Program-made: the position numbers and the translations under genes
Part shown: positions 1 through 64,000 of the stretch, one piece after another
How positions within the stretch are numbered: position 1 is the stretch's first letter
Layout of the letters: every line of letters begins with the position of its first letter
The notes under the pieces: generated by a model
Told to the model about the DNA's origin: nothing
Database searches by the model: none
The model's input: only the letters and a program-made list of their open reading frames with translations
Origin: Gaiellaceae bacterium
Lineage (GTDB): Bacteria > Actinomycetota > Thermoleophilia > Gaiellales > Gaiellaceae
DNA length: 64,000 bases
Assembly (NCBI GenBank): GCA_026002995.1
Contig: BPGK01000001.1
Location: forward strand, 1,302,001 to 1,366,000
Direction of reading: 5' to 3'

Positions 1-177
1 CTCGCCGTGCTCCGCGAGCTCGTCGAGCGGCACCTCCGGCACACGGGCTCTTCTCGGGCCGCGGCGCTCCTCGAGCGGTGGGAGGACGCGTCGCGCCGGT
101 TCGTGCGCGTCGCCCCCGTGTCGGCGACGACGGTCGAGCACGTGCACGAAGACGCGGCGCTCGGGACGCGCGCGTAA
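1..177 (+). CDS. gltB: Glutamate synthase large subunit, C-terminal end (partial)
   Basis: Frame 1 is open from the window edge to a TAA at 175-177 and encodes the last 58 residues of a protein. The segment runs LVERHLRHTGSSRAAALLER and then W-E-D, with FVRVAP further on. It matches the end of the GltB glutamate synthase alpha subunit, where a helix with an H..TGS..A..L..W pattern is followed by F-V-K-V-x-P. GltB transfers the glutamine amide nitrogen to 2-oxoglutarate. Only the tail is visible, so catalytic residues cannot be checked. The gene converges on tyrA with 6 bp between the stop codons, leaving no room for an intergenic terminator. Confidence 0.75.
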   Translation, partial: LAVLRELVERHLRHTGSSRAAALLERWEDASRRFVRVAPVSATTVEHVHEDAALGTRA

Positions 178-183
178 GCGGCC

Positions 184-1269
184 TCAGCTCTCGAGCACGG
201 GCGCGACGACGACGCCGTAGCCCTGGGCCTCGAGGAGCGCGGCTGCCGCTGCGGCGTCGTCCTGCCCCGTGACGAAGATCGTGAGGGTGCCGCCCCGTTC
301 GGGGGAGAGGTGCTCGAGGTCGAAGTCGGAGACGTTGATCCGCGCCGCGCCGAGAGCCTGGAAGATGCCGGCGAGCACCCCCGGCCGATCCGGGACGTGC
401 ACGCGGATGCGATGCAGCGCGCCCGCGTCCTCGTACGAGGTCTCGAGCATGCGGCGCCTGGCGCCGCTCGCCTCGCCTATCCAGCGGGCGAGGAAACCGG
501 CGTCACCTTCGGCGAGCGCGGTCTCGAGCTGCTCGACGCGGCGGCGGTGCTCCGCGAGCGCGTCGACGAGCGCCTCCCGGTTCTCGAGGAAGATGTCGAC
601 CCAGACACGCGGGTTCGCTCCGGCGATGCGGGTCATGTCACGGAGCGAGCCACCGGCGGTCTGGAGTGGGTCGTGTCCTTCGATACGCGAAGCGCCTGCC
701 TGCGTCACAAGGAGGTTCGCGAGCGCATGGGGGAGGTGGCTCGTAACGGCGACGAGTCGGTCGTGTGCGGCCGGGTCGATCGCCACCGGGCGCGCTCCCA
801 ACGTGGTCACGAGGGAGTGGATCGCGCGGTAGCGCTCTGGCTCGGTCGTCCGCAGCGGCGTCAGGAACCAGGTCGCTCCCTCGAAGAGATCTGCGCTCGC
901 CCGTGCGGGGCCGCGCGTCTCGGCGCCGCAGATCGGATGCCCGCCCACGTAGCGAGGGTCGCCCCCGGCCGCAGCGCAGACCGCGGCCTTCGTCGATCCG
1001 ACGTCCGTCACCGTGCACGCCTCCGGGGCCGTCGCGAGCACCGAGTGGACGACGGTTGGCAGAGACGCGACCGGGACGGCTACGAGGGCGACGTCCGCGC
1101 CCGCGAGCGCCCCCGCGAGCGTCGGGGACGGCTCGCAGGCGCCGCGCTCGGCGGCGATGGCGAGCGTGTCGCCGTCCTCGTCCCAGCCGGACACCTCCAG
1201 ACCGGCCCGGCGCGCGGCCAGCCCGGCCGACGCGCCGATGAGCCCGGTGCCGACGACAGCCAGCCGCAC
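184..1269 (-). CDS. tyrA: Prephenate dehydrogenase with C-terminal ACT domain
   Basis: This 361-residue protein catalyses NAD(P)-dependent oxidative decarboxylation of prephenate to 4-hydroxyphenylpyruvate, the tyrosine branch of aromatic synthesis. A Rossmann motif GTGLIG is at residues 7-12, DVGSTK at 89-94, GGHPICGAE at 109-117, and SHLPH at 177-181, which carries the catalytic-type histidine. An ACT domain fills roughly residues 290-361 (VPDRPGVLAGIF), consistent with feedback control by tyrosine. The start is a GTG, 6 bp after the aroG stop, so the two genes form an operon that couples the first step of the shikimate pathway to its tyrosine branch. Confidence 0.93.
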   Translation of the reverse strand: MRLAVVGTGLIGASAGLAARRAGLEVSGWDEDGDTLAIAAERGACEPSPTLAGALAGADVALVAVPVASLPTVVHSVLATAPEACTVTDVGSTKAAVCAAAGGDPRYVGGHPICGAETRGPARASADLFEGATWFLTPLRTTEPERYRAIHSLVTTLGARPVAIDPAAHDRLVAVTSHLPHALANLLVTQAGASRIEGHDPLQTAGGSLRDMTRIAGANPRVWVDIFLENREALVDALAEHRRRVEQLETALAEGDAGFLARWIGEASGARRRMLETSYEDAGALHRIRVHVPDRPGVLAGIFQALGAARINVSDFDLEHLSPERGGTLTIFVTGQDDAAAAAALLEAQGYGVVVAPVLES

Positions 1270-1275
1270 GTCGCC

Positions 1276-2658
1276 TCAGCGGGCCCGCATGAGCTCGGCG
1301 ACGAGGAAGGCGAGGTCGAGCGCCTGCCGTCCGTTCAGTCGCGGATCGCAGAGCGTCTCGTACCGGTGGTCGAGCTGATCCTCGCGGACCTCCGTCGACC
1401 CACCGAGGCACTCGGTCACGTCCTCGCCCGTGAACTCGAGGTGCACGCCTCCGGGCCACGTCCCGACCTCACGGTGTGCGGCGAAGAAGCCGCGAACCTC
1501 CTCGAGGATCGCGTCGAAGTGGCGTGTCTTCGTGCCCGAGGGCGTGCGGAGGAGGTTGCCGTGCATCGGATCGCAGGCCCAGACGACGGGGATGCCGCTC
1601 TCCCGCACCGCGCGGAGGAGCGGGGGGAGCGCCTCGCGGATCGTGTCCGCACCGAGGCGTGTGATGAAGGTGAGCCTGCCGGGGATCCGGCGCGGGTTCA
1701 GGCGCTCCGCGAGCGCGACGGCGTCCTCGGGGCTCGCGCTCGGCCCGAGCTTCACGGCAACGGGGTTCTGCACGCCGGCGAAGAACTCGACGTGGGCGCC
1801 GTCGAGCTGTCGCGTGCGGTCGCCGATCCAGAGCAAGTGCGCCGAGCAGTCGTACGGCTCGCCCGTGAGCGAGTCCGTCCGCGTGAGTGCCTCCTCGTAC
1901 TCGAGCAGGAGCCCCTCGTGGCTCGTCCAGACGTCGACCTCGTGGAGCGTCGGCTCGTGCTCGAGGTCGATCCCGACCGCCTTCATGAAGCGGAGCGCGC
2001 GCTCGATCTCGTCGGCGAGCGCCTCGTAGCGCTGGCCGGCCGGCGAGCTCGCGACGAACTCCCGGTTCCAGAGGTGGACGAGGTTGAGATCCGCGAAGCC
2101 GCCCTTCGTGAAGGCACGGAGGAGGTTGAGGGTCGACGCCGCCTGGTAGTAGCCCTGGACGAGGCGCTCCGGATCGGGGATCCGCGCCTCGGGGGTGGGC
2201 TCGTCCGAGTGGACGACGTGCCCGCGGAACGACGGGAGCTCGACCCCGTTCACGACCTCGGTCGGGCCGCTCCGCGGCTTCGCGAACTGGCCGGCGATCC
2301 TCCCGACCTTGACGACGGGGAGCATCGCCCCGAACGTCAGCACGGCGGACATCTGCAGGAGCACCTTCAGCTTCTCCCGGATGAGCGGAGCCGAGACCTC
2401 GCGGAAGGACTCGACGCAGTCGCCCGCCTGGAGCAGGAAGGCGCGCCCCTCGCAGACCTCGCCGAGCGCGGCGCGAAGCGCGCGTGCCTCGCCGGCGAAG
2501 ACGAGCGGCGGGAGCTGCCGCAGGCGCTCCTCGACGGCGGCGAGCGCCGCCCGGTCGGGCCAGTCCGGCTGCTGCAGCGCGGGGTAGGCCCGCCACGACG
2601 ACGGCGACCACTCGGGCCGTCCGGGCGTCGGCTCGGGTCGCGGGGCGGCGCTCGTCAC
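1276..2658 (-). CDS. aroG: Class II 3-deoxy-D-arabino-heptulosonate 7-phosphate synthase
   Basis: The 460-residue protein condenses phosphoenolpyruvate and erythrose 4-phosphate, the entry step of the shikimate pathway. It is the plant-like class II type usual in actinobacteria. Near the N terminus, W-S-P-S-S-W-R and ALQQPDWPD (about residues 17-36) are family hallmarks. The QAGDC segment (residues 77-81) contains the metal-binding cysteine position, and WACDPMHGN and a C-terminal GGSTEV motif are present. The length matches the family. The GTG start is chosen because the conserved N-terminal helix follows directly. The gene is first in the aroG-tyrA operon. No clear -10 box is seen upstream. 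Confidence 0.95.
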   Translation of the reverse strand: MTSAAPRPEPTPGRPEWSPSSWRAYPALQQPDWPDRAALAAVEERLRQLPPLVFAGEARALRAALGEVCEGRAFLLQAGDCVESFREVSAPLIREKLKVLLQMSAVLTFGAMLPVVKVGRIAGQFAKPRSGPTEVVNGVELPSFRGHVVHSDEPTPEARIPDPERLVQGYYQAASTLNLLRAFTKGGFADLNLVHLWNREFVASSPAGQRYEALADEIERALRFMKAVGIDLEHEPTLHEVDVWTSHEGLLLEYEEALTRTDSLTGEPYDCSAHLLWIGDRTRQLDGAHVEFFAGVQNPVAVKLGPSASPEDAVALAERLNPRRIPGRLTFITRLGADTIREALPPLLRAVRESGIPVVWACDPMHGNLLRTPSGTKTRHFDAILEEVRGFFAAHREVGTWPGGVHLEFTGEDVTECLGGSTEVREDQLDHRYETLCDPRLNGRQALDLAFLVAELMRAR

Positions 2659-3212
2659 GTGGCCCTCGCCTTCGAGCTCGTCCTTCCCGAGTCGCCCGGG
2701 AGATTCCGCAGCACCCGCCCTGTCGCTCGTCTGCTAGTCCGGCGGGGGCGGGTCGGAGCGGCGCCGGCTAGCTGCGCGGAGGAAACGCGTAGAAGCCGAG
2801 CCAGGTCACGGCCGCGGGCACAGCGCTCTTCGTGGTCGTCGCGCTCGGCATGCGGGCCTCACGATAGACACTCGCGGGCATCCCGGCAAGCGGGAGGCGC
2901 GGCTCTCGGACGGAGCCGAGACCGTCGACCACGATCGTCCCGATCGTGAAGCGGATGCCGCAGCTCCAGCCAGTCGCCTTCGTGTTGGTGTGCGCGCCGC
3001 TCACCGGCTTCGTGTGCGGAGCGACGAGCTGACCGCGGGACGCGAGTGGCCGTTCGTGCCTGTAGAAGCCGTTCTCCGGCTCAGCTGGCGCGCTCTCCAG
3101 CCCAGCGTCTCCGCCATCGCTCGCTCCTCGCACGCGACCGGGCGCGGCATCGCCAGTCGATCTCCAGCGACTCCTCTTCTGAGTCTCGCTCGGCTCGACC
3201 GGCCCCAGGCAG
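2659..3212. other. Intergenic stretch with no confident gene
   Basis: There is no recognisable gene in these 554 bases. On the minus strand a frame ending at 2768 reads sensibly with high third-position GC over its last 90 or so codons (for example FTIGTIVVDGLGSV and a final YAFPPRS). The frame continues upstream through arginine-rich, unconvincing sequence to 3346, overlapping the broken gene on the plus strand. It may be the remnant of a small secreted or hypothetical protein. G+C is visibly lower than in neighbouring genes. I see no ribosome binding site, tRNA or repeat here. Confidence 0.3.
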
Positions 3213-4160
3213 GTGTTCCTGGCCATCAGGGGACACGACGTGACGAGTACACGGCAGGCACGAGCGAAGCGCCACGGGGTGGCGCGAGCGAGGCGATGGC
3301 CGGGGGTCGGCCACGGACTCTTCGCGCTCGCCGCTGTCGGGGTCATCCTGGTCTCGCTATCGTTCTGGCGCGTCGGGGGGCCCGGAACCGTGGACGCCGA
3401 TGCCGGGCCGGTTCACGTCCACGGCCTGGGCGTGAACCCGACTGATGGCGCGCTCTTCATCGCGACGCATACCGGTCTCTTCCGCGCGCCGAGCGACGGC
3501 CGAGAAGCGGCGCGCGTTGGGGACAGCCACCAGGACACGATGGGACTCACGGTCGTTGGAGCACACCGCTTCCTGGGGTCCGGCCACCCGGACGTGCAAA
3601 CGGACTGTCCTCCTCTCCTCAGACTCATCGAGTCGACCGACGCCGCCCGCAGTTGGCCCTCGGTGCCCCTTCTCGGCGACGCCGACTTTCACGTTTGGTG
3701 CTTCTCGTAAGGACGCGTCGACGGCTACGACGTAACAGGCGATCGCTTGCTCGTCTCGGATGACGAAGGTCGGACGTGGGACGTGGTGAGCCGGCTTGCT
3801 TCGCTCCTCGACCTCGCGGTCGACCCGCACGATCGTCGCCGCGTTCTCGCCACCGGCGGGAGCAATCTCGGCTCTGGCCTCTACGAGTCGCGCGACGGTG
3901 GAGAGACTCGGGAGCGGGTCAGCGCCTCCTTGGGGCGCCTCGCGTGGCCTGCACACGATCGACTCTGCCTCACCGACGCGAACGGTGACGTCCTCGTCAG
4001 CGCCGACGGTGGGCGAAGGTTCGAGGCACGCGGGTCGACTGGCGACGTAGCTGCGTTCCTCGGCACGTCGGCGGCGGAGCTCTACGTCGCGCTGTATGAC
4101 GGGACGATCAAGCGGTCGCTCGACGGAGGGCGGACGAGGACGATTCGCTCGGCACCGTGA
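3213..4160 (+). pseudogene. F510_1955-type glycosylhydrolase (BNR/sialidase-like repeats), broken by one in-frame stop
   Basis: Two halves in the same frame form one gene. The first half (3213-3710) has an N-terminal membrane anchor (about residues 30-55, GLFALAAVGVILVSLSFW) and then VHVHGLGVNPTDGALFIATH, typical of F510_1955-family glycosylhydrolases built from beta-propeller sialidase-like repeats. A TAA at 3708-3710 interrupts it. Reading through gives G-R-V-D-G-Y-D and then LLVSDDEGRTWD, exactly the repeat expected next. The second half continues with GLYESRDGGETRE and KRSLDGGRTRT to a TGA at 4158-4160. No frameshift is needed. A genuine nonsense mutation is the simplest reading; a sequencing error is possible. 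The true start could also be the GTG at 3240. Confidence 0.75.
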
Positions 4161-4463
4161 ACGGCCGAGCGCATAGGAGGAGGCGGTGAGCATGGACGTC
4201 CTCGTGCTCTGCGCACGTGCTCGCTCGCCCGGTCGTCGGTCATCCAGGCGTGTGGGATGACGAGCGCCCTCGAGGTCGGCGATCTCCGCGATCCGCCGGA
4301 GGTCGGTCAGGTCGCCAGCGACGGCGGCTGCCACGCACGCGTCTGCTGATCTGCCCAGGGTTCGAGATGCCGCCCTCCGGCAGGATCAAAGCTGCCCCCG
4401 AGCTCCTCCTCCTGCGCTGGAGTGCCTCGGCCGACGGGGAGAGCGGCTACAATCGCGGGCCCG
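4161..4463. other. Degenerate stretch upstream of tRNA-Val
   Basis: No intact gene is visible. A strong Shine-Dalgarno (AGGAGGAGG, 4174-4182) stands before GTG-AGC-ATG at 4186 and 4192 and opens a frame reading MDVLVLCARA, but it stops after about 22 codons. On the minus strand, roughly 4390 down to 4200 reads ADACVAAAVAGDLTDLRRIA, which faintly resembles the C-terminal helix region of PIN-domain proteins. Both look like gene remnants. The area sits between a broken gene and a tRNA, a common place for integration and decay. Confidence 0.3.
4448..4453 (+). promoter_or_regulatory. -10 box of tRNA-Val
   Basis: TACAAT lies 10 nt before the first base of the mature tRNA, placing transcription initiation almost at the tRNA 5' end. 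No convincing -35 hexamer is visible. Confidence 0.45.
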
Positions 4464-4536
4464 GGGCGGTTAGCTCAGTTGGGAGAGCACCAGCTCGACA
4501 AGCTGGGGGTCACTGGTTCGAGCCCAGTACCGCCCA
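4464..4536 (+). tRNA. tRNA-Val (anticodon GAC)
   Basis: A complete cloverleaf can be drawn. The acceptor GGGCGGT (4464-4470) pairs with ACCGCCC (4529-4535), followed by discriminator A4536. The D stem is GCTC/GAGC, the anticodon stem CCAGC/GCTGG, the variable region GGGTC, and the T arm ACTGG-TTCGAGC-CCAGT. The 7-nt anticodon loop is TCGACAA, giving anticodon GAC at positions 34-36 (reads GTC/GTT valine codons). Position 33 is C where almost every elongator tRNA has U. CCA is not encoded. The anticodon-stem helix can extend by a T-A pair inside the loop. Confidence 0.93.
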
Positions 4537-4965
4537 CTCGACCAGGCCTGCTCGCTCGGCTCTTACCGGCTACCTTGCATCGCGTGCGGTGCAGGTCGTC
4601 TCACCGCCGTCACGGCGGAGCCGGACGTTCCCACGCCGCGGGCCCGACCGTATCGCGGGCGACAACGTCGATCACCGCGGCGGGAGGTACGAAAGGCTGG
4701 AGGCGGTGCTCCCCGATCTTCGGATCCGCACGGCGGCGGAGCTCGTGAGCGAACTGGCCGTGAAGCGGTGGCACGGAGCTCACGTCTTCCCGCAGGCGAG
4801 ACCCGATGGTGATCGTCATGTGCCGTCCGTGCGTGCGGTGGTCTCGGCCGCAGACGGTGCCGTCGCGGCGTCGTGTCACATGTGCCCGGGCCGCACTAGC
4901 AGCCCGAGCCCGGCCGGCCGGGCGGCCCTCGGCCTCGAACGAGCGCCGCAGTAGCATCGCGGCCG
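4537..4965. other. Intergenic stretch between tRNA-Val and the ATP-grasp gene
   Basis: These 429 bases hold no gene I can support. Open frames exist on both strands: plus strand through LRIRTAAELVSELAVKRW near 4720-4775, and minus strand ending near 4610. None has a recognisable domain, a ribosome binding site or a consistent codon pattern. The region lies immediately 3' of a tRNA and could hold remnants of integrated DNA, but no integrase motif or direct repeat of the tRNA 3' end is seen. The last 14 bases contain the promoter of the next gene. Confidence 0.4.
4952..4957 (+). promoter_or_regulatory. -10 box, leaderless promoter of ATP-grasp gene
   Basis: TAGCAT is followed by 8 nt and then the GTG start at 4966. 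No Shine-Dalgarno sequence can fit, so the transcript probably begins at or next to the start codon. Confidence 0.5.
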
Positions 4966-6180
4966 GTGAAGACCGTTCTCGTCATCGGCGCGGGGCGCTA
5001 CCAGCGCCCCGTCATCCGGCGGGCCAAGGAGCTCGGGCTCCGCGTCGTCGCCGTCGACCGCAACCGCGACGCACCCGCGCTCCACGAGGCCGACGTCGGC
5101 CTCGTCGTCGACTTCGCGGACGCCGAGGCGGTGCTCGAGGCCATCGCAGACCTCGAGCTCGACGGCGTCACGACCGTGCAGTCGGACCGGGCGGTGCCGA
5201 CCGTCGCTCGCGTCGCCGCCGAGCGTGGGCTCCCCGGGATCGGGGTCGAGACGGCGCGGCTGATGACGAACAAGGTTGCGATGCGCCGCCGCCTCGCCGA
5301 CGCAGGGGTTCCGCAGCCCCGGTTCGCGACCGTGGAGACCCTCGGCGATGCGCGGCCGGCGGTGGCGGCCGTCGGTCTCCCTGCTGTGCTGAAGCCCGGG
5401 GCGGGGAGCGGGCAGCACGGCCTCTTCCGGATCGACGCCCCCGAAGAGCTCGACGCATGCCTCCCCGAGGCGCTCGCCGTATCTCCGGGCGAGCCCGCCC
5501 TGCTCGAGGAGCTCGTCGACGGCACGGAGCTGAACGGGATCGTCGTCCTCCGCGACGGCGAGGCCCTCTTCGTCGCCCTCTGCGACCGCTTGCGGCCCTC
5601 TGGGCGCGGCTTCGGCGTGAGCTGGCTCCACGTCTACCCGCCGCACCTCGAGGGCGACCGGCGCATCGTCGCCGAGCGGGTCGCGACGGAGGCCGCACGT
5701 GCGCTCGGCCTGCGCACCGGTATCGCGTTCCCGCAGCTCATGGCTCCTCCCGACGGCCGCATCCTCCTCGTCGAGTGCGCAGCCCGGATCGGCGGGATGA
5801 TGGCCGAGCACCTCGGGCACGCGCTCGGCGTCGACCTCCTCGAAACGCAACTCCGGCTCGCCCTCGGCGAGGACCTCCCGCCGGAGTTGCTCGTGCCGCG
5901 ACGCGAGCAGCCGACCGCCATCCGCTTCCTCACCGCCGAGCCCGGGATGCTGCGCACGGGGACGGTGACTCGGGTCGGCTCGCTCGAGCCGGTGCTCGCC
6001 TCCCCGGGGGTCGTCGATGCGTCGATCTACGCCGTCCCAGGCGAGACGATCCGGCCGGTCCGGGTGATCTCCGACCGCAGGGGGTACGTCATCGCGGTCG
6101 GGACGTCGCGCGAGGAGGCGATCGCTCGGGCGGATGCGGCCGCCGCCCTCGTCGAGATCGAGGTGGAGGGCACGCCGTGA
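4966..6180 (+). CDS. ATP-grasp domain protein (carboxylate-amine ligase type)
   Basis: The 404-residue protein has the layout of carbamoyl-phosphate-synthase-like ATP-grasp ligases. A Rossmann-like preATP-grasp domain starts with VLVIGAGRYQ and V-V-A-V-D-R-N. The ATP-binding core follows, with TNKVAMRRRLADAGVPQP (about residues 102-119), LKPGAGSGQHG in place of the usual glycine-rich loop, and metal-binding E-C-A-A-R-I-G-G-M-M near residue 265. A C-terminal beta domain ends the protein. Such enzymes use ATP to activate a carboxylate through an acyl phosphate and join it to an amine or thiol. The substrate is unknown. It overlaps the next gene by 4 nt (GTGA), so the two products probably act in one pathway. 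Confidence 0.8.
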   Translation: MKTVLVIGAGRYQRPVIRRAKELGLRVVAVDRNRDAPALHEADVGLVVDFADAEAVLEAIADLELDGVTTVQSDRAVPTVARVAAERGLPGIGVETARLMTNKVAMRRRLADAGVPQPRFATVETLGDARPAVAAVGLPAVLKPGAGSGQHGLFRIDAPEELDACLPEALAVSPGEPALLEELVDGTELNGIVVLRDGEALFVALCDRLRPSGRGFGVSWLHVYPPHLEGDRRIVAERVATEAARALGLRTGIAFPQLMAPPDGRILLVECAARIGGMMAEHLGHALGVDLLETQLRLALGEDLPPELLVPRREQPTAIRFLTAEPGMLRTGTVTRVGSLEPVLASPGVVDASIYAVPGETIRPVRVISDRRGYVIAVGTSREEAIARADAAAALVEIEVEGTP

Positions 6181-6842
6181 CGGACGCTGGCTGTTCGTTC
6201 ACGCTCGACCACTACCGCGAGCTGCTCGAGGCGGCCAAGGCCGGCGGCTACCGCTTCGCGAGCTTCGACAGGCCGCCGGAGGAAGGAGACCTGATCGTTC
6301 GCCACGACGTCGACCTCTCGCTCGAGGCAGCGGTACGGATGGCGGAGCTCGAGGCCGAGCTCGGCGTTCGGTCGACGTGGTTCTTGATGACGCGGTCGGT
6401 CTTCTACAACCTCCTCTCCCCCGAGGGAGAGCGAGCGCTCGCGAGGCTGCGCGCGCTCGGCGGCCGCATCGGGCACCACGCCGTCCATCCGCACCTCGAT
6501 CTCGACGAGCGCTTCGAGCCACTCGTCGCCTGGCACAACCCGGACGCCTCCTACCAGCACGAGCCGATCGCGGGAGCCGTGAACGTCATGAGCCCGCCCT
6601 GGTACGACCCCGAGCGCTTCCGCTCGGACGCGAACCAGAGCTGGCGCTTCCGCGACCGCCAGGGGCACTGCCCGCACGCGGAGCTCGCCCGCGGCGAGCT
6701 CGACTGGCTGCACCTCAACGTCCACCCGGAGATCTGGGTCTACGAGGGCGGCACGATGCGCGAGACGATGGAGGCGTTCCTGCGCGCCGATCGCGACGCT
6801 CGCCTCGGGCACCTGCGGGCGGATCGCATCGACCTCTCGTGA
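6177..6842 (+). CDS. Polysaccharide-deacetylase-like (NodB fold) protein
   Basis: The 221-residue protein starts at the GTG overlapping the ATP-grasp stop codon. It carries LIVRHDVDLS (about residues 39-48), which resembles the first NodB motif with its paired aspartates, then GVRSTWFLM, and then GRIGHHAVHPHLDL, which provides the two histidines of the metal site. These are features of the polysaccharide deacetylase/carbohydrate esterase 4 superfamily, although the second half diverges from the standard barrel and is shorter than typical. There is no signal peptide, so it acts in the cytoplasm, perhaps on a small amidated or N-acylated metabolite made by the ATP-grasp partner. The function is inferred only from the fold and the neighbour. 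Confidence 0.65.
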   Translation: MTDAGCSFTLDHYRELLEAAKAGGYRFASFDRPPEEGDLIVRHDVDLSLEAAVRMAELEAELGVRSTWFLMTRSVFYNLLSPEGERALARLRALGGRIGHHAVHPHLDLDERFEPLVAWHNPDASYQHEPIAGAVNVMSPPWYDPERFRSDANQSWRFRDRQGHCPHAELARGELDWLHLNVHPEIWVYEGGTMRETMEAFLRADRDARLGHLRADRIDLS

Positions 6843-6872
6843 GCGCGTCTTGCGCGCCGGCACGGGCGCGCG

Positions 6873-6878
6873 TACCCT
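6873..6878 (+). promoter_or_regulatory. -10 box, leaderless promoter
   Basis: TACCCT is followed by 9 nt and the GTG start at 6888, with no Shine-Dalgarno sequence between. Confidence 0.45.
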
Positions 6879-6887
6879 GACCGCACC

Positions 6888-7787
6888 GTGCGCCTCCTGA
6901 CCCGGACCGGGCTCGCGCTCGCCGTCGCCGCCGTCCTCGTCGCGTTGCCGACTGCCGCCTCGGGCGCGCCTGCCGCCAACAGCGTGACGTACACGGACTC
7001 GACCGGAGAGAACCCGGACGCCCCGGACATCACCACGATCGTCGTCTCGAACAACGACGCCGGCCTCATCACCTTCCGGATCAACGTCCCGAACCGCCCG
7101 ACCTTCACGCGGGACGTCCTGGTCGCGCTCGAGGTCGACACCGACAACAACGCGCAGACCGGAAACGACGAGGGAGCGGACTACGCGATCGAGCTCGTCC
7201 TCGGCGAGGCCTCTCTCTACCGCTGGGACGGGACGGGCTTCACGCGGCGGCCGGGCGACCCGCCGTTCACATCGCTGCGGTTCTCCTACCAGGGGGGCGC
7301 GACGATCACGATCAGCCGCGCCGAGCTCGGGAACACGAGCCGCTTCCGCTTCTCCGTCGTCGTGATCTCCGGCGCGACGTTCGACGAGGAGACCGGGGAG
7401 ATCGATCTCTCGACTGCCGTCGCGGACTTCGCCCCCGCCGTCGGCGCGGGCCTCTACTCGTACGACGTGAAGCTCGCTCGGCCCACACTCGTCGTGCGGC
7501 GCGTCGTGACCGTGCCCGCGGCCGCCAAGGCGGGTCAGGCGCTCACCCTGCGCATGACCGTCGCCCGCTCCGATACGGGCGCGACGATCAAGAGCGGGCG
7601 GGTCACCTGCCAGGGTCGCGTGGGGGGCGCCTCGCTGCGAGCGACGTCGGCCCGCGTGCAGGGTGGGGCGGTGGTGTGCGTCTGGCAGATTCCGGGAAAC
7701 GCGAAGGGGAAGACCTTCACCGGCCGCGCGACCGTCGTCTTCGAGGGTCTCCGCGCGACGCGCACCGTCACGAAGAAGATCGGCTAG
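6888..7787 (+). CDS. Secreted beta-sandwich protein of unknown function
   Basis: The 299-residue product has a clear Sec signal peptide (arginine start, hydrophobic core, cleavage near A-S-G-A-P at about residue 26). The first mature domain reads NSVTYTDSTGENPDAPDIT and later ALEVDTDNNAQTGNDEGADY, a pattern of calcium-binding-like acidic loops seen in extracellular carbohydrate- or protein-binding sandwiches. From about residue 205 a second Ig-like domain follows, containing two cysteines (V-T-C-Q-G and V-V-C-V-W) that could form a disulfide. It lies 10 bp ahead of the subtilase gene, so both are probably exported together. I do not recognise a named family. Confidence 0.7.
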   Translation: MRLLTRTGLALAVAAVLVALPTAASGAPAANSVTYTDSTGENPDAPDITTIVVSNNDAGLITFRINVPNRPTFTRDVLVALEVDTDNNAQTGNDEGADYAIELVLGEASLYRWDGTGFTRRPGDPPFTSLRFSYQGGATITISRAELGNTSRFRFSVVVISGATFDEETGEIDLSTAVADFAPAVGAGLYSYDVKLARPTLVVRRVVTVPAAAKAGQALTLRMTVARSDTGATIKSGRVTCQGRVGGASLRATSARVQGGAVVCVWQIPGNAKGKTFTGRATVVFEGLRATRTVTKKIG

Positions 7788-7797
7788 CTGCCTCGGG

Positions 7798-10700
7798 GTG
7801 CGCCGGCTCGCTCTCCTCGTCCCGCTGCTCGCCTCGGTGACGCTCTCCGGAGCCGCGGCCGGCTCGCTCGGCCCGACGCCGCAGAGCGTCGTCGAGCGCG
7901 CGGAGCGGACGGTGCGCGAAGGTGGCGTCTCGCTCGCGCCGCGCTCCGCGAGCGGCTCTCGCGTCCGTGTCATCGTCACGCTCGACGACCCTCCGCTCGC
8001 CGCGGCGGCGAGCGCGCGCAGCATCGGCCCGCTCGGCCCGAACCGGCGTCTCAGCCTCGCCACGCCGTTCGCCCGCTCGTACCTCGCCGGCCTCCAGGCC
8101 GCGCAGGCGCGCGCCATCGCTCGCGTCGAGGCCGCGATCCCCGAGGCCATCGTCTCCCGCCGCTACCAGGTGCTCCTGAACGGGTTCGCGGTGAGCGTTC
8201 CCTACGAGGATCTCCCCGAGCTCCTCGAGCTCGAGGTCGTGAACCGCGTCTACCCGAGCCGCCGGTACACGCTGTCGCTCAACCGCGGCCCGTCCGTGAT
8301 CGGCGCGCCGCAGTTCGCCGGCCTGACGGGCGCCACGGGTGCCGGGGTGAAGGTCGCGGTGGTGGACGACGGGGTCGACCACGAGCATCCGTTCCTGCGG
8401 CCGGACGGGCTCTCGTACCCGCCCGGATTCCCGAAAGGCCCCGGCGGCTCGACGACGCCGAAGGTGATCGTCGCTCGTGGCTTCGCGGGGCCAGGCGCGA
8501 ACAGCGCGCCGCTCGACCGCGACCGCTCCTTCCACGGAACGCACGTCGCCGGCGTGATCGCCGGCGTGAAGACGGACGTGCCCGCCGGACGATCCGGGGT
8601 CTGCGTCGAGGCCCAGGGCGGCTGTCACCCGGCCGTCCAGGGGCTGGAAGGCGTCGCTCCGCGCGCATACATCGGGAACTACCGCGTCTTCAACGTGCCG
8701 CTCCCGCTCGGCGGCTGCTGCTCGGCGAACACGCCGGAGATCGTCGCCGCCTTCGAGGCCGCGGTGCGCGACGGAATGGACGTCATCAACTTCTCCGGCG
8801 GCGGCCCGCAGGCCGACCCGCGCACGGACGGGCTCATGGAGGCCGTCGCGAACGTCGTGCGCGCCGGGGTCGTACCCGTCATCTCGGCGGGGAACGATCG
8901 CGACTTCTTCGGGCTCGGCACGGCCGGCTCTCCGGCGACGTCGCCCGACGCGATCAGCGTCGGGTCGGTCGTGAACGCGCACGTGTTCAGCCAGTCGTTC
9001 ACCGTGTCGTCGCCGGCGGGCATCCCGCGCGTCGCCTTCGTGCCGAGCGACCCGATCCCGCCGGCCTGGCTCAGCGCCGACCAGCGGCTCGTCGATGTCG
9101 GCTCGATCGGCGGCGCGAGCCGGCTCCTCTGCGGGGAGGGGCCGGCGCTGCCCGCGGGCTCGCTTCGCGGTGCGATCGCGCTCGTCAGTCGTGGAGGCTG
9201 TCCGTACGAGGCGAAGGCGCAGCGCGCGCGCCAGGCCGGGGCGATCGGCATGGTGATCGCGGAGAACCGACCGGGCGACCCGACGTTCTCCATCTTCCGC
9301 ACCCTCCCCGGGGGCACGATCTCCGAAGGCGACGGCGCCCGCCTGCGGGCAGCGATGGCGGCGACCGGCGGCGCTGCGACCGTCCGCTTCACCCGGCAGG
9401 TGCTCGAGGTGCCCACGAGCTGGCGCGCGGTGCCCTCGAGCTTCTCGGCGGCCGGCCTGACCCCGTTCGGGCACGCGTTGAAGCCGGACGTGATGGCTCC
9501 GGGCTCGCAGATCCTCTCCTCGGTCTTGCCGGAGTTCGCGGGAGACGAGTACGCAGTCCTCGACGGGACGAGCTTCTCGGCGCCACACGTCGCCGGCGCC
9601 GTGGCGCTGCTGCTCGAGCGCCACCCGTCCTGGTCGCCGAAGCAGGTGAAGTCGGCGCTCATGTCCACCGCCGGCCCCGCGTACGACGACTCGAGCCAGA
9701 CGCGCGAGGCCTCGGTGCTCGTCCAGGGCGCCGGGCTCGTGCGTGTCGCCGCGGCCGACCGTCCGCTCGTCTTCACCGATCCGCAGTCGCTCTCCTTCGG
9801 GTACCTGAGTGCGCTCCAAGGGGCGACGAGCAAGGCGATTCCCGTCACCGTCGCGGACGCCGGAGACGGGGCGGGGACGTGGACGGTCGAGGTGCAGGCG
9901 CAGGCGGCGTCGGCCGGGGCGAGCGTCGAGGCGGCGCCTGTAGTCGTCCCGCCCGGCGGGAGCGCGACCGTCCAGGTGGTCGCGCGCGCAGCCGCCGGCG
10001 CGGCGGCAGGCGACAACTTCGGGTTCCTCGTCCTGCGTCGAGGCGCGGACGTGCGCAGGATCCCGTACGCGTTCTCGGTCACTCGCTCGGGCCTCGTGGG
10101 AGCGAGCTCGACGCCGCTGCGCGCGACCCAGTCGGGTGACACCCGCTCCGGGGAGGATCGCGCCAGGGTGTACCGCTGGCCGACGTCGCCCTTCGCCGTC
10201 CTCGGCGTCTTCGGGGTCGACCCCTCCGTCTCGGACGACGGCCGCGAGAAGGTCTACCACCTCGACCTCGCTCGCCAGGCGGTGAACGCCGGCGTCGTCG
10301 TGACGCGACCGGCGACGCGCCTCGGCGCCTCCCTCACCTCGCTCTTCAGCTCGAACGCGCCCATCCACCCCTGGTTCCTCGGCGCGCTGGACGAGAACTA
10401 CGTGCTCGGGTACGCCGGCATCCCGGTGAACGTCAACTCCCAGATGCCGGACTTCCTCTACTCGATCGGCGCGTCCGGAGGCGTCTTCCTGCCCCCGGGG
10501 CGCTACTACGTCGCGGTCGACTCGGGCCGGGATCCGTTCAGCGGCCGCTCCTTGGCGGCGAGGTACACCCTGCGCTCGTGGGTGAACGATGTTCGGCCGC
10601 CACGAGTCGAGCTCCTCACGCGCACGGTCTCGTCCGGGAGACCGACGATCGCGGCCCGGATCACCGACGCCAAGTCGGGCGTCGACCCGCACTCGCTCCA

Positions 10701-11208
10701 GCTCTTCTTCGGCCGGGAGCTCGGCCAGTCGGTAGGCGCGACGACGTTCGATCCGACGAGCGGCATCGCGACCTTCTCCATACCCCGCGAGGCGCGCGCG
10801 CTCGAGCCGGGCCCGCAGTTCATGCGAATCGTCGCCTCGGACTGGCAGGAGGCGAAGAACATCGATACGGAGAGCACGAGCCCGATGCCCAACACGCGCT
10901 TTCTGGGCATCAGGGTGCAGGCCGTCAACCGACCCGCGGTCACCTGGCTCGCGCCGAGAGCGAACGCCTGCGTGGCGGCCCGGCAGAAGCTCCAGGTGGT
11001 CGCCACCTCGAGCGCGGTCGTCTCCTCGGTCGGGTTCTTCGACGGGAACCGCCAGATCGGCCGTGTGCGCCGGAACGTCGCGGGCGTGTACGAGCTCGTG
11101 TGGCGCACCGCCTCGGCGAAGAAGGGGCCGCACGTGCTGCGCGCCGTCGCTTCCGACGTTCGCGGACGGGAGTCCGAGGCCTCGCTCGCCGTCCGCGTCT
11201 GCCGGTGA
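7798..11208 (+). CDS. Secreted subtilisin-family (S8) serine protease with PA insertion
   Basis: The 1136-residue protein starts at a GTG, giving MRRLALLVPLLASV as signal peptide. An inhibitor-I9-like propeptide follows (about residues 60-160). The catalytic triad is complete: Asp190 in AVVDDG, His249 in GTHVAGV, Ser592 in GTSFSAPHVAG. A protease-associated (PA) domain is inserted at roughly residues 395-540, with cysteines in L-L-C-G-E-G and R-G-G-C-P-Y. About 500 further residues after the catalytic domain form beta-rich Fn3/Ig-like modules, the last containing N-A-C-V-A-A and V-R-V-C-R. The layout matches large extracellular subtilases that digest protein polymers. It forms a run with the upstream secreted protein and the downstream S66 peptidase. 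Confidence 0.93.
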   Translation: MRRLALLVPLLASVTLSGAAAGSLGPTPQSVVERAERTVREGGVSLAPRSASGSRVRVIVTLDDPPLAAAASARSIGPLGPNRRLSLATPFARSYLAGLQAAQARAIARVEAAIPEAIVSRRYQVLLNGFAVSVPYEDLPELLELEVVNRVYPSRRYTLSLNRGPSVIGAPQFAGLTGATGAGVKVAVVDDGVDHEHPFLRPDGLSYPPGFPKGPGGSTTPKVIVARGFAGPGANSAPLDRDRSFHGTHVAGVIAGVKTDVPAGRSGVCVEAQGGCHPAVQGLEGVAPRAYIGNYRVFNVPLPLGGCCSANTPEIVAAFEAAVRDGMDVINFSGGGPQADPRTDGLMEAVANVVRAGVVPVISAGNDRDFFGLGTAGSPATSPDAISVGSVVNAHVFSQSFTVSSPAGIPRVAFVPSDPIPPAWLSADQRLVDVGSIGGASRLLCGEGPALPAGSLRGAIALVSRGGCPYEAKAQRARQAGAIGMVIAENRPGDPTFSIFRTLPGGTISEGDGARLRAAMAATGGAATVRFTRQVLEVPTSWRAVPSSFSAAGLTPFGHALKPDVMAPGSQILSSVLPEFAGDEYAVLDGTSFSAPHVAGAVALLLERHPSWSPKQVKSALMSTAGPAYDDSSQTREASVLVQGAGLVRVAAADRPLVFTDPQSLSFGYLSALQGATSKAIPVTVADAGDGAGTWTVEVQAQAASAGASVEAAPVVVPPGGSATVQVVARAAAGAAAGDNFGFLVLRRGADVRRIPYAFSVTRSGLVGASSTPLRATQSGDTRSGEDRARVYRWPTSPFAVLGVFGVDPSVSDDGREKVYHLDLARQAVNAGVVVTRPATRLGASLTSLFSSNAPIHPWFLGALDENYVLGYAGIPVNVNSQMPDFLYSIGASGGVFLPPGRYYVAVDSGRDPFSGRSLAARYTLRSWVNDVRPPRVELLTRTVSSGRPTIAARITDAKSGVDPHSLQLFFGRELGQSVGATTFDPTSGIATFSIPREARALEPGPQFMRIVASDWQEAKNIDTESTSPMPNTRFLGIRVQAVNRPAVTWLAPRANACVAARQKLQVVATSSAVVSSVGFFDGNRQIGRVRRNVAGVYELVWRTASAKKGPHVLRAVASDVRGRESEASLAVRVCR

Positions 11209-11212
11209 GAAC

Positions 11213-12184
11213 GTGATCCGCGCGACTCGCTTCGGACGGCCGTTGCCCGAGGGCGGGACGATCGGCGTCGTCGCCCCGGCCAGCCCCTACGACAGCCGCT
11301 CGGAAGTCCTCCGCGGGGTGGACTGGTGGGAGTCGCGCGGCTACCGCGTAAAGCTCGCCGAGGGGATCTGGGAGCGCGACGACTACGTCGCCGGCGACCC
11401 GCGCCGTCGCGCGGACGACCTCAATGCGCTCTTCGCCGATCCGGAGGTCGACGTCGTCCAGGCGCTTCAAGGCGGCTTCGGCTCCGCGCAGGTGATCCCC
11501 TTCGTCGACTTCGACCTCGTCGCCGAGAACCCGAAGCCGCTCGTCGGCTTCTCGGACGTCACGGCGCTGCACGTCGCGCTCCTGCAACGGGTGGGCCTGG
11601 GGACGATCTACGGGAACGGGTTGATCGGCGTCGGGAGCACCGAGGTGTCGTCCTTCTCCAAGGAGCGACTGCTCGAGGTGCTGCGCACGGGAGGCGTCGG
11701 TCCCGTTCCCGCGAACCCGGACGATCCGTGGGTGCGCGTCATCCGGGGCGGAACGGTGAGGGCCCCCCTCGTCGGCGGTTGCCTGTGGCTCCTCATGCAG
11801 ACGATAGGGACGCCGTGGGAGGTCGACCTCGAGGGCGCGATCCTCTTCTTCGAGGACACGCACGCCCCGCCGTACTACATCGACGGGCACCTCCTCCAGC
11901 TCCAACAGGCGGGCAAGCTGGACGGGGTCGTCGGCGTCGTCGTGGGGGAGATGCACCGCTGCGACTGGGGAGACCTCCGCCCCGTCTCCGACTGGGCTCG
12001 TTCCCGCTCGCTCGAGGACGTCCTCGAGGAGCGGCTCGAGCCGCTCGGCGTGCCCGTCATCTACGGCCTCCCGCTCGGCCACGGGAAGCACCTGGCGGCG
12101 CTCCCGCTCGGCGTCGAGTGCACGCTCGACGCCGACGCGCGGACGCTCACGGTCGAGGAGCCCGTCCTCCGCTCGGTCGCGTAG
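11213..12184 (+). CDS. LD-carboxypeptidase, peptidase family S66
   Basis: The 323-residue cytosolic protein begins GGTIGVVAPASP after a short lead, the standard S66 N terminus. The nucleophile Ser114 lies in VGFSDVTAL, Glu214 in LFFEDTHAPP and His290 in LPLGHGKH, giving the Ser-Glu-His triad of LdcA/MccF enzymes. Family members cleave the L,D bond of murein tetrapeptides during cell-wall recycling, or hydrolyse peptide-nucleotide antibiotics (MccF). The sequence alone does not separate these roles. The GTG start lies 4 nt after the subtilase stop, so the two are co-transcribed. Its 3' end overlaps the convergent YihY gene by 38 bp. Confidence 0.9.
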   Translation: MIRATRFGRPLPEGGTIGVVAPASPYDSRSEVLRGVDWWESRGYRVKLAEGIWERDDYVAGDPRRRADDLNALFADPEVDVVQALQGGFGSAQVIPFVDFDLVAENPKPLVGFSDVTALHVALLQRVGLGTIYGNGLIGVGSTEVSSFSKERLLEVLRTGGVGPVPANPDDPWVRVIRGGTVRAPLVGGCLWLLMQTIGTPWEVDLEGAILFFEDTHAPPYYIDGHLLQLQQAGKLDGVVGVVVGEMHRCDWGDLRPVSDWARSRSLEDVLEERLEPLGVPVIYGLPLGHGKHLAALPLGVECTLDADARTLTVEEPVLRSVA

Positions 12185-13160
12185 CAGGCTCGTCGTCGTG
12201 CACGAACAGGCCGCGGACGAGCGCGCCGACGCGCTCGCGCAGAGGCGGCCCGGGCTCGTCGTCCGGCGGCAGCGACCACGCGTGCGCGAACTCCGCGCCG
12301 AAGAGGAGGAGGAGGGCGACGACGTACACGAAGAAGAGGAAGGTCATCACGCCCGCGAGCGACCCGTAGATGAGGTTGTAGCGGGAGAAGTCGCCGAAGA
12401 CGAACGCGAGGACCTTCGTCGCGCCCCAGATCGAGAGGGCGGTGACGGTCGCGCCGGCAAGCGCGTCGCGCGGTCGGATCCGGCGGGCGGGAACGAAGCG
12501 GTAGAGGAGGAGCGCGGTAAGGCCAATGAGCACGATCTGCACGCCGTCTCGGAGCAGCCACCCCGTGTCGACCCCGAGCCTCTGCGAGAGTCGATCGAGG
12601 GCGCTGCTCAGGAACGCCCCTGCGGCGGAGAGGCTGACAACGAGGAGGACGAGCGTGCCCGCGGCGAAGACGGCCACGAAGTCGACGAGCTTCGCGTGCA
12701 CGGGCGGGCGGCCTCGCTCGACCTTCAGCGCCGCCTCGAGGCCGAGTCGGAGTGAGGCCATCATCCCGGAGGCTCCCCAGAGCAGCGCGATAAGCGAGAC
12801 GAGCCCGATCGCCGAGAGCGGTGTCGCGATGCCCTCGATCGACCGCTCGACTTCGGCCCGTCCCTCCTCCGAGACGGGGAGGATGTCGACGAGGAACTCG
12901 ACCACTCTGCGACGCAGCTCGTCGTCCTGGAGGACGAGGCCGAAGATCGAGACGAGGAGGATCGTGAGCGGGAAGAGGGAGAAGAGGACGCGGTAGGCGA
13001 TCGCGGCCGCGAACTGCGCGCAGCGGTCGGCGAAGAGATCCTCGACGGCACGCGGGAAGGCGCGTGCGACGCCGGCGACGAGGCCCGCCACCCACCTCGC
13101 GGGGCCACGGACGACGCGGGTGCGCTCGTTCCCGGACTCCGGGAGATCGGCGTCGCTCAT
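12147..13160 (-). CDS. YihY/UPF0761 family inner-membrane protein
   Basis: The 337-residue protein belongs to the YihY/virulence factor BrkB family, historically mis-named ribonuclease BN. After a cytosolic lead, CAQFAAAIAYRVLFSLFPL carries the signature A-x-A-x-x-x-x-x-F-S-x-x-P. About six hydrophobic segments follow, including LVSLIALLWGASGMMASLRLG and YNLIYGSLAGVMTFLFFVY, both typical of the family. A charged cytosolic tail ends in R-A-P-R-P. Its role is unproven; transport or envelope functions have been proposed. The ATG at 13160 is 8 nt downstream of a TAGACT box, indicating a leaderless transcript. The last 38 bp overlap the S66 peptidase gene on the opposite strand. Confidence 0.9.
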   Translation of the reverse strand: MSDADLPESGNERTRVVRGPARWVAGLVAGVARAFPRAVEDLFADRCAQFAAAIAYRVLFSLFPLTILLVSIFGLVLQDDELRRRVVEFLVDILPVSEEGRAEVERSIEGIATPLSAIGLVSLIALLWGASGMMASLRLGLEAALKVERGRPPVHAKLVDFVAVFAAGTLVLLVVSLSAAGAFLSSALDRLSQRLGVDTGWLLRDGVQIVLIGLTALLLYRFVPARRIRPRDALAGATVTALSIWGATKVLAFVFGDFSRYNLIYGSLAGVMTFLFFVYVVALLLLFGAEFAHAWSLPPDDEPGPPLRERVGALVRGLFVHDDEPATRPSGGRAPRP

Positions 13161-13168
13161 CGCAGCGG

Positions 13169-13174
13169 AGTCTA
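13169..13174 (-). promoter_or_regulatory. -10 box, leaderless promoter of YihY gene
   Basis: Read on the minus strand the box is TAGACT, 8 nt before the ATG at 13160. No Shine-Dalgarno sequence is present. Confidence 0.5.
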
Positions 13175-13226
13175 CGGAGCGGGCCTGCCGCGGTAGCAGG
13201 CGCTTCCGCGGGCAGAATGCCGCGCG

Positions 13227-14156
13227 ATGAGCAGCGCGCCGTCCGGAAACGCCGCAGCCCGCGTCGTCGCCGCCCCGGCGTTCACGGGACTCGTCGCCGG
13301 GGTGATCGTGGTGAACGCGGTCGTCCTCGGGTTGCAGACCTACGCGTCGCTCGAGGCTCGCTGGGGAGACGAGCTCGCGCTCGTCAACGCGCTCTGTCTC
13401 GGGGTCTTCGTGGTCGAGCTGGGAGTCCGCATCGCGGCGTACTGGCCTCGGCTCCCTGCCTTCTTCCGGGACGGGTGGAACGTCTTCGACCTCGTGGTGA
13501 TCGTCGCGGCGTTCGTACCAGGGGTTCGCGAGAACGCGACCCTCCTCCGACTCGCGCGGCTGCTCAGGATCGTGCGCCTGGTGCGGCTGCTCCCCGACGT
13601 CCGCGTCCTCCTCCTCGGCGTCTGGCGGAGTATTCCGCCGCTCGCATCGATCGCGGCGGTGACGCTCCTCGTCCTCTTCGTCTACGGCATGGTCGGGTGG
13701 ATCTTCTTCGCCGACGCGCTCCCCCAGCACTGGGGAAACGTCGGCCGCGCGATGCTGACGCTCTTCGTCATGTTGACCCTCGAGAACTTCCCGGCCTACA
13801 TGGAGGAGGCGATGGAGGTCGAGCCCTGGGCGTGGATCTACTTCGTCAGCTTCGTGCTCGTCGCCGCGTTCATCGTGCTGAACGTCCTCATCGGAATCGT
13901 CCTCAACTCGATGGAGGAGGCGCGGGAGCTCGAGCGGCGGCGGGCGATCCGAGAGGCGCACGGCTCGAGGTCGTCGCCGATCGTCGATCCCGAGGCGCGC
14001 GCGCATGTCGTGCAGCGCATCGAGATCCTGCGGCGGGCGCTCGAGGATCTCGAGCTCCAGCTCGCGGTCGGATCCGAAGCGAGTCGTCGGGCGTTCGCGC
14101 AGGAGGCGAATGGCGATTCGGCGGAGCCAGCGCTCCAGACCGAGCCGGGAAGGTAG
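13227..14156 (+). CDS. One-domain voltage-gated cation channel (bacterial Nav/Cav superfamily)
   Basis: The 309-residue protein has the six-segment ion-transport fold. S1-S3 lie at about residues 18-100. S4 spans about 104-124 with arginines at 108, 111, 114, 117 and 120, the every-third-residue gating pattern. S5 runs from about 140. A pore helix and filter at 178-190 read T184-L-E-N-F-P189, and S6 is at about 202-228. A charged C-terminal helix (230-285) probably forms a tetrameric coiled coil as in NaChBac relatives. Aligned by eye with well-studied channels carrying TLESW-type filters, the Glu186 ring is kept but the next two residues are Asn-Phe instead of Ser-Trp. Ion selectivity is therefore open. 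A weak CAGAAT box lies 8 nt before the start. Confidence 0.87.
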   Translation: MSSAPSGNAAARVVAAPAFTGLVAGVIVVNAVVLGLQTYASLEARWGDELALVNALCLGVFVVELGVRIAAYWPRLPAFFRDGWNVFDLVVIVAAFVPGVRENATLLRLARLLRIVRLVRLLPDVRVLLLGVWRSIPPLASIAAVTLLVLFVYGMVGWIFFADALPQHWGNVGRAMLTLFVMLTLENFPAYMEEAMEVEPWAWIYFVSFVLVAAFIVLNVLIGIVLNSMEEARELERRRAIREAHGSRSSPIVDPEARAHVVQRIEILRRALEDLELQLAVGSEASRRAFAQEANGDSAEPALQTEPGR

Positions 14157-14181
14157 CTCGGGCCGCGCTGGCGGCGACCTC

Positions 14182-14187
14182 TATCCT
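14182..14187 (+). promoter_or_regulatory. -10 box, leaderless promoter of thrS
   Basis: TATCCT is followed by 8 nt and the thrS ATG at 14196, with no Shine-Dalgarno sequence. Confidence 0.5.
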
Positions 14188-14195
14188 CCGCCGTC

Positions 14196-16106
14196 ATGAA
14201 GGTGCTCCTCCCCGACGACTCCGAGCTCGAGCTGCCCGAGGGCGCGACGGGGCTCGACGCGGCGCGGGCGATCGGCCCGAGGCTCGCCGAGCAGGCCGTG
14301 CTCGTCCTCGCGAACGGGGAGCGCCGAGATCTCCGCCTGCCTCTCCACGACGGGGAGCGGATCCGGATCCTGACGACGCGCGACGCCTCCGACGAGGATG
14401 CGCTGTACGTCTTGCGCCACTCGGCGGCCCACCTGCTCGCCGAGGCAGTCATGCGTCTCTACCCGGGCGTGAAGATCGCCATCGGCCCCCCGATCGCGGA
14501 CGGCTTCTACTACGACTTCGAGTTCCCCGAGCCGATCGGCGAGGGCGACCTCGCGCGCATCGAGGAGGAGCTGCGCCGCGAGATCGCGGAGGGGCGGACG
14601 TGGGCTCGGGAGGAGGTCTCGCGCGAAGAGGCGCTCGAGCGGTTCCGAGCGGAGGGCCAGCCGTACAAGGTCGAGCTCGCGGAGGAGGCGGAGGGGCCTA
14701 TCACCCTGTACACGCAGGGAGACTTCACCGACCTCTGCCGGGGGCCGCACCTCCAGGACACCTCGCCGATCGGTGCCGTGAAGCTGACCGGTCTCGCCGG
14801 CGCGTACTGGCGCGGCGACGAGCGCAACCGGCAGCTCACCCGCATCTACGGCACAGCGTTCTTCTCTCAGGACGACCTCGACGCGCACCTCGAGCGGCTC
14901 GAGCAGGCGCGCGCTCGGGATCACCGGAGGCTCGGCGCGCAGCTCGACCTCTTCCACCTCTCGGAGCACTCACCGGGCTCGCCGTTCTGGCACCCCAAGG
15001 GGATGATCCTCTTCAACGAGCTCGAGGCGATCCGCCGGCGCGAGAACCGCCGCCGCGGCTACCTCGAGGTGAAGACGCCGCTCATCTACGACAAGGCGCT
15101 GTGGGTGACCTCGGGCCACTGGGAGAAGTTCCGGGAGAACATGTTTCTCATCCCGGGAGACAGCGAGGACCAGACGTACGGCATCAAGCCGATGAACTGC
15201 CCGGGGCACATGCTGCTCTACGCCTCGCAGCTCCGAAGCTACCGTGACCTTCCGATCCGCTATGCGGAGGCGGCGCCGCTCCATCGCAACGAGCTCGCCG
15301 GGACGCTGCACGGCCTCACGCGCGTCCGGTACGTGACCCAGGACGACGCCCACATCTTCTGCGCCGAGGAGCAGGTGCCGGGCGAGATCGATGGCGTGAT
15401 CGCGTACGCGAGCTACCTGTACGGGCTGTTCGGGATGGAGCCGCATGCGGAGCTCTCGACGAGACCCGAGAGCCGGCTCGGCACCGATGAGCAGTGGGAT
15501 CGCGCGGAGGCTGCTCTCGAGGACGCGTTGCGGGCGCATGGGATGGAGTACGTCGTCTCGCCGGGCGAGGGGACGTTCTACGGGCCGAAGATCGACCTGC
15601 ACATGACCGATGTGCTCGGGCGCAGCTGGCAGATGGGGACGATCCAGTACGACATGCAGATGCCGGCCCGGTTCGGTCTGACCTACATGGGCGCCGACAA
15701 CACCGAGCACATGCCGATCGTGATCCACCGTGCGCTCTTCGGCTCCTTCGAGCGCTTCATCGGCATCCTCATCGAGCACTACGCGGGGGCGTTCCCGTTC
15801 TGGCTCTCCCCTGTGCAGGCGCGGGTCCTTCCGGTCGGGGAGGCGCATCGCGTCGCCGCCTCCTCGCTCCGCGAGCGTCTCGTCGCGGAGGGGTTCCGTG
15901 TGGACGTGGACGAGCGCGACGAGACGCTCGGCAAGCGCATCCGCGATGCGGAGCTCGAGAAGATCCCCTTCGTCGTCGTCTACGGCGACCGGGAGTCCGA
16001 CGATGCGCTCGCCGTGCGCGAGCGCGGGGGCGGACAGGCGTCGTGGTCTCTCGACACGCTCCTGACGCGCTTCCGTGAGCTCGCTGCCGAATCCGACCCG
16101 CGCTAG
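14196..16106 (+). CDS. thrS: Threonine-tRNA ligase
   Basis: This is a full-length 636-residue threonyl-tRNA synthetase, which attaches threonine to tRNA-Thr. An N-terminal TGS domain (residues 1-60) precedes the editing domain with HSAAHLLAEAV and GPPIADGFYYD, the fold that hydrolyses mischarged Ser-tRNA. The class II core has the zinc-site segment MNCPGHM, the motif 2 region IRYAEAAPLHRNE, and a C-terminal catalytic and anticodon-binding part (ARFGLTYMGADNTEHMP, then VQARVLPVGEAH). No T-box-like leader is visible; the transcript appears to be leaderless. The infC operon promoter follows 4 nt after the stop codon. Confidence 0.97.
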   Translation: MKVLLPDDSELELPEGATGLDAARAIGPRLAEQAVLVLANGERRDLRLPLHDGERIRILTTRDASDEDALYVLRHSAAHLLAEAVMRLYPGVKIAIGPPIADGFYYDFEFPEPIGEGDLARIEEELRREIAEGRTWAREEVSREEALERFRAEGQPYKVELAEEAEGPITLYTQGDFTDLCRGPHLQDTSPIGAVKLTGLAGAYWRGDERNRQLTRIYGTAFFSQDDLDAHLERLEQARARDHRRLGAQLDLFHLSEHSPGSPFWHPKGMILFNELEAIRRRENRRRGYLEVKTPLIYDKALWVTSGHWEKFRENMFLIPGDSEDQTYGIKPMNCPGHMLLYASQLRSYRDLPIRYAEAAPLHRNELAGTLHGLTRVRYVTQDDAHIFCAEEQVPGEIDGVIAYASYLYGLFGMEPHAELSTRPESRLGTDEQWDRAEAALEDALRAHGMEYVVSPGEGTFYGPKIDLHMTDVLGRSWQMGTIQYDMQMPARFGLTYMGADNTEHMPIVIHRALFGSFERFIGILIEHYAGAFPFWLSPVQARVLPVGEAHRVAASSLRERLVAEGFRVDVDERDETLGKRIRDAELEKIPFVVVYGDRESDDALAVRERGGGQASWSLDTLLTRFRELAAESDPR

Positions 16107-16110
16107 CTGC

Positions 16111-16116
16111 TACGAT
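16111..16116 (+). promoter_or_regulatory. -10 box of the infC-rpmI-rplT operon
   Basis: TACGAT lies directly after the thrS stop codon. It would start a transcript near 16123, giving infC an untranslated leader of about 145 nt. Confidence 0.4.
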
Positions 16117-16122
16117 CCGAGT

Positions 16123-16268
16123 TCTGCAAGCAGGGGCGAACAGCTTCCTCACCTCCCTGGCGTGACCAACGGGGGTTCAACCGAGCCGAGAGCCGGACGG
16201 AGACTGGGGCCGCTGCTTGCAGCGGTTTCGTCGTCTGCAAGGAGGAACGAGAGCTTGGTGAACGCCCT
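16123..16268 (+). promoter_or_regulatory. infC leader with hairpin and possible 5-codon leader ORF
   Basis: The leader of the IF3-L35-L20 operon contains a 6-bp hairpin CCGCTG-CTTG-CAGCGG (16210-16225) followed by TTTCGTCGTCT. A strong Shine-Dalgarno AAGGAGGAA follows at 16239-16247. The first start codons at usual spacing are TTG 16255 and GTG 16258. They read only TTG-GTG-AAC-GCC-CTT-TGA, and the TGA overlaps the TTG start of infC at 16269. IF3-L20 operons are autoregulated in many bacteria. This arrangement could let ribosomes terminate and restart on infC. I do not recognise a known Rfam-type leader. Confidence 0.4.
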
Positions 16269-16961
16269 TTGAGAGCCCGTCGCCGCCGGCCCACCCTGGA
16301 TCGGGTCGTCCCGCGCAAGCGGGAAGAACGGATCAACGAGGAGATCCGCGTGCCGCGGGTCCGACTCGTCGACGAGGACGGGACGCAGATCGGCATCACT
16401 GACACGAAGCACGCGCTGGACGTCGCGTACAAGCGAGGGCTCGATCTCGTCGAGGTCGCGCCGAATGCGGATCCGCCGGTCGCGCGGATCATGGACTACT
16501 CGAAGTACCGCTACGAGCAGGACCAGCGCGCGAAGCAGGCTCGTCGCCACCAGCAACAGATCAACGTCAAGGAGATCAAGCTCAGGCCGAAGATCGGAAG
16601 CCACGACTACGAGACGAAGAAGGGGCACGTCGAGCGCTTCCTCAAGCAGCGCGCGAAGGTCAAGGTCACGATCATGTTCCGGGGGCGTGAGACGTTGCAC
16701 CCGGAACGTGGGCGCGACCTCCTCATGCGGCTGGCGCAGGACGTCTCCGAGCTCGGTCAGATCGAGCAGGAGCCCCTCCTCGACGGCCGCAACATGGTCA
16801 TGGTTCTCGGGCCCCTGAAGACCGTAGGAGCGAAGACAGATGCCAAAGACAAAGACGTCCTCGAGCGCAAAGAAGCGGTTCAAGGTGACGGGCAGCGGGA
16901 GGCTGCTCCGGCGCCACGCGATGCGCAGCCACAACCTCGAGAAGAAGTCGTCGAAGCGTAG
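16269..16961 (+). CDS. infC: Translation initiation factor IF-3 with C-terminal extension
   Basis: IF3 binds the 30S subunit and discriminates against non-cognate start codons. The 230-residue protein has the canonical N-domain ([21 protein letters not shown]) and C-domain ([18 protein letters not shown], then VMVLGPLK at about residue 183). Beyond this core is a charged tail of about 45 residues, of the disordered kind seen in other actinobacterial IF3s. The tail coding sequence overlaps rpmI by 122 nt in another frame. The chosen start is TTG 16269, in keeping with the rare start codons often used by infC; no ATG or GTG precedes the conserved core in this frame. It lies 22 nt past the Shine-Dalgarno, suggesting reinitiation. 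Confidence 0.93.
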
Positions 16962-17037
16962 GCGCGGGTTCCGGAAGCTCTACGACGTCGCCCCGAGCGA
17001 CGTGAAGGGCGTGAAGCGCCTCCTGCGGGGTGGGTGA
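16840..17037 (+). CDS. rpmI: 50S ribosomal protein L35
   Basis: The 65-residue basic protein reads [20 protein letters not shown] and later [14 protein letters not shown], the conserved L35 pattern. Its ATG is preceded by the Shine-Dalgarno GGAG at 16831-16834, and the first 122 nt lie inside the infC reading frame. Translation is therefore very probably coupled to, or in competition with, passage of ribosomes through the IF3 tail. It is the second gene of the infC-rpmI-rplT operon; rplT begins 3 nt after its stop. Confidence 0.96.
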
Positions 17038-17040
17038 GCG

Positions 17041-17424
17041 ATGCCGCGGGTGAAGAGGGCGGTGCACGCGCGCAAGAAGCGTGCGAAGGTGCTCGAGCAG
17101 GCGAAGGGCTACTACGGCCGCAAGAAGTCGAGCTACCGCTTCGCGAAGGAGCAAGTCGAGCACTCGCTGACGTATGCCTACCGCGACCGCCGTGCGCGGA
17201 AGCGGACGTTCCGGGCGCTCTGGATCACGCGCATCAACGCCGCGGCGCGACAGCACGGCCTCTCGTACAACCGTTTCATGGCGGGAGTGAAGGCGGCCGG
17301 AATCGCGCTCGATCGCAAGTCGCTCGCCGATCTCGCGGTCGCCGACCCGCAGGCGTTCGCAGCGATCGCCGAGCGCGCGAAGTCGGCGCTCGCGGACGGC
17401 GCGGGCGAGCGGGACGCCGCCTGA
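17041..17424 (+). CDS. rplT: 50S ribosomal protein L20
   Basis: The 127-residue protein has the typical L20 features: a basic N-terminal extension starting [20 protein letters not shown], then [20 protein letters not shown] and the globular domain with [21 protein letters not shown]20 is an early-assembly protein of the large subunit and in several bacteria represses its own operon by binding leader RNA. A short alanine-rich C-terminal tail ([10 protein letters not shown]) goes slightly beyond the usual 117-120 residues. It closes the infC-rpmI-rplT operon. Confidence 0.97.
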
Positions 17425-17504
17425 CCGCCTCCGTGGCGCGATGGAGGCGCGCCAGGATCGGCGCCGCCTAACCCCCACGTGACCGATCGCCACGTGCGCT
17501 CGTC

Positions 17505-18203
17505 GTGATCACGTCGCGGCGAAACGAGAAGCTCCGGCTCGTCCGGAAGCTCCTCCGCTCTCGCAAGCACCGGGAGGAGACAGGCCTCTTTGCGGTCGAA
17601 GGCGAGGATCTCGTCGACGCGGCGCTCGGCGAGGGCATCGAGCCGGTCGAGCTCCTCGTCGCGGGCGAGACGGTGAGAGCCGAGCTCCTGGCCGAGGTCT
17701 CCACGCTCGGCCACGCGCCGCGGGTGATCGCGGTCTTCCGCGCGAGCGACCTCCCGCGTGGGAGCTGCGACGTCGTCGTCGGGCTCTGGCGTCTCTCCGA
17801 TCCGGGGAACGTGGGCGCGATCCTGCGGACGGCGGATGCCTTCGGCGCGGCGGTCGCGCTCTCCGAGGGATGCGCCGATCCGCTCGGGCCGCGAGCCGCA
17901 CGCGCGTCGGCCGGCGCCGTGTTCCGCATCCCCCTCCTCGGCTGGGAGGCGCTCCCCGAGCGGCAGGTCGCCCTCGTCGCGCACGGGGGCGCAGCGCTCC
18001 GCGACGTCGAATTCGAGCCGCCGCTCGGGCTCCTCCTCGGCTCGGAGCGCAGCGGCTTGCCCGACGAGCTCGTGGCGCGCTCCGAGGCCGCGACGATCGA
18101 GCTCCCCGGCAAGGCGGAGTCGCTGAACGTCGCTGCTGCCGCCGCGATCGCTCTCTACGAGCTCGAGCGCCGACGCGGTACGTCTCTTTTTTCGCCTTCT
18201 TAA
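17505..18203 (+). CDS. SpoU/TrmH-family rRNA 2'-O-methyltransferase
   Basis: The 232-residue SPOUT methyltransferase has an N-terminal substrate-binding domain (SRRNEKLRLVRKLLRSRKHR, then FAVEGEDLVDAAL) and the knotted SAM domain with LSDPGNVGAILRTADAFG, LLLGSERSGLPDEL and IELPGKAESLNVAAAAAIAL, the three SPOUT motifs. It would methylate a ribose 2'-OH in 23S rRNA; the exact position cannot be read from the sequence. It follows rplT, a usual neighbour. The last 150 or so bases of the gene are repeated directly downstream as part of a 177-bp tandem duplication, and the final residues RRGTSLFSPS belong to this duplicated unit. Confidence 0.9.
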   Translation: MITSRRNEKLRLVRKLLRSRKHREETGLFAVEGEDLVDAALGEGIEPVELLVAGETVRAELLAEVSTLGHAPRVIAVFRASDLPRGSCDVVVGLWRLSDPGNVGAILRTADAFGAAVALSEGCADPLGPRAARASAGAVFRIPLLGWEALPERQVALVAHGGAALRDVEFEPPLGLLLGSERSGLPDELVARSEAATIELPGKAESLNVAAAAAIALYELERRRGTSLFSPS

Positions 18204-18208
18204 TCTCA

Positions 18209-18221
18209 GGTGTCAGACACC
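18209..18221 (+). repeat. Palindromic repeat GGTGTCAGACACC, copy A
   Basis: A perfect inverted repeat GGTGTC-A-GACACC lies 5 nt after the methyltransferase stop codon. The same 13 bases recur at 18386 and 51991. Confidence 0.85.
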
Positions 18222-18385
18222 GATTGGTAAGGGACTTGCCCGACGAGCTCGTGGCGCGCTGCGGACGCGGCGACGATCGAGCTCACCGGCAAGGCGGAGT
18301 CGCTGAACGTCGCCGCCGCCGCGATCGCTCTCTACGAGCTCGAGCGCCGACGCGGTACGTCTTTTGTGACGCCTTCTTAACCTCG

Positions 18386-18398
18386 GGTGTCAGACACC
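18386..18398 (+). repeat. Palindromic repeat GGTGTCAGACACC, copy B
   Basis: Identical to copy A, 177 bp downstream, and followed by the same CGATTGGTAAG. On the minus strand it supplies the TGA that ends the frameshifted DUF2207 frame. Confidence 0.85.
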
Positions 18399-20300
18399 GA
18401 TTGGTAAGCGGGGCGTCCCGGCGCTCAGCCGAAGCCGCCGCCCCCCCGCCGCCCCCGCCCCCCCGCCTCCCGAGAATCCGCCCCCGCCGCCGCCCGCGCC
18501 TGAGCTCGGCGGCGCCAGGGCGCTCCCGAAGCCCGACGCGAGGTCGCCGATCGAGAGCGCGGACGGCCCCGAGCCGAGGTCGCCGGTAGGTGAGATCCAG
18601 TAGATGCGGCTCGCCTCGTGGAGCTCCTCGGGCATGTGGATCTGCGCGCCCTGGAGGACGCGATCCGCGATTCCGAACGCGATCCCGTACACGAGGTAGC
18701 GCTCCCAGAGCGCGAGGCTCGCCGGGGGCGCCTCGTGGAGGCGAGGGAAGTCGACGAGGTAACGGCGGAAGGCCTCCCAGCGCTCTGCTTCGAGCTGCGC
18801 CGCAGGCGAGCGGCGCCTCCAGGCGCGCCTCCCGAGCGCGAGTGTCGCGACCACGAGCGCGGCGTTCACCAGCAGGCACGCGCCCCCGATGGCGAGGAGG
18901 ACGTCGCCGTAGCGCGGGAAGACGGGGCGCCAGCCGTCCTGAGCGGCGAAGAGGAGCACGGCGCCGGCCCCCGCGAACCCGATGGCTGCGAGCGCGAGGG
19001 GGAGGGCGCCGAGCGAGCGGAACCACGAGCGACGGCGCACCTCGTCGGCGACGTCCTCCCGGAAGCGCTCGAAGCGTTTCGCCATCGACTCCCGCTGCGC
19101 CTCGATCCGGTCGCGGAAGCGAGAGAGCCGCTCGCGCCCCCCGTCCAGCACGCCGTCCACGACCTCCGCGGCGGCGCGCTCCCAGGGGCGGAGCTCCTGG
19201 GACTCTCCGGCCGAGAGCTCGAGGTCGGCGACCTCTTCGGTGCGGAGACCGCCCCACACGGGGCGCGTCGTCGTCACCGGCTCGGCCGTGTAGACGCCGC
19301 GCCGCACGAGGTCGAAGAGCGTCGCGGTGAACTCGTACGAGCCCGCAGTCCCGCCCTGGTGGAGCAGCGTGGGCACGAGCGCGGGCTCGGTGTCGGTCGG
19401 CGGCTCTTGCTCGTACTCGCGGTCGTAGCCGGTTCGCCGCTCCCGGCCGAACCTCCAGAACACCGCGAGAACGACGAGGAGCGCGGGGAGCGTCGCGAGC
19501 GCGACGACGACGAGCGCGGTGCGGGGCAGGTGGTCGGTCAGCGCAGCGATCCGCTCGCGGTCGCGCTCGAAGCGCTCCGCATCCGCGAGCTCCTCGGCTG
19601 CGATCCGCGCGAATGCCCGGCCGCGCGCGACCCGCATCCCCGCCGTCGAGGAGAACGCGTCCCTCGGGAAGAGCGTCCGCAGTTCGACGTACTGCTCGGC
19701 CGGAACGTCCACTGCGCGGAGGAGCGCTCGGTTGCCGTCGAGCGTCACGTCGCCGCGCACCCAGACCGGGTGCCCCCAGGCTCGCAGGACGCGGCCGGGG
19801 CCCGACATCGTGGCGGTGAGTCGTCCGAGAGGCTGCTGCCACTCGTCTCCCCACACCTGGAGGTCGACGTCGACGACGTCGTCGTAGGCGACGGCGAGCC
19901 CGCTGATCCGGTAGCGGATGGTGAACGTCCGCACCTCGTCCGTCGCGCGGAAGCGCCACACGATCCGCAGGCGTCCTCCGAGGTCGCGGATCCCGAACGT
20001 GCCGGGTGTGCCGCCCGGCTCGAGGTCGGTCGAGGCGCCCGGGGCGAAGCGCAGGCCCTGCTCGAGGACGGCGATCCCCGAGATCCGCTCGCCGCGGCGG
20101 TAGGGGATCTCGCGGAAGCCGTAGGTGAAGCTCCCCGAAAAGGCGACCGTGAGGTCCTCGCGGACGGCGACGGCGCCGCTCGGGGTCACGATCGGGCGCA
20201 CGTCAGCGGAGACGAGCGCGTACGACTGCGCACGGGCGGGGGACGTCCAGCAGAGAGCGCCGAGGGCGAGGAGAGCGGCGGTGAGGAGCGCGCGCCTCAG
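18390..20300 (-). CDS. DUF2207 membrane protein, C-terminal end apparently frameshifted
   Basis: A signal peptide (about residues 1-25, ALLTAALLALGALCW, cleaved near ARAQS) leads into a periplasmic beta domain (YGFREIPYRRGERI). A transmembrane segment near LVVVALATLPALLVVLAVFW follows, then a cytosolic region and two more membrane helices (SLGALPLALAAIGFAGAGAV and LLAIGGACLLVNAALVVATL). This is the DUF2207 layout. Family members end in a glycine-rich tail. Here the tail switches frame within G-runs (C-runs at 18441-18447, 18452-18456 and 18458-18464) and continues to 18390. In the alternative frame it would end GGGFG with a TGA at 18425-18427. The best start is CTG 20300, overlapping the lemA stop (CTGA); no ATG, GTG or TTG fits. 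Confidence 0.8.
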   Translation of the reverse strand: MRRALLTAALLALGALCWTSPARAQSYALVSADVRPIVTPSGAVAVREDLTVAFSGSFTYGFREIPYRRGERISGIAVLEQGLRFAPGASTDLEPGGTPGTFGIRDLGGRLRIVWRFRATDEVRTFTIRYRISGLAVAYDDVVDVDLQVWGDEWQQPLGRLTATMSGPGRVLRAWGHPVWVRGDVTLDGNRALLRAVDVPAEQYVELRTLFPRDAFSSTAGMRVARGRAFARIAAEELADAERFERDRERIAALTDHLPRTALVVVALATLPALLVVLAVFWRFGRERRTGYDREYEQEPPTDTEPALVPTLLHQGGTAGSYEFTATLFDLVRRGVYTAEPVTTTRPVWGGLRTEEVADLELSAGESQELRPWERAAAEVVDGVLDGGRERLSRFRDRIEAQRESMAKRFERFREDVADEVRRRSWFRSLGALPLALAAIGFAGAGAVLLFAAQDGWRPVFPRYGDVLLAIGGACLLVNAALVVATLALGRRAWRRRSPAAQLEAERWEAFRRYLVDFPRLHEAPPASLALWERYLVYGIAFGIADRVLQGAQIHMPEELHEASRIYWISPTGDLGSGPSALSIGDLASGFGSALAPPSSGAGGGGGGFSGGGGAGAAGGRRLRLSAGTPRLPIGV

Positions 20301-20857
20301 CGGGCGAAGTCGACGCGGGGCGGCTCGCGCTGCGCCTCGTCCGCGACCTCGAAGAACTCGCGCGCGGTGAAGCCGAGCGGGCCCGCGAGGACGAGGCCGG
20401 GGAACGTCTGGATCGCGTTGTTGTAGGTCAGGACAGCGTCGTTGTAGACCTGTCGGGAGACGGCGACGCGGTTCTCCGTCTCGGCGAGCTCCGTCTGGAG
20501 CTGGCGGAAGTTCTCGTCTGCTTGGAGCTCCGGGTACGCCTCCGCGACCGCGAACAGTCGCCCGAGGGCGGCTCCGAGGATGCCCTCCGCCTGCGCCGCT
20601 TCGGCGGGGTTGCGCGCCTCCTGCGCGCGCGTCCGGGCCTCGGTGACCGCCTCGAAGGTCTCCCGCTCGTGCGCCGCGTAGCCCTTCACCGTCTCGACGA
20701 GGTTGGGGATGAGGTCCCACCGGCGCTTGAGCTGGACCTCGACCTGGGCCCAGGCATTGTCCACGCGGTTGCGGAGTCGGACGAGCCGGTTGTAGAGCCA
20801 CGCGAGCAGGAGCCCGGCCAGGAGGAGGACGACGACCAGCACGATGAGCACGGTCAT
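20297..20857 (-). CDS. lemA: LemA family protein
   Basis: The 186-residue protein has one N-terminal transmembrane helix (VLIVLVVVLLLAGLLLAWLY) with a short outside end, then the helical LemA domain: YNRLVRLRNRVDNAWAQVEV and LKRRWDLIPNLVETVKGYA, and later NRVAVSRQVYNDAVLTYNN with F-P-G. Function is unknown; LemA and DUF2207 are a conserved gene pair in many bacteria, and here they overlap by 4 nt and must be co-translated. The ATG at 20857 lies 9 nt after a TAGAGT box, so the operon transcript appears leaderless. Confidence 0.95.
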   Translation of the reverse strand: MTVLIVLVVVLLLAGLLLAWLYNRLVRLRNRVDNAWAQVEVQLKRRWDLIPNLVETVKGYAAHERETFEAVTEARTRAQEARNPAEAAQAEGILGAALGRLFAVAEAYPELQADENFRQLQTELAETENRVAVSRQVYNDAVLTYNNAIQTFPGLVLAGPLGFTAREFFEVADEAQREPPRVDFAR

Positions 20858-20866
20858 GTGCGCCCG

Positions 20867-20872
20867 ACTCTA
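20867..20872 (-). promoter_or_regulatory. -10 box, leaderless promoter of lemA-DUF2207
   Basis: On the minus strand the box is TAGAGT, followed by 9 nt and the lemA ATG at 20857. Confidence 0.5.
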
Positions 20873-20927
20873 CGGGCCCGGTGCGCTCGTGGCAACCAGC
20901 GCTGCGAGCGCGGAGTGCGGACGACGG

Positions 20928-21629
20928 TCACCTGCGACAGACGAAGACGAGGTCTTCCTCGTCCACGTGGGGGCGGCGGTCGAACCAACCGTAGACGGCC
21001 TCGATCTCGAACGCGGCCTCGTCGAGCAGTCGGAGCCACTCGGGACGCGAGAGCCAGTGCAAGCCGAACGTCGTCGCGTCGTCGCCGCAGCGGACGGTGA
21101 GCGAGAGCGTCCGGGACGCCTCGTCCCACTCGGCCAGCTCGAAGATGCCCGGCTCGCGCTCGAGCCAGCGGCCGTGCGTCTCCTCGATGTCGTCCCGGCT
21201 CGGGCTGAAGACGTCGAAGACGAAGCGGCCGCCGGGAAGGAGGAGAGCGCGCGCGGCGCGGAGTGCCCGGAGCTTCTCGGCCTCTGTCTCGAGGTGCAGG
21301 AGCGAGCGGAACGGGCAGATGACGAGCGGGACGCGCTCGGGCACGGGCGGCTCGCGGAGATCGCCGAGGCGCAGGTCGACGAGCCGCTCGAGCCCTGCCT
21401 TCGCGACCGCCTCCCGGGCGACGGCGAGCATGGCCGGCGAGGAGTCGACGCCGATCACCCGCACCCCGGAACGGGCGACGGGAATGGCGATCCGACCGGT
21501 ACCGACGGCGAGCTCGACGACGGGCCCGCCGGAGGCGCGGGCTTCGGCGACGTAGAAGTCGATGTCCTCGACGACGGAGCGACTCCAGGGGTCGTAGAAG
21601 CGCGCGACCCGGTCGTAGAGGTCCCTCAT
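20928..21629 (-). CDS. Class I SAM-dependent methyltransferase
   Basis: The 233-residue protein starts MRDLYDRVARFYDPWS, the usual entry of Methyltransf_25/11 enzymes. SAM-binding motif I is VVELAVGTGRIAIPVA (about residues 36-51), followed by acidic V-D-S-S at the end of beta 2, and LRLGDLRE. A post-core beta region reads FVFDVFSPSRDDIEETH. The substrate is unknown. It is divergent from the ATP synthase operon. A perfect palindrome GGTTGATTCAACC at 21633-21645 lies 3 bp from its start codon and overlaps the likely -10 position. Confidence 0.88.
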   Translation of the reverse strand: MRDLYDRVARFYDPWSRSVVEDIDFYVAEARASGGPVVELAVGTGRIAIPVARSGVRVIGVDSSPAMLAVAREAVAKAGLERLVDLRLGDLREPPVPERVPLVICPFRSLLHLETEAEKLRALRAARALLLPGGRFVFDVFSPSRDDIEETHGRWLEREPGIFELAEWDEASRTLSLTVRCGDDATTFGLHWLSRPEWLRLLDEAAFEIEAVYGWFDRRPHVDEEDLVFVCRR

Positions 21630-21632
21630 CGC

Positions 21633-21645
21633 GGTTGATTCAACC
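21633..21645. promoter_or_regulatory. Candidate operator palindrome GGTTGATTCAACC
   Basis: A perfect 6+1+6 inverted repeat lies just upstream of the methyltransferase start codon (21629). On the minus strand it contains TTGAAT, 8 nt before the ATG, so a bound regulator would block the putative leaderless promoter. No regulator gene is nearby. Confidence 0.35.
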
Positions 21646-21743
21646 AGCAGCCTGCGTCGGCTCGGTGCGTCCGCTCTTGCATGTGACGAACCGACGCTCG
21701 ATTTCGCATAGCGATGCGCGTTTCGGTGTCACAAGCTCGCTGG

Positions 21744-21749
21744 TATGCT
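21744..21749 (+). promoter_or_regulatory. -10 box, leaderless promoter of the atp operon
   Basis: TATGCT is followed by 8 nt and the atpZ ATG at 21758. It is the only promoter-like element between the divergent methyltransferase and the ATP synthase genes. Confidence 0.5.
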
Positions 21750-21757
21750 CCGCGCGG

Positions 21758-21961
21758 ATGACGCCGGCCGCCGCTACCTCGCCCCACTCGCTCGCCACCG
21801 CCTCGGGCCTCCTCCTGGGCACCCTCGGGATCACGATGGCCGTCGGGGCGCTCGTCGGTTGGGTGCTCGGTGCCTGGGGGATCGGCTTGCTCGTCGGGGC
21901 GGTCCTCGGCATCCCGCTCGGCGTCGTCGTGGTCTACTCCGTGTACTCGAGGGCGCGGTGA
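21758..21961 (+). CDS. AtpZ/AtpI-like small membrane protein
   Basis: The 67-residue protein contains two hydrophobic helices, GLLLGTLGITMAVGALVGWV and GIGLLVGAVLGIPLGVVVVY, separated by a short glycine-containing turn. This is the AtpZ pattern found at the start of many ATP synthase operons. AtpZ/AtpI-type proteins assist c-ring assembly or ion uptake. The ATG at 21758 is chosen because it follows a -10 box by 8 nt; a longer in-frame extension upstream lacks conservation signals. It overlaps atpI by 4 nt (GTGA). Confidence 0.8.
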   Translation: MTPAAATSPHSLATASGLLLGTLGITMAVGALVGWVLGAWGIGLLVGAVLGIPLGVVVVYSVYSRAR

Positions 21962-22353
21962 GCGCCGGGATCTTCTCGACCCCGCGGCCGCTCCCGAGCC
22001 GGCTCGCACCGACGCTCGCCGCCGGCGCCGTCGTCGCGCTCGCGCTCCCGCTCTTCCTCGTGGCGGGTTGGCCGCTCCGCGGGTGGGGGTTTGCGGCGGT
22101 GCTGTGGGTCGCGGTTCAGGGCTTCGCGCTCCTACTGACGCGCCTTCCCGCGAGCGCCGATACCCTCGCCGCCTCGATGCTGCGCGGTCTCGGATCGACC
22201 TCTCGCCTCTTCCTCGCGGGAATCCCCCTCGTCGTCGTGACCGTGTCGGACGAGCGCGTCGGCCTGGCCGCGGCGCTCGTCTTCGCGGCCGCGTATACCG
22301 TCGAGCTCCTCGTCGGGCTCGCGAGCTACTTCGGCGGGGAGGCGAAGGCGTGA
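21958..22353 (+). CDS. atpI: ATP synthase protein I-like membrane protein
   Basis: The 131-residue protein has about four predicted membrane helices (LAPTLAAGAVVALALPLFLV, WGFAAVLWVAVQGFALLL, SRLFLAGIPLVVVTVS and LAAALVFAAAYTVELLVGLA), the size and layout of AtpI. AtpI-type proteins help assemble the c ring. Sequence conservation is low in this family, so the assignment rests on topology and position between atpZ and atpB, with GTGA overlaps at both ends. Confidence 0.75.
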   Translation: MSAGIFSTPRPLPSRLAPTLAAGAVVALALPLFLVAGWPLRGWGFAAVLWVAVQGFALLLTRLPASADTLAASMLRGLGSTSRLFLAGIPLVVVTVSDERVGLAAALVFAAAYTVELLVGLASYFGGEAKA

Positions 22354-23222
22354 GGCGTCTCGCCGCACTCGTGTCGCTCGTCGCGCTCGCGCTGCCGGGG
22401 AGCGCGCTCGCGGCGGGCGAGAGCGAGTTCGACCCGGCTCACGAGTGGGAGCTCAAGCCGTGGGTCGAGATCCAGCTCGGCCCGCTCGACATGTCGATCA
22501 ACAAGGCGGTTGCGTACCTCCTGCTCGGGACGGTTGTGTCGATCGCGATCGGCCTCCTGCTCATGCGCGTGAAGACGGGCAGCGAGCCGACCCGCCGACA
22601 GGCGCTCGGCGAGACCATCTACGAGATCGCCCAGGTGCAGGTCGCCGAGCAGGGCCTGCCGACGAAGGCGATCGGGCGCTGGTTCCCGTACGTCGCGAGC
22701 TTGATGATCTTCATCTGGGTCGTGAACATGCTCGGGTTCATCCCGCTCCCGCTCTCGGACGAGCGGTTCGAGCTCTTCGGCGTCGAGCTGCCGACGCTCG
22801 CGATCTTCGCCGCCACCTCGACGCTCTCGGTCACGCTCGCGCTCGCGCTCATGACGTTCGTCTTCACGCACGTCGAGGGAATCCGTCACAACGGGGCGTG
22901 GGCGTACTTCCGGAGCTGGATCCCCGAGGTCCCGAAGCCGATGCTGCCGCTGATCGTCCCGCTCGAGATCCTCGGGCAGTTCATGCGGCTGATCAGCCTC
23001 TCGATCCGTCTCTACGCGAACATGCTCGCCGGGCACATGCTGATCCTGACCTTCATCGGGCTCATCTTCGTGCTCGAGAGCGTCGTCCTCGCCGTCGTCG
23101 CGGTCCCGGCGGCCACGATTTTCTACCTCTTCGAGGTCGTCATCGTCGTCTCGATCCAGGCGTACATCTTCGCTGCGTTGTCTGCCATCTACATCGGCTC
23201 GGCCATCGAGCCGGAGCACTAA
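22350..23222 (+). CDS. atpB: ATP synthase subunit a
   Basis: The 290-residue Fo subunit a forms the proton half-channels against the c ring. After a short N-terminal hydrophobic segment (LAALVSLVALALPGSALA) there are five or six membrane helices. The essential arginine is Arg220 in LSIRLYANMLAGH, equivalent to E. coli Arg210. WFPYVASLMIFIWVVNMLGF and EILGQFMRLISL are also characteristic. The GTG start overlaps the atpI stop codon. The strong AAGGAGG Shine-Dalgarno for atpE starts within its TAA stop codon. Confidence 0.97.
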   Translation: MRRLAALVSLVALALPGSALAAGESEFDPAHEWELKPWVEIQLGPLDMSINKAVAYLLLGTVVSIAIGLLLMRVKTGSEPTRRQALGETIYEIAQVQVAEQGLPTKAIGRWFPYVASLMIFIWVVNMLGFIPLPLSDERFELFGVELPTLAIFAATSTLSVTLALALMTFVFTHVEGIRHNGAWAYFRSWIPEVPKPMLPLIVPLEILGQFMRLISLSIRLYANMLAGHMLILTFIGLIFVLESVVLAVVAVPAATIFYLFEVVIVVSIQAYIFAALSAIYIGSAIEPEH

Positions 23223-23236
23223 GGAGGGTCTCCCAC

Positions 23237-23503
23237 ATGCTCTCGTCGTTCCTCTTCCTCGCCCAGGCCGATACGGCCGCGGACGCCGGCAAGGCCGTCG
23301 CGCTCGCGCTCGGCATCGGGCTCGGGTCGCTCGGTGCCGGTGTCGGCATCGGCATCATCTTCGGCTCGATGATCCAGGCGGTTGCCCGTCAGCCCGAGCT
23401 CCGCGGCGAGCTCCAGGGCATCCAGTGGCTCGGGTTCGCCCTCACCGAGGCGGTCGTCTTCTACGGCCTCATCGGCGGTCTCCTCGCCTACGTCCTGATC
23501 TGA
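23237..23503 (+). CDS. atpE: ATP synthase subunit c
   Basis: The 88-residue hairpin has helix 1 with the packing motif LGAGVGIGIIFGSMIQAVAR, the polar loop R51-Q-P-E54 that contacts gamma/epsilon, and helix 2 with the ion-binding carboxylate Glu71 in FALTEAVVFYG. The ligand set around Glu71 lacks the usual sodium-coordinating Ser/Thr next to the glutamate, so a proton-driven rotor is the simpler reading. An exceptionally strong Shine-Dalgarno (AAGGAGGG at 23221-23228, 8 nt before the ATG) fits the need for about ten copies per complex. Confidence 0.97.
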   Translation: MLSSFLFLAQADTAADAGKAVALALGIGLGSLGAGVGIGIIFGSMIQAVARQPELRGELQGIQWLGFALTEAVVFYGLIGGLLAYVLI

Positions 23504-23506
23504 GCC

Positions 23507-24052
23507 GTGACGTTCCTCCCACTCGCAGCCGAGGAGACCTCCGGGGGCCTGATCGACGTCGTCCCCGGGCTCATGATCTGGACCCTGATCTGCTTCGGTA
23601 TCACGTTCTACGTCCTCAAGCGCTTCGCGTTCGGTCCGATCCAGAGGACGATCGACGAGCGCCGCGAGCGGATCCGCAGGGCTGTCGAGGAGGCGGACAA
23701 CGCGCGCGAAGAGGCCCGCGAGCTGCTCGAGCAGCACCGGCGGCTCCTCGCCAACGCGAAGGGCGAGGCGGCGGAGATCCTCGCCGAAGCGCGGAAGGTC
23801 GCCGACGCACAGCTCGAGCGCGTGAAGGAGGAGGCGGAGGCCGAGCGGAAGCGGCGCCTCGAGGAGACCCACCGGCAGATCGAGGCGGAGACGAAGCGTT
23901 CCCTCGATCTCATCCGGGCAGAGGTCGCCGAGCTCACGCTCCAGGCGACCGCACGCGTGACGGGAAAGGTGCTCGACGCGGAGGATCAGCGTCGGCTCAT
24001 CGACGAGGCGATCGCCGAGCTCGACTTCTCGGTGCTCGAGGAGAGCGACTGA
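23507..24052 (+). CDS. atpF: ATP synthase subunit b
   Basis: The 181-residue peripheral-stalk protein has one N-terminal membrane helix (LMIWTLICFGITFYVLKRFA, about residues 22-41) followed by a long charged coiled coil (IQRTIDERRERIRRAVEEAD and onward) typical of subunit b dimers. The GTG start lies 3 nt after the atpE stop. The C terminus (DQRRLIDEAIAELDF) resembles the delta-binding end. Confidence 0.95.
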   Translation: MTFLPLAAEETSGGLIDVVPGLMIWTLICFGITFYVLKRFAFGPIQRTIDERRERIRRAVEEADNAREEARELLEQHRRLLANAKGEAAEILAEARKVADAQLERVKEEAEAERKRRLEETHRQIEAETKRSLDLIRAEVAELTLQATARVTGKVLDAEDQRRLIDEAIAELDFSVLEESD

Positions 24053-24058
24053 GCGCAC

Positions 24059-24595
24059 ATGGCCGTCGCACACCGCATCTACGCCAAGGCGCTCTTCGAG
24101 GCGGCCCGGGAGCAGGGAACGGTCGACCGGATCGCCGAAGAGGTCTCCTCCCTCGCGCGCGCGCTCGACGACGTGCCCGCGCTCGACCGCTTCCTGCGCA
24201 ACCCCGAGGTCGACGCGCCGGAGAAGGCGGCGGTGCTCGGGGAGATCGCGAGCGACGCGGACGAGCTGACGCGTAACTTCCTCCGTCTCCTCGTCGAGAA
24301 GGGAAGGGCGGGGGAGCTGCGCGAGGTCGCCGCGGAGCTCCAGGCGCTCGTCGCGCGCGCCGAGAACCGGCTCACCGTCGAGCTCGAGACGGCGCAGGAG
24401 CTCAGCGAGGAGGAGGCGCGCGCGATCGTCGAGCGCATCGAGCGTGCGACCGGACGGACGGTGGAGGCGACGCGCTCGGTCGACCCGTCGCTCATCGGCG
24501 GGGTCGTCCTCCGGATCGGGTCGTTCCGTGCCGACGGCAGCGTCCGTGGGCGACTCGAGCGCCTCAGGCACGAGCTGGCCACCACGACAGGATGA
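24059..24595 (+). CDS. atpH: ATP synthase subunit delta
   Basis: The 178-residue protein links the peripheral stalk to the top of the F1 head. It reads [17 protein letters not shown] at the N terminus and [20 protein letters not shown] in the middle. The C-terminal hallmark [20 protein letters not shown] is complete. It lies 6 nt downstream of atpF and upstream of atpA, with no fusion to subunit b such as mycobacteria have. Confidence 0.95.
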
Positions 24596-24632
24596 GAGCG
24601 AGGAGAGCCTCGCCCCGACACAGGGAGACCAG

Positions 24633-26159
24633 GTGAAGCTGAGACCAGAAGAGATCACGGCGATCCTCAAGGATCGAATCCAGCACTTCGACGTCGAGAC
24701 CGACCTCAGTGAGGTCGGCACCGTCCTGCAAGTCGGCGACGGCATCGCGCGGATCCACGGGCTTGAGAACTGCGTGGCGCTGGAGCGCCTCGAGCTCGAG
24801 CACGGGGTCGTCGGCATCGCGTTCAACCTCGAGGAGGACAACGTCGGGGCCGCGCTCTTCGGCGAGTGGGACCGGGTCAAGGAGGGCGAGCCCGTGCGGC
24901 GCACCGGCGAGGTCATGAGCGTGCCCGTCGGCGAGGCGCTCCTCGGTCGGGTCGTCGACCCGCTCGGCAACCCGCTCGACGGGCTCGGGCCGATCGAGAC
25001 GAGCGAGCGCCGTCCGCTCGAGTTCAAGGCCCCTGGCGTGATCAGCCGCCAGCCCGTCAAGGAGCCGCTCCAGACCGGGCTCAAGGCGATCGACTCGATG
25101 ATCCCCATCGGCCGCGGTCAGCGCGAGCTCATCATCGGAGACCGCTCCACGGGCAAGACGGCGATCGCGATCGACACGATCATCAACCAACGCGGCGGCG
25201 ATGTCGTCTGCATCTACGTCGCCGTCGGCCAGAAGGGCTCCACGGTCGCCCAGGTGGTCGAGCGCCTCCGGGACGCGGGCGCGATGGAGTACACGATCGT
25301 CGTCTCCGCCGCTGCGCACGAGGCGGCGCCGATCAAGTGGATGGCTCCCTTCGCCGGCTGCGCGATGGGCGAGTACTTCCTCTACCGGGGCGGCCACTCG
25401 CTCCTCATCTACGACGACCTCTCGAAGCACGCGGACGCCTACCGGCAGCTCTCGCTGCTCCTGCGTCGGCCGCCGGGACGCGAGGCGTTCCCCGGCGACG
25501 TCTTCTACCTCCACTCGCGCCTGCTCGAGCGGGCGTGCAAGCTCTCCGACGAGCTCGGCGGCGGCTCGCTCACGGCGCTGCCGATCATCGAGACGCAGGC
25601 GGGCGACGTCGCCGCGTACATCCCGACGAACGTGATCTCGATCACCGACGGACAGATCTACCTCGAGTCGAACCTCTTCTTCTCGGGCGTGCGACCCGCG
25701 ATCAACGTCGGCGTCTCGGTCTCGCGGGTGGGGGGGAGCGCGCAGCGCAAGGCGATGCGGCAGGTGGCCGGGCGGCTCCGCCTCGACCTCTCCCAGTACC
25801 GGGAGCTCGAGGCGTTCGCCCAGTTCGGCTCTGAGCTCGACCAAGCGACGCAGCGTGCGCTCGGGCGCGGGGAGCGCATGGTCGCGACGCTCAACCAGCC
25901 GCAGTACCAGCCGTGGCCCTTCGAGGAGCAGGTGACGGCGATCTACGCGGGAGTGAACGGCTACCTCGACCCGATTCCGGTCGCTCAGGTTCCCCGCTAC
26001 CACGAGGAGCTCCGGGAGCACCTCCGCGCGGAGGGCTCGATCCTCGCCGCCATCCGCGAGGAAGGGGAGATCTCCGAGGCGACCGAGGAGAAGCTCAAGG
26101 CCGAGCTCGAGCGCTTCGGCTCCATGTTCGCGATCGAAGAGGAGAAGGGAATCACGTAG
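24633..26159 (+). CDS. atpA: ATP synthase subunit alpha
   Basis: The 508-residue non-catalytic F1 subunit carries the P-loop GDRSTGKT at residues 169-176, the N-terminal crown segment ([20 protein letters not shown]), and VSRVGGSAQ near residue 370, which holds the arginine finger. The GTG start at 24633 follows GGGAG (24623-24627) by 5 nt. It is upstream of atpG, but the catalytic beta subunit is not adjacent: atpD lies about 13.9 kb away. Confidence 0.97.
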
Positions 26160-26225
26160 GACGAGGCAGGGCCCCGCCGGCGCTGACAGTCACGCGGCGA
26201 GGCACCGTCTACCCCGAACGAACCG

Positions 26226-27113
26226 ATGGCGTCGGTCCAAGACCTCAAGCGCAGGATCCAGTCCGTCCGCAACACGCGCAAGATCACGCGCGCGATGGAG
26301 CTCGTCGCGGCCGCGAAGCTGCGGCGCGCCGAGCAGCGCATCACCGCGCTACGGCCGTACGCGGAGACGATGGCGGAGCTCATCGCCGGCGTAGGGAGGG
26401 CATCTTCGTCCGTCCGCCTGCCGCTGCTCGAGCAGCGGCAGGCGATCGAGACCGTCGCGCTCGTGCCGCTCACGGGCGATCGCGGCCTGGCGGGCGCGTT
26501 CAACGCCCAGATCATGCGTCGCGCGTTCGCGCTCGAGCGCTCGCTGCAGGTGGAGGGAAAGACGGTGCGCTGGGTGGCCGTCGGCAAGAAGGGCCGCTCG
26601 ACGCTCGTGTTCCGGCGCCGCGACCTCGTGGGGGAGTACCTCGGCTTCACCGATCGGCCGGCGTACGAGGACGCACAGGCGATCGCCCATCGCGTCTCCG
26701 AGCTCTTCACCTCGGGCGAGGTCGACCGCGTGACGCTCATCTACAACACGTACGTCTCGGCGCTCACCCAGCGGGTGACGGAGCAGGACGTGCTCCCCAT
26801 CTCGCCCGACATCCTCGAGACGGACGAGGAGGAGCGTGCCACCGACGCCCTCCGGGGCGACTTCATCTTCGAGCCGGAGCCGGAGGAGATCCTCAGGCGG
26901 CTCTTGCCCGTGTACGTGGAGACGCAGATCTACCGGGCGCTGCTCGAGTCGACCGCCTCGGAGCAGGGCGCGCGAATGACCGCGATGCGGAACGCGTCGA
27001 AGAACGCCGGCGAGCTCATCGACACGCTCACGCTGCGCATGAACCGCGCCCGCCAGGCCGAGATCACGCAGGAGATCCTCGAGGTCGTTGCCGGCGCCGA
27101 GGCTCTGACGTAG
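26226..27113 (+). CDS. atpG: ATP synthase subunit gamma
   Basis: The 295-residue central-stalk subunit has the two terminal helices that form the rotating coiled coil. The N terminus reads QDLKRRIQSVRNTRKITRAM with ELVAAAKLRRA; the C terminus reads SEQGARMTAMRNASKNAGEL with LTLRMNRARQAEITQEILE. The middle Rossmann-like domain contains VPLTGDRGLAGAFNAQI. It ends the first atp block. The next gene, moxR, has its own leaderless -10 box 30 nt after the atpG stop, so atp transcription need not continue into it. Confidence 0.97.
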   Translation: MASVQDLKRRIQSVRNTRKITRAMELVAAAKLRRAEQRITALRPYAETMAELIAGVGRASSSVRLPLLEQRQAIETVALVPLTGDRGLAGAFNAQIMRRAFALERSLQVEGKTVRWVAVGKKGRSTLVFRRRDLVGEYLGFTDRPAYEDAQAIAHRVSELFTSGEVDRVTLIYNTYVSALTQRVTEQDVLPISPDILETDEEERATDALRGDFIFEPEPEEILRRLLPVYVETQIYRALLESTASEQGARMTAMRNASKNAGELIDTLTLRMNRARQAEITQEILEVVAGAEALT

Positions 27114-27143
27114 CGCGGGCCGGCTCGCGAGCCTGCGCCGAGC

Positions 27144-27149
27144 TAGTAT
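27144..27149 (+). promoter_or_regulatory. -10 box, leaderless promoter of the moxR cluster
   Basis: TAGTAT is followed by 7 nt and the GTG start at 27157. Confidence 0.5.
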
Positions 27150-27156
27150 CGCCGCG

Positions 27157-28191
27157 GTGGAAGCGGTCACCGCGCGCGGCGACGACCCCGAGCGACTCGC
27201 CCGGGCGGCCGAGATCGCAGGTCGTTTCCTCGACAACCTCGAGACCGTCGTCTACGGGAAGCGCACGGAGATCCGTCTCGTCCTCACCGCGCTCATGTGC
27301 AGCGGGCACGTGCTCCTCGAGGACGTCCCCGGCACGGCGAAGACCGTGCTCGCGCGCGCGATCGCGGGCTCGATCGAGGGCGCGACGCACGCGCGCATCC
27401 AGTGCACGCCCGACCTGCAGCCGACCGACGTCACCGGGCTGGCGGTCTTCGACCAGCGGACGCGGTCCTTCGTGTTCCGGCCGGGGCCGGTGTTCGCCAA
27501 CGTCGTGCTCGTCGACGAGATCAACCGCGCGACGCCGAAGACGCAGTCGGCGCTCCTCGAGGCGATGGCCGAGCAGCAGGTCACGGTCGACGGGGTCACG
27601 CGCGAGCTCCCCTCGCCGTTCCAGCTCCTCGCGACGGAGAACCCGATCGAGTACGAGGGGACGTTCCCGCTGCCGGAGGCCCAGCTCGACCGCTTCTTCC
27701 TCCGCACGGCGCTCGGCTACCCGGAGCTCGAGGACGAGCTCCGCATTCTGACCGAGCAGCGCTTCTCGCACCCGCTCGACGACCTCCGCCCGGTGGTGAC
27801 GATCGAGGAGATCGTCGAGCTGCGTTCCGCTGCCCAGCACGTGTACGTCGACGACGTGCTGCACCGCTGGGTGGTCGAGCTCGTGCGCGCGACCCGCGGG
27901 CACGCAGGCGTGGTGATCGGCAGCTCGGTGCGGGGGAGCCTCGCCCTGGAGCGGGCCGCCCGCGCCTGGGCGCTCGTCGAGGGACGAGCGTTCGTCGTCC
28001 CGGAGGACATCGAGACGCTCTTCGTCCCGGTCCTCGCGCACCGCGTCGTCTTCACGCCGGCCTTCGTCGCGCACGCGCGCACGACGGGCTGGGAGCCGGC
28101 GATCGAGGAGTTCAAGGCTGCCTGCCTCGAGGTCGCGCCGCGACCGGGGTCGGTGGAGGATCCACTCTTCGACGGCCCCCGACCCGCGTAG
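27157..28191 (+). CDS. MoxR-family AAA+ ATPase
   Basis: The 344-residue AAA_3 ATPase has Walker A EDVPGTAKT (about residues 55-63), Walker B VLVDEINRATPKTQSALLEA (about 115-134), sensor 1 ATENPIEYEGTFPLPEAQ and arginine-finger region DRFFLRTALGYP. MoxR proteins work as chaperone-like remodelers with partner von Willebrand A proteins, all of which follow here: DUF58, two vWA genes and two accessory membrane proteins. The cluster is a MoxR/Bat-type set inserted between the two halves of the ATP synthase genes. Confidence 0.95.
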   Translation: MEAVTARGDDPERLARAAEIAGRFLDNLETVVYGKRTEIRLVLTALMCSGHVLLEDVPGTAKTVLARAIAGSIEGATHARIQCTPDLQPTDVTGLAVFDQRTRSFVFRPGPVFANVVLVDEINRATPKTQSALLEAMAEQQVTVDGVTRELPSPFQLLATENPIEYEGTFPLPEAQLDRFFLRTALGYPELEDELRILTEQRFSHPLDDLRPVVTIEEIVELRSAAQHVYVDDVLHRWVVELVRATRGHAGVVIGSSVRGSLALERAARAWALVEGRAFVVPEDIETLFVPVLAHRVVFTPAFVAHARTTGWEPAIEEFKAACLEVAPRPGSVEDPLFDGPRPA

Positions 28192-28196
28192 CCGCG

Positions 28197-29120
28197 GTGA
28201 GCCCGGGGCGCCTCACCTTCCCGCTCGTTCCTCGCCGGGGGGTGATTGGGGTCTCGTATGGGACGATGCGGAGCCTCCGTCCCGGCAGCGGCACGGACGT
28301 CGCGGGCTCACGGCCATACCTGCCGGGAGACGACGTGCACGCGATCGACTGGGCCGCGTCGGCGCGGCTCTCGACGGCCCGAGCCGCCGACGAGTTCGTC
28401 GTGCGCGAACGGTTCGCCGAAGAGGCTCCGCGGGTGGTCGTCGTCTGCGACCGGCGGCCCACGATGGCGTGCCACGCTGCGCCGTTGCCGTGGCTCGACA
28501 AGCCGCGAGCGATGCGCACGGTCTTCGAGATCGTGCTCGCGAGCACGGCCTCCGTGGGGGGCTACGTCGGCTACCTCGACCAGGCGGACGGCGAGCTGTG
28601 GTGGCGGCCCCCGCAGGTCGAGCGCAAGCTGCTGAAGCTCCAGAACGAGCGGATCCTCTCGGGCGACTTCCGCGCTCCCGACGACTGGCTCGAGCGCGCG
28701 GTCGCACATCTGATCGAGCACGGCCGCTCGGTGAGCGCGGGGACGTTCGTCTTCGTCGTCTCGGACTTCATCCCCGCACCGGCGAAGGACGTCTGGCTCG
28801 CCGCCCACGAGCAGCGCTGGGATGTCGTGCCCGTCGTGCTCCAGGACCCGACCTGGGAACAGAGCTTTCCCGACGTGCACGGCATCGTCCTTCCGCTGCG
28901 CGATCCGGCGAGCGGCCGCCTCGCCCCGGTGCGCCTGACCCGACGGGAGGCGGCGTCGCGCCGGGCGGCGAACGAGGCTAGGCTCGCGGCCCTCCTCGAC
29001 GGCCTCCTCGCGCTCGACCTCGAGCCGGTGCTCGTGTCGGCGAACGAGCCAATCGACGTCCTGAAGGCGTTCCTGGCCTGGGCCGACCTGCGGCGGACGC
29101 GGAGGGCGCTCCGCCGATGA
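28197..29120 (+). CDS. DUF58 domain protein
   Basis: The 307-residue protein carries the DUF58 signature RPYLPGDDVHAIDWAASARL near residue 38, where most members have R-x-Y-x-x-G-D-x-x-R-x-I-D-W. The rest is vWA-like (VVVVCDRRPTM, then GTFVFVVSDFIPAP), but a full MIDAS D-x-S-x-S is absent, as in other DUF58 proteins. Unlike many relatives it lacks N-terminal membrane helices, so it is probably cytosolic and binds MoxR. The GTG start lies 5 nt after the moxR stop, and it overlaps the next gene by 4 nt. Confidence 0.9.
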   Translation: MSPGRLTFPLVPRRGVIGVSYGTMRSLRPGSGTDVAGSRPYLPGDDVHAIDWAASARLSTARAADEFVVRERFAEEAPRVVVVCDRRPTMACHAAPLPWLDKPRAMRTVFEIVLASTASVGGYVGYLDQADGELWWRPPQVERKLLKLQNERILSGDFRAPDDWLERAVAHLIEHGRSVSAGTFVFVVSDFIPAPAKDVWLAAHEQRWDVVPVVLQDPTWEQSFPDVHGIVLPLRDPASGRLAPVRLTRREAASRRAANEARLAALLDGLLALDLEPVLVSANEPIDVLKAFLAWADLRRTRRALRR

Positions 29121-30088
29121 CGGGCCGAGCGCTCACGTTCGTCCTCGTCGCGGCCGCACTCCTCGCGGGGGCACTCGTCGCCACCCGCGGCGGACGGGAG
29201 CAGCCGGCTCCGGCATCCCTCGGAGAACGAGGAGTCGCGGTGACGACCGCGCTCGTTCCGCGGCAGCCGCTCTTCGGAGACACGATCCGGGCGGTCGTCG
29301 ACGTCGTGCTCGATCCCGAGCGTGTCGATCCGAGCTCGGTCCGGATCGCCACGGGCTTCGCGCCGTGGGAGGCGATCGGACCGCCCGAGCGCACCCGTCG
29401 CGACGTCGGGGGCGCCACGTACCTGCGGACCGTGGTGGCGCTCCGCTGCACGACGGGCCCCTGTCTCCCGGGAGGCGCGACGCAGGCGCTGACGTTCACG
29501 CCGGCACGCGTGTCCTACCGCCCGGCGGCACAGGCTTCCGGGACGGTGCGGGACGTCGTTCGCGCGGAGTGGCCGCTCCTCGTCGTCTCCTCGCGCTACG
29601 CGGCGGCTCGTCTCGATGCGAGCGATCCCGCGCCCTTCCGCGTCGACCTCGTCTCTCTGCCCGCAGAGACGTACCGGCTGTCGCCGCCCGTCCTGGCCGG
29701 CGGCCTCGGCGTTCTCGCCACGCTCCTCGCGGCGGCGGGCGCTGTCCTGCTGGCGTCGGCGTGGCCGCGGACGGCCCCCGCTGCGGAGCCGGAGCCCGCG
29801 CCCGAGGCCTCGCTCTCGCCCCTCCAGCAGGCGCTCGCGCTCCTCGAGGAGTCGGCGCGCGTGGAGGGAGCGAGCGAGCGGCGTCGCGCGCTCGAGCTCG
29901 TCGCGGAGGAGCTCGAGCAGTGGGGAGACGAGGAGCTCTCGGGCACGGCGAAGGCGCTCGCGTGGTCTCCCGCCCCGCCTCCGCCGGCGCGAACCGCCGA
30001 GCTCGCCGCCCGCGTTCGCGCCGAGCTCGAGAGCGAGCTCCTCGCGCGCGCCGAGCGCGAGCGTAACGGGAGCGGCGATGCCTCGTAG
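29117..30088 (+). CDS. Membrane protein of MoxR/Bat cluster (BatD-like position)
   Basis: The 323-residue protein has an N-terminal membrane anchor (LTFVLVAAALLAGALVA) and an extracytoplasmic beta-rich domain of about 150 residues with a cysteine pair in R-C-T-T-G-P-C. A second membrane helix follows (GGLGVLATLLAAAGAVLLAS, about residues 194-213), then a cytosolic helical tail with A-L-A-L-L-E-E and repeated E-L-E. This topology resembles BatD-like proteins of Bat operons, but sequence identity to any named family is not evident to me. It overlaps its neighbours by 4 nt and 11 nt. Confidence 0.65.
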   Translation: MTGRALTFVLVAAALLAGALVATRGGREQPAPASLGERGVAVTTALVPRQPLFGDTIRAVVDVVLDPERVDPSSVRIATGFAPWEAIGPPERTRRDVGGATYLRTVVALRCTTGPCLPGGATQALTFTPARVSYRPAAQASGTVRDVVRAEWPLLVVSSRYAAARLDASDPAPFRVDLVSLPAETYRLSPPVLAGGLGVLATLLAAAGAVLLASAWPRTAPAAEPEPAPEASLSPLQQALALLEESARVEGASERRRALELVAEELEQWGDEELSGTAKALAWSPAPPPPARTAELAARVRAELESELLARAERERNGSGDAS

Positions 30089-30905
30089 CCGAAGTGCCTG
30101 GATCGACAGTCCGGACGTCGCGGCGCTCCGGCGGCCGCGGCTGCGAACGGCGCTGCTACGCGCCGCGCTCACCGCGGTCGTCGTCACGGTGGGCCTCGCG
30201 TCCGTCGCGGCTGCTTCGGATCTCGACACACGGGACCCGGGCCTCCTACCCCGAGGCACGACGGGCGTCGTCGTGCTCGATCTCTCGCTCTCGATCACGG
30301 ACTCGGACTACGCGACCGTTCGGCGGGCTCTCCGCGGAATCGCCGCGGGTGACGCTCGCATCGGGCTCGTGATCTTCTCCGACGTCGCCTACGAGCTCCT
30401 CCCGCCGGGTACGCCGGCCGCGGAGCTCCGTCCGGTGCTCCGTCTGCTCGTCCCCCGGGCCGACGGCTCCCCGAACCCGTGGACGCAGTCCTTTCGGGCC
30501 GGAACGCGGATCTCGACGGCGCTCGAGCTCGCGGCGCAGATGCTCGAGCGCGACGAGATCGCGCGGCCCTCGATCGTGCTCGTGAGCGATCTCGCGACCG
30601 CTCCCGACGACGTCCCCGCCCTGGCGGAGACGATCGCCGGGCTCCGTCTGCGCGGGATCCCGCTCCGGGTCTTCGGCATCGACCCCTCGAGCGACGCGCG
30701 TGCGCTCTTCGCAGGGCTGCTCGAGGAGGGTGCTTTGACCGTGGCGGGCGACACCGGGGGGCGCCACCGCCGGGCGGGAGCGCTCGGAGCCGTGCCGTCC
30801 GCCCTGCTCGCACTCGCGGCGCTTCTCTTCGCGGCGCTCGCGGCACACGAGCGACTGACGGCGAGGCTCGGGCTTCCGGCTGCGCGAGCGGAGGAGGGGG
30901 CATGA
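30078..30905 (+). CDS. von Willebrand factor A domain protein 1
   Basis: The 275-residue protein has an N-terminal hydrophobic segment (ALLRAALTAVVVTVGLASVA), a vWA domain and a C-terminal helix (PSALLALAALLFAALAAHE). The MIDAS metal site is complete: D-L-S-L-S in VVVLDLSLSITDSD, a threonine in AGTRISTALELAA, and an aspartate in VLVSDLAT. vWA proteins in MoxR clusters act as metal-dependent adaptors, probably displayed outside the membrane here. It overlaps the previous gene by 11 nt and the next by 4 nt. Confidence 0.88.
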   Translation: MPRSRSAWIDSPDVAALRRPRLRTALLRAALTAVVVTVGLASVAAASDLDTRDPGLLPRGTTGVVVLDLSLSITDSDYATVRRALRGIAAGDARIGLVIFSDVAYELLPPGTPAAELRPVLRLLVPRADGSPNPWTQSFRAGTRISTALELAAQMLERDEIARPSIVLVSDLATAPDDVPALAETIAGLRLRGIPLRVFGIDPSSDARALFAGLLEEGALTVAGDTGGRHRRAGALGAVPSALLALAALLFAALAAHERLTARLGLPAARAEEGA

Positions 30906-31546
30906 CGAGGCGCGAGCTCGCCGTGCGTGCGGGGCTCGCCCTCACGGGCCTCGCATGCCTCGCCCTCGCTACTTCGGTGGCCACGCTGGCCTCCGATGTC
31001 ATGCGCTGGCAGGGGGCGCTCCGAGACGGGGATACGGCGTTTCGGGCGACCGCCGAGGCCACGTGGGCCGCGGACACCGTGCTTCCGGCGTGGATGTCGC
31101 GCGCCCTGCTCGGACTCGACGACGACCTCGAGCTCCGCGCGGCGCTTCGATCCGTACGGCTCGCGCGGTTGGAGGACGAGATCGTCTCCGACCCGGAGCT
31201 CGCGCTCCTGCGCAACGAGGCTCAGGTGCGGCTCGAGGCGCTCGCGGCCGGCGGACGGGACCCGAGCTGGCGCTCCCGGGCGGCGGGCCTGCTCGGCGTT
31301 CTCGGGCTCGTCCGGCTCGTGAGCGAGACGCAGGAGCGCGATGTCCTGCTCGACGCGACGGTGGCGAACCTCCGGCGGGCGATCGCGCTCGATCCCGGAA
31401 ACGACGAGGCGAAGCTGAACCTCGAGATCGCGCTCCAGCGCGGTCGCGGCGTCCAGCTCCAGGAGAGCGGAGGCGGCAAGAACCCCTCGCCCGGAGGGCG
31501 TGGTGCGAAGGGCGCCGGAGCCGGGGAGGCGGGGAGCGGGTACTGA
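30902..31546 (+). CDS. Membrane-anchored helical protein of MoxR/Bat cluster
   Basis: The 214-residue protein has an N-terminal membrane helix (LALTGLACLALATSVATLAS), then helical repeats with NLRRAIALDPGNDEAKLNLE, which is TPR-like, and a low-complexity tail rich in G, K and E (GGGKNPSPGGRGAKGAGAG). Bat operons often contain a TPR protein between the vWA genes, and this one occupies that place. Sequence similarity is weak apart from the single TPR-like motif, so the role is inferred from position. Confidence 0.65.
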   Translation: MTRRELAVRAGLALTGLACLALATSVATLASDVMRWQGALRDGDTAFRATAEATWAADTVLPAWMSRALLGLDDDLELRAALRSVRLARLEDEIVSDPELALLRNEAQVRLEALAAGGRDPSWRSRAAGLLGVLGLVRLVSETQERDVLLDATVANLRRAIALDPGNDEAKLNLEIALQRGRGVQLQESGGGKNPSPGGRGAKGAGAGEAGSGY

Positions 31547-32511
31547 TGCGCCTGAGCTTCGTCACGCCGCTCGCGGGGCTCGTCGGCCTCGGGGTGCTCC
31601 TGCCCGCGCTCGCGCTCCTCGAGCGGCGAGCCGCCGCCGAGCGGGCGCGGCGCGCGCTCGGGATCTCCGCGGCCGCAGGACGCGCCACGCTCCTCGCCCT
31701 AGGCGCGCTCGCGCTTGCGGGCACGCTCGTCGGCCTCGCGGCGGCGCAGCCCGTCCTCGAGCGCTCGGAGAGGCGGCAGGTTCGTACCGACGCCGAGGTC
31801 TTCGTCGTCCTCGACGTCTCGCGCTCGATGCTCGCGCAGGCAGGAGAATCCTCGCCGACCCGCCTCGCGCGCGCGAAGGCGGAGGCCGGCGCGCTGCGCG
31901 CGGCCCTGCCCGAGGTTCGGGTCGGGCTCGCCTCCCTCACCGATCGGCTCCTGCCGCACCTCTTCCCGAGCGCCGCCGAGGACGTCTTCGCGGCGACGCT
32001 CGAGCGCTCGCTCGGCGTCGACCGCCCGCCGCCGCGCTCGAGCCTGTCGACGATCGCGACGGGCCTCGACGCGCTCCGCGCGGCGCGGAGCCTCCGCTTC
32101 TTCTCCCCCGAGGCGACGAAGCGCGTGCTCGTCGTCTACACCGATGGCGAGAGTCTCCCCGTCGCGCGTGCCCGGCTCGCCTCGGCGCTCCTTTCGCTGC
32201 CGGCGATCGGCCTCGTCCTCGTCCACGTCTGGGGGGCCGAGGAGCGGGTCTACTCCGGGGGCGCGCCCGAGCCGCAGTACGAGCCGGACGCCGGCTCGCG
32301 CGCTCTGCTCGAGGGCGTCGCCGCCTCGACCCAGGGGGCGGTTCTCGGGGAAGGCGACCCGGATCGGGTCGCTGCGAAGGTGAAGGCGCTCCTCGGCGAC
32401 GGGCCGACCGAAGCGGCGGAGGGGGCATCGCGACGGTACCGGCTCGCCCCCTACCTCCTGCTCGCCGCGCTCGCGCCCTGTGGGCTCCTGCTCTGGCGCC
32501 GAGAGCGGTAG
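31546..32511 (+). CDS. von Willebrand factor A domain protein 2 (BatA/BatB-like)
   Basis: The 321-residue protein starts LSFVTPLAGLVGLGVLLPAL, a membrane segment, followed by a second helix near ATLLALGALALAGTLVGLAA. Then comes a vWA domain with complete MIDAS residues: D-V-S-R-S in VFVVLDVSRSMLAQ, S/T in STIATGLDALR and D in VYTDGES. A C-terminal helix (LLLAALAPCGLLLWRRER) re-enters the membrane. This is the usual BatA/BatB topology of two N-terminal helices, a periplasmic vWA and a C-terminal helix. The ATG overlaps the upstream stop codon (TGATG). It ends the cluster. Confidence 0.9.
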   Translation: MRLSFVTPLAGLVGLGVLLPALALLERRAAAERARRALGISAAAGRATLLALGALALAGTLVGLAAAQPVLERSERRQVRTDAEVFVVLDVSRSMLAQAGESSPTRLARAKAEAGALRAALPEVRVGLASLTDRLLPHLFPSAAEDVFAATLERSLGVDRPPPRSSLSTIATGLDALRAARSLRFFSPEATKRVLVVYTDGESLPVARARLASALLSLPAIGLVLVHVWGAEERVYSGGAPEPQYEPDAGSRALLEGVAASTQGAVLGEGDPDRVAAKVKALLGDGPTEAAEGASRRYRLAPYLLLAALAPCGLLLWRRER

Positions 32512-32518
32512 GCGCGGG

Positions 32519-32535
32519 CCCGGAGTCGTTCCGGG
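32519..32535. terminator. Possible bidirectional terminator hairpin
   Basis: CCCGGA-GTCGT-TCCGGG forms a 6-bp stem with a 5-nt loop between the convergent vWA gene and the small minus-strand gene. There is no T tract, so its strength is doubtful. Confidence 0.3.
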
Positions 32536-32561
32536 AGGGCCCCGGCGCGAGGCTCGTGGCT

Positions 32562-32909
32562 CTACTCGTCTTGGAACCAGGCCTCGACGGCCTCGGGGTA
32601 GCCGGACTCGTCCATGTACGAGATCGCGCGGCTCGCGAGCCAGACAAGGGCCGCCTCGCTCACTCCCGAGAGGGCGAGCCGGACGGCCTCGTCGCCCGCC
32701 TCGGGCCTTCCCAGCTCGCCCGCGCGGGCGCGCCGCAGGCGGCAGAGCACGAGCGCGGCGCGGTCGGCGCCGTTCCCCGGCTCGTACCAGGGCACGCCGA
32801 CGGCCCGCTCGACGAGCGCCGGCGCCGCCTCCGCGTAGCGCGCGCCGTCCTCGGCGGCCACGAAGTACCTGCTCTCGGCGCGTCTCTCGTCTCTCCGCGG
32901 GATGCGCAT
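32562..32909 (-). CDS. Hypothetical protein, 115 aa
   Basis: The ATG at 32909 is preceded by a good Shine-Dalgarno (AGGAGG, 32914-32919 read on the minus strand). The product is soluble and helical (RRDERRAESRYFVAAEDGAR, later ALVWLASRAISYMDESGYPE) with no cysteines in a motif and no membrane segment. I do not recognise a domain. It is a single gene on the minus strand between the Bat-like cluster and the peptide-binding protein gene. Codon usage fits the genome, supporting a real gene. Confidence 0.7.
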   Translation of the reverse strand: MRIPRRDERRAESRYFVAAEDGARYAEAAPALVERAVGVPWYEPGNGADRAALVLCRLRRARAGELGRPEAGDEAVRLALSGVSEAALVWLASRAISYMDESGYPEAVEAWFQDE

Positions 32910-32948
32910 TCGTCCTCCTAACGATTTCCAGCGCGCGTCGTCACACAG

Positions 32949-32954
32949 TATGAT
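32949..32954 (+). promoter_or_regulatory. Possible -10 box of peptide-binding protein gene
   Basis: TATGAT lies about 140 nt before the start codon at 33095; TTTCCA 18 nt further upstream could be a weak -35 element. The leader contains no structure I recognise. Confidence 0.3.
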
Positions 32955-33094
32955 CCTGCACTCGTCCACGGCGTACGGAGGGAAGCGGATGACGGAAGTG
33001 AGGGCTGGGCACGTGCGCGCTCCGCGGTCCGCCATCTCCTTCGCTTCGGCCCGTGGCGACGTCCGGCAGGACATCACTCGGATGGAGGGAGTAC

Positions 33095-34729
33095 ATGCGT
33101 AAACGTTCAATCTTGCTCCTCGTGGGAGCACTCGCGATCGCGGCGAGCCTCGTCGTCGGTCCGGCCGCCACGGCCGGCACCTCCGGCGCGTCCGCCGGGA
33201 CCGTCGTGTTCATCCACGACCAGGAGCCGCCGAACCTCCAGGGTCCCTGGGTCGGCAACAACCTGTACGCCACGAGCCTCGTGCTCAACAACATCTGGTA
33301 CGGCGGCCAGATCCGCAACGACAAGGGCGACTTCGTGCTCCGCAACTTCGCGGTGAAGCCACGGGTCGTCAAGCAGCGTCCGCTCACCGTCCAGTTCCAG
33401 TACTCGAACAACGCGGTCTGGAGCGACGGCAGGCCGGTCGTCTGTCAGGATCTCCGCGCCACCTGGCAGGTCTTCATCAACCCGCAGAACAACGTCGTCT
33501 CCAGGACGGGTTGGGAGGACATCCAGAGCTTCACGTGCCAGGGCAAGAAGGGGACGATCGTCTTCAAGACGCTGTACGCGGACTGGGAGTCGCTCGTCTC
33601 GGGCGGCCCGTACGCCGCGCACATCATCGCCGGCAAGAACATGAACGAGATGTTCTTGAACTCGGTGCCGATCTCGAGCGGTCCGTGGCGGTTCTCGAGC
33701 TGGCAGAAGGGCGTCCAGCTCACCGTGGTGAAGAACCCGCGGTTCAAGGTCGCCCCGCCGATGAAGCTCGACCGGGTCGTCTTCCGGTACATCCTCGACA
33801 CGAACGCTCGCTTCCAGGCGCTCAAGTCGGGTGAGGGCCAGGTCATGGAGCCGCAGCCGCAGCTCCAGATCGCGGACTTCCTCAACGACCGCAACTTCGT
33901 GGTCGACCGGAAGATCGGCTTCGCGTGGGAGCACATCGACATCCAGTTCGGGCCCAAGGGTCACCCGGCCCTGAAGCAGCCGTACGTCCGGCAGGCCCTG
34001 ATCACGGGCATGAACCGGGCGCAGGTCGCCGCGACCCTGTACAAGGACATTGCCCCCGGCCTGCCGGCTCTCCAGAGCCACATGTTCAAGCCGTTCGAGT
34101 CCACGTACAAGCCGAACTGGCAGAAGTGGCGCTTCAACCAGCAGCGGGTGATCGACATCCTGCGGGGCAAGGGCTGCACCGGCGGCCCGAGCCGGCCGAG
34201 CGCGGGCAACAACGACATCTACTCGTGCCCGGGCGTTGGCAAGCTGTCGTTCCGCTTCGTCACCACGACGGGCAACCAGCTCCGCGCGCTCACGTTCGAG
34301 ATCATCCAGCGGCAGCTCAAGTCGGTCGGCATCGAGCTCGTCCCGCGCTTCGGCACGGGCGGCACGGTGTTCGGCACCGTCCTGCCGTCGGGTGACTGGG
34401 ATCTGTTCATGTTCACGTGGGTCGGCTCGCCCGCGACGCCGATCACGATCAAGGATCTCTACGGCTGCGGTGGTGACCAGAACTACATGAACTACTGCAA
34501 CCGCAAGTTCTCGAACATCCTGCAGAAGGTGTCCGTCACGCTCAGCGCGTCCGAGCGCGCGAAGCTGCTGAACGACGCCGAGCTCCGCTACATGGTCAAC
34601 GACATCCCGTCGATCCCCATGTACGCGCGGCCGGTGTTCGTCATCCGCTCCGCGAAGGTGAAGGGCCCGGTCGTGAACCCGACGACCGAGGGCAGCCCCT
34701 GGAACGTCAACATCTGGACGACCGCGTAA
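33095..34729 (+). CDS. ABC transporter substrate-binding protein, family 5 (peptide type)
   Basis: The 544-residue extracytoplasmic solute-binding protein has a signal peptide (MRKRSILLLVGALAIAASLV, cleavage around T-A-G-T). The SBP_bac_5 fold is shown by NNAVWSDGRPVVCQDLRATW, PVSSGPWRF-like SSGPWRFSSWQKG, KQPYVRQALITGMNR and ELRYMVNDIPSIPMYARPVF. No lipobox cysteine follows the signal, so it may be secreted or held by other means. The ATG at 33095 follows GGAGGGA by 4 nt. A very strong terminator separates it from the permease genes, as is common when the binding protein is made in excess. Confidence 0.93.
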   Translation: MRKRSILLLVGALAIAASLVVGPAATAGTSGASAGTVVFIHDQEPPNLQGPWVGNNLYATSLVLNNIWYGGQIRNDKGDFVLRNFAVKPRVVKQRPLTVQFQYSNNAVWSDGRPVVCQDLRATWQVFINPQNNVVSRTGWEDIQSFTCQGKKGTIVFKTLYADWESLVSGGPYAAHIIAGKNMNEMFLNSVPISSGPWRFSSWQKGVQLTVVKNPRFKVAPPMKLDRVVFRYILDTNARFQALKSGEGQVMEPQPQLQIADFLNDRNFVVDRKIGFAWEHIDIQFGPKGHPALKQPYVRQALITGMNRAQVAATLYKDIAPGLPALQSHMFKPFESTYKPNWQKWRFNQQRVIDILRGKGCTGGPSRPSAGNNDIYSCPGVGKLSFRFVTTTGNQLRALTFEIIQRQLKSVGIELVPRFGTGGTVFGTVLPSGDWDLFMFTWVGSPATPITIKDLYGCGGDQNYMNYCNRKFSNILQKVSVTLSASERAKLLNDAELRYMVNDIPSIPMYARPVFVIRSAKVKGPVVNPTTEGSPWNVNIWTTA

Positions 34730-34771
34730 CGAGGGAGTCCAGAGCGTTGCCAGGCTCGACGCCTGCATCGC

Positions 34772-34808
34772 AAGGCCCCGCCCCCGTCCGAGACGGGGGC
34801 GGGGCCTT
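34772..34808 (+). terminator. Strong hairpin terminator after the binding-protein gene
   Basis: A perfect 17-bp inverted repeat, from AAGGCCCCGCCCCCGTC through loop CGA to GACGGGGGCGGGGCCTT, lies 42 nt after the stop codon. There is no long T run, but the stem is nearly all G-C. It probably attenuates read-through into the permease genes or stabilises the upstream mRNA. Confidence 0.8.
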
Positions 34809-34875
34809 CACTCTCACGCCCTCCGCGCGAGGCCTTCCGAGCGGGGGCGTCTTCTAAGATCCGGAGACCGAGGTC

Positions 34876-35853
34876 ATGCTCCAGTACGTCGTCCGCAGAC
34901 TGCTCTACTCCAGCGTCGTCCTCATCGCGGCGAGCTTCCTCGTCTTCGTCTTCGTCGCGAAGGGGGCCGGCGACCCGCTCGCGCCGTACTACCTCGCGCC
35001 GAACATCGACAAGGAGGGCCTCGAGCGGATCGCCGAGGCGAAGCACTTGAACGAGAACGTCTTCGTCCGCTACGCGTACTGGGTTCGCGACGCCGTGACG
35101 AACCAGTTCGGCACGACGCTCCTCACGAACGAGCCGATTCTCCCCGACCTCTGGCGCGTGATGAAGAACACGCTGCAGCTCGTCGTGGTCGCGGAGCTCC
35201 TCGCCATCCTCTTCGCCGTCGCGATCGGGGTGTACTCGGCACTGCGCCAGTACTCGGTGTTCGACTACACGGCGACGACGTTCAGCTTCCTCGGGCTCGC
35301 GACGCCGGTCTTCTGGCTCGCGCTCATGCTCCAGGTGGCGGTGGTGCAGATCTACCTGCACACCGGACATCGAATCTTCCCGGTGGCGAACCTCAACTCC
35401 GTCGACCCCGGAAGCGGGCTCTCCTTCGTGCTCGACCGCGCGCACCACCTCGTGCTCCCGGTCCTCGTGCTCATGGTCGCGAGCATCGCGTCCTACTCCC
35501 GGTACATGCGCGCCTCCATGCTCGAGGTCATCAACTCCGACTACGTGCGCACGGCCCGCGCGAAAGGGCTTCCGGAGTCGAAGGTGACGATGAAGCACGC
35601 CTTCCGGAACGCGCTCATCCCGCTCGTCACGCTCGTCGCTCTCAACTTCGGGGCGCTCCTCGGAGGCGCGATCGTGACGGAGACGGTGTTCTCCCTCGAC
35701 GGGATGGGACTCTACTTCGTGAACGCGCTCAACGTCGCCGACCCCTACCCGGTGATGGCCTGGCTCATGATCACGGCGACGATGATCATCGTCTTCAACC
35801 TCATCGCCGACATCGCGTACGGCTTCCTCGACCCGAGAGTCCGCTATGAGTGA
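34876..35853 (+). CDS. dppB: Peptide ABC transporter permease (DppB/OppB type)
   Basis: The 325-residue inner-membrane permease has six predicted helices, the first at MLQYVVRRLLYSSVVLIAAS. It carries the coupling-helix EAA loop YVRTARAKGLPESKVTMKHA, where the transporter ATPase docks, followed by FRNALIPLVTLVALNFGALL and TETVFSLDGMG. All are OppB/DppB hallmarks. A TAAGAT box at 34855-34860 just after the terminator could start a separate transcript for the permease-ATPase genes. It overlaps the next gene by 8 nt. Confidence 0.95.
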   Translation: MLQYVVRRLLYSSVVLIAASFLVFVFVAKGAGDPLAPYYLAPNIDKEGLERIAEAKHLNENVFVRYAYWVRDAVTNQFGTTLLTNEPILPDLWRVMKNTLQLVVVAELLAILFAVAIGVYSALRQYSVFDYTATTFSFLGLATPVFWLALMLQVAVVQIYLHTGHRIFPVANLNSVDPGSGLSFVLDRAHHLVLPVLVLMVASIASYSRYMRASMLEVINSDYVRTARAKGLPESKVTMKHAFRNALIPLVTLVALNFGALLGGAIVTETVFSLDGMGLYFVNALNVADPYPVMAWLMITATMIIVFNLIADIAYGFLDPRVRYE

Positions 35854-36817
35854 GACCCGGCAGGGAGCGGCCGGGGCGACGGCCCACGAGCTCGAGCTCT
35901 CCTACGAGTCCGGGGTCGAGGTCGAGGCGCGCAGCCAGTGGGCGTACGCGCGCATGCGCTTCATGCGCCATCGGCTGGCGGTCGTGTCGCTCGTCGTCCT
36001 CATCCTCATCGGCCTCGTCGGCGCGTTCGCGCCCTGGATCGCCCCCTACGGGTTCGACGAGCTCGACCTCGACAACACGACCGCGCCGCCGACGCTCGAG
36101 GGCTGGCACCTCTTCGGCACCGACCAGCTCGGCCGCGACTACCTGAGCCGTGTCATCTTCGGGATCCGCACCTCGCTCTGGGTCGCCCTCGTCGTCGCGC
36201 TCCTCTCGACTGCGATCGGAACCACGATCGGCGCCGTCGCCGGCTACTTCGGCGGGCAGGTGGACAACCTGCTCATGCGCTTCACCGACCTCATCCTGAC
36301 GCTGCCGGGCCTCGCCGTCCTCCTCACCGCTGCTGTCTACTTCGGCCAGGACGACTCGGTGGTCTTCGGCGTGACGATCCCGCAGCCGCTGAAGATTGGC
36401 CTCATCCTCGCCTTCCTCTTCTGGACGTCGGTAGCGCGCATCGTGCGCGGACTCTTCCTGTCGCTGCGGGAGAAGGAGTTCGTCGAGGCGGCGAAGGCGG
36501 CCGGCGCGACCGATACGAGGATCATGTTCCGGCACATGCTCCCGAACTGCGTGGGTCCGATCATCGTGAACGCGACGCTCGTCGTCGCGACGGCGATCCT
36601 CGTGGAGGCGGCGCTCTCCTTCATCGGGTTCGGGATCCAACCCCCGAACGCCGCGCTCGGGAAGCTCATCTCCGACGGCCAGGGCGAGGGCTTCAACCTC
36701 TGGTGGCTCGTGACCTTCCCCGGGCTCGTGATCGTGATCATTGCGCTCGCCATCAACTTCGTCGGCGACGGCCTGCGCGACGCGCTCGACCCGACGCAGA
36801 GGAGGGTGCGTGGCTGA
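35846..36817 (+). CDS. dppC: Peptide ABC transporter permease (DppC/OppC type)
   Basis: The 323-residue permease starts with a cytosolic lead and the N-terminal helix MRHRLAVVSLVVLILIGLVG, then HLFGTDQLGRDYLSRVIFGI, a conserved OppC segment. The EAA loop is EFVEAAKAAGATDTRIMFRH with MLPNC after it. It pairs with the upstream DppB to form the membrane channel. It overlaps the next gene by 8 nt. Confidence 0.95.
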   Translation: MSETRQGAAGATAHELELSYESGVEVEARSQWAYARMRFMRHRLAVVSLVVLILIGLVGAFAPWIAPYGFDELDLDNTTAPPTLEGWHLFGTDQLGRDYLSRVIFGIRTSLWVALVVALLSTAIGTTIGAVAGYFGGQVDNLLMRFTDLILTLPGLAVLLTAAVYFGQDDSVVFGVTIPQPLKIGLILAFLFWTSVARIVRGLFLSLREKEFVEAAKAAGATDTRIMFRHMLPNCVGPIIVNATLVVATAILVEAALSFIGFGIQPPNAALGKLISDGQGEGFNLWWLVTFPGLVIVIIALAINFVGDGLRDALDPTQRRVRG

Positions 36818-37844
36818 GCCGGTTCTCTCGATCCGCGACCTGACGGTCGAGTTCGACACCGAAGACGGCGTCGTCAAGGCGGTCACCGACGTCAGCTACG
36901 ACCTCTACCCGGGCGAGGTGCTCGGGATCGTCGGCGAGTCCGGCTCGGGGAAGAGCGTCTCGATGCTGACCGTGCTCGGGCTCATCCCGCAGCCGCCCGG
37001 CCGCGTCGTGCGCGGCGAGGCGATCTTCGAGGGGGAGGATCTCCTGAAGGCGCCGGCTGGGAGGCTGCGCGAGATCCGGGGCGGGAAGATCGCGATGATC
37101 TTCCAGGACCCGATGACGTCGCTGAACCCGGTGTTCACGATCGGCGACCAGATCGCTGAGGCGCTCCTCGTCCACAACCCGGGGATGGAGGAAGAGGAGG
37201 CCAGAAGGCGCACGCTCGAGCTCCTCGAGCTCGTCGGCGTCCCCTTCGCCGAGCGGCGCGTCGACCAGTACCCGCACGAGTTCTCCGGCGGGATGCGGCA
37301 GCGCGCCATGATCGCGATGGCGATCGCGAACCAGCCCAAGGTGCTCATCGCCGACGAGCCGACGACGGCGCTCGACGTCACGATCCAGGCGCAGATCGTC
37401 GAGGTGATCAAGGCGGCGCAGCGGGAGACGAACGCGGCGATCGTGCTCATCACCCACGATCTCGGGCTCATCGCAGAGCTCGCCGACCGCGTCGTCGTCA
37501 TGTACGCGGGTCGCGTCGTCGAGCTCGCTGACGTGTTCACGATCTTCAACTCGCCTCGGCACCCGTACACGATCGGGCTCATGTCGAGCCTCGCCCGGCT
37601 CGACGCAGACCAGGAGCGGCTGGAGCCGATCCCCGGGCAGCCGCCGAGCCTCATCAGCCTGCCCCCGGGCTGCGCGTTCCACCCGCGCTGCATCCACTCG
37701 CAGGGCCGCGAGATCTGCCGCACCGAGGTGCCCGTCCTGCGTAGCCTCCCGGGGGAAGGAGACCACGTCTCGGCGTGCCACTTCGCCGAGGAGCTCGTCG
37801 CCCGCGACGTGCGCGTCGGCGCGACCTCCGGAGGCGGAGCGTGA
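36810..37844 (+). CDS. dppD: Peptide ABC transporter ATPase (DppD/OppD type)
   Basis: The 344-residue ATPase has Walker A GESGSGKS, the Q loop [14 protein letters not shown], signature [16 protein letters not shown], Walker [15 protein letters not shown] and H-loop histidine in [11 protein letters not shown]. The C-terminal oligopeptide extension contains cysteines in [19 protein letters not shown], a pattern found in Opp/Dpp ATPases. The GTG start at 36810 follows GGAGG by a short spacer and overlaps the dppC stop region. Confidence 0.95.
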
Positions 37845-38941
37845 CCGAGGCGCCGCAGGCGGCCTCCGTTGCGCAGGCGGAGACGCCGAGCGACGAGATC
37901 CTTCGCGTCGAGGGCCTCGTCAAGCACTTCCCGATCAAGGCCGGCGTCTTCAAGCGCACAGTCGGCTGGGTGCGGGCGGTCGACGGGGTCGACCTCTCGG
38001 TGAAGACGGGGGAGACGTTTGGGATCGTGGGCGAGTCGGGCTGCGGGAAGACGACGCTCGGCCGGACGATCATCAAGCTCATCGAGCCGACCGCCGGGCG
38101 GATCATCTTCGAGGGCCGTGACATCACGAACCTCAAGCGCAAGGAGATGCGACCCGTCCGCCGCGACATCCAGATCGTCTTCCAGGATCCGTACGCGTCG
38201 CTCAACCCGCGCATGACGGTGCGCGAGATCGTCGGCGAGCCGCTCCACGTGCATGGCCTCTCGAAGGGCGCCGAGCGCCGCCGCCGAGTCGAGGAGCTCC
38301 TGCGCACCGTCGGCCTCAGCCCCGAGCACGCGAACCGCTTCCCACACGAGTTCTCGGGTGGCCAGCGACAGCGCATCGGCGTCGCTCGGGCGCTCGCCCT
38401 CAACCCGAGGCTGATCGTGCTCGACGAGCCGGTGTCGGCGCTCGATGTGTCGATTCAGGCGCAGGTCGTGAACCTCCTGGACGAGCTCCAGCAGCAGTTC
38501 GGCCTCACGTACCTCTTCATCGCGCACGACCTCTCCGTCGTCCGCCACGTGTCCGACCGCGTGGGCGTCATGTACCTGGGGAAGCTGGTCGAGGTGGGGA
38601 CGCGGGAGGAGATCTACCGCACACCGATGCACCCATATACGCAGGCGCTCCTCTCGGCCGTTCCGATCGACTCCCCGAACCAGCGCGGCAAGCGCGAGCG
38701 CATCGTCCTCCAGGGCGACGTCCCGAGCCCCGCGAATCCGCCCTCGGGGTGTCGCTTTCGGACGCGTTGCTGGAAGGCGCAGGAGATCTGCGCGGAGGAG
38801 GATCCCGCGCTCGTCCCCCGGGCGGGCGGGGCGCACCCGGTGGCCTGCCACTTCGCCGAGGTGATGGATCCGCTGCGGCTCGCAGAGGCCGCTGCGGCCC
38901 AGCGTGCCGCGGCGCAGGCGACCTCGCAGGCGACGTCCTGA
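37841..38941 (+). CDS. dppF: Peptide ABC transporter ATPase (DppF/OppF type)
   Basis: The 366-residue second ATPase has Walker [13 protein letters not shown], the Q loop [15 protein letters not shown], signature [16 protein letters not shown], Walker [15 protein letters not shown] and [14 protein letters not shown]. After the ATPase core the oligopeptide domain again has a cysteine cluster ([16 protein letters not shown]). With DppD it forms the heterodimeric motor. It overlaps dppD by 4 nt (GTGA) and has an alanine-rich tail. Confidence 0.95.
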
Positions 38942-38985
38942 CGCGTGCCCGCTAACTCTCTGCCGAGGGATCCGTCCAAGAGGAC

Positions 38986-39438
38986 ATGAGCGTCGTCCCG
39001 ACGTCGTTCGCTTGCGAGCGTGCTCGCGAGCAGGTCTCGCTCTCCCTCGACGGCGAGCTCTCGGAGCTCGAGCGCCGGCTCCTGGACGCGCACCTCGCCC
39101 GCTGCGGGGCCTGCCAGGCGTTCGCGCAGGAGGTCGTCGCGTTCACGGAGGCCCTGCGCGCGGCGCCGCTCGAGGCGGTGCGCGAGCCGATCGTCGTCGA
39201 GCGGCGCCGTCGCCTGCCGCTCGGCCGTGTCCAGGTCGCGGCGGCGGCCGCGCTCGCGTTCCTCGCGGTCGGGCTCGCGGGACAGCTCTCTGCGAGCTCG
39301 GAGCAGCGACCGGCGCTCTCGCGGTTCGACGACTCGCCCAACCTCTCTCCGCCCGCGAGCGTCCTCGAGCGCGAGCAGGCGATCCTGAGCGTCGTCCGGC
39401 CGGGCACGACGCTGCCGCCGCCCGGCTCCGTCCTCTGA
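38986..39438 (+). CDS. Anti-sigma-factor-like protein with zf-HC2 zinc finger
   Basis: The 150-residue protein has a ZAS-type zinc finger: C10 in FACERAREQ and H37-L-A-R-C-G-A-C44 (H-x3-C-x2-C). A membrane helix follows (VAAAAALAFLAVGLAGQL, about residues 84-101) and an extracytoplasmic tail of about 50 residues. This is the layout of membrane anti-sigma factors that hold an ECF sigma factor at the zinc finger. No sigma factor gene is next to it, so its partner must be elsewhere or absent. It has a Shine-Dalgarno (AGAGGA) before the ATG. Confidence 0.8.
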   Translation: MSVVPTSFACERAREQVSLSLDGELSELERRLLDAHLARCGACQAFAQEVVAFTEALRAAPLEAVREPIVVERRRRLPLGRVQVAAAAALAFLAVGLAGQLSASSEQRPALSRFDDSPNLSPPASVLEREQAILSVVRPGTTLPPPGSVL

Positions 39439-39449
39439 TCCGGTTCGTC

Positions 39450-39455
39450 TACCGT
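39450..39455 (+). promoter_or_regulatory. -10 box, leaderless promoter
   Basis: TACCGT is followed by 7 nt and the ATG at 39463. Confidence 0.4.
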
Positions 39456-39462
39456 CTCTCCC

Positions 39463-41491
<2,029 letters not shown>

Positions 41492-41503
41492 CGGGCGGAG
41501 CTC

Positions 41504-41935
41504 GTGGCCGAGGCGCACCCGAAGTTCGACGTCGCGCTCGTCACTCCGGACGGGGCCGTCTTCGACGGTGAGGCGCAGATGGTCGTGGTTCCCGGCGCCG
41601 CCGGCGAGATCGGTGTCCTCGCGCGCCACGCGCCGCTCGTCGCGACGCTGAAGGCCGGCTCGACACGCATCCACCTCGACGAGAACGAGATCCTCGAGTT
41701 CGCCACCGGCCCCGGCTTCTTCAAGGTCGAGCTCGACCGCGCGCTCGCGCTCGTCGACGACGCGGTGAACGTGAAGGAGATCGACGACGAGCGGGCGCGA
41801 GCGCAGCTCGAGGCGGCGAAGGCCGAGCTCGAGCGGGTCGATGCGGGTGAGTCGACGGCCGACCGCTGGCAGCTCGAGCAGCGGATCAAGCACGCCGAGA
41901 ACCAGCTCGCAGTCTCGGGGCGGACGACGGGGTAG
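41504..41935 (+). CDS. atpC: ATP synthase subunit epsilon
   Basis: The 143-residue protein has the N-terminal beta sandwich (VALVTPDGAVFDGEAQMVVV, then GAAGEIGVLARHAPLVATL) and the two C-terminal helices (ERARAQLEAAKAELERVDAG) that can inhibit ATP hydrolysis. The GTG start is 12 nt after atpD. A gene for a metallo-beta-lactamase-like protein follows after 5 nt. Confidence 0.95.
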   Translation: MAEAHPKFDVALVTPDGAVFDGEAQMVVVPGAAGEIGVLARHAPLVATLKAGSTRIHLDENEILEFATGPGFFKVELDRALALVDDAVNVKEIDDERARAQLEAAKAELERVDAGESTADRWQLEQRIKHAENQLAVSGRTTG

Positions 41936-41940
41936 ATCGG

Positions 41941-42540
41941 TTGCGCGAGATCGCCGACGGGATCTGGCACTGGAGCGCCACCCATCCCCGGCTCGGCATC
42001 GAGGTGCACTCGACCTACCTTCCCGCCGAGCGCGTGGCGATCGATCCGCTCGCCCCGCCCGACGTGCTCGAGTGGCTCGCCGAACACGGTCCTCCGGAGC
42101 ACGTGCTCCTCACGAACCGCCACCACTACCGCTCGAGCAGCGAGCTCGTCGAGCGCTGCGGCGCAACGGTGCGCTGCGTACGGCAAGGGCTCCACGAGTT
42201 CACGCACGGCGAAGCCGTCGAGCCGTTCGACTTCGGGGACGAGCTCCCGGGCGGCATCGTCGCCTACGAGGTCGATGCCATCTGCCCCGACGAGACGGCG
42301 TTCCACATCCCCACGCGCCGGGCGCTCGCGCTCGCCGACGGTGCGGTGCGCCTGGAGCCCGGCGGGCCGCTTGCCTTCGTCCCAGACCACTTGATGCACG
42401 ACCCCGAGCGGACGAAGGAAGGTCTTCGCGCCGCGTACCGGCGCCTCGCCGCGGAGCTCGACTTCGAGCACCTCCTCCTCGCGCACGGCGAGCCATTCGT
42501 CGGCAACGGGCGCGAGGCCCTCGCGGCCTTCGCGGGCTGA
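41941..42540 (+). CDS. Metallo-beta-lactamase-fold-like protein, atypical metal site
   Basis: The 199-residue protein begins at TTG 41941 (LREIADGIWHWSATH). It has the beta-sandwich rhythm of metallo-beta-lactamase-like hydrolases, with VLLTNRHHYRSSSELVERCG in the place where active members have H-x-H-x-D-H, and a C-terminal LLLAHGEPFVGNGREAL similar to the end of glyoxalase-II-like enzymes. The normal metal ligands are largely missing, so catalysis may be lost or changed. It could be co-transcribed with atpDC. The assignment is based on fold-like patterns only. Confidence 0.6.
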   Translation: MREIADGIWHWSATHPRLGIEVHSTYLPAERVAIDPLAPPDVLEWLAEHGPPEHVLLTNRHHYRSSSELVERCGATVRCVRQGLHEFTHGEAVEPFDFGDELPGGIVAYEVDAICPDETAFHIPTRRALALADGAVRLEPGGPLAFVPDHLMHDPERTKEGLRAAYRRLAAELDFEHLLLAHGEPFVGNGREALAAFAG

Positions 42541-42588
42541 GTCTCGCTCGTTCCCCAGAAGAGTCGGTATCCCGGTACGCCCATTCGC

Positions 42589-42594
42589 TAGCCT
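42589..42594 (+). promoter_or_regulatory. -10 box of metH leader RNA
   Basis: TAGCCT would start transcription at about 42601, just at the first base of the pseudoknot element upstream of metH. Confidence 0.4.
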
Positions 42595-42600
42595 GAGCAG

Positions 42601-42697
42601 GCCCCGGAGAGCTTTGAACGGCAGCTTGGCGACCGGGTCAACAAACGCCTAAAGAGCCAGCGGGCCTTCCGGCTCCCGACTCTCTAGGCGGGAGCCG
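42601..42697 (+). ncRNA. Candidate SAM-II/SAM-V-like riboswitch upstream of metH
   Basis: An H-type pseudoknot can be drawn. P1 is CCCGG (42603-42607) with CCGGG (42633-42637). The first loop contains CTTTGAAC (42612-42619). P2 is CTTGGCG (42625-42631) with CGCC-TA-AAG (42646-42654). The linker TCAACAAA joins them. The U-rich first loop and the final C-TA-AAG strand are the conserved parts, from memory, of SAM-II and SAM-V riboswitches, which control methionine genes. A 9-bp hairpin CGGCTCCCG/CGGGAGCCG (42670-42697) directly before the metH start codon could be the expression platform. Position before a methionine synthase gene supports the idea. A covariance-model search is needed to confirm. 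Confidence 0.55.
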
Positions 42698-42702
42698 CTT
42701 TC

Positions 42703-45700
42703 GTGAAGGACACAAGAACGCATCTCCAGGAGCTGATGGCCGAGAGGATCCTCGTCCTCGACGGCTCCTGGGGTGTGCTCATCCATCGCCGCGAGCTCTC
42801 CGAGGAGGCCTACCGTGGCGAGCGCTTCCGCGAGCATCCGCAGGACGTCCGGGGTGACCCCGACCTCCTCAACCTGACGCAGCCGAGCATCGTCGCCGAG
42901 ATCCACGACGCCTACTTCGCGGCGGGGGCGGACATCGCGACCACGAACACCTTCACCGCGACGCGAATTGGGCAGGCGGACTACGGACTCGGCGACGCCG
43001 CCGCGGAGATGAGCCTCGCCGGCGCCCGCCTCGCGCGCGCCGCGGCGGACGAGTGGACGCGCCGGACACCCGAGAAGCCACGCTTCGTTGCGGGCTCGGT
43101 GGGGCCGCTGAACGTCTCGCTCTCGCTCTCGCCGAAGGTCGAGGAACCGGCCTACCGTGCGGTCTCCTTCGAGGAAGTCCGCGACGCGTACGCGGAGCAG
43201 ATCGCGGCGCTCCAGGCCGGCGGGGTCGACCTCCTCCTGATCGAGACGATCTTCGACACCCTGAACGCGAAGGCTGCGATCGTCGCTGCGCGGGACGTCG
43301 CGCCGGAGCTCCCGCTCTGGCTCTCCTTCACCGCGGTCGACCGTAGCGGCCGCAACCTCTCCGGGCAGACGCCCGAGGCCTTCTGGATCTCGATCGAGCA
43401 CGCCGAGCCGCTCCTCGTCGGCGTCAACTGCTCGCTCGGCGCGACGGAGATGCGGCCCTTCCTCGAGGAGTTGGCCGCAGTCGCCTCGACGTACGTCGCC
43501 TGCTACCCGAACGCGGGACTGCCGAACGAGCTCGGCCTCCACGACGAGCAGCCGGGGGATACGAGCCGGTACCTGCGCGCGTTCGCCGAGGACGGGCTCG
43601 TGAACGTCGTCGGCGGCTGCTGCGGGACGACGCCCGAGCACGTTCGCGAGATCGCACGTAGCGTCGAGGGGCTGCCGCCGCGTCGCCCGCCGGAGCGCTC
43701 GCGGTTGCCGCGCTTCTCCGGTCTCGAGCCCTTCGTGATCAGTCCCGACACCGGGTTCGTCGTCGTCGGAGAGCGGACGAACGTCACCGGGTCCGCCCGC
43801 TTCCGCCGCCTTATCGAGGCCGACGACTTCCAGGGGGCCCTCGACGTTGCGCTCGAACAGGTGCGCGGCGGCGCCAATCTCCTCGACGTGAACATGGACG
43901 CAGACCTGCTCGACGCGGAGCGGGCGATGACCACCTTCCTCAACCTCCTCGCCACCGAGCCGGAGGTCGCTCGCCTGCCGATCATGGTGGACAGCTCGCG
44001 CTTCTCCGTGCTCGAGGCGGGTCTCAGGTGTCTCCAGGGGAAGGGCGTCGTCAACTCCCTCTCCCTCAAGGAGGGCGAGGAGACGTTCCTCGAGCAGGCG
44101 AGGATCGTCCGCCGGTACGGGGCGGCCGTGGTCGTGATGGCGTTCGACGAGCGCGGGCAGGCGGAGACGGTCGAGCGGAAGGTCGAGATCCTCGGACGGG
44201 CGTACGACCTCCTCGTCCAGCGAGTCGGCTTCCCTCCGGAGGACGTCATCCTCGACCCGAACGTGCTCGCGGTCGCGACCGGCATCGAGGAGCACCAGGG
44301 CTTCGCGAAGGCGTTCCTCGACGCCATTCCCCTCCTCAAGGAGCGGTGCCCGGGCGCGCTCGTCTCCGGTGGCATCTCGAACCTCTCCTTCGCCTTCCGT
44401 GGCAACGACGTGGTGCGCGAGGCGATGCACGCGGCCTTCCTCTACCACGCGATCCGTGCCGGTCTCGACCTCGGCATCGTCAACGCCGGTCAGCTCGCAG
44501 TGGTCGAGGACATCGAGCCCGAGCTGCTCGAGCGAGTGGAGGACGTGCTCTTCGACCGCCGGCCCGACGCGACCGAGCGGCTCGTCGAGCACGCGCGCTC
44601 GGTCACCGGTGCCGCGAGGCAGCGAGAGCTCGACCTCTCCTGGCGGGAGGCGTCGGTCGAGGAGCGGCTCGCGCACGCGCTCGTGCACGGGATCGTCGAC
44701 TTCATCGAGGAGGACGTCGAGGAGGCGAGGCGCTCGGCTGCGCGCCCGCTCGACGTGATCGAGGGACCGCTCATGGACGGGATGAAGATCGTCGGCGACC
44801 TCTTCGGCGCGGGGAAGATGTTCCTCCCGCAGGTGGTGAAGAGCGCGCGGGTGATGAAGCGCGCCGTCGCCTACCTGGAGCCCTTCCTCCAGGCGGAGTC
44901 GACCGAGCGGAAGGCCGCCGGCCGCGTCGTGCTCGCGACGGTGAAGGGCGACGTGCACGACATCGGGAAGAACATCGTCGGCGTCGTCCTGGCCTGCAAC
45001 GGGTACGAGGTCGTCGACCTCGGGGTCATGGCGCCCGCCGATCGCATCCTCGAGGTGGCAGTCGAGGAGGACTGCGACGTGGTCGGGCTCTCGGGCCTCA
45101 TCACGCCCTCGCTGGACGAGATGGTGCACGTGGCGCGCGAGATGGAGCGCCGGGGGCTCGAGCTGCCGCTCCTGATCGGGGGCGCCACGACGTCGCGCCA
45201 GCACACTGCCGTCCGGATCGCCCCGGAGTACTCGGGGCCGACCGTCCACGTCCTCGACGCCTCCCGTGTCACCGGCGTCGTGAGCGCGCTCCTCGACCGA
45301 GAACGCCGGATCCTCCTCGACCGCGAGAACCGGGCCGAGCAGGAGCGGCTCCGCGCGCTCCACGCCGAGCGGGGGAGCAAGCCTCTGCTCGCGCTCGCCG
45401 AGGCGCGCGCGCGGCGGACGCCGATCGAGTGGCGGGCGGAGGATCTCGCGATCCCGGCCTTCACCGGCGTCCGGCTCGTCGAGCTGGAGGTCGGCGAGCT
45501 CCGACGCTACATCGACTGGCAGTTCTTCTTCCACGCCTGGGAGCTCAAGGGGCGGTACCCGGCAATCCTCGACGACCCCGTCAAAGGGGCCGCGGCGCGC
45601 GAGCTCCTGGAGGCGGCGAACGCGCTGCTCGACGAGATCGCGACCGAGGGCTCGCTCCGGGCCCGTGGCGTCTACGGCTTCTGGCCCGCGCGAGCGGAGG

Positions 45701-46353
45701 GCGACGACATCGTGCTCGACGGGGGCCTCCGCTTCCCGATGCTGCGTCAACAAGCCGATCACGGCGACACGCGCCCGAACCGCTCGCTCGCCGACTACGT
45801 CGCTCCGGCGGAGACCGGTCTCGCCGATCACGTCGGCGCGTTCGCGGTCGCGATCCACGGGGCCGACGAGCTTGCCGAGCGATTCGTCGCCGAGCGCGAC
45901 GACTACCGGGCGATCATGGTCAGGGCGCTCGCCGACCGCCTCGCGGAGGCGTTCGCGGAGAAGCTCCACGAGACCGCTCGGCGCGAGTGGTACGCGCCCG
46001 ACGAGGCGCTGTCGGGGGAGGACCTGATCCGGGAGCGCTTCCGTGGGATCCGCCCGGCGTTCGGCTACCCGGCGTGCCCGGATCACTCCGAGAAGCGGCG
46101 ACTGCTGACGCTCCTTCGTGCCGAGCGGGTCGGCATCGGGCTCACGGAGTCGTGCGCGACGACGCCGCCGGCGAGCGTCAGCGGGATCTACCTCGCGCAT
46201 CCGCAGGCGCGGTACTTCTCGGTCGGGCGGATCGACCGCGACCAGGTCGCCGACTACGCCGAGCGGAAGGGGATCGCGATCGACGAGGCCGAGCGCTGGC
46301 TCGGGCCCAACCTCGCGTACGAGCCATCGCCGGACGGGCGTCGCGCCGTCTGA
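42703..46353 (+). CDS. metH: Cobalamin-dependent methionine synthase
   Basis: The 1216-residue protein transfers the methyl group from 5-methyltetrahydrofolate to homocysteine through methylcobalamin. All four modules are present. The homocysteine domain has zinc cysteines in VGVNCSLG and [10 protein letters not shown]. The pterin domain has [16 protein letters not shown] and [13 protein letters not shown]. The cobalamin domain has [20 protein letters not shown] with the cobalt-ligand histidine. The reactivation domain has [15 protein letters not shown]. The GTG start at 42703 lacks a Shine-Dalgarno and lies just after the leader hairpin, fitting control at translation or by termination. No metE is seen in the window. 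Confidence 0.97.
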
Positions 46354-46415
46354 ACCGGCCGAGGCCGTTCGGGACCTGGCCGAAACGTCCAGTAGAAGCG
46401 CGCCGCACGAGGTGC

Positions 46416-46421
46416 TAGCGT
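46416..46421 (+). promoter_or_regulatory. -10 box, leaderless promoter of MFS gene
   Basis: TAGCGT is followed by 9 nt and the GTG start at 46431. Confidence 0.4.
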
Positions 46422-46430
46422 CGGCGGGCA

Positions 46431-47885
46431 GTGGCGCCTCCGTCTCGCCTCGGCCTCCTGCGTCGCTCGCCGGACTTCGGGCTCCTCTTCCTCGCGACGG
46501 CGGGCTCGGCCTTCGGTACGTACGTCGCCGCGATCGCGCTCGTCGTCCACGTCAAGGAGCAGACCGGGTCGGGCCTCTGGGTCGCCGCGCTCCTGATCGC
46601 GGAGTTCGCGCCGATCGTCGTCATCGGGCTTCTGTTCGGCCCTCTCGTCGACCGTCTGTCGCGGCGCTGGCTGATGGTCGTCTCCGACGGCGTCCGCGTC
46701 GCGCTCTTCGTCGCGCTCATCTTCGTCCACGACCCGGTGGCGATCGTGGCCGTCGCCGCGCTCGTCGGCATCGCGACGGGGTTCTTCCGCCCGGCCGTCT
46801 ACGCCGGCCTCCCGAACCTCGTGGACGACGAGGAGCTCACGAATGCGAACTCGCTGCTCCAGACCGTCGAGACGCTCGCGTGGATGATCGGCCCCATCCT
46901 CGCCGGCCTGCTCCTGACCGTGACTTCTCCTTCGATCCCGTACGCGCTGAACGCGGTCACCTTCCTCGTCTCGGCGTACCTCATCTACCGCATCCCCGAA
47001 GGCAGGCTCCGCTCGCAGGAGTCGCTCACCGCCGGGCACTGGCGCGACGTCGCCGACGGCCTGCGGTTGGTTGCACTCGCGCCTCCGCTGCGGGCCGTCC
47101 TCGTCGTGTGGAGCGCGGTGCTCGTCGGGAGCGCGGCCGTCAACGTCGCCGAGGTCTTCTTCGCCCAAGACGTCCTACGCGCGGGCGACGTCGGCTTCGG
47201 CGTCATCGTCGGAGCGTCCGGAGTCGGCCTCGCCATCGGAAGCTACCTCGCCGCTCCCGCGATCGGGCGCGTCGGCCTCCGCCGCCACTACGTCGGATCG
47301 ATCGCGCTCATGGGCTTCGGCTGGGCCGGCGCGGCGTTCTCGACCTCGATCTACGCCGCGGTCCCATTCGTCGTCGCTGCGACGATCGGGAACGGCGCCG
47401 CCATCGTCGCGAACCAGCTCTTCGTCCAGCGGGGCGCCAGCGACCGCTACCGCGGCCGGGCGCTCGCGACGATCATGAGCGCGAACTACGCCGTCCTCGG
47501 TGTCGCGATGGCCCTCGCCGGGTTTGCGACGGACGCGTACGGCGCGCGGGCAGTCTGGATAGCCTCGGCCGCGATCTTCTTCGGCGCCTCGCTCGTCGCG
47601 CTCGCGATGACGCGCTGGCTGCGCGGCGCTCGCGAGGAGCGCCTGCTCGAGACCTACGCCGAAGCGGCCGAGGCGTCGCTCGCCCGCCGCGGCGAGCGTC
47701 GCGCGCCGCGCTCGCTGCCGCTCGCCGAGGATGAGCCGGCCAGCGGGTTGGAGCGCATCGCGGCGCTCCTCGAGGAGATCGAGGAACGGCGGGAGGCCGA
47801 GTCGCGGCGGCCTGCGCAGACGGCGACGCAGCGTCTCTCGCAGACGGGCGCGGCGGGTTCAGTGGAGGCCGGCATCGAGCCGTAA
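46431..47885 (+). CDS. MFS transporter (MFS_3/enterobactin-exporter-like)
   Basis: The 484-residue protein has twelve predicted membrane helices in two halves. The loop after helix 2 reads GPLVDRLSRRWLMVVSDGVR, the major-facilitator G-x-x-x-D-R-x-x-R-R motif in its usual place, and PAVYAGLPNLVDDEELTNAN is typical of MFS_3 exporters. The cytosolic C-terminal tail of about 75 residues is charged and helical (LERIAALLEEIEERREAESR). The substrate cannot be read from sequence; drug or siderophore export is usual for the family. Transcribed from its own likely leaderless promoter. Confidence 0.9.
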   Translation: MAPPSRLGLLRRSPDFGLLFLATAGSAFGTYVAAIALVVHVKEQTGSGLWVAALLIAEFAPIVVIGLLFGPLVDRLSRRWLMVVSDGVRVALFVALIFVHDPVAIVAVAALVGIATGFFRPAVYAGLPNLVDDEELTNANSLLQTVETLAWMIGPILAGLLLTVTSPSIPYALNAVTFLVSAYLIYRIPEGRLRSQESLTAGHWRDVADGLRLVALAPPLRAVLVVWSAVLVGSAAVNVAEVFFAQDVLRAGDVGFGVIVGASGVGLAIGSYLAAPAIGRVGLRRHYVGSIALMGFGWAGAAFSTSIYAAVPFVVAATIGNGAAIVANQLFVQRGASDRYRGRALATIMSANYAVLGVAMALAGFATDAYGARAVWIASAAIFFGASLVALAMTRWLRGAREERLLETYAEAAEASLARRGERRAPRSLPLAEDEPASGLERIAALLEEIEERREAESRRPAQTATQRLSQTGAAGSVEAGIEP

Positions 47886-47904
47886 CCGGACGGCGAGGCG
47901 CTGA

Positions 47905-47910
47905 TACCCT
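47905..47910 (+). promoter_or_regulatory. -10 box, leaderless promoter of pheST
   Basis: TACCCT is followed by 9 nt and the pheS ATG at 47920, with no Shine-Dalgarno sequence. Confidence 0.5.
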
Positions 47911-47919
47911 CGCCGTCCC

Positions 47920-48915
47920 ATGAACCCGACCGAGCTCGAGCGCCGTGCCCTGAGCGCCGTCTCCGCGGCCGCGACGAGCGACGAGCTCGAGCGGGCGCGA
48001 GTCGAGTACCTGGGGCGAAAGAGCGAGCTGAAGCTCGCGCTCCGCCAGGTGCGCGACCGCGAGACCGGGATGACCCTGAACGCGCTCCGGGAGCGGCTCG
48101 AGCGCGCGATCGCAGAGCGCGAGGCGGAGCTCGAGCGCGCCGAGCTCGACCGTCGGCTCGCGGAGGAACGGGTAGACGTGACGATGCCCGGCGAGCCCGT
48201 GCCTCGCGGCCACCTCCACCTCATCACGCAGATCCGCCGCGAGGTCGAGGACATCTTCCTCGGGCTCGGGTACACGGTTGTCGACGGGCGAGAGGTCGAG
48301 ACGACGCACTACAACTTCGACGCGCTGAACTTTCCGCCCGGACACCCCTCGCGCTCGCCGCTCATGACGCTCTTCCTCGACGAGGAGACGGTGCTCAGGA
48401 CCGAGACGTCGCCGTCGCAGATCCGGACGATGGAGGCGCAGGAGCCGCCCGTGTACATGGTCTCGCTCGGCCGCGTGTACCGGCGCGACACGCCGGACGC
48501 GACGCACACACCGATCTTTCACCAGGTCGAAGGGCTGGCCGTCGACGAGGGGATCACGCTCGGCGACCTCCTCGGCACGCTCGACTACCTCCTGAAGGCG
48601 CTCTTCGGGGAAGACCGCAGCACCGACTTCCGGATCCACCACTTCCCGTTCACCGAGCCGTCCGTGGAGGCGTACGTCTCCTGCCACCTCTGCGACGGCT
48701 CCGGGTGTACGGTGTGCCGCCACTCCGGTTGGATCGAGGTGGGCGGGTCGGGGATGGTGGATCCGAACCTGTTCGACGTCGTCGGCTACGACAAGGAGCG
48801 CTACACGGGCTTCGCCTTCGGCTGGGGTCTCGAGCGCATCGCCGTCCTCCGCCACGGGATCCCCGACCTGCGCGAGCTGTGGCGCAACGACCCACGGCTC
48901 CTGGAGCAGTTCTGA
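47920..48915 (+). CDS. pheS: Phenylalanine-tRNA ligase alpha subunit
   Basis: The 331-residue catalytic subunit has the N-terminal coiled coil that binds tRNA (YLGRKSELKLALRQVRDRET) and the class II core: GYTVVDGREVETTHYNFDAL, then LLRTETSPSQIR-like VLRTETSPSQIRTM (motif 2) and TGFAFGWGLERIAVLRHGIP (motif 3). The ATG lies 4 nt ahead of pheT's, with 4 nt between stop and start. Expression starts from a leaderless promoter. Confidence 0.96.
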   Translation: MNPTELERRALSAVSAAATSDELERARVEYLGRKSELKLALRQVRDRETGMTLNALRERLERAIAEREAELERAELDRRLAEERVDVTMPGEPVPRGHLHLITQIRREVEDIFLGLGYTVVDGREVETTHYNFDALNFPPGHPSRSPLMTLFLDEETVLRTETSPSQIRTMEAQEPPVYMVSLGRVYRRDTPDATHTPIFHQVEGLAVDEGITLGDLLGTLDYLLKALFGEDRSTDFRIHHFPFTEPSVEAYVSCHLCDGSGCTVCRHSGWIEVGGSGMVDPNLFDVVGYDKERYTGFAFGWGLERIAVLRHGIPDLRELWRNDPRLLEQF

Positions 48916-48919
48916 GGCG

Positions 48920-51214
48920 ATGCGCGCACCGCTCTCGTGGCTTCGCGAGTACGTCACGGTCGACGCCTCGACCGAGGAGCTCGCGCGCCGGCTGTCCGTC
49001 TCCGCGCTCGAGGTGGACCGGATCATCGATGTGGGCGTTGCCGACATCGACGGTAATCTCGACCGCTTCCTCGTCGGCCGCGTGCTCGAGGTCGTCCCGC
49101 ACCCCAACGCCGACCGTCTGCGGGTCTGCCAGGTGGACGTGGGGGAGGGCGACGCTCGTCAGATCGTCTGCGGCGCCTGGAACTTCGACGCCGGCGCCAC
49201 CGTGGCCGTCGCGTTGCCGGGCGCTCTCCTGCCCACGCTCGACGTCCCCCTCGACGAGCGCGAGCTACGCGGCCGGCTCTCGCGCGGGATGATCCTCGCC
49301 GAGGACGAGGTCGGCCTCGGCCCGGACCACGCGGGGATCATGCTCCTGCCCGACACGCTCGAGCCCGGGACTCCGCTCGTCGACGTGCTTCCGATCCGCG
49401 AGCAGGTGCTCGACGTGACGCCGACGATCAACCGCGTCGACCTGCTCTCGATGGTGGGTCTCGCGCGCGAGGTCGCGGCGCTCCTCGACGGAGAGCTCCA
49501 TCCTCCCGAGCCGGAGGACCCGGAGGTCGTCGACCGCGAGCCGGTGGAGGTCGTTGTCGAGGACCCGGAGGGCTGTCCTCGGTACATCGGACGCGTGTTC
49601 CGCGACGTCTCGGTCGGCCCCTCGCCGCAGTGGCTCCGGTCCCGCCTGCACCTCGCCGGGATGCGCTCGATCTCGAACGTCGTCGACGTCACGAACTACG
49701 TCATGCTCGTCTACGGGAGCCCGCTGCACGCGTTCGATCGCTCGAAGCTCTCCGGGGGCAGGATCGTCGTCCGGCGCGCCCGGCCTGGGGAGGCTCTGCG
49801 CACGCTCGACGGCGTGCTGCGAGAGCTCGACCCGCGCGACCTCCTCATCACGGACGGCGAACAGCCGGTTGCGCTCGCCGCGATCATGGGCGGAGAGGAG
49901 AGCGAAGTCGGTACCGAGACGACCGAGGTCCTGCTCGAGGCGGCGAACTTCGAGCCGCTCGGCATCCTGCGCTCCTCCGAGCGACACGCGCTCCGAACGG
50001 AAGGCTCGAACCGCTGGGAGAAGGGCGTCGATCCGCACCTCGCCGAGCCGGCGGCGGTGCTCGCGAGCCGGCTCATCGTCGACCTGTCCGGGGCCAGGCT
50101 GACGGGCCATGTCGACGTGCACTCGGGTCTCCCGGAGCGGCCTGTCGTCCGCTTCCGCCCGACGCGGGCGAGTCGGCTGATCGGGATGGAGGTCGCCGAG
50201 GCCGAGCAGCGGGCGCTCCTGACCCGCTTCGGGTTCGACGTGTCGCCCGAGTGGGAAGTGACGGTGCCGACCTGGCGGGCACGCGACGTGACGCGCGAGG
50301 TGGACGTGATCGAGGAGGTCGCTCGCGCCGTGCTCGATCGCGTCCCTCACACGATGCCGCTTCGCCGCCACGTCCGAGGCCGGCTCACGAAGGAGCAACG
50401 CCTGCGTCGCGTCGTCGAGGACGTCCTCGTCGGGGCGGGTCTCTCGGAGGCGTACACGTGGAGCCTCGTCGCCTCGGATCCGAGACCCGACGCGATTCGG
50501 CTTCCCGATCCGATGAGCGCGGATCAGGCCGTGCTGCGTACGACGATCGTGCCCGGGCTCGTCGCCGCCGCGCGGACGGCGCTCGACGTCGGGGCCGACG
50601 CTGTCCGGCTCTTCGAGATCGCGCGCGTCTACCTCCCGTCGGGCGAGCGGCTTCCGGAGGAGCGCTGGCGGGTCGCGGGCGTCGTCCGCGGCGGCTACGC
50701 GACGGTCAAGGGAGTCCTGGAGACGCTCTACGGCGCTCTCCACCTCGAGCTGCGCGTCGAGCGCGGGGAGCATCCGCTCCTCCACCCGGGCAAGGCTGCG
50801 GTGACGGCCGCGGGCTGGCTCGGCGAGCTCCATCCGACGCTGCTCGAGGGCACCTGGGGCGCCTTCGAGCTCGATCTCGCCGACCTCTTCGCCGCCGTCC
50901 CCGAGCGGGTCGTGTACGAGGACGTGCTCACGTATCCGGCGGTTCGCCAAGACATCGCGGTCGTGGTGGACGAGGAGGTCGAGGTCGGCGCGCTCGTGGA
51001 CGCGGCGCGCGAGGCGGGAGGGACGCTCGTCCGTGAGGCGCGCGTCTTCGACGTGTACCGGGGCGAGCAGGTCGGCACGGGCCAGAAGTCCGTCGCGATC
51101 CACCTCGCCTTCCAGTCTCCCGAGCGGACGCTGACCGACGAGGAGGCGGCGGAGCTCCGGGAACGGATCGTCGCCGCTCTCGCGGAGCGATTCGGCGCTC
51201 GGCTTCGTTCTTGA
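48920..51214 (+). CDS. pheT: Phenylalanine-tRNA ligase beta subunit
   Basis: The 764-residue subunit has an N-terminal domain MRAPLSWLREYVTVDASTEE, a tRNA-binding EMAP-like domain (LEVVPHPNADRLRVCQVDVG), the B3/4 editing domain, B5, and a C-terminal ferredoxin-fold anticodon-binding domain (YPAVRQDIAVVVDEEVEVGA). It is fully usual in length and order. It ends 22 nt before the cupredoxin gene, whose -10 box lies in the gap. Confidence 0.96.
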   Translation: MRAPLSWLREYVTVDASTEELARRLSVSALEVDRIIDVGVADIDGNLDRFLVGRVLEVVPHPNADRLRVCQVDVGEGDARQIVCGAWNFDAGATVAVALPGALLPTLDVPLDERELRGRLSRGMILAEDEVGLGPDHAGIMLLPDTLEPGTPLVDVLPIREQVLDVTPTINRVDLLSMVGLAREVAALLDGELHPPEPEDPEVVDREPVEVVVEDPEGCPRYIGRVFRDVSVGPSPQWLRSRLHLAGMRSISNVVDVTNYVMLVYGSPLHAFDRSKLSGGRIVVRRARPGEALRTLDGVLRELDPRDLLITDGEQPVALAAIMGGEESEVGTETTEVLLEAANFEPLGILRSSERHALRTEGSNRWEKGVDPHLAEPAAVLASRLIVDLSGARLTGHVDVHSGLPERPVVRFRPTRASRLIGMEVAEAEQRALLTRFGFDVSPEWEVTVPTWRARDVTREVDVIEEVARAVLDRVPHTMPLRRHVRGRLTKEQRLRRVVEDVLVGAGLSEAYTWSLVASDPRPDAIRLPDPMSADQAVLRTTIVPGLVAAARTALDVGADAVRLFEIARVYLPSGERLPEERWRVAGVVRGGYATVKGVLETLYGALHLELRVERGEHPLLHPGKAAVTAAGWLGELHPTLLEGTWGAFELDLADLFAAVPERVVYEDVLTYPAVRQDIAVVVDEEVEVGALVDAAREAGGTLVREARVFDVYRGEQVGTGQKSVAIHLAFQSPERTLTDEEAAELRERIVAALAERFGARLRS

Positions 51215-51223
51215 CAGCACAAG

Positions 51224-51229
51224 TACACT
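51224..51229 (+). promoter_or_regulatory. -10 box, leaderless promoter of tandem cupredoxin
   Basis: TACACT is followed by 7 nt and the ATG at 51237. Confidence 0.45.
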
Positions 51230-51236
51230 CTTGGCG

Positions 51237-51932
51237 ATGGTGCGACGTCCCCTCGCCGCAGCCGTAGTGGCGCTGACGGCGGCGCTCCTCGGCGCGGGGA
51301 GCGGCGCGGGCGCGCCGGCGCAGGCGACGAAGCTCGTCGGCACGGTGGGGCCGGGCTTCACGATCACGCTGCGCGACGCGCAGGGCGCAGTCGTTTCGAG
51401 GCTCGACCCGGGGACGTACGAGATCGAGGTGCGCGACCTCGCCGAGGAGCACAACTTCCATCTCCGCGGCCCCGGTGTCGACCGCGCGACGTCGGTCGCC
51501 GGCACGGGCACGGAGACGTGGACCGTGACACTGCGGGACGGCACGTACACGTTCCTCTGCGATCCCCACTCGACGTCGATGCGCGGGACGTTCACGGTCG
51601 GCACGCCGACGAGCAAGCCGCCTCCCCTCGTCGTGACCGCGAAGTCGCGCCTCTTCCTCACTTCCGGGCCCGGCTTCACGATCACCCTGCGCACCGCCGC
51701 CGGGGCCGATGTCAAGCAGATGAAGCTCGGGACGTACACGGTGGTCGTGCGCGATCGCTCGCGGATCCACAACGCGCGCATCGTCGCGCCTGGCTTCAAC
51801 CGCGCGACGACGCTTCCCTTCGTAGGGAATCAGACGTGGAGGGTCAAGCTCGCGAAGCCCGGCACGCTCCGCTTCCTCTGCGACCCGCATGCCCTGACCG
51901 GGATGCGCGGCTCGGCGAAGATCGTCCGCTGA
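51237..51932 (+). CDS. Secreted protein with two cupredoxin domains
   Basis: The 231-residue protein has a signal peptide (LAAAVVALTAALLGAGSGAG) and two consecutive plastocyanin-like domains, each starting G-P-G-F-T-I-T-L-R. Each holds a complete type 1 copper set: His72, Cys108, His111 and Met115 in the first (EEHNFHLRGPG and FLCDPHSTSM), and His178, Cys215, His218 and Met223 in the second (RIHNARIVAPG and FLCDPHALTGM). Domain similarity suggests an internal duplication. It probably carries electrons or stores copper outside the membrane. No copper enzyme is nearby. A TTG at 51231 is an alternative start. Confidence 0.88.
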   Translation: MVRRPLAAAVVALTAALLGAGSGAGAPAQATKLVGTVGPGFTITLRDAQGAVVSRLDPGTYEIEVRDLAEEHNFHLRGPGVDRATSVAGTGTETWTVTLRDGTYTFLCDPHSTSMRGTFTVGTPTSKPPPLVVTAKSRLFLTSGPGFTITLRTAAGADVKQMKLGTYTVVVRDRSRIHNARIVAPGFNRATTLPFVGNQTWRVKLAKPGTLRFLCDPHALTGMRGSAKIVR

Positions 51933-52106
51933 AGCGCTGGCGGCGCGCCTCGGCGGCGCACACCGAGCCGTCTGTGGAAACTGTGGAAAAGGTGTCAGAC
52001 ACCGTTCGAGAGAGGCGTGTGGTTGACGGGAAGCATGGCCATGGCAGACATGTCGTTCACGGACGCGGACGCTCGTGCCCGACGCGTGCGCATCAGGCCT
52101 GCGGGC
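51933..52106. other. Convergent intergenic region with palindromic repeat
   Basis: The 174 bases between two convergent genes contain a 9-bp tandem repeat CTGTGGAAA (51972-51989) and then the GGTGTCAGACACC palindrome. No gene or classical terminator with a T tract is seen. Confidence 0.5.
51991..52003 (+). repeat. Palindromic repeat GGTGTCAGACACC, copy C
   Basis: Third exact copy of the 13-base palindrome found at 18209 and 18386, here between convergent genes. Only the palindrome and one flanking G are shared with the other copies. Confidence 0.8.
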
Positions 52107-52742
52107 TCAGAGCGAGCGGCCCGCCAGGCGCCAGACGGGGCCCTGCGTCGCGACGTTCTCCGTGTCGGAAAGCGCGTGCACGACGCGCACGTGACCGGTG
52201 ATCCCCTCGGCGTCCATGCGCTCGAGGCAGCGCCGTACCATGGGTGCAGCCGTACCGTAGCCGCCGCCGCTCGACGCCCGGAAGCGGAGCACGCTCGACT
52301 CGGGAACCCGGGTCGGGTTGAGCGGCGCTCCGAGCAGCGCGGCGCGGGGTAGGAGCGCACTCGAGTCGAGGTCGAGCTCGCAGAGGAGGTCGCGCCAGCC
52401 GGCCGGGAGCAGCGAGACCTCGCGATCCCACTCCTCGGCCAGGCTTCGGCCTGTCCCGGTGGAGACGTCGGCGCGCTCGGACACATCCGCGCCGAGCAGC
52501 GTGAGAGCACCCCAGATCCGCTTCTCGTCGAGTCGTCGGAGGAGGTTGCGGAGCAACGCGGTCTCGCCGAGATCCCGGCGCACGTGCACTCGCAGCTCGT
52601 CGCCGACGCGGCCCGGACGCAGGCCGAGGAGGACGGCGGCCGCGTCCTCCGGCGCTCCTTCCGGGCGAAACGAGAGCCGAGCCTCGCGCCATCCCGCCGG
52701 GAGGTCGGCCTCGATCTGCTCCCACTGGTCGACGGCGCGCAT
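52107..52742 (-). CDS. Hypothetical protein, 211 aa
   Basis: A soluble protein without recognised domain. It contains two similar halves, each with a tryptophan-rich lead: LPAGWREARLSFR near residue 14 and LPAGWRDLLCELDL near residue 112, followed by a beta-rich stretch. This suggests an internal repeat. The ATG at 52742 lies 9 nt from a TATGCT box on the minus strand that overlaps the -10 box of pdhA on the plus strand. Codon usage fits the genome. Function unknown; shared control with the dehydrogenase complex is possible. Confidence 0.75.
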   Translation of the reverse strand: MRAVDQWEQIEADLPAGWREARLSFRPEGAPEDAAAVLLGLRPGRVGDELRVHVRRDLGETALLRNLLRRLDEKRIWGALTLLGADVSERADVSTGTGRSLAEEWDREVSLLPAGWRDLLCELDLDSSALLPRAALLGAPLNPTRVPESSVLRFRASSGGGYGTAAPMVRRCLERMDAEGITGHVRVVHALSDTENVATQGPVWRLAGRSL

Positions 52743-52751
52743 CGGTCGATC

Positions 52752-52759
52752 AGCATAAT
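52752..52759. promoter_or_regulatory. Shared divergent -10 element
   Basis: The eight bases AGCATAAT contain CATAAT on the plus strand, 9 nt before the pdhA ATG (52769), and TATGCT on the minus strand, 9 nt before the ATG of the hypothetical gene (52742). The two leaderless promoters overlap by 4 bp and cannot easily be used at once. Confidence 0.5.
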
Positions 52760-52768
52760 GGCCGGTCC

Positions 52769-53761
52769 ATGACCACGGTCGAAGAGCGGACGGAGCCGGG
52801 CGGCCGGCCCCTCTCGAGAGACGAGCTCCGCAGCTTCCTCCGGGAGATGCTGCTCATCCGGCGCTTCGAGGAGAAGGTCGAAGAGCGCTTCCGTGCGGGT
52901 GAGCTCCCGGGCTTCCTGCACGTGGCGATCGGCCAAGAGGCGGTCGCCACCGGGGTGTGTGCGGCGCTCGCGCGCGAGGACGTCATCGCCTCCACCCACC
53001 GGGCCCACGGGCACGCGATCGCGAAGGGCACCCCGGTGGAGCGTCTGATGGCGGAGCTGTACGGGAAGGTGGAGGGCTGCTCGAGGGGGTACGGCGGCTC
53101 GATGCATCTGTACGACCTCGAGGTCGGCAACCTCGGCGCGAACGCGGTGGTTGCGGGCGGCATCCCGGGGATCGTCGGCGCTGCGCTCGCGTTCCAGATG
53201 CGCGGAGAGGCGCGCGTCGCGGCTGCCTTCTTCGGCGACGGGGCGACGAACACCGGAACCTTCCACGAGTCGCTGAACCTCGCCCAGCTCTGGAAGTTGC
53301 CCGCCGTGTTCGTGCTCGAGAACAACGGCTGGGCCGAGTCGACCCCGGCGTCGCAGCACCTTCCGCTGCCGGTCGAGAAGCTCGGCAAGCGCGCGGCGGC
53401 GTACGGGATGAAGCTCATCGAAGCCGACGGACAGGACGTCGAGGCCGTCTACCTCGCCGCGCTCGCGGCGCGCGAGCACGCGCTTTCCGGGAAGGGACCG
53501 GTGCTCCTCCACCTGCGCACGTACCGGCTGACCGGGCACTACGTCGGCGATCCACAGGTGTACCGCGACAAGGAGGAGCTCGCGCGCGAGCGCGCGACCC
53601 GCGATCCGATCGAGCTCCTCAAGGCGCGGCTCGAGCTCCCCGACGACGACTGGGCGGCCCTCGACGCCGAGGTGACCGCCGAGGTCGAGGCCGCCGTCGC
53701 CTTCGCGAAGGCGGGCACGGATCCGAAGCCCGAAGACGCGCTGAAGTACGTCTATGCCTGA
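52769..53761 (+). CDS. pdhA: 2-oxoacid dehydrogenase E1 component, alpha subunit
   Basis: The 330-residue protein binds thiamine diphosphate with the motif GDGATNTGTFHESLNLAQLW and a final N-N (about residues 150-178). HVAIGQEAVATGVCAAL and STHRAHGHAIAKG are typical of PdhA/AcoA-type E1 alpha chains. The complex decarboxylates pyruvate or a related 2-oxoacid and transfers the acyl group to lipoyl E2. Substrate choice (pyruvate, branched-chain, acetoin) is uncertain; G-G-S-M-H-L-Y-D resembles PDH/acetoin types more than branched-chain ones. It overlaps pdhB by 8 nt. Confidence 0.92.
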   Translation: MTTVEERTEPGGRPLSRDELRSFLREMLLIRRFEEKVEERFRAGELPGFLHVAIGQEAVATGVCAALAREDVIASTHRAHGHAIAKGTPVERLMAELYGKVEGCSRGYGGSMHLYDLEVGNLGANAVVAGGIPGIVGAALAFQMRGEARVAAAFFGDGATNTGTFHESLNLAQLWKLPAVFVLENNGWAESTPASQHLPLPVEKLGKRAAAYGMKLIEADGQDVEAVYLAALAAREHALSGKGPVLLHLRTYRLTGHYVGDPQVYRDKEELARERATRDPIELLKARLELPDDDWAALDAEVTAEVEAAVAFAKAGTDPKPEDALKYVYA

Positions 53762-54734
53762 GCTCACCTACCGGGAGGCCGTTCGGGATGCGCTGCGAAA
53801 GGCGCTGCGCGAGGACGAGCGCGTCTTCCTCATGGGCGAGGACATCGCCGAGATGGGAGGCTCGATGGCCGTCACCCAGGGCCTGCTGGAGGAGTTCGGT
53901 CCCCAGCGCGTGCGGAACACGCCGATCTCGGAGATGGCGATCGTCGGGAGCGGGATCGGGGCGGCGATCCAGGGCATGCGCCCCGTCGTCGAGATCATGT
54001 ACGAGGACTTCCTGACGCTCTCCATGGAGCAGCTCGTGAACCAGGCTGCGAAGCACCGGACGATGTCCGGCGGCCAGGTGAGGGTGCCGCTCACCGTGCG
54101 GACGCAGGGGGGCGCGGGCTGGTCGCCGGGCGCGCAGCACGCGCAGCAGCTCGAGGCGTGGTTCGTGCACGTCCCCGGGCTGAAGGTTGTCTTCGCATCG
54201 ACCCCCGAGGACGTGCGCGGGCTCCTCTGGTCGTCGATCTACGACGACAACCCGGTTCTCTTCTTCGAGCACCGCACCCTCTACCCGATCAAGGGCGAGG
54301 TTCCCGAGGAGCTCGAGCCCATCCCGCTCGGGAAGGCGAGGGTCCACCGCGAGGGCGAGGACGTCACCGTGGTCGCGACCGGACGGCTCGTCCACGAGGC
54401 GCTGCGGGCGGCCGAGGAGGCCGAGCGGGACGGCGTGTCGGTCGAGGTCGTCGATCCGCGAACGCTGCTCCCCCTCGACGAGGAGACGATCATCGCCTCC
54501 GTGCGGAAGACGACACGCTGCGTGACCGCGCACGAGGCAGTGACGCGCGGCGGGTTCGGCGCGGAGCTCGCTGCGGTGATCCAGCACGGAGCCTTCGACT
54601 GGCTCGACGCCCCGATCGAGCGCGTCGGAGCGAAGTTCGCCCCGCTCCCGTTCGCACCGGTGATGGAGCAGTACGTAGTACCGCACGCCGAGGACGTCTA
54701 CGAAGCGATCCGGCGCACCGTCGCCCGGGGGTAG
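53754..54734 (+). CDS. pdhB: 2-oxoacid dehydrogenase E1 component, beta subunit
   Basis: The 326-residue transketolase-like chain reads LTYREAVRDALRKALREDER, then FLMGEDIAEMGGSMAVTQGL, and PISEMAIVGSGIGAAIQGMR with the glutamate that activates thiamine diphosphate. The C-terminal half has EVVDPRTLLPLDEETIIASV. It pairs with the E1 alpha chain as a heterotetramer. It starts within the E1 alpha gene, and E2 follows after 3 nt. Confidence 0.95.
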   Translation: MPELTYREAVRDALRKALREDERVFLMGEDIAEMGGSMAVTQGLLEEFGPQRVRNTPISEMAIVGSGIGAAIQGMRPVVEIMYEDFLTLSMEQLVNQAAKHRTMSGGQVRVPLTVRTQGGAGWSPGAQHAQQLEAWFVHVPGLKVVFASTPEDVRGLLWSSIYDDNPVLFFEHRTLYPIKGEVPEELEPIPLGKARVHREGEDVTVVATGRLVHEALRAAEEAERDGVSVEVVDPRTLLPLDEETIIASVRKTTRCVTAHEAVTRGGFGAELAAVIQHGAFDWLDAPIERVGAKFAPLPFAPVMEQYVVPHAEDVYEAIRRTVARG

Positions 54735-54737
54735 CGG

Positions 54738-56084
54738 ATGGCGGTCGAGGTCAGGCTCCCGCGGCTCGGCCAGGGCATGGAGGCCGGGACGATCGTCCGG
54801 TGGCTGAAGGCGAAGGGCGACCCGGTGGCGAAGGGTGAACCGCTGTACGAGCTCGACACGGACAAGGTCACCCAAGAGGTGGAGGCCGAGGCAGACGGGG
54901 TCCTGCTCGAGATCCTTGTTCCCGAGGGCGAGGCTGCCGTGGGCACGACGGTCGCGATCATCGGAGAGGCGGGCGAGGACGTCTCCGCTCTGCTCGCCGC
55001 TCAGACCTCGGTCGGCGACGGAGCGGGGCCCGCATCCACTCCTCGCACCGAGGAGCCGCACGGCGCCGAGGCCGAGAGGGAGCGTGGTGCTCGGGTCGAC
55101 GAAGAGCCCGGCGCCGGAGCGCGCGGCGGCCCCGAGCTCCGGCCTTCTGTAGCGCCCGAAGCTCGTGGCTCAGAGCCACAAAGACGGACGGAGCCCGCGG
55201 CGGCCGCAGCTCGAAGGCCGGGAGAACGTGTGAAGGCGAGCCCGCTCGCCCGGCGGATCGCGCGCGAGCGCGGGATCGACCTCGCGGCCATCGTCGGCAC
55301 CGGTCCGGAGGGCCGCGTCATCGCCGAGGACGTCGAGCAGGCCGCGGCGGAGAGCGCATGGGCGCCCGCCACGCCGGCGCTCGCGGTACCCGGCGGGGCG
55401 ACCGAGGTGGAGGTCGTCCCGCTCTCCTCGGTCCGGCGCACGATCGCGCGCCGCCTCAGCGAGGCCTGGGAGGCGCCCGTCTTCCAGCTCACCGTCTCCG
55501 CGAACGCCAGCGAGCTCGTGGCTACCCGCGAGCGCATGGTTGCCCTGCTGCGGGAAGGAGAGGTGAGGCCGACCGTCTCGGACGTGCTGACGAAGCTCGT
55601 CGCCGTTGCGCTCGTCCGGCACCCGGCTGTCAACGCGCACTTCCTCGACGACGCGATCCATCGCTACTCGACAGCGCGCGTCGGTCTTGCCGTCGCCGCC
55701 CCGACCGGACTCGTCGTTCCCGTCATCTGGTCTGCCGAGCGCCGCACGGTGCAGGAGATCGCGGTCGCGCGCGCCGACCTCGTCGAGCGCGCGCGCGAGG
55801 GGAAGCTCCAACTCGTCGACCTCGAGGGCGGCACCTTCACCATCTCGAACCTCGGGATGTACGGGATCGAGCAGTTCACCGCAGTGCTCAATCCGCCCCA
55901 GGTCGCGATCCTCGCCGTCGGCGCGATCGAGGAGCGCCCGCAGGTTGTCGGCGGTGAGCTCGTCGTGGCGCCGGCGCTGACGATGACGCTCACGTGCGAC
56001 CACCGTGCTCTCGACGGCTCCGACGGCGCCGATTTCCTGCGCACCGTGAAGGAGTACGTCGAGGCCCCGGCTCTCGCGCTCTGA
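54738..56084 (+). CDS. pdhC: 2-oxoacid dehydrogenase E2 (dihydrolipoamide acyltransferase)
   Basis: The 448-residue protein has one lipoyl domain with Lys43 in LDTDKVTQEVEAEADG, then a variable linker of about 70 residues, the E1/E3-binding domain (ASPLARRIARERGIDLAAIV, then GPEGRVIAEDV), a second linker, and the catalytic domain ending in CDHRALDGSDGADFL with the H-x-x-x-D-G active site. It forms the core of the complex. One lipoyl domain only, fewer than the several seen in some actinobacterial E2 proteins. Confidence 0.95.
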   Translation: MAVEVRLPRLGQGMEAGTIVRWLKAKGDPVAKGEPLYELDTDKVTQEVEAEADGVLLEILVPEGEAAVGTTVAIIGEAGEDVSALLAAQTSVGDGAGPASTPRTEEPHGAEAERERGARVDEEPGAGARGGPELRPSVAPEARGSEPQRRTEPAAAAARRPGERVKASPLARRIARERGIDLAAIVGTGPEGRVIAEDVEQAAAESAWAPATPALAVPGGATEVEVVPLSSVRRTIARRLSEAWEAPVFQLTVSANASELVATRERMVALLREGEVRPTVSDVLTKLVAVALVRHPAVNAHFLDDAIHRYSTARVGLAVAAPTGLVVPVIWSAERRTVQEIAVARADLVERAREGKLQLVDLEGGTFTISNLGMYGIEQFTAVLNPPQVAILAVGAIEERPQVVGGELVVAPALTMTLTCDHRALDGSDGADFLRTVKEYVEAPALAL

Positions 56085-56313
56085 CGATCCCCTGATTCCG
56101 GCGAACGTCCCAGCTCTCGTCCGCTCGTGCGCTCGCTCGGCCGCGCGAGTCTGTCCGTCGTCATCCATCCCGAGCTCTCGCCGCAGCGCCGGACTCGCCC
56201 CCTCGGATTCGAGCCGCCCGAGCTCCCGTCGCCCAGTCGGACGTCGCTCGAGGGCAGGACGCGGCGCGGCGGGCGGAGGAGGGCGAGGCACGCCTCGCCC
56301 CCCCACGGTCTCG

Positions 56314-56319
56314 TAAGCT
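56314..56319 (+). promoter_or_regulatory. -10 box, leaderless promoter of GNAT gene
   Basis: TAAGCT is followed by 6 nt and the ATG at 56326. Confidence 0.4.
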
Positions 56320-56325
56320 GCGGGC

Positions 56326-56793
56326 ATGGTCATCCGCCGCGGCGGTCGGCAGGACGTGAGGTTCCTGCGGGACATGCTCCACCACGCGTACTACTGGCGC
56401 GAGCGGGACCCCGACGAGGGCCCCGGGCCGGTCGCGCGCTACGTCAAGGGGTGGGGGAGGCCGGGCGACACTGCGCTCATCGCGATCGAGGACGGGTTCC
56501 CGGTCGGGGCGGCCTGGTATCGGCTCTTCCGCCGCGAGCAGCCCGGCTACGGATTCGTCGACGAGGAGACGCCGGAGCTCGCGGTCGCCGTCGTCCCGAG
56601 CCGCCGCGGGCGCGGTATCGGCGACGCGCTCCTCGAGGCGCTCGTCGAGCGCGCACGCGCCGACGGCTTCCGCGCCCTGAGCCTGAGCGTCGAGGGCGAC
56701 AACGAGGCGCTCTGCGGCTTCTACGAGAAGCACGGGTTCGAGCGCGTCTCCGACGACGACGGCGACACCGTCACGATGCTGCGTAGGCTCTGA
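56326..56793 (+). CDS. GNAT-family N-acetyltransferase
   Basis: The 155-residue protein has the acetyl-CoA pyrophosphate-binding motif VVPSRRGRGIGDALLEALVE (about residues 84-103; the R/Q-x-x-G-x-G/A pattern) and the C-terminal LSLSVEGDNEALCGFYEKHG, a standard GNAT end. An N-terminal region reads RRGGRQDVRFLRDMLHHAYY. Substrate unknown. It is inserted between the E2 gene and the E3 gene and has its own promoter, so it may only be a passenger, or it may control the dehydrogenase complex by lysine acetylation. Confidence 0.88.
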   Translation: MVIRRGGRQDVRFLRDMLHHAYYWRERDPDEGPGPVARYVKGWGRPGDTALIAIEDGFPVGAAWYRLFRREQPGYGFVDEETPELAVAVVPSRRGRGIGDALLEALVERARADGFRALSLSVEGDNEALCGFYEKHGFERVSDDDGDTVTMLRRL

Positions 56794-56874
56794 TCCCCCG
56801 AGGGGCCGCGCCGGGGCGCTTGGCTAGGATCGGCGGAACCCCGGATCGCACGACCGACGAAAGGACTCGAGGAG

Positions 56875-58272
56875 ATGGACGTCGACGTCGCCGTACTCGG
56901 CGGAGGGCCTGCCGGCTACACCGCTGCCATCCGCGCTGCGCAGCTCGGCGCGCGCGTCGCCTGCATCGAGAAGGAGAGCGCGCTCGGCGGGACGTGCCTG
57001 CGGGTCGGGTGCATCCCGACGAAGGCGTGGGTGAACACCGCCCACGCTCTGCATGCTGCGCGCGAGATCGACCCGAAGCTCGGAGTCGTCGTGGGCGAGC
57101 CTACGCTCGACTTCGCGCGGGCCAACGAGTGGAAGACGGCTGTCGTCTCGCAGATGACGCGCGGTGTCGCCTCGCTCCTGGAGGCCAACGGGGTGACCTG
57201 GGTGCAGGGCAGCGGGCGCTTCACCGATGCGCACACGATCGCGGTCGAGGGCCAGGATCGCGTCACCTTCCGCAGCGCCATCGTCGCGACGGGCTCCTAC
57301 CCGCTGCGCCCGCCGATCCCCGGGCTCGACTCGCCGCGCTGCGTGGACTCGACGGGGCTCCTCTCGCAGACGGAGGTGCCGCGCCGCCTCGTCGTGCTCG
57401 GTGGCGGGATCATCGGCTGCGAGTTCGCCTCGATCTTCGACCGCTTCGGCAGCGAGGTGACGATCGTCGAGATGCTCGACTCGCTCATCCCCCAGGAGGA
57501 CGCCGAGGCGACGAAGGAGCTCCAGCGGGCGTTCCAGCGCCGCGGCATCGCGCTCCACCTCGGCAAGCAGTGCACGCGCGTCGAGGACACGGGCGCGGGG
57601 CTCGTCGTCCACTTCGGAGAGGGCGAGACCGTCGAGTGCGACCTCATGCTCGTCTCCGTCGGCCGCGCGCCCCTCGTCGAAGGTCTTGGCCTCGAGGACG
57701 CGGGTGTGTCCTTCGACGCGCGCGCCGGGATCGCCACCGACGAGCACCGTCGGACGTCCGTGCCGCACATCTACGCGGCGGGCGACGTCGCCGGCTACTG
57801 GCAGCTCGCGCACACGGCCTTCCGCGAGGGAGAGATCGCTGCCGAGAACGCCCTCGGCCACGACACGGCGATCGGCGACCCCGCGGTGCCGCGGCCGATC
57901 TACACGGACCCCGAGATCGCGGGGGTCGGGCTCACGGAGGCGGAGGCACGCGAGCGGCACGGCGACGAGAACGTCGCGGTCGGCAAGTTCCCGTGGGTCG
58001 CGAACGCGCGCGCCGTGATGTCGGGTGAGGCTACGGGCTGGGTGAAGACGATCCACGAGACGACGTACGGGGAGCTGCTCGGGGTCGTGATGGTCGGCCC
58101 GCACGCCACCGACCTGATCAACGCCGCGGTGGTCGCACTCGATGCGGAGTCCACCATCGAGACGGTCGCGGACGGGATCGCCGCGCACCCGACGCTCGGC
58201 GAAGGTCTCAAGATCGCCGGGCAGGTGGCGCTCGGCCGAGCGATCGACCTCCCGCCGCGCCGACGCTCGTAG
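56875..58272 (+). CDS. lpdA: Dihydrolipoamide dehydrogenase (E3)
   Basis: The 465-residue flavoprotein has the FAD motif GGGPAG at residues 9-14, the redox-active disulfide Cys41/Cys46 in GGTCLRVGCIPTKA, the NAD-binding region VVLGGGIIGCEFASIFDRFG, FAD contact YAAGDVAG, and the C-terminal interface with AAHPTLGE carrying the catalytic His-Glu pair. It re-oxidises E2-bound dihydrolipoamide. It starts at ATG 56875, preceded closely by GAGGAG; a TAGGAT box at 56823-56828 may start its transcript. Confidence 0.96.
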   Translation: MDVDVAVLGGGPAGYTAAIRAAQLGARVACIEKESALGGTCLRVGCIPTKAWVNTAHALHAAREIDPKLGVVVGEPTLDFARANEWKTAVVSQMTRGVASLLEANGVTWVQGSGRFTDAHTIAVEGQDRVTFRSAIVATGSYPLRPPIPGLDSPRCVDSTGLLSQTEVPRRLVVLGGGIIGCEFASIFDRFGSEVTIVEMLDSLIPQEDAEATKELQRAFQRRGIALHLGKQCTRVEDTGAGLVVHFGEGETVECDLMLVSVGRAPLVEGLGLEDAGVSFDARAGIATDEHRRTSVPHIYAAGDVAGYWQLAHTAFREGEIAAENALGHDTAIGDPAVPRPIYTDPEIAGVGLTEAEARERHGDENVAVGKFPWVANARAVMSGEATGWVKTIHETTYGELLGVVMVGPHATDLINAAVVALDAESTIETVADGIAAHPTLGEGLKIAGQVALGRAIDLPPRRRS

Positions 58273-58278
58273 GTCGGT

Positions 58279-58284
58279 TACGCT
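58279..58284 (+). promoter_or_regulatory. -10 box, leaderless promoter
   Basis: TACGCT is followed by 6 nt and the ATG at 58291. Confidence 0.4.
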
Positions 58285-58290
58285 CGGGCC

Positions 58291-58587
58291 ATGGTCTTCT
58301 CGAAGCGAAACGCGCTCGTCGGCTTCGTCGCGCTGAAGGCCCTCGAGCGAATGCGCGCCCGTCGGCGCCGACGGGGGCGGCGGGCGCTCCGCGCAGCCGG
58401 GCTCGTCGCGATCGTGGCGCTCTCGATCGGGGCGATCGCCGGTGTGGCGGCCGCCATTGCGCGCAGGTTCCGCGGTGCGGCTGCGGACGCCGAGGCGGCG
58501 CAGCCCGAGCCCTCCCGCGAGGCCGTCGGCGAGGCGACGGCTCCCGCGAACGGCCGCCCGAGCCCCGAGCCTACGTCCGCGGCGTGA
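58291..58587 (+). CDS. Hypothetical single-pass membrane protein, 98 aa
   Basis: An N-terminal basic region ([18 protein letters not shown]) precedes one membrane helix (LVAIVALSIGAIAGVAAAIA), then a short charged tail with A, E and P. Positive-inside rule puts the N terminus in the cytosol. No family is recognised. It follows the E3 gene by 18 bp but has its own -10 box. Confidence 0.6.
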   Translation: MVFSKRNALVGFVALKALERMRARRRRRGRRALRAAGLVAIVALSIGAIAGVAAAIARRFRGAAADAEAAQPEPSREAVGEATAPANGRPSPEPTSAA

Positions 58588-58603
58588 CCGTCGCGGCCGC
58601 GTC

Positions 58604-59701
58604 GTGGACGTGATCCGGCCCGCGCTCGCCGGGCTCGTCCCGTACGAGCCGGGCAAGCCCGTCGAGGAAGTCCAGCGTGAGCTCGGCCTGGAGCGGGTCG
58701 TCAAGCTCGCCTCGAACGAGGGCCCGTTCGGCCCCTTCCCCGCGGCCCAGGAGGCGATCGAGCGCGCGACCGCCGAGCTCAACCGCTACCCCGACGGGGG
58801 CGCGTACCGGCTCCGGCAGGCGCTCGCGGAGGCACACGACGTCCGCTTCGAGGAGGTGACGGTCTGTGCCGGGGCGGACGCGGTGATCGGGTACGTCGCG
58901 ATGGCGACGCTCGACCCGGGAGACGAGGTCGTGACCGGGTGGCCGTCGTTCCCGAGCTACGTGCTCGATCCGCTGAAGCTCGCCGCGAAGCCGATCCGGG
59001 TCCCCCTCGCCGAGGACCGCTTCGACCTCGAGGCGCTCCTCGCAGCGGTCACCGAGAGAACGAAGCTCGTCTTCGTGGCTGCGCCGAACAACCCCACGGG
59101 CACGACGAACACGCGCGCCGAGCTCGACGCGTACTTCGAGCGCGTCCCCCCGCACGTCCTCACCGTCCTCGACCAGGCGTACCTCGAGTACGTCGACGAT
59201 CCCGCGTACCCGGAAGGGATCGCCGAGTACTTCCGGACGGGCCACCGGGTGCTCGTGCTCAGGACCTTCTCGAAGCTGTACGGGCTCGCCGGGCTGCGCG
59301 TCGGGTACGGCATCGGGCCGGAGGAGGTGATCACGGCGATCGGGAAGGTCCGGCGCGCGTTCGACGTCACCTCGGCCGGCCAGGAGGCCGCGCTCGCGAG
59401 CCTCGGCGACGAGGCCGAGATCGCGCGGCGGCGGGAGGCGAACGCCGAGGCCCGCGCGCGGCTCTGGGAGCTCCTCGAGCGGCGCGGGCTCGAGCCGGTC
59501 GGGCCGGCGGTCGCGAACTTCCTCTTCGTCCGCTGTGGCGACGCCGACGGGCTCGCGCGCGCGCTCCTCGAGCGCGGCGTGATCGTCCGTCCGATGGCGC
59601 CGTTCGGGGCTCCGGACGCGCTGCGCATCACGACGGGCACTCCCGAGGAGATGGCGTTCCTCGAGGAGGCGCTCGACGAGGCGCTCGCCGCGACTCGGTA
59701 G
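58604..59701 (+). CDS. hisC: Histidinol-phosphate aminotransferase-like PLP enzyme
   Basis: The 365-residue fold-type I aminotransferase has VVKLASNEGPFGPFPAAQEA, NRYPDGGAYRLRQALAE, AAPNNPTGT and the pyridoxal lysine Lys224 in RTFSKLYGLAGLRVGYG, plus C-terminal LRITTGTPEEMAF, all HisC traits. In some bacteria such proteins act in aromatic amino acid synthesis rather than histidine. No his operon is adjacent, so the substrate is open. GTG 58604 and GTG 58610 are both possible starts. Confidence 0.87.
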   Translation: MDVIRPALAGLVPYEPGKPVEEVQRELGLERVVKLASNEGPFGPFPAAQEAIERATAELNRYPDGGAYRLRQALAEAHDVRFEEVTVCAGADAVIGYVAMATLDPGDEVVTGWPSFPSYVLDPLKLAAKPIRVPLAEDRFDLEALLAAVTERTKLVFVAAPNNPTGTTNTRAELDAYFERVPPHVLTVLDQAYLEYVDDPAYPEGIAEYFRTGHRVLVLRTFSKLYGLAGLRVGYGIGPEEVITAIGKVRRAFDVTSAGQEAALASLGDEAEIARRREANAEARARLWELLERRGLEPVGPAVANFLFVRCGDADGLARALLERGVIVRPMAPFGAPDALRITTGTPEEMAFLEEALDEALAATR

Positions 59702-59776
59702 GAGGCCCGGAGTCGGCCTCGAAGATCGCTATCCTGCCCCACTGAGCGGGCGCCGGGGGCGGCGCTCGTCGGCTGT

Positions 59777-61711
59777 ATGCGAACGACTCTGAAGAGAGGA
59801 ATGGGGCGCGCCGCCGCGCCCTCCGGGAACGGGAAGCCCGTCCTCCCGCCTGGCGCGCTCTCGCCGATCAGCGTCTACCGGCAACCCGAAGCGCCCGGGC
59901 GCTCGACCCTCGGCCTCCTCGGGCGGGTCGCGCTCTGGCTGGGCGTCGCGGTGGTCGTGCTCGCCGTCGGAATCGCCGGCGGCGCGTACCTCTACTTCCA
60001 CGAGTCGGTCGCGGCAGTGGCCGCGAGCACGCCCGAGGTGAAGCGGGCTGCGAAGAAGCTCTCGGTGCCGCTTCCGGGCCAGCCCGCGATCGCGCTCGTC
60101 ATCGGGTACGACCACCGCGCGGAGGACGGCGCCGACGCGCCGAGCCGCTCCGACACCCTCATGCTCGTCCGCGCAGATCCCGGTACCGACTCGATCTCGC
60201 TCCTCTCCTTCCCTCGGGACATGAACGTCGCGATCCACTGCCCCGGCCGCACGCCCTTCACGGACAAGATCGCCCACGCCTACTCGTACTGTGGCCCCGA
60301 GGGCTCGCTCGAGACGGTGCGGCAGCTCACGGGGCTCCCGATCAACTACCTCGTAACCGTCAACTTCCGCAGCTTCCGACAGATCGTGGATCGCCTGGGC
60401 GGCGTCTGGCTCGACATCGACCGCCGCTACTTCAACGACCGCGGGGGCCCGAACGGGTACGCGAAGATCGATCTCCAGCCCGGCTACCAGAAGCTCGATG
60501 GCCGGAAGGCGCTCGACTACGTGCGCTTCCGGCACACGGACTCCGACCTCTACCGCGTGGCCAGACAGCAGCAGTTCGTGAAGGCGTTCAAGGGGCAGGT
60601 GCAGGCGAGCTTCGCGCCGACGTCGCTCCCCAAGGTCGTGAACACGATCACGAAGAACGTCGAGGTGGCGCAGGGCGGGGGCGCCGACGTCGACGGGCGC
60701 ACCGTTCTCTCGTATGCGCTCTTCGCCTACGGGCTGCCCAAGGGCCGCGTCTTCCAGACCCGGATCGAGGGGCTCGAGGGCTTCGCCGAGCTGACGACGT
60801 CCTCCGAGAACATCGTGCGTGCGGTGGACACGTTTACGCACCCCGATCTCGAGTCGTCGCGCAAGGCGACCGCGTCCGCGCTCGGCGAAAAGCTGAAGAC
60901 GGCAGTCCCGACGCCGCGTCAGACGACGATCACCGTCTTGAACGGCAACGGCGTCGCCGGCTCCGCGTCCACCGCCGGCTACCTCCTCGGGCAGCGCGGG
61001 TACCAGGTGGTCACGCCGCCCAACGGCCTGCCTGCGAACGCCCCGACGTTCGACTACTTCCGCACCGAGGTCTACTACGACCCCTCGCAGCGCGGCTCGC
61101 GGCTCGCGGCGGAGAAGGTCGCGAACCTCTTCGGCTCGGCCGAGGTCAAGCCGCTGCCGGCGGCGATCTCCCAGCTCGCGAACGGCGCCATGCTCACCGC
61201 CGTCGTCGGCTCGACCTTCCACGGGACGCTCGCGCCCTCGCCGATCGACCAGACGCCGCGGCGGGAGAAGCCCAACGTCACCTCCGGCGCGAGCGCCGCG
61301 CTCGAGCTGCTCCGCGAGCGGCGCTCGAAGGTCGACTTCCCTCTCTTCGTGCCAACGGTGATCGAGCGGAGCTCGTGGATCGACCGCGAGCGGCCGGTCC
61401 GCGTGTACTGGATCGACGAAGACCGCGAGCACAAGGCGCTCCGACTCGTCTACCGAATGGGCTCGAACGAGTACTGGGGCGTGCAGATGACGACCTGGGA
61501 GGACGCTCCCGTCCTCGCCGACAAGAGCCTCACGCGCCGCATCGGAGGCAGGGTCTACGACCTCTACTTCAACGGGCCGAAGCTGCACATGATCGTGCTC
61601 AAGACGCCTCGGGCGCAGTACTGGGTCGTCAACACGTTGCTCGACCGGCTCTCGAACGAGACGATGATCGCAATCGCCAAGGGCCTGAAGCCGCTCGGCG
61701 AGGTGAAGTAG
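59777..61711 (+). CDS. LytR-CpsA-Psr (LCP) family protein with extended C terminus
   Basis: The 644-residue protein has a cytosolic lead, one membrane helix (VALWLGVAVVVLAVGIAGGA), and the LCP domain with SRSDTLMLVRADP, LLSFPRDMNVAI, DKIAHAYSYCG and YVRFRHTDSDLYRVARQQQF, including the conserved Asp and Arg residues that hold the polyprenyl phosphate. A LytR_C domain follows (ITVLNGNGVAGSASTAGYLL, near residue 390). The last 200 residues form a further domain not usual for the family. LCP enzymes ligate glycopolymers to peptidoglycan. The downstream sugar-nucleotide genes suit such a role. Confidence 0.92.
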   Translation: MRTTLKRGMGRAAAPSGNGKPVLPPGALSPISVYRQPEAPGRSTLGLLGRVALWLGVAVVVLAVGIAGGAYLYFHESVAAVAASTPEVKRAAKKLSVPLPGQPAIALVIGYDHRAEDGADAPSRSDTLMLVRADPGTDSISLLSFPRDMNVAIHCPGRTPFTDKIAHAYSYCGPEGSLETVRQLTGLPINYLVTVNFRSFRQIVDRLGGVWLDIDRRYFNDRGGPNGYAKIDLQPGYQKLDGRKALDYVRFRHTDSDLYRVARQQQFVKAFKGQVQASFAPTSLPKVVNTITKNVEVAQGGGADVDGRTVLSYALFAYGLPKGRVFQTRIEGLEGFAELTTSSENIVRAVDTFTHPDLESSRKATASALGEKLKTAVPTPRQTTITVLNGNGVAGSASTAGYLLGQRGYQVVTPPNGLPANAPTFDYFRTEVYYDPSQRGSRLAAEKVANLFGSAEVKPLPAAISQLANGAMLTAVVGSTFHGTLAPSPIDQTPRREKPNVTSGASAALELLRERRSKVDFPLFVPTVIERSSWIDRERPVRVYWIDEDREHKALRLVYRMGSNEYWGVQMTTWEDAPVLADKSLTRRIGGRVYDLYFNGPKLHMIVLKTPRAQYWVVNTLLDRLSNETMIAIAKGLKPLGEVK

Positions 61712-61716
61712 GGGCC

Positions 61717-62994
61717 GTGCGCGTCGCCGTCTTCGGCGCCGGCTACGTCGGCCTCGTGACCGGGGCGTGCTTCGCCGATCTCGGGCACGAGGTCGTCGTC
61801 CGCGATGTCGACGAGCGCAAGATCGACGCGCTCAGGCGCGGCGAGGTGCCGATCCACGAGCCCGGGCTCGACGAGGTCATCGCCCGCGCGGGAGACAGGC
61901 TCCGCTTCACGACCGAGGTGGAGGAGGCGATTGCCGACGCGGAGGTCGTCTACATCGCAGTCGGGACGCCGTCGACCTACTCGGGCGACGCGGACCTGTC
62001 CGCGGTCTGGACGGTCGTGGACGAGCTCCCGCGGATCGAGCGCCGCATCGTCCTCGCGATGAAGAGCACCGTCCCCGTCGGCACCGGGCGCGTGATCCGC
62101 GACCGCCTCGACGCGCGAGGCCTCCGGAACGTCGGGTACGTCTCGAACCCCGAGTTCACGGCGGAGGGCACGGCCGTCCGGGACTTCATGCAGCCCGATC
62201 GGATCGTCGTCGGCGCCTTCGATCCGCTCGACGCGGACGCGATCGCCGAGCTGCACGCGCGGATCGACGCGCCCTTCCTGCGCTGCGACGTCGCTTCCGC
62301 GGAGATGATCAAGCTCGCGGCCAACGCGGCCCTCGTCACCCGGATCTCGTTCATCAACGAGATTGCGAACGTCTGCGAGGCCACGGGCGCCGACGTCCAG
62401 GTCGTCGCCGAAGGCATCGGGCTCGACCGCCGGATCGGGCCCGCCTTCCTGCGTGCGGGGATCGGGTTCGGTGGGAGCTGCTTCCCGAAGGACTCGCTCG
62501 CGCTCAAGCAGCTCGCGGCGAACTCCGGTTACCACTTCCAACTCCTGAACGCCGTCATCGAGGTCAACGAGCTCCAGAAGCGCCGAGTGGTCGGGAAGCT
62601 CGAGCGCATGCTCGGCTCCCTCCGCGGCGCGACCATCGCGCTGCTCGGCCTCGCGTTCAAGCCAGGTACCGACGACATGCGGGAGGCGCCGAGCCTCGTG
62701 CTCGCCGGACGCCTGCTCGCCGAGGGAGCGCACGTGAGAGCGTGGGACCCGGTCGCGGACGGCTCTCGCTACCTGGAGGGGGTCGAGATCGCGCCCACCG
62801 CGCTCGCTGCGCTCGAGGGGGCGGACGCGGCGGTCGTCGTGACCGAGTGGCCCGAGATCGCCGAGCTCGACTGGGGCGAGGTGGCGAAGCGGATGGCGCG
62901 GCCTGTCGTCGTGGACGGGAGGAACCTCCTCGATCCCGCTGCGATGCGCGCCGCAGGGTTCGAGTACGAGGGGATCGGGCGCGCGGCCGAATGA
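61717..62994 (+). CDS. ugd: UDP-glucose 6-dehydrogenase
   Basis: The 425-residue enzyme makes UDP-glucuronate. The N-terminal NAD motif is FGAGYVGLVTGACFADLGHE, with IAVGTP and MKSTVPVGTG following. Conserved Lys199 and Asn203 lie in EMIKLAANA, catalytic Cys255 in GFGGSCFPKD, and the C-terminal domain has LAFKPGTDDMREAP. All active-site residues are present. GTG start lies 5 nt after the LCP gene stop, and it overlaps the following nucleotidyltransferase gene by 4 nt, forming an envelope-polysaccharide operon. Confidence 0.96.
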   Translation: MRVAVFGAGYVGLVTGACFADLGHEVVVRDVDERKIDALRRGEVPIHEPGLDEVIARAGDRLRFTTEVEEAIADAEVVYIAVGTPSTYSGDADLSAVWTVVDELPRIERRIVLAMKSTVPVGTGRVIRDRLDARGLRNVGYVSNPEFTAEGTAVRDFMQPDRIVVGAFDPLDADAIAELHARIDAPFLRCDVASAEMIKLAANAALVTRISFINEIANVCEATGADVQVVAEGIGLDRRIGPAFLRAGIGFGGSCFPKDSLALKQLAANSGYHFQLLNAVIEVNELQKRRVVGKLERMLGSLRGATIALLGLAFKPGTDDMREAPSLVLAGRLLAEGAHVRAWDPVADGSRYLEGVEIAPTALAALEGADAAVVVTEWPEIAELDWGEVAKRMARPVVVDGRNLLDPAAMRAAGFEYEGIGRAAE

Positions 62995-64000
62995 GTCTTC
63001 CCGCGGTCATCCTCGTCGGCGGGCAGGGCACGCGGCTGCGGCCGCTGACCGATCGCACGCGGAAGGACATGCTCCCCCTCGTCGACCGTCCCCTGCTCGC
63101 GTACACCTTCGAGCACCTCGCTCGCTACGGCGTCCGCCGGGCGATCGTCTCGTGCGGCTACCTCCCGCACCAGGTACGCGAGACCTTCGGCGACGCGTAC
63201 GGCGACCTCGCTCTCGAGTACGCGGTCGAGCCGGAGCCGCTCGGGACGGGTGGGGCGATCGGATTCGCGGGACGGCGGCTCGACGAGACGTTCTTCGCGC
63301 TGAACGGCGACTCGCTTCGCGAGGCCGATCTCGGCGAGCTCGTCCGCTTCCATCGCTCCACGGGCGCGAAGGCGACGATCCTCCTCACGCCCGTGGCCGA
63401 TCCGAGCCGGTACGGGCTCGTGCGTCTCGCCGCCGACGGGCGGGTCGTCTCCTTCCTCGAGAAGCCCCGACCCGAGGAGATCGACACCGACCTCATCAAT
63501 GCGGGCCTGTACGTCCTCGAGCCCGAGGTGCTCGAGCTCGTGCCCGAGGGACGGCCGGTCTCGATCGAGCGTGAGGTCTTCCCGCAGCTCGCCGCCGAGG
63601 GGTCGGTGTTCGGGATCGCCCTCCCCGGCTACTGGCTCGACGTCGGCACGCCCGAGTCGTACCTGCAAGCGCACCGGGACGTCCTCGAGCGGACGTTCGA
63701 GACCGAGGTCGGCAAGGCGCTCGGCGCCGACTTCACGCTCGTCGATCCCGAGGCGGACGTGCACCCGGAGGCCCGGCTCGTACCGCCGGTGTACGTCGGC
63801 CCCGGCGCCGTCCTCGCAGCCCGCTGCCGCGTCGGCAGTCTCGCGGTCGTCGGCTCCGGGTCGCGGGTCGGTGTCGGTGCGGTTGTGGAGAACGCCGTTG
63901 TCGGCTCGCAGGCGGAGATCGGGGAGGAGTCCGTCGTCGTCGGCTCGATCGTCGGGGCCGGCGCCGCCCTCGGCCCCGAGTGCGAGGTGCGGAACCTCGC
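62991..64000 (+). CDS. Sugar-1-phosphate nucleotidyltransferase with left-handed beta-helix (partial, runs off window)
   Basis: The gene starts at ATG 62991, overlapping the ugd stop (ATGA), and remains open to the end of the window (336 codons). The N terminus reads AVILVGGQGTRLRPLTDRTR, the nucleotide-binding loop of glucose-1-phosphate or mannose-1-phosphate nucleotidyltransferases, with ALNGDSL and FLEKP motifs and YWLDVGTPESYLQAH. From about residue 250 hexapeptide repeats begin (VYVGPGAVLAARCRVG and later), forming a left-handed beta helix. The specific nucleotide and sugar cannot be decided. Together with ugd it would provide activated sugars. Confidence 0.9.
   Translation, partial: MSLPAVILVGGQGTRLRPLTDRTRKDMLPLVDRPLLAYTFEHLARYGVRRAIVSCGYLPHQVRETFGDAYGDLALEYAVEPEPLGTGGAIGFAGRRLDETFFALNGDSLREADLGELVRFHRSTGAKATILLTPVADPSRYGLVRLAADGRVVSFLEKPRPEEIDTDLINAGLYVLEPEVLELVPEGRPVSIEREVFPQLAAEGSVFGIALPGYWLDVGTPESYLQAHRDVLERTFETEVGKALGADFTLVDPEADVHPEARLVPPVYVGPGAVLAARCRVGSLAVVGSGSRVGVGAVVENAVVGSQAEIGEESVVVGSIVGAGAALGPECEVRNL

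Follow-up and report, generated by a model that had tools for sequence, protein, structure and literature searches.

The 102-nt leader 5' of the metH start codon in this soil-type actinobacterium (Gaiellaceae) holds an H-type pseudoknot (P1/P2), and we consider it very probable that it is a SAM-II-type riboswitch, a divergent actinobacterial (Thermoleophilia) variant that would act as a translational OFF switch. That the leader is a structured regulator of metH is well supported; that S-adenosylmethionine (SAM) is its probable ligand is the strongest of our inferences. By the strict Rfam threshold the leader is not a listed SAM-II member: the class was previously off record in this bacterial group, and Rfam misses the variant. 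We found no earlier report of such a switch in the searchable literature, a scope that excludes most subscription journals. With this finding, an actinobacterial family would have a SAM-II-type switch as its conserved means of regulating metH, and the pseudoknot SAM class would reach further across the bacterial tree; the new sequences should help to narrow the gap in Rfam's coverage, and the compact, bistable expression platform lends itself to testing.

The window analyzed here is a stretch of 64,000 nucleotides, and the elements that a sequence-only reading had described in its metH leader are all present base by base: P1 (CCCGG/CCGGG), a U-rich loop 1, and CUUGGCG facing CGCC-U-AAAG in pseudoknot order. 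The 9-bp hairpin that it placed 5 nt before the GTG is likewise there, set apart from the P2a 3' strand by a spacer, and to these elements we add helix P2a, a -10 box, and an anti-P2 strand (Table 1). Nested thermodynamic folding gives the leader by itself an unremarkable score (z -0.87), as one expects of a pseudoknot, for which such folding is uninformative. The metH gene is complete, and the proposed link between leader and gene is supported. Chance does not account for the element, given its recurrence before metH in relatives, its conserved positions, and compensatory changes in P1 and P2a that are largely missing from slid controls.

Table 1. Features of the metH leader and associated elements, with positions in the window unless another sequence is named
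Feature	Position	Strand	Basis or remark
-10 promoter element TAGCCT (TANNNT)	42589..42594	+	TANNNT in relatives' leaders
P1 5' strand CCCGG	42603-42607	+	Compensatory changes in relatives
Loop 1 AGAGCUUUGAAC	42608-42619	+	UUU invariant in 26 leaders
UUUG within loop 1	42613-42616	+	Predicted major-groove triplex strand
P2a 5' strand GGC	42620-42622	+	AGC/GCU compensatory change in L023, L024, L028
AG linker	Between P2a 5' strand and P2b 5' strand	+	Sequence
P2b 5' strand CUUGGCG	42625-42631	+	Invariant within clade
A	Between P2b CUUGGCG and P1 CCGGG	+	Sequence
P1 3' strand CCGGG	42633-42637	+	Pairs with 42603-42607
Loop 3 UCAACAAA, A-rich, 8 nt	42638-42645	+	Site of hairpin insertions in L110/L114 and control L134
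P2b 3' strand CGCC-U-AAAG	42646-42654	+	Invariant in 26 leaders; CUAAAG conserved in SAM-II controls
UAAA within P2b 3' strand	42650-42653	+	Presumed SAM-contacting
A	Between P2b 3' strand (ends 42654) and P2a GCC (from 42656)	+	Sequence
P2a 3' strand GCC	42656-42658	+	Pairs with 42620-42622
Hairpin sequestering the Shine-Dalgarno, CGGCUCCCG 42670-42678 / CGGGAGCCG 42689-42697, 9 bp	42670..42697	+	Sequence and folds; predicted OFF state
Anti-P2 strand CUCUCUAGGCG	42680..42690	+	Complementary to P2 3' strand 42646-42656 at 10/11 positions; predicted ON-state helix
Shine-Dalgarno GGAG, 8 nt before GTG, in hairpin 3' arm	42691..42694	+	Sequence
metH, cobalamin-dependent methionine synthase, controlled gene (GTG start at 42703)	42703..46353	+	NCBIfam TIGR02082, 1562 bits; five Pfam domains
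SAM-I riboswitch, 5' of threonine synthase gene thrC	L151:1501-1588 = G000:C1:1279586-1279673	- (in L151)	RF00162; ~22 kb before the window

The kinship with SAM-II emerges from matches in both directions. The Rfam SAM-II model (RF00521, SAM_alpha) aligns over its full length to positions 42594-42673 of the window at 15.2 bits, below the gathering cut-off of 36, and is the only relevant Rfam match in the leader; matches to mir-3155, PVT1_3, and similar models were set aside as chance matches to eukaryotic families. The best score in the class is 25.7 bits (G045), and none of the 249 genomes reaches the cut-off; the metH leader is the top-ranked place for RF00521 in that genome and in G057, G091, G027, and G189, each 2.6 to 4.2 Mb. 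Alphaproteobacterial SAM-II positive controls score 36 to 83 bits with RF00521, and a SAM-II-like alphaproteobacterial aptamer just 5' of a metK-like gene (L137:1507-1562) scores 24.2 bits, so the Rfam cut-off misses probable members. In the reverse direction, a covariance model built only from the metH-type leaders, which had seen no SAM-II sequence (R1), matches true alphaproteobacterial SAM-II aptamers (L133, E 8e-5; L132, E 0.002). Leaders L001 and L002 were left out of R1 because MAFFT alignments that include them misplace P1. Weak RF00521 matches at L116, L120-L122, and L124 are without the GCUUG/CUAAAG core and were rejected.

The leaders share with SAM-II the helix P1, a loop 1 with UUUG, as in the controls, the GCUUG...CUAAAG pseudoknot P2 with P2a, and an A-rich loop 3, in the common linear order UUUG-GCUUG-P1-A-rich loop-CUAAAG-P2a; they share also a promoter just 5' of P1 and a position before methionine-pathway genes. 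They differ from SAM-II in scoring below the Rfam cut-off (15.2 to 25.7 versus 36 bits), in a 4-bp P2b whose second pair is G-C rather than C-G, in a loop 1 spacer that is usually 2 nt longer, in an Actinomycetota rather than a Proteobacteria/Bacteroidetes host, in having metH as the target, and in the anti-P2/hairpin translational platform. The contacts described for SAM-V are U8/U47, U9.A48:U20, U10.A49:U19, and A50/A18 (PMC6061858). Mapped onto the metH leader, the equivalents U42613-42615, U42650, A42651-42653, and U42626-42627 are all invariant in 26 leaders, and the equivalent of A18 is C42625 here, as it is C in the SAM-II controls.

The sequence-only reading had looked to covariation in relatives for both helices, and P1 and P2a provide it. 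P1 occurs as CCCGG/CCGGG, CCUGG/CCAGG, and ACCGG/CCGGU, with compensatory changes of the types C-G/U-A and C-G/A-U, and P2a passes from G-C to A-U (GGC/GCC to AGC/GCU) in three leaders. Double changes in P1 and P2a fill 7 cells, compared with 1.4 in shuffles and 0 to 2 when the strands are slid. P2b is complementary in every leader and its pairs never vary within the clade, so its support there consists of complementarity only; compensation appears between families, the second pair being G-C in the clade and C-G in 8 of 8 SAM-II controls and in G044, where the P2b pairs (L111) read G-C, C-G, A-U, and G-C.

The element is conserved and, within its family, recurrent. Among 80 loci from a tblastn-based search with MetH, 27 loci of Thermoleophilia type carry it directly upstream; it precedes metH in ~40 related genomes of Thermoleophilia (Gaiellaceae-like), and all 26 aligned leaders agree at 40 aptamer positions. 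R1 finds a single copy in the source genome (G000), which is one of 30 members of its family with copies among the 249 genomes scanned from the class. Nearly all of the family's copies lie 5' of metH (the sequence of L095 stops too soon for a decision), and at L106 one copy (847-908) precedes a metE-like gene (951-1862; Meth_synt_1, PF08267). Outside that family R1 gave three matches, which are weak, and only two copies in G044 look real, a SAM-II-like pair matched at E 4e-6; the class-wide weak matches L112 and L113 are without the CUAAAG pseudoknot strand and were rejected. A scan of 396 genomes of the phylum added nothing convincing: match L125 is weak and lies inside a penicillin-binding-protein-like coding frame, L126 is weak and partial, and both were rejected. 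When 21 related genomes without a model match were checked, 10 of them, including G044 and one genome from another family of the order, had no MetH match at 1e-50, and in L140, L144, and L147 metH is present and the motif absent. The element is thus patchy: it is missing from some relatives that have metH, and in many others metH itself is not seen.

The two aptamers in G044, a member of another Thermoleophilia family, are near-identical and lie 3.8 kb apart (L111:1037-1090 and 4875-4928); both have a GC-rich hairpin and a GGAG-ATG start downstream. The reading frames that come next look short or broken, and the pair may stem from a duplication in which a gene has decayed. Two hairpins are inserted into loop 3 at L114:1371-1510, and also in L110, recalling SAM-II long loops and the P3 of SAM-V; both P2 strands are intact despite the insertions, as they are in SAM-II control L134. 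The SAM-II long loops class (RF01726), which has been reported from Bacteroidetes and from marine sequences (PMC2864571), resembles these leaders in its loop 3 hairpin insertions and differs from the window's leader, where loop 3 is short; its Rfam model had no match even at an E value of 10.

The promoter and the expression platform suggest how such an aptamer would act. Of 39 distinct leaders, 35 have a TANNNT that begins 12 to 14 nt ahead of P1, and for SAM-II Corbino et al. described such a placement just before P1 (PMC1273637); a simple scan found no sigma-70 consensus pair. Because this box abuts P1, transcription would start at P1, at ~42600-42602. Plentiful SAM would then sit in a triple helix of P2 and loop 1 and stabilize the pseudoknot, which would hold the P2 3' strand CGCCUAAAG, allow the 9-bp hairpin to form and hide GGAG, and so stop MetH synthesis. 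Under SAM shortage, the P2 3' strand would instead pair with the anti-P2 strand, blocking the hairpin and leaving the Shine-Dalgarno free for translation of metH.

Two competing folds of this kind are found in the window, the hairpin at -24.7 kcal/mol versus the anti-P2 fold, with GGAG open, at -24.3 kcal/mol. The GGAG is ~9% unpaired in the free leader, a share that falls to 0 once the P2 strand is withheld, as it would be in the SAM-bound pseudoknot. The anti-P2 duplex has a z of -2.5 (p 0.01) in the window and a z below -1.5 in 17 of 31 leaders (55%), and in a chosen set of ten leaders 87% of its cells are paired versus 31 to 61% when slid. Six leaders (L098, L002, L009, L103, L015, and L110), when free, favor the anti-P2 fold, and they change over once their P2 strand is withheld. 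The hairpin is slightly favored in the window even without aptamer folding, and strongly so in L001 and L106; equilibrium folding alone would yield little of the ON state, so that folding during transcription has to be assumed. The anti-P2 strand is absent in some leaders (L006, L014, L105). In L023, L024, and L102 an AUG lies 0 to 2 nt after P2a, and the AAAGAG Shine-Dalgarno would there be masked directly by P2; the two arrangements alike predict that SAM would turn translation off. A subgroup of leaders (L006, L008, L014, L025, L029, L071) carries a different expression platform, CUAAAGCGCCCGAGAGC...GCUCCCGGG, a hairpin overlapping P2a and followed by AGGAGA.

Several other explanations bear on the level of control and on the ligand. 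That the aptamer controls transcription by termination, not translation, is unlikely: no intrinsic-terminator-like site occurs in 42450-42800, the hairpin contains the Shine-Dalgarno and is without a U-run, and the aptamer abuts the start codon in the three leaders with the close AUG. Ligand change on a kept scaffold is known in other riboswitch families, and a SAM-II scaffold that answers to, e.g., SAH, methionine, or a compound of the cobalamin/folate cycle would accord with the longer loop 1 of most members, with the low Rfam score, and with the use of cobalamin and folate by MetH. Such a change is improbable, however, given that all positions equivalent to SAM contacts are invariant, that L001, L002, and L114 keep a 3-nt loop 1 spacing closer to SAM-II, and that the copy at L106 precedes a gene for a cobalamin-independent synthase.

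More remote readings concern the identity of the RNA. The shortness of the motif and its sub-threshold Rfam score would accord with a convergent likeness to SAM-II, the leader then being a conserved structure to which a protein binds, or an unrelated regulatory RNA; the reciprocal model matches and the shared linear order argue against this, and we give it very little credence. The sequence-only reading had likened the leader to SAM-II and SAM-V alike and had proposed searches with both models. The SAM-II half of that likeness stands, in that no riboswitch family but SAM-II responds (RF00521, although below its cut-off), the models match reciprocally, and P2b compensates between families; the SAM-V half does not. 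SAM-V belongs to the same H-type pseudoknot superfamily, shares the UAAA and UU contacts, and exerts translational control without a terminator (PMC6061858), as would the metH leader. The SAM-V model (RF01826) nevertheless has no match with an E value of 10 or less, either in the window or in ten relatives, C replaces A before UU in P2 (the A18 place), P2a is longer (at least 3 bp; here three GC pairs), and the window has no P3, so that a SAM-V riboswitch is scarcely credible here.

The SAM-II-type reading of the leader can be extended, with less assurance. We lean toward a clade-specific actinobacterial SAM subclass, either descended from or ancestral to SAM-II, that would work as a bistable translational switch through its anti-P2 strand and coexist with the unrelated SAM-I element of thrC. 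If this is true, a single cell senses one metabolite through two RNAs of unrelated structure, at different branch genes. SAM-V, SAM-IV, SAH, and cobalamin riboswitches have no Rfam match in the leader, and SAM-IV (RF00634), whose core had earlier gone unseen in it, has no match anywhere in the genome at an E value of 1 or less. SAM-I and SAM-IV presumably share the ligand, but their fold is unrelated and neither lies in the metH leader. The SAM-I (S-box) element elsewhere in the genome scores 67.4 bits versus a cut-off of 44.4, and above-cut-off SAM-I elements occur in 9 of 16 relatives with the SAM-II-like leader.
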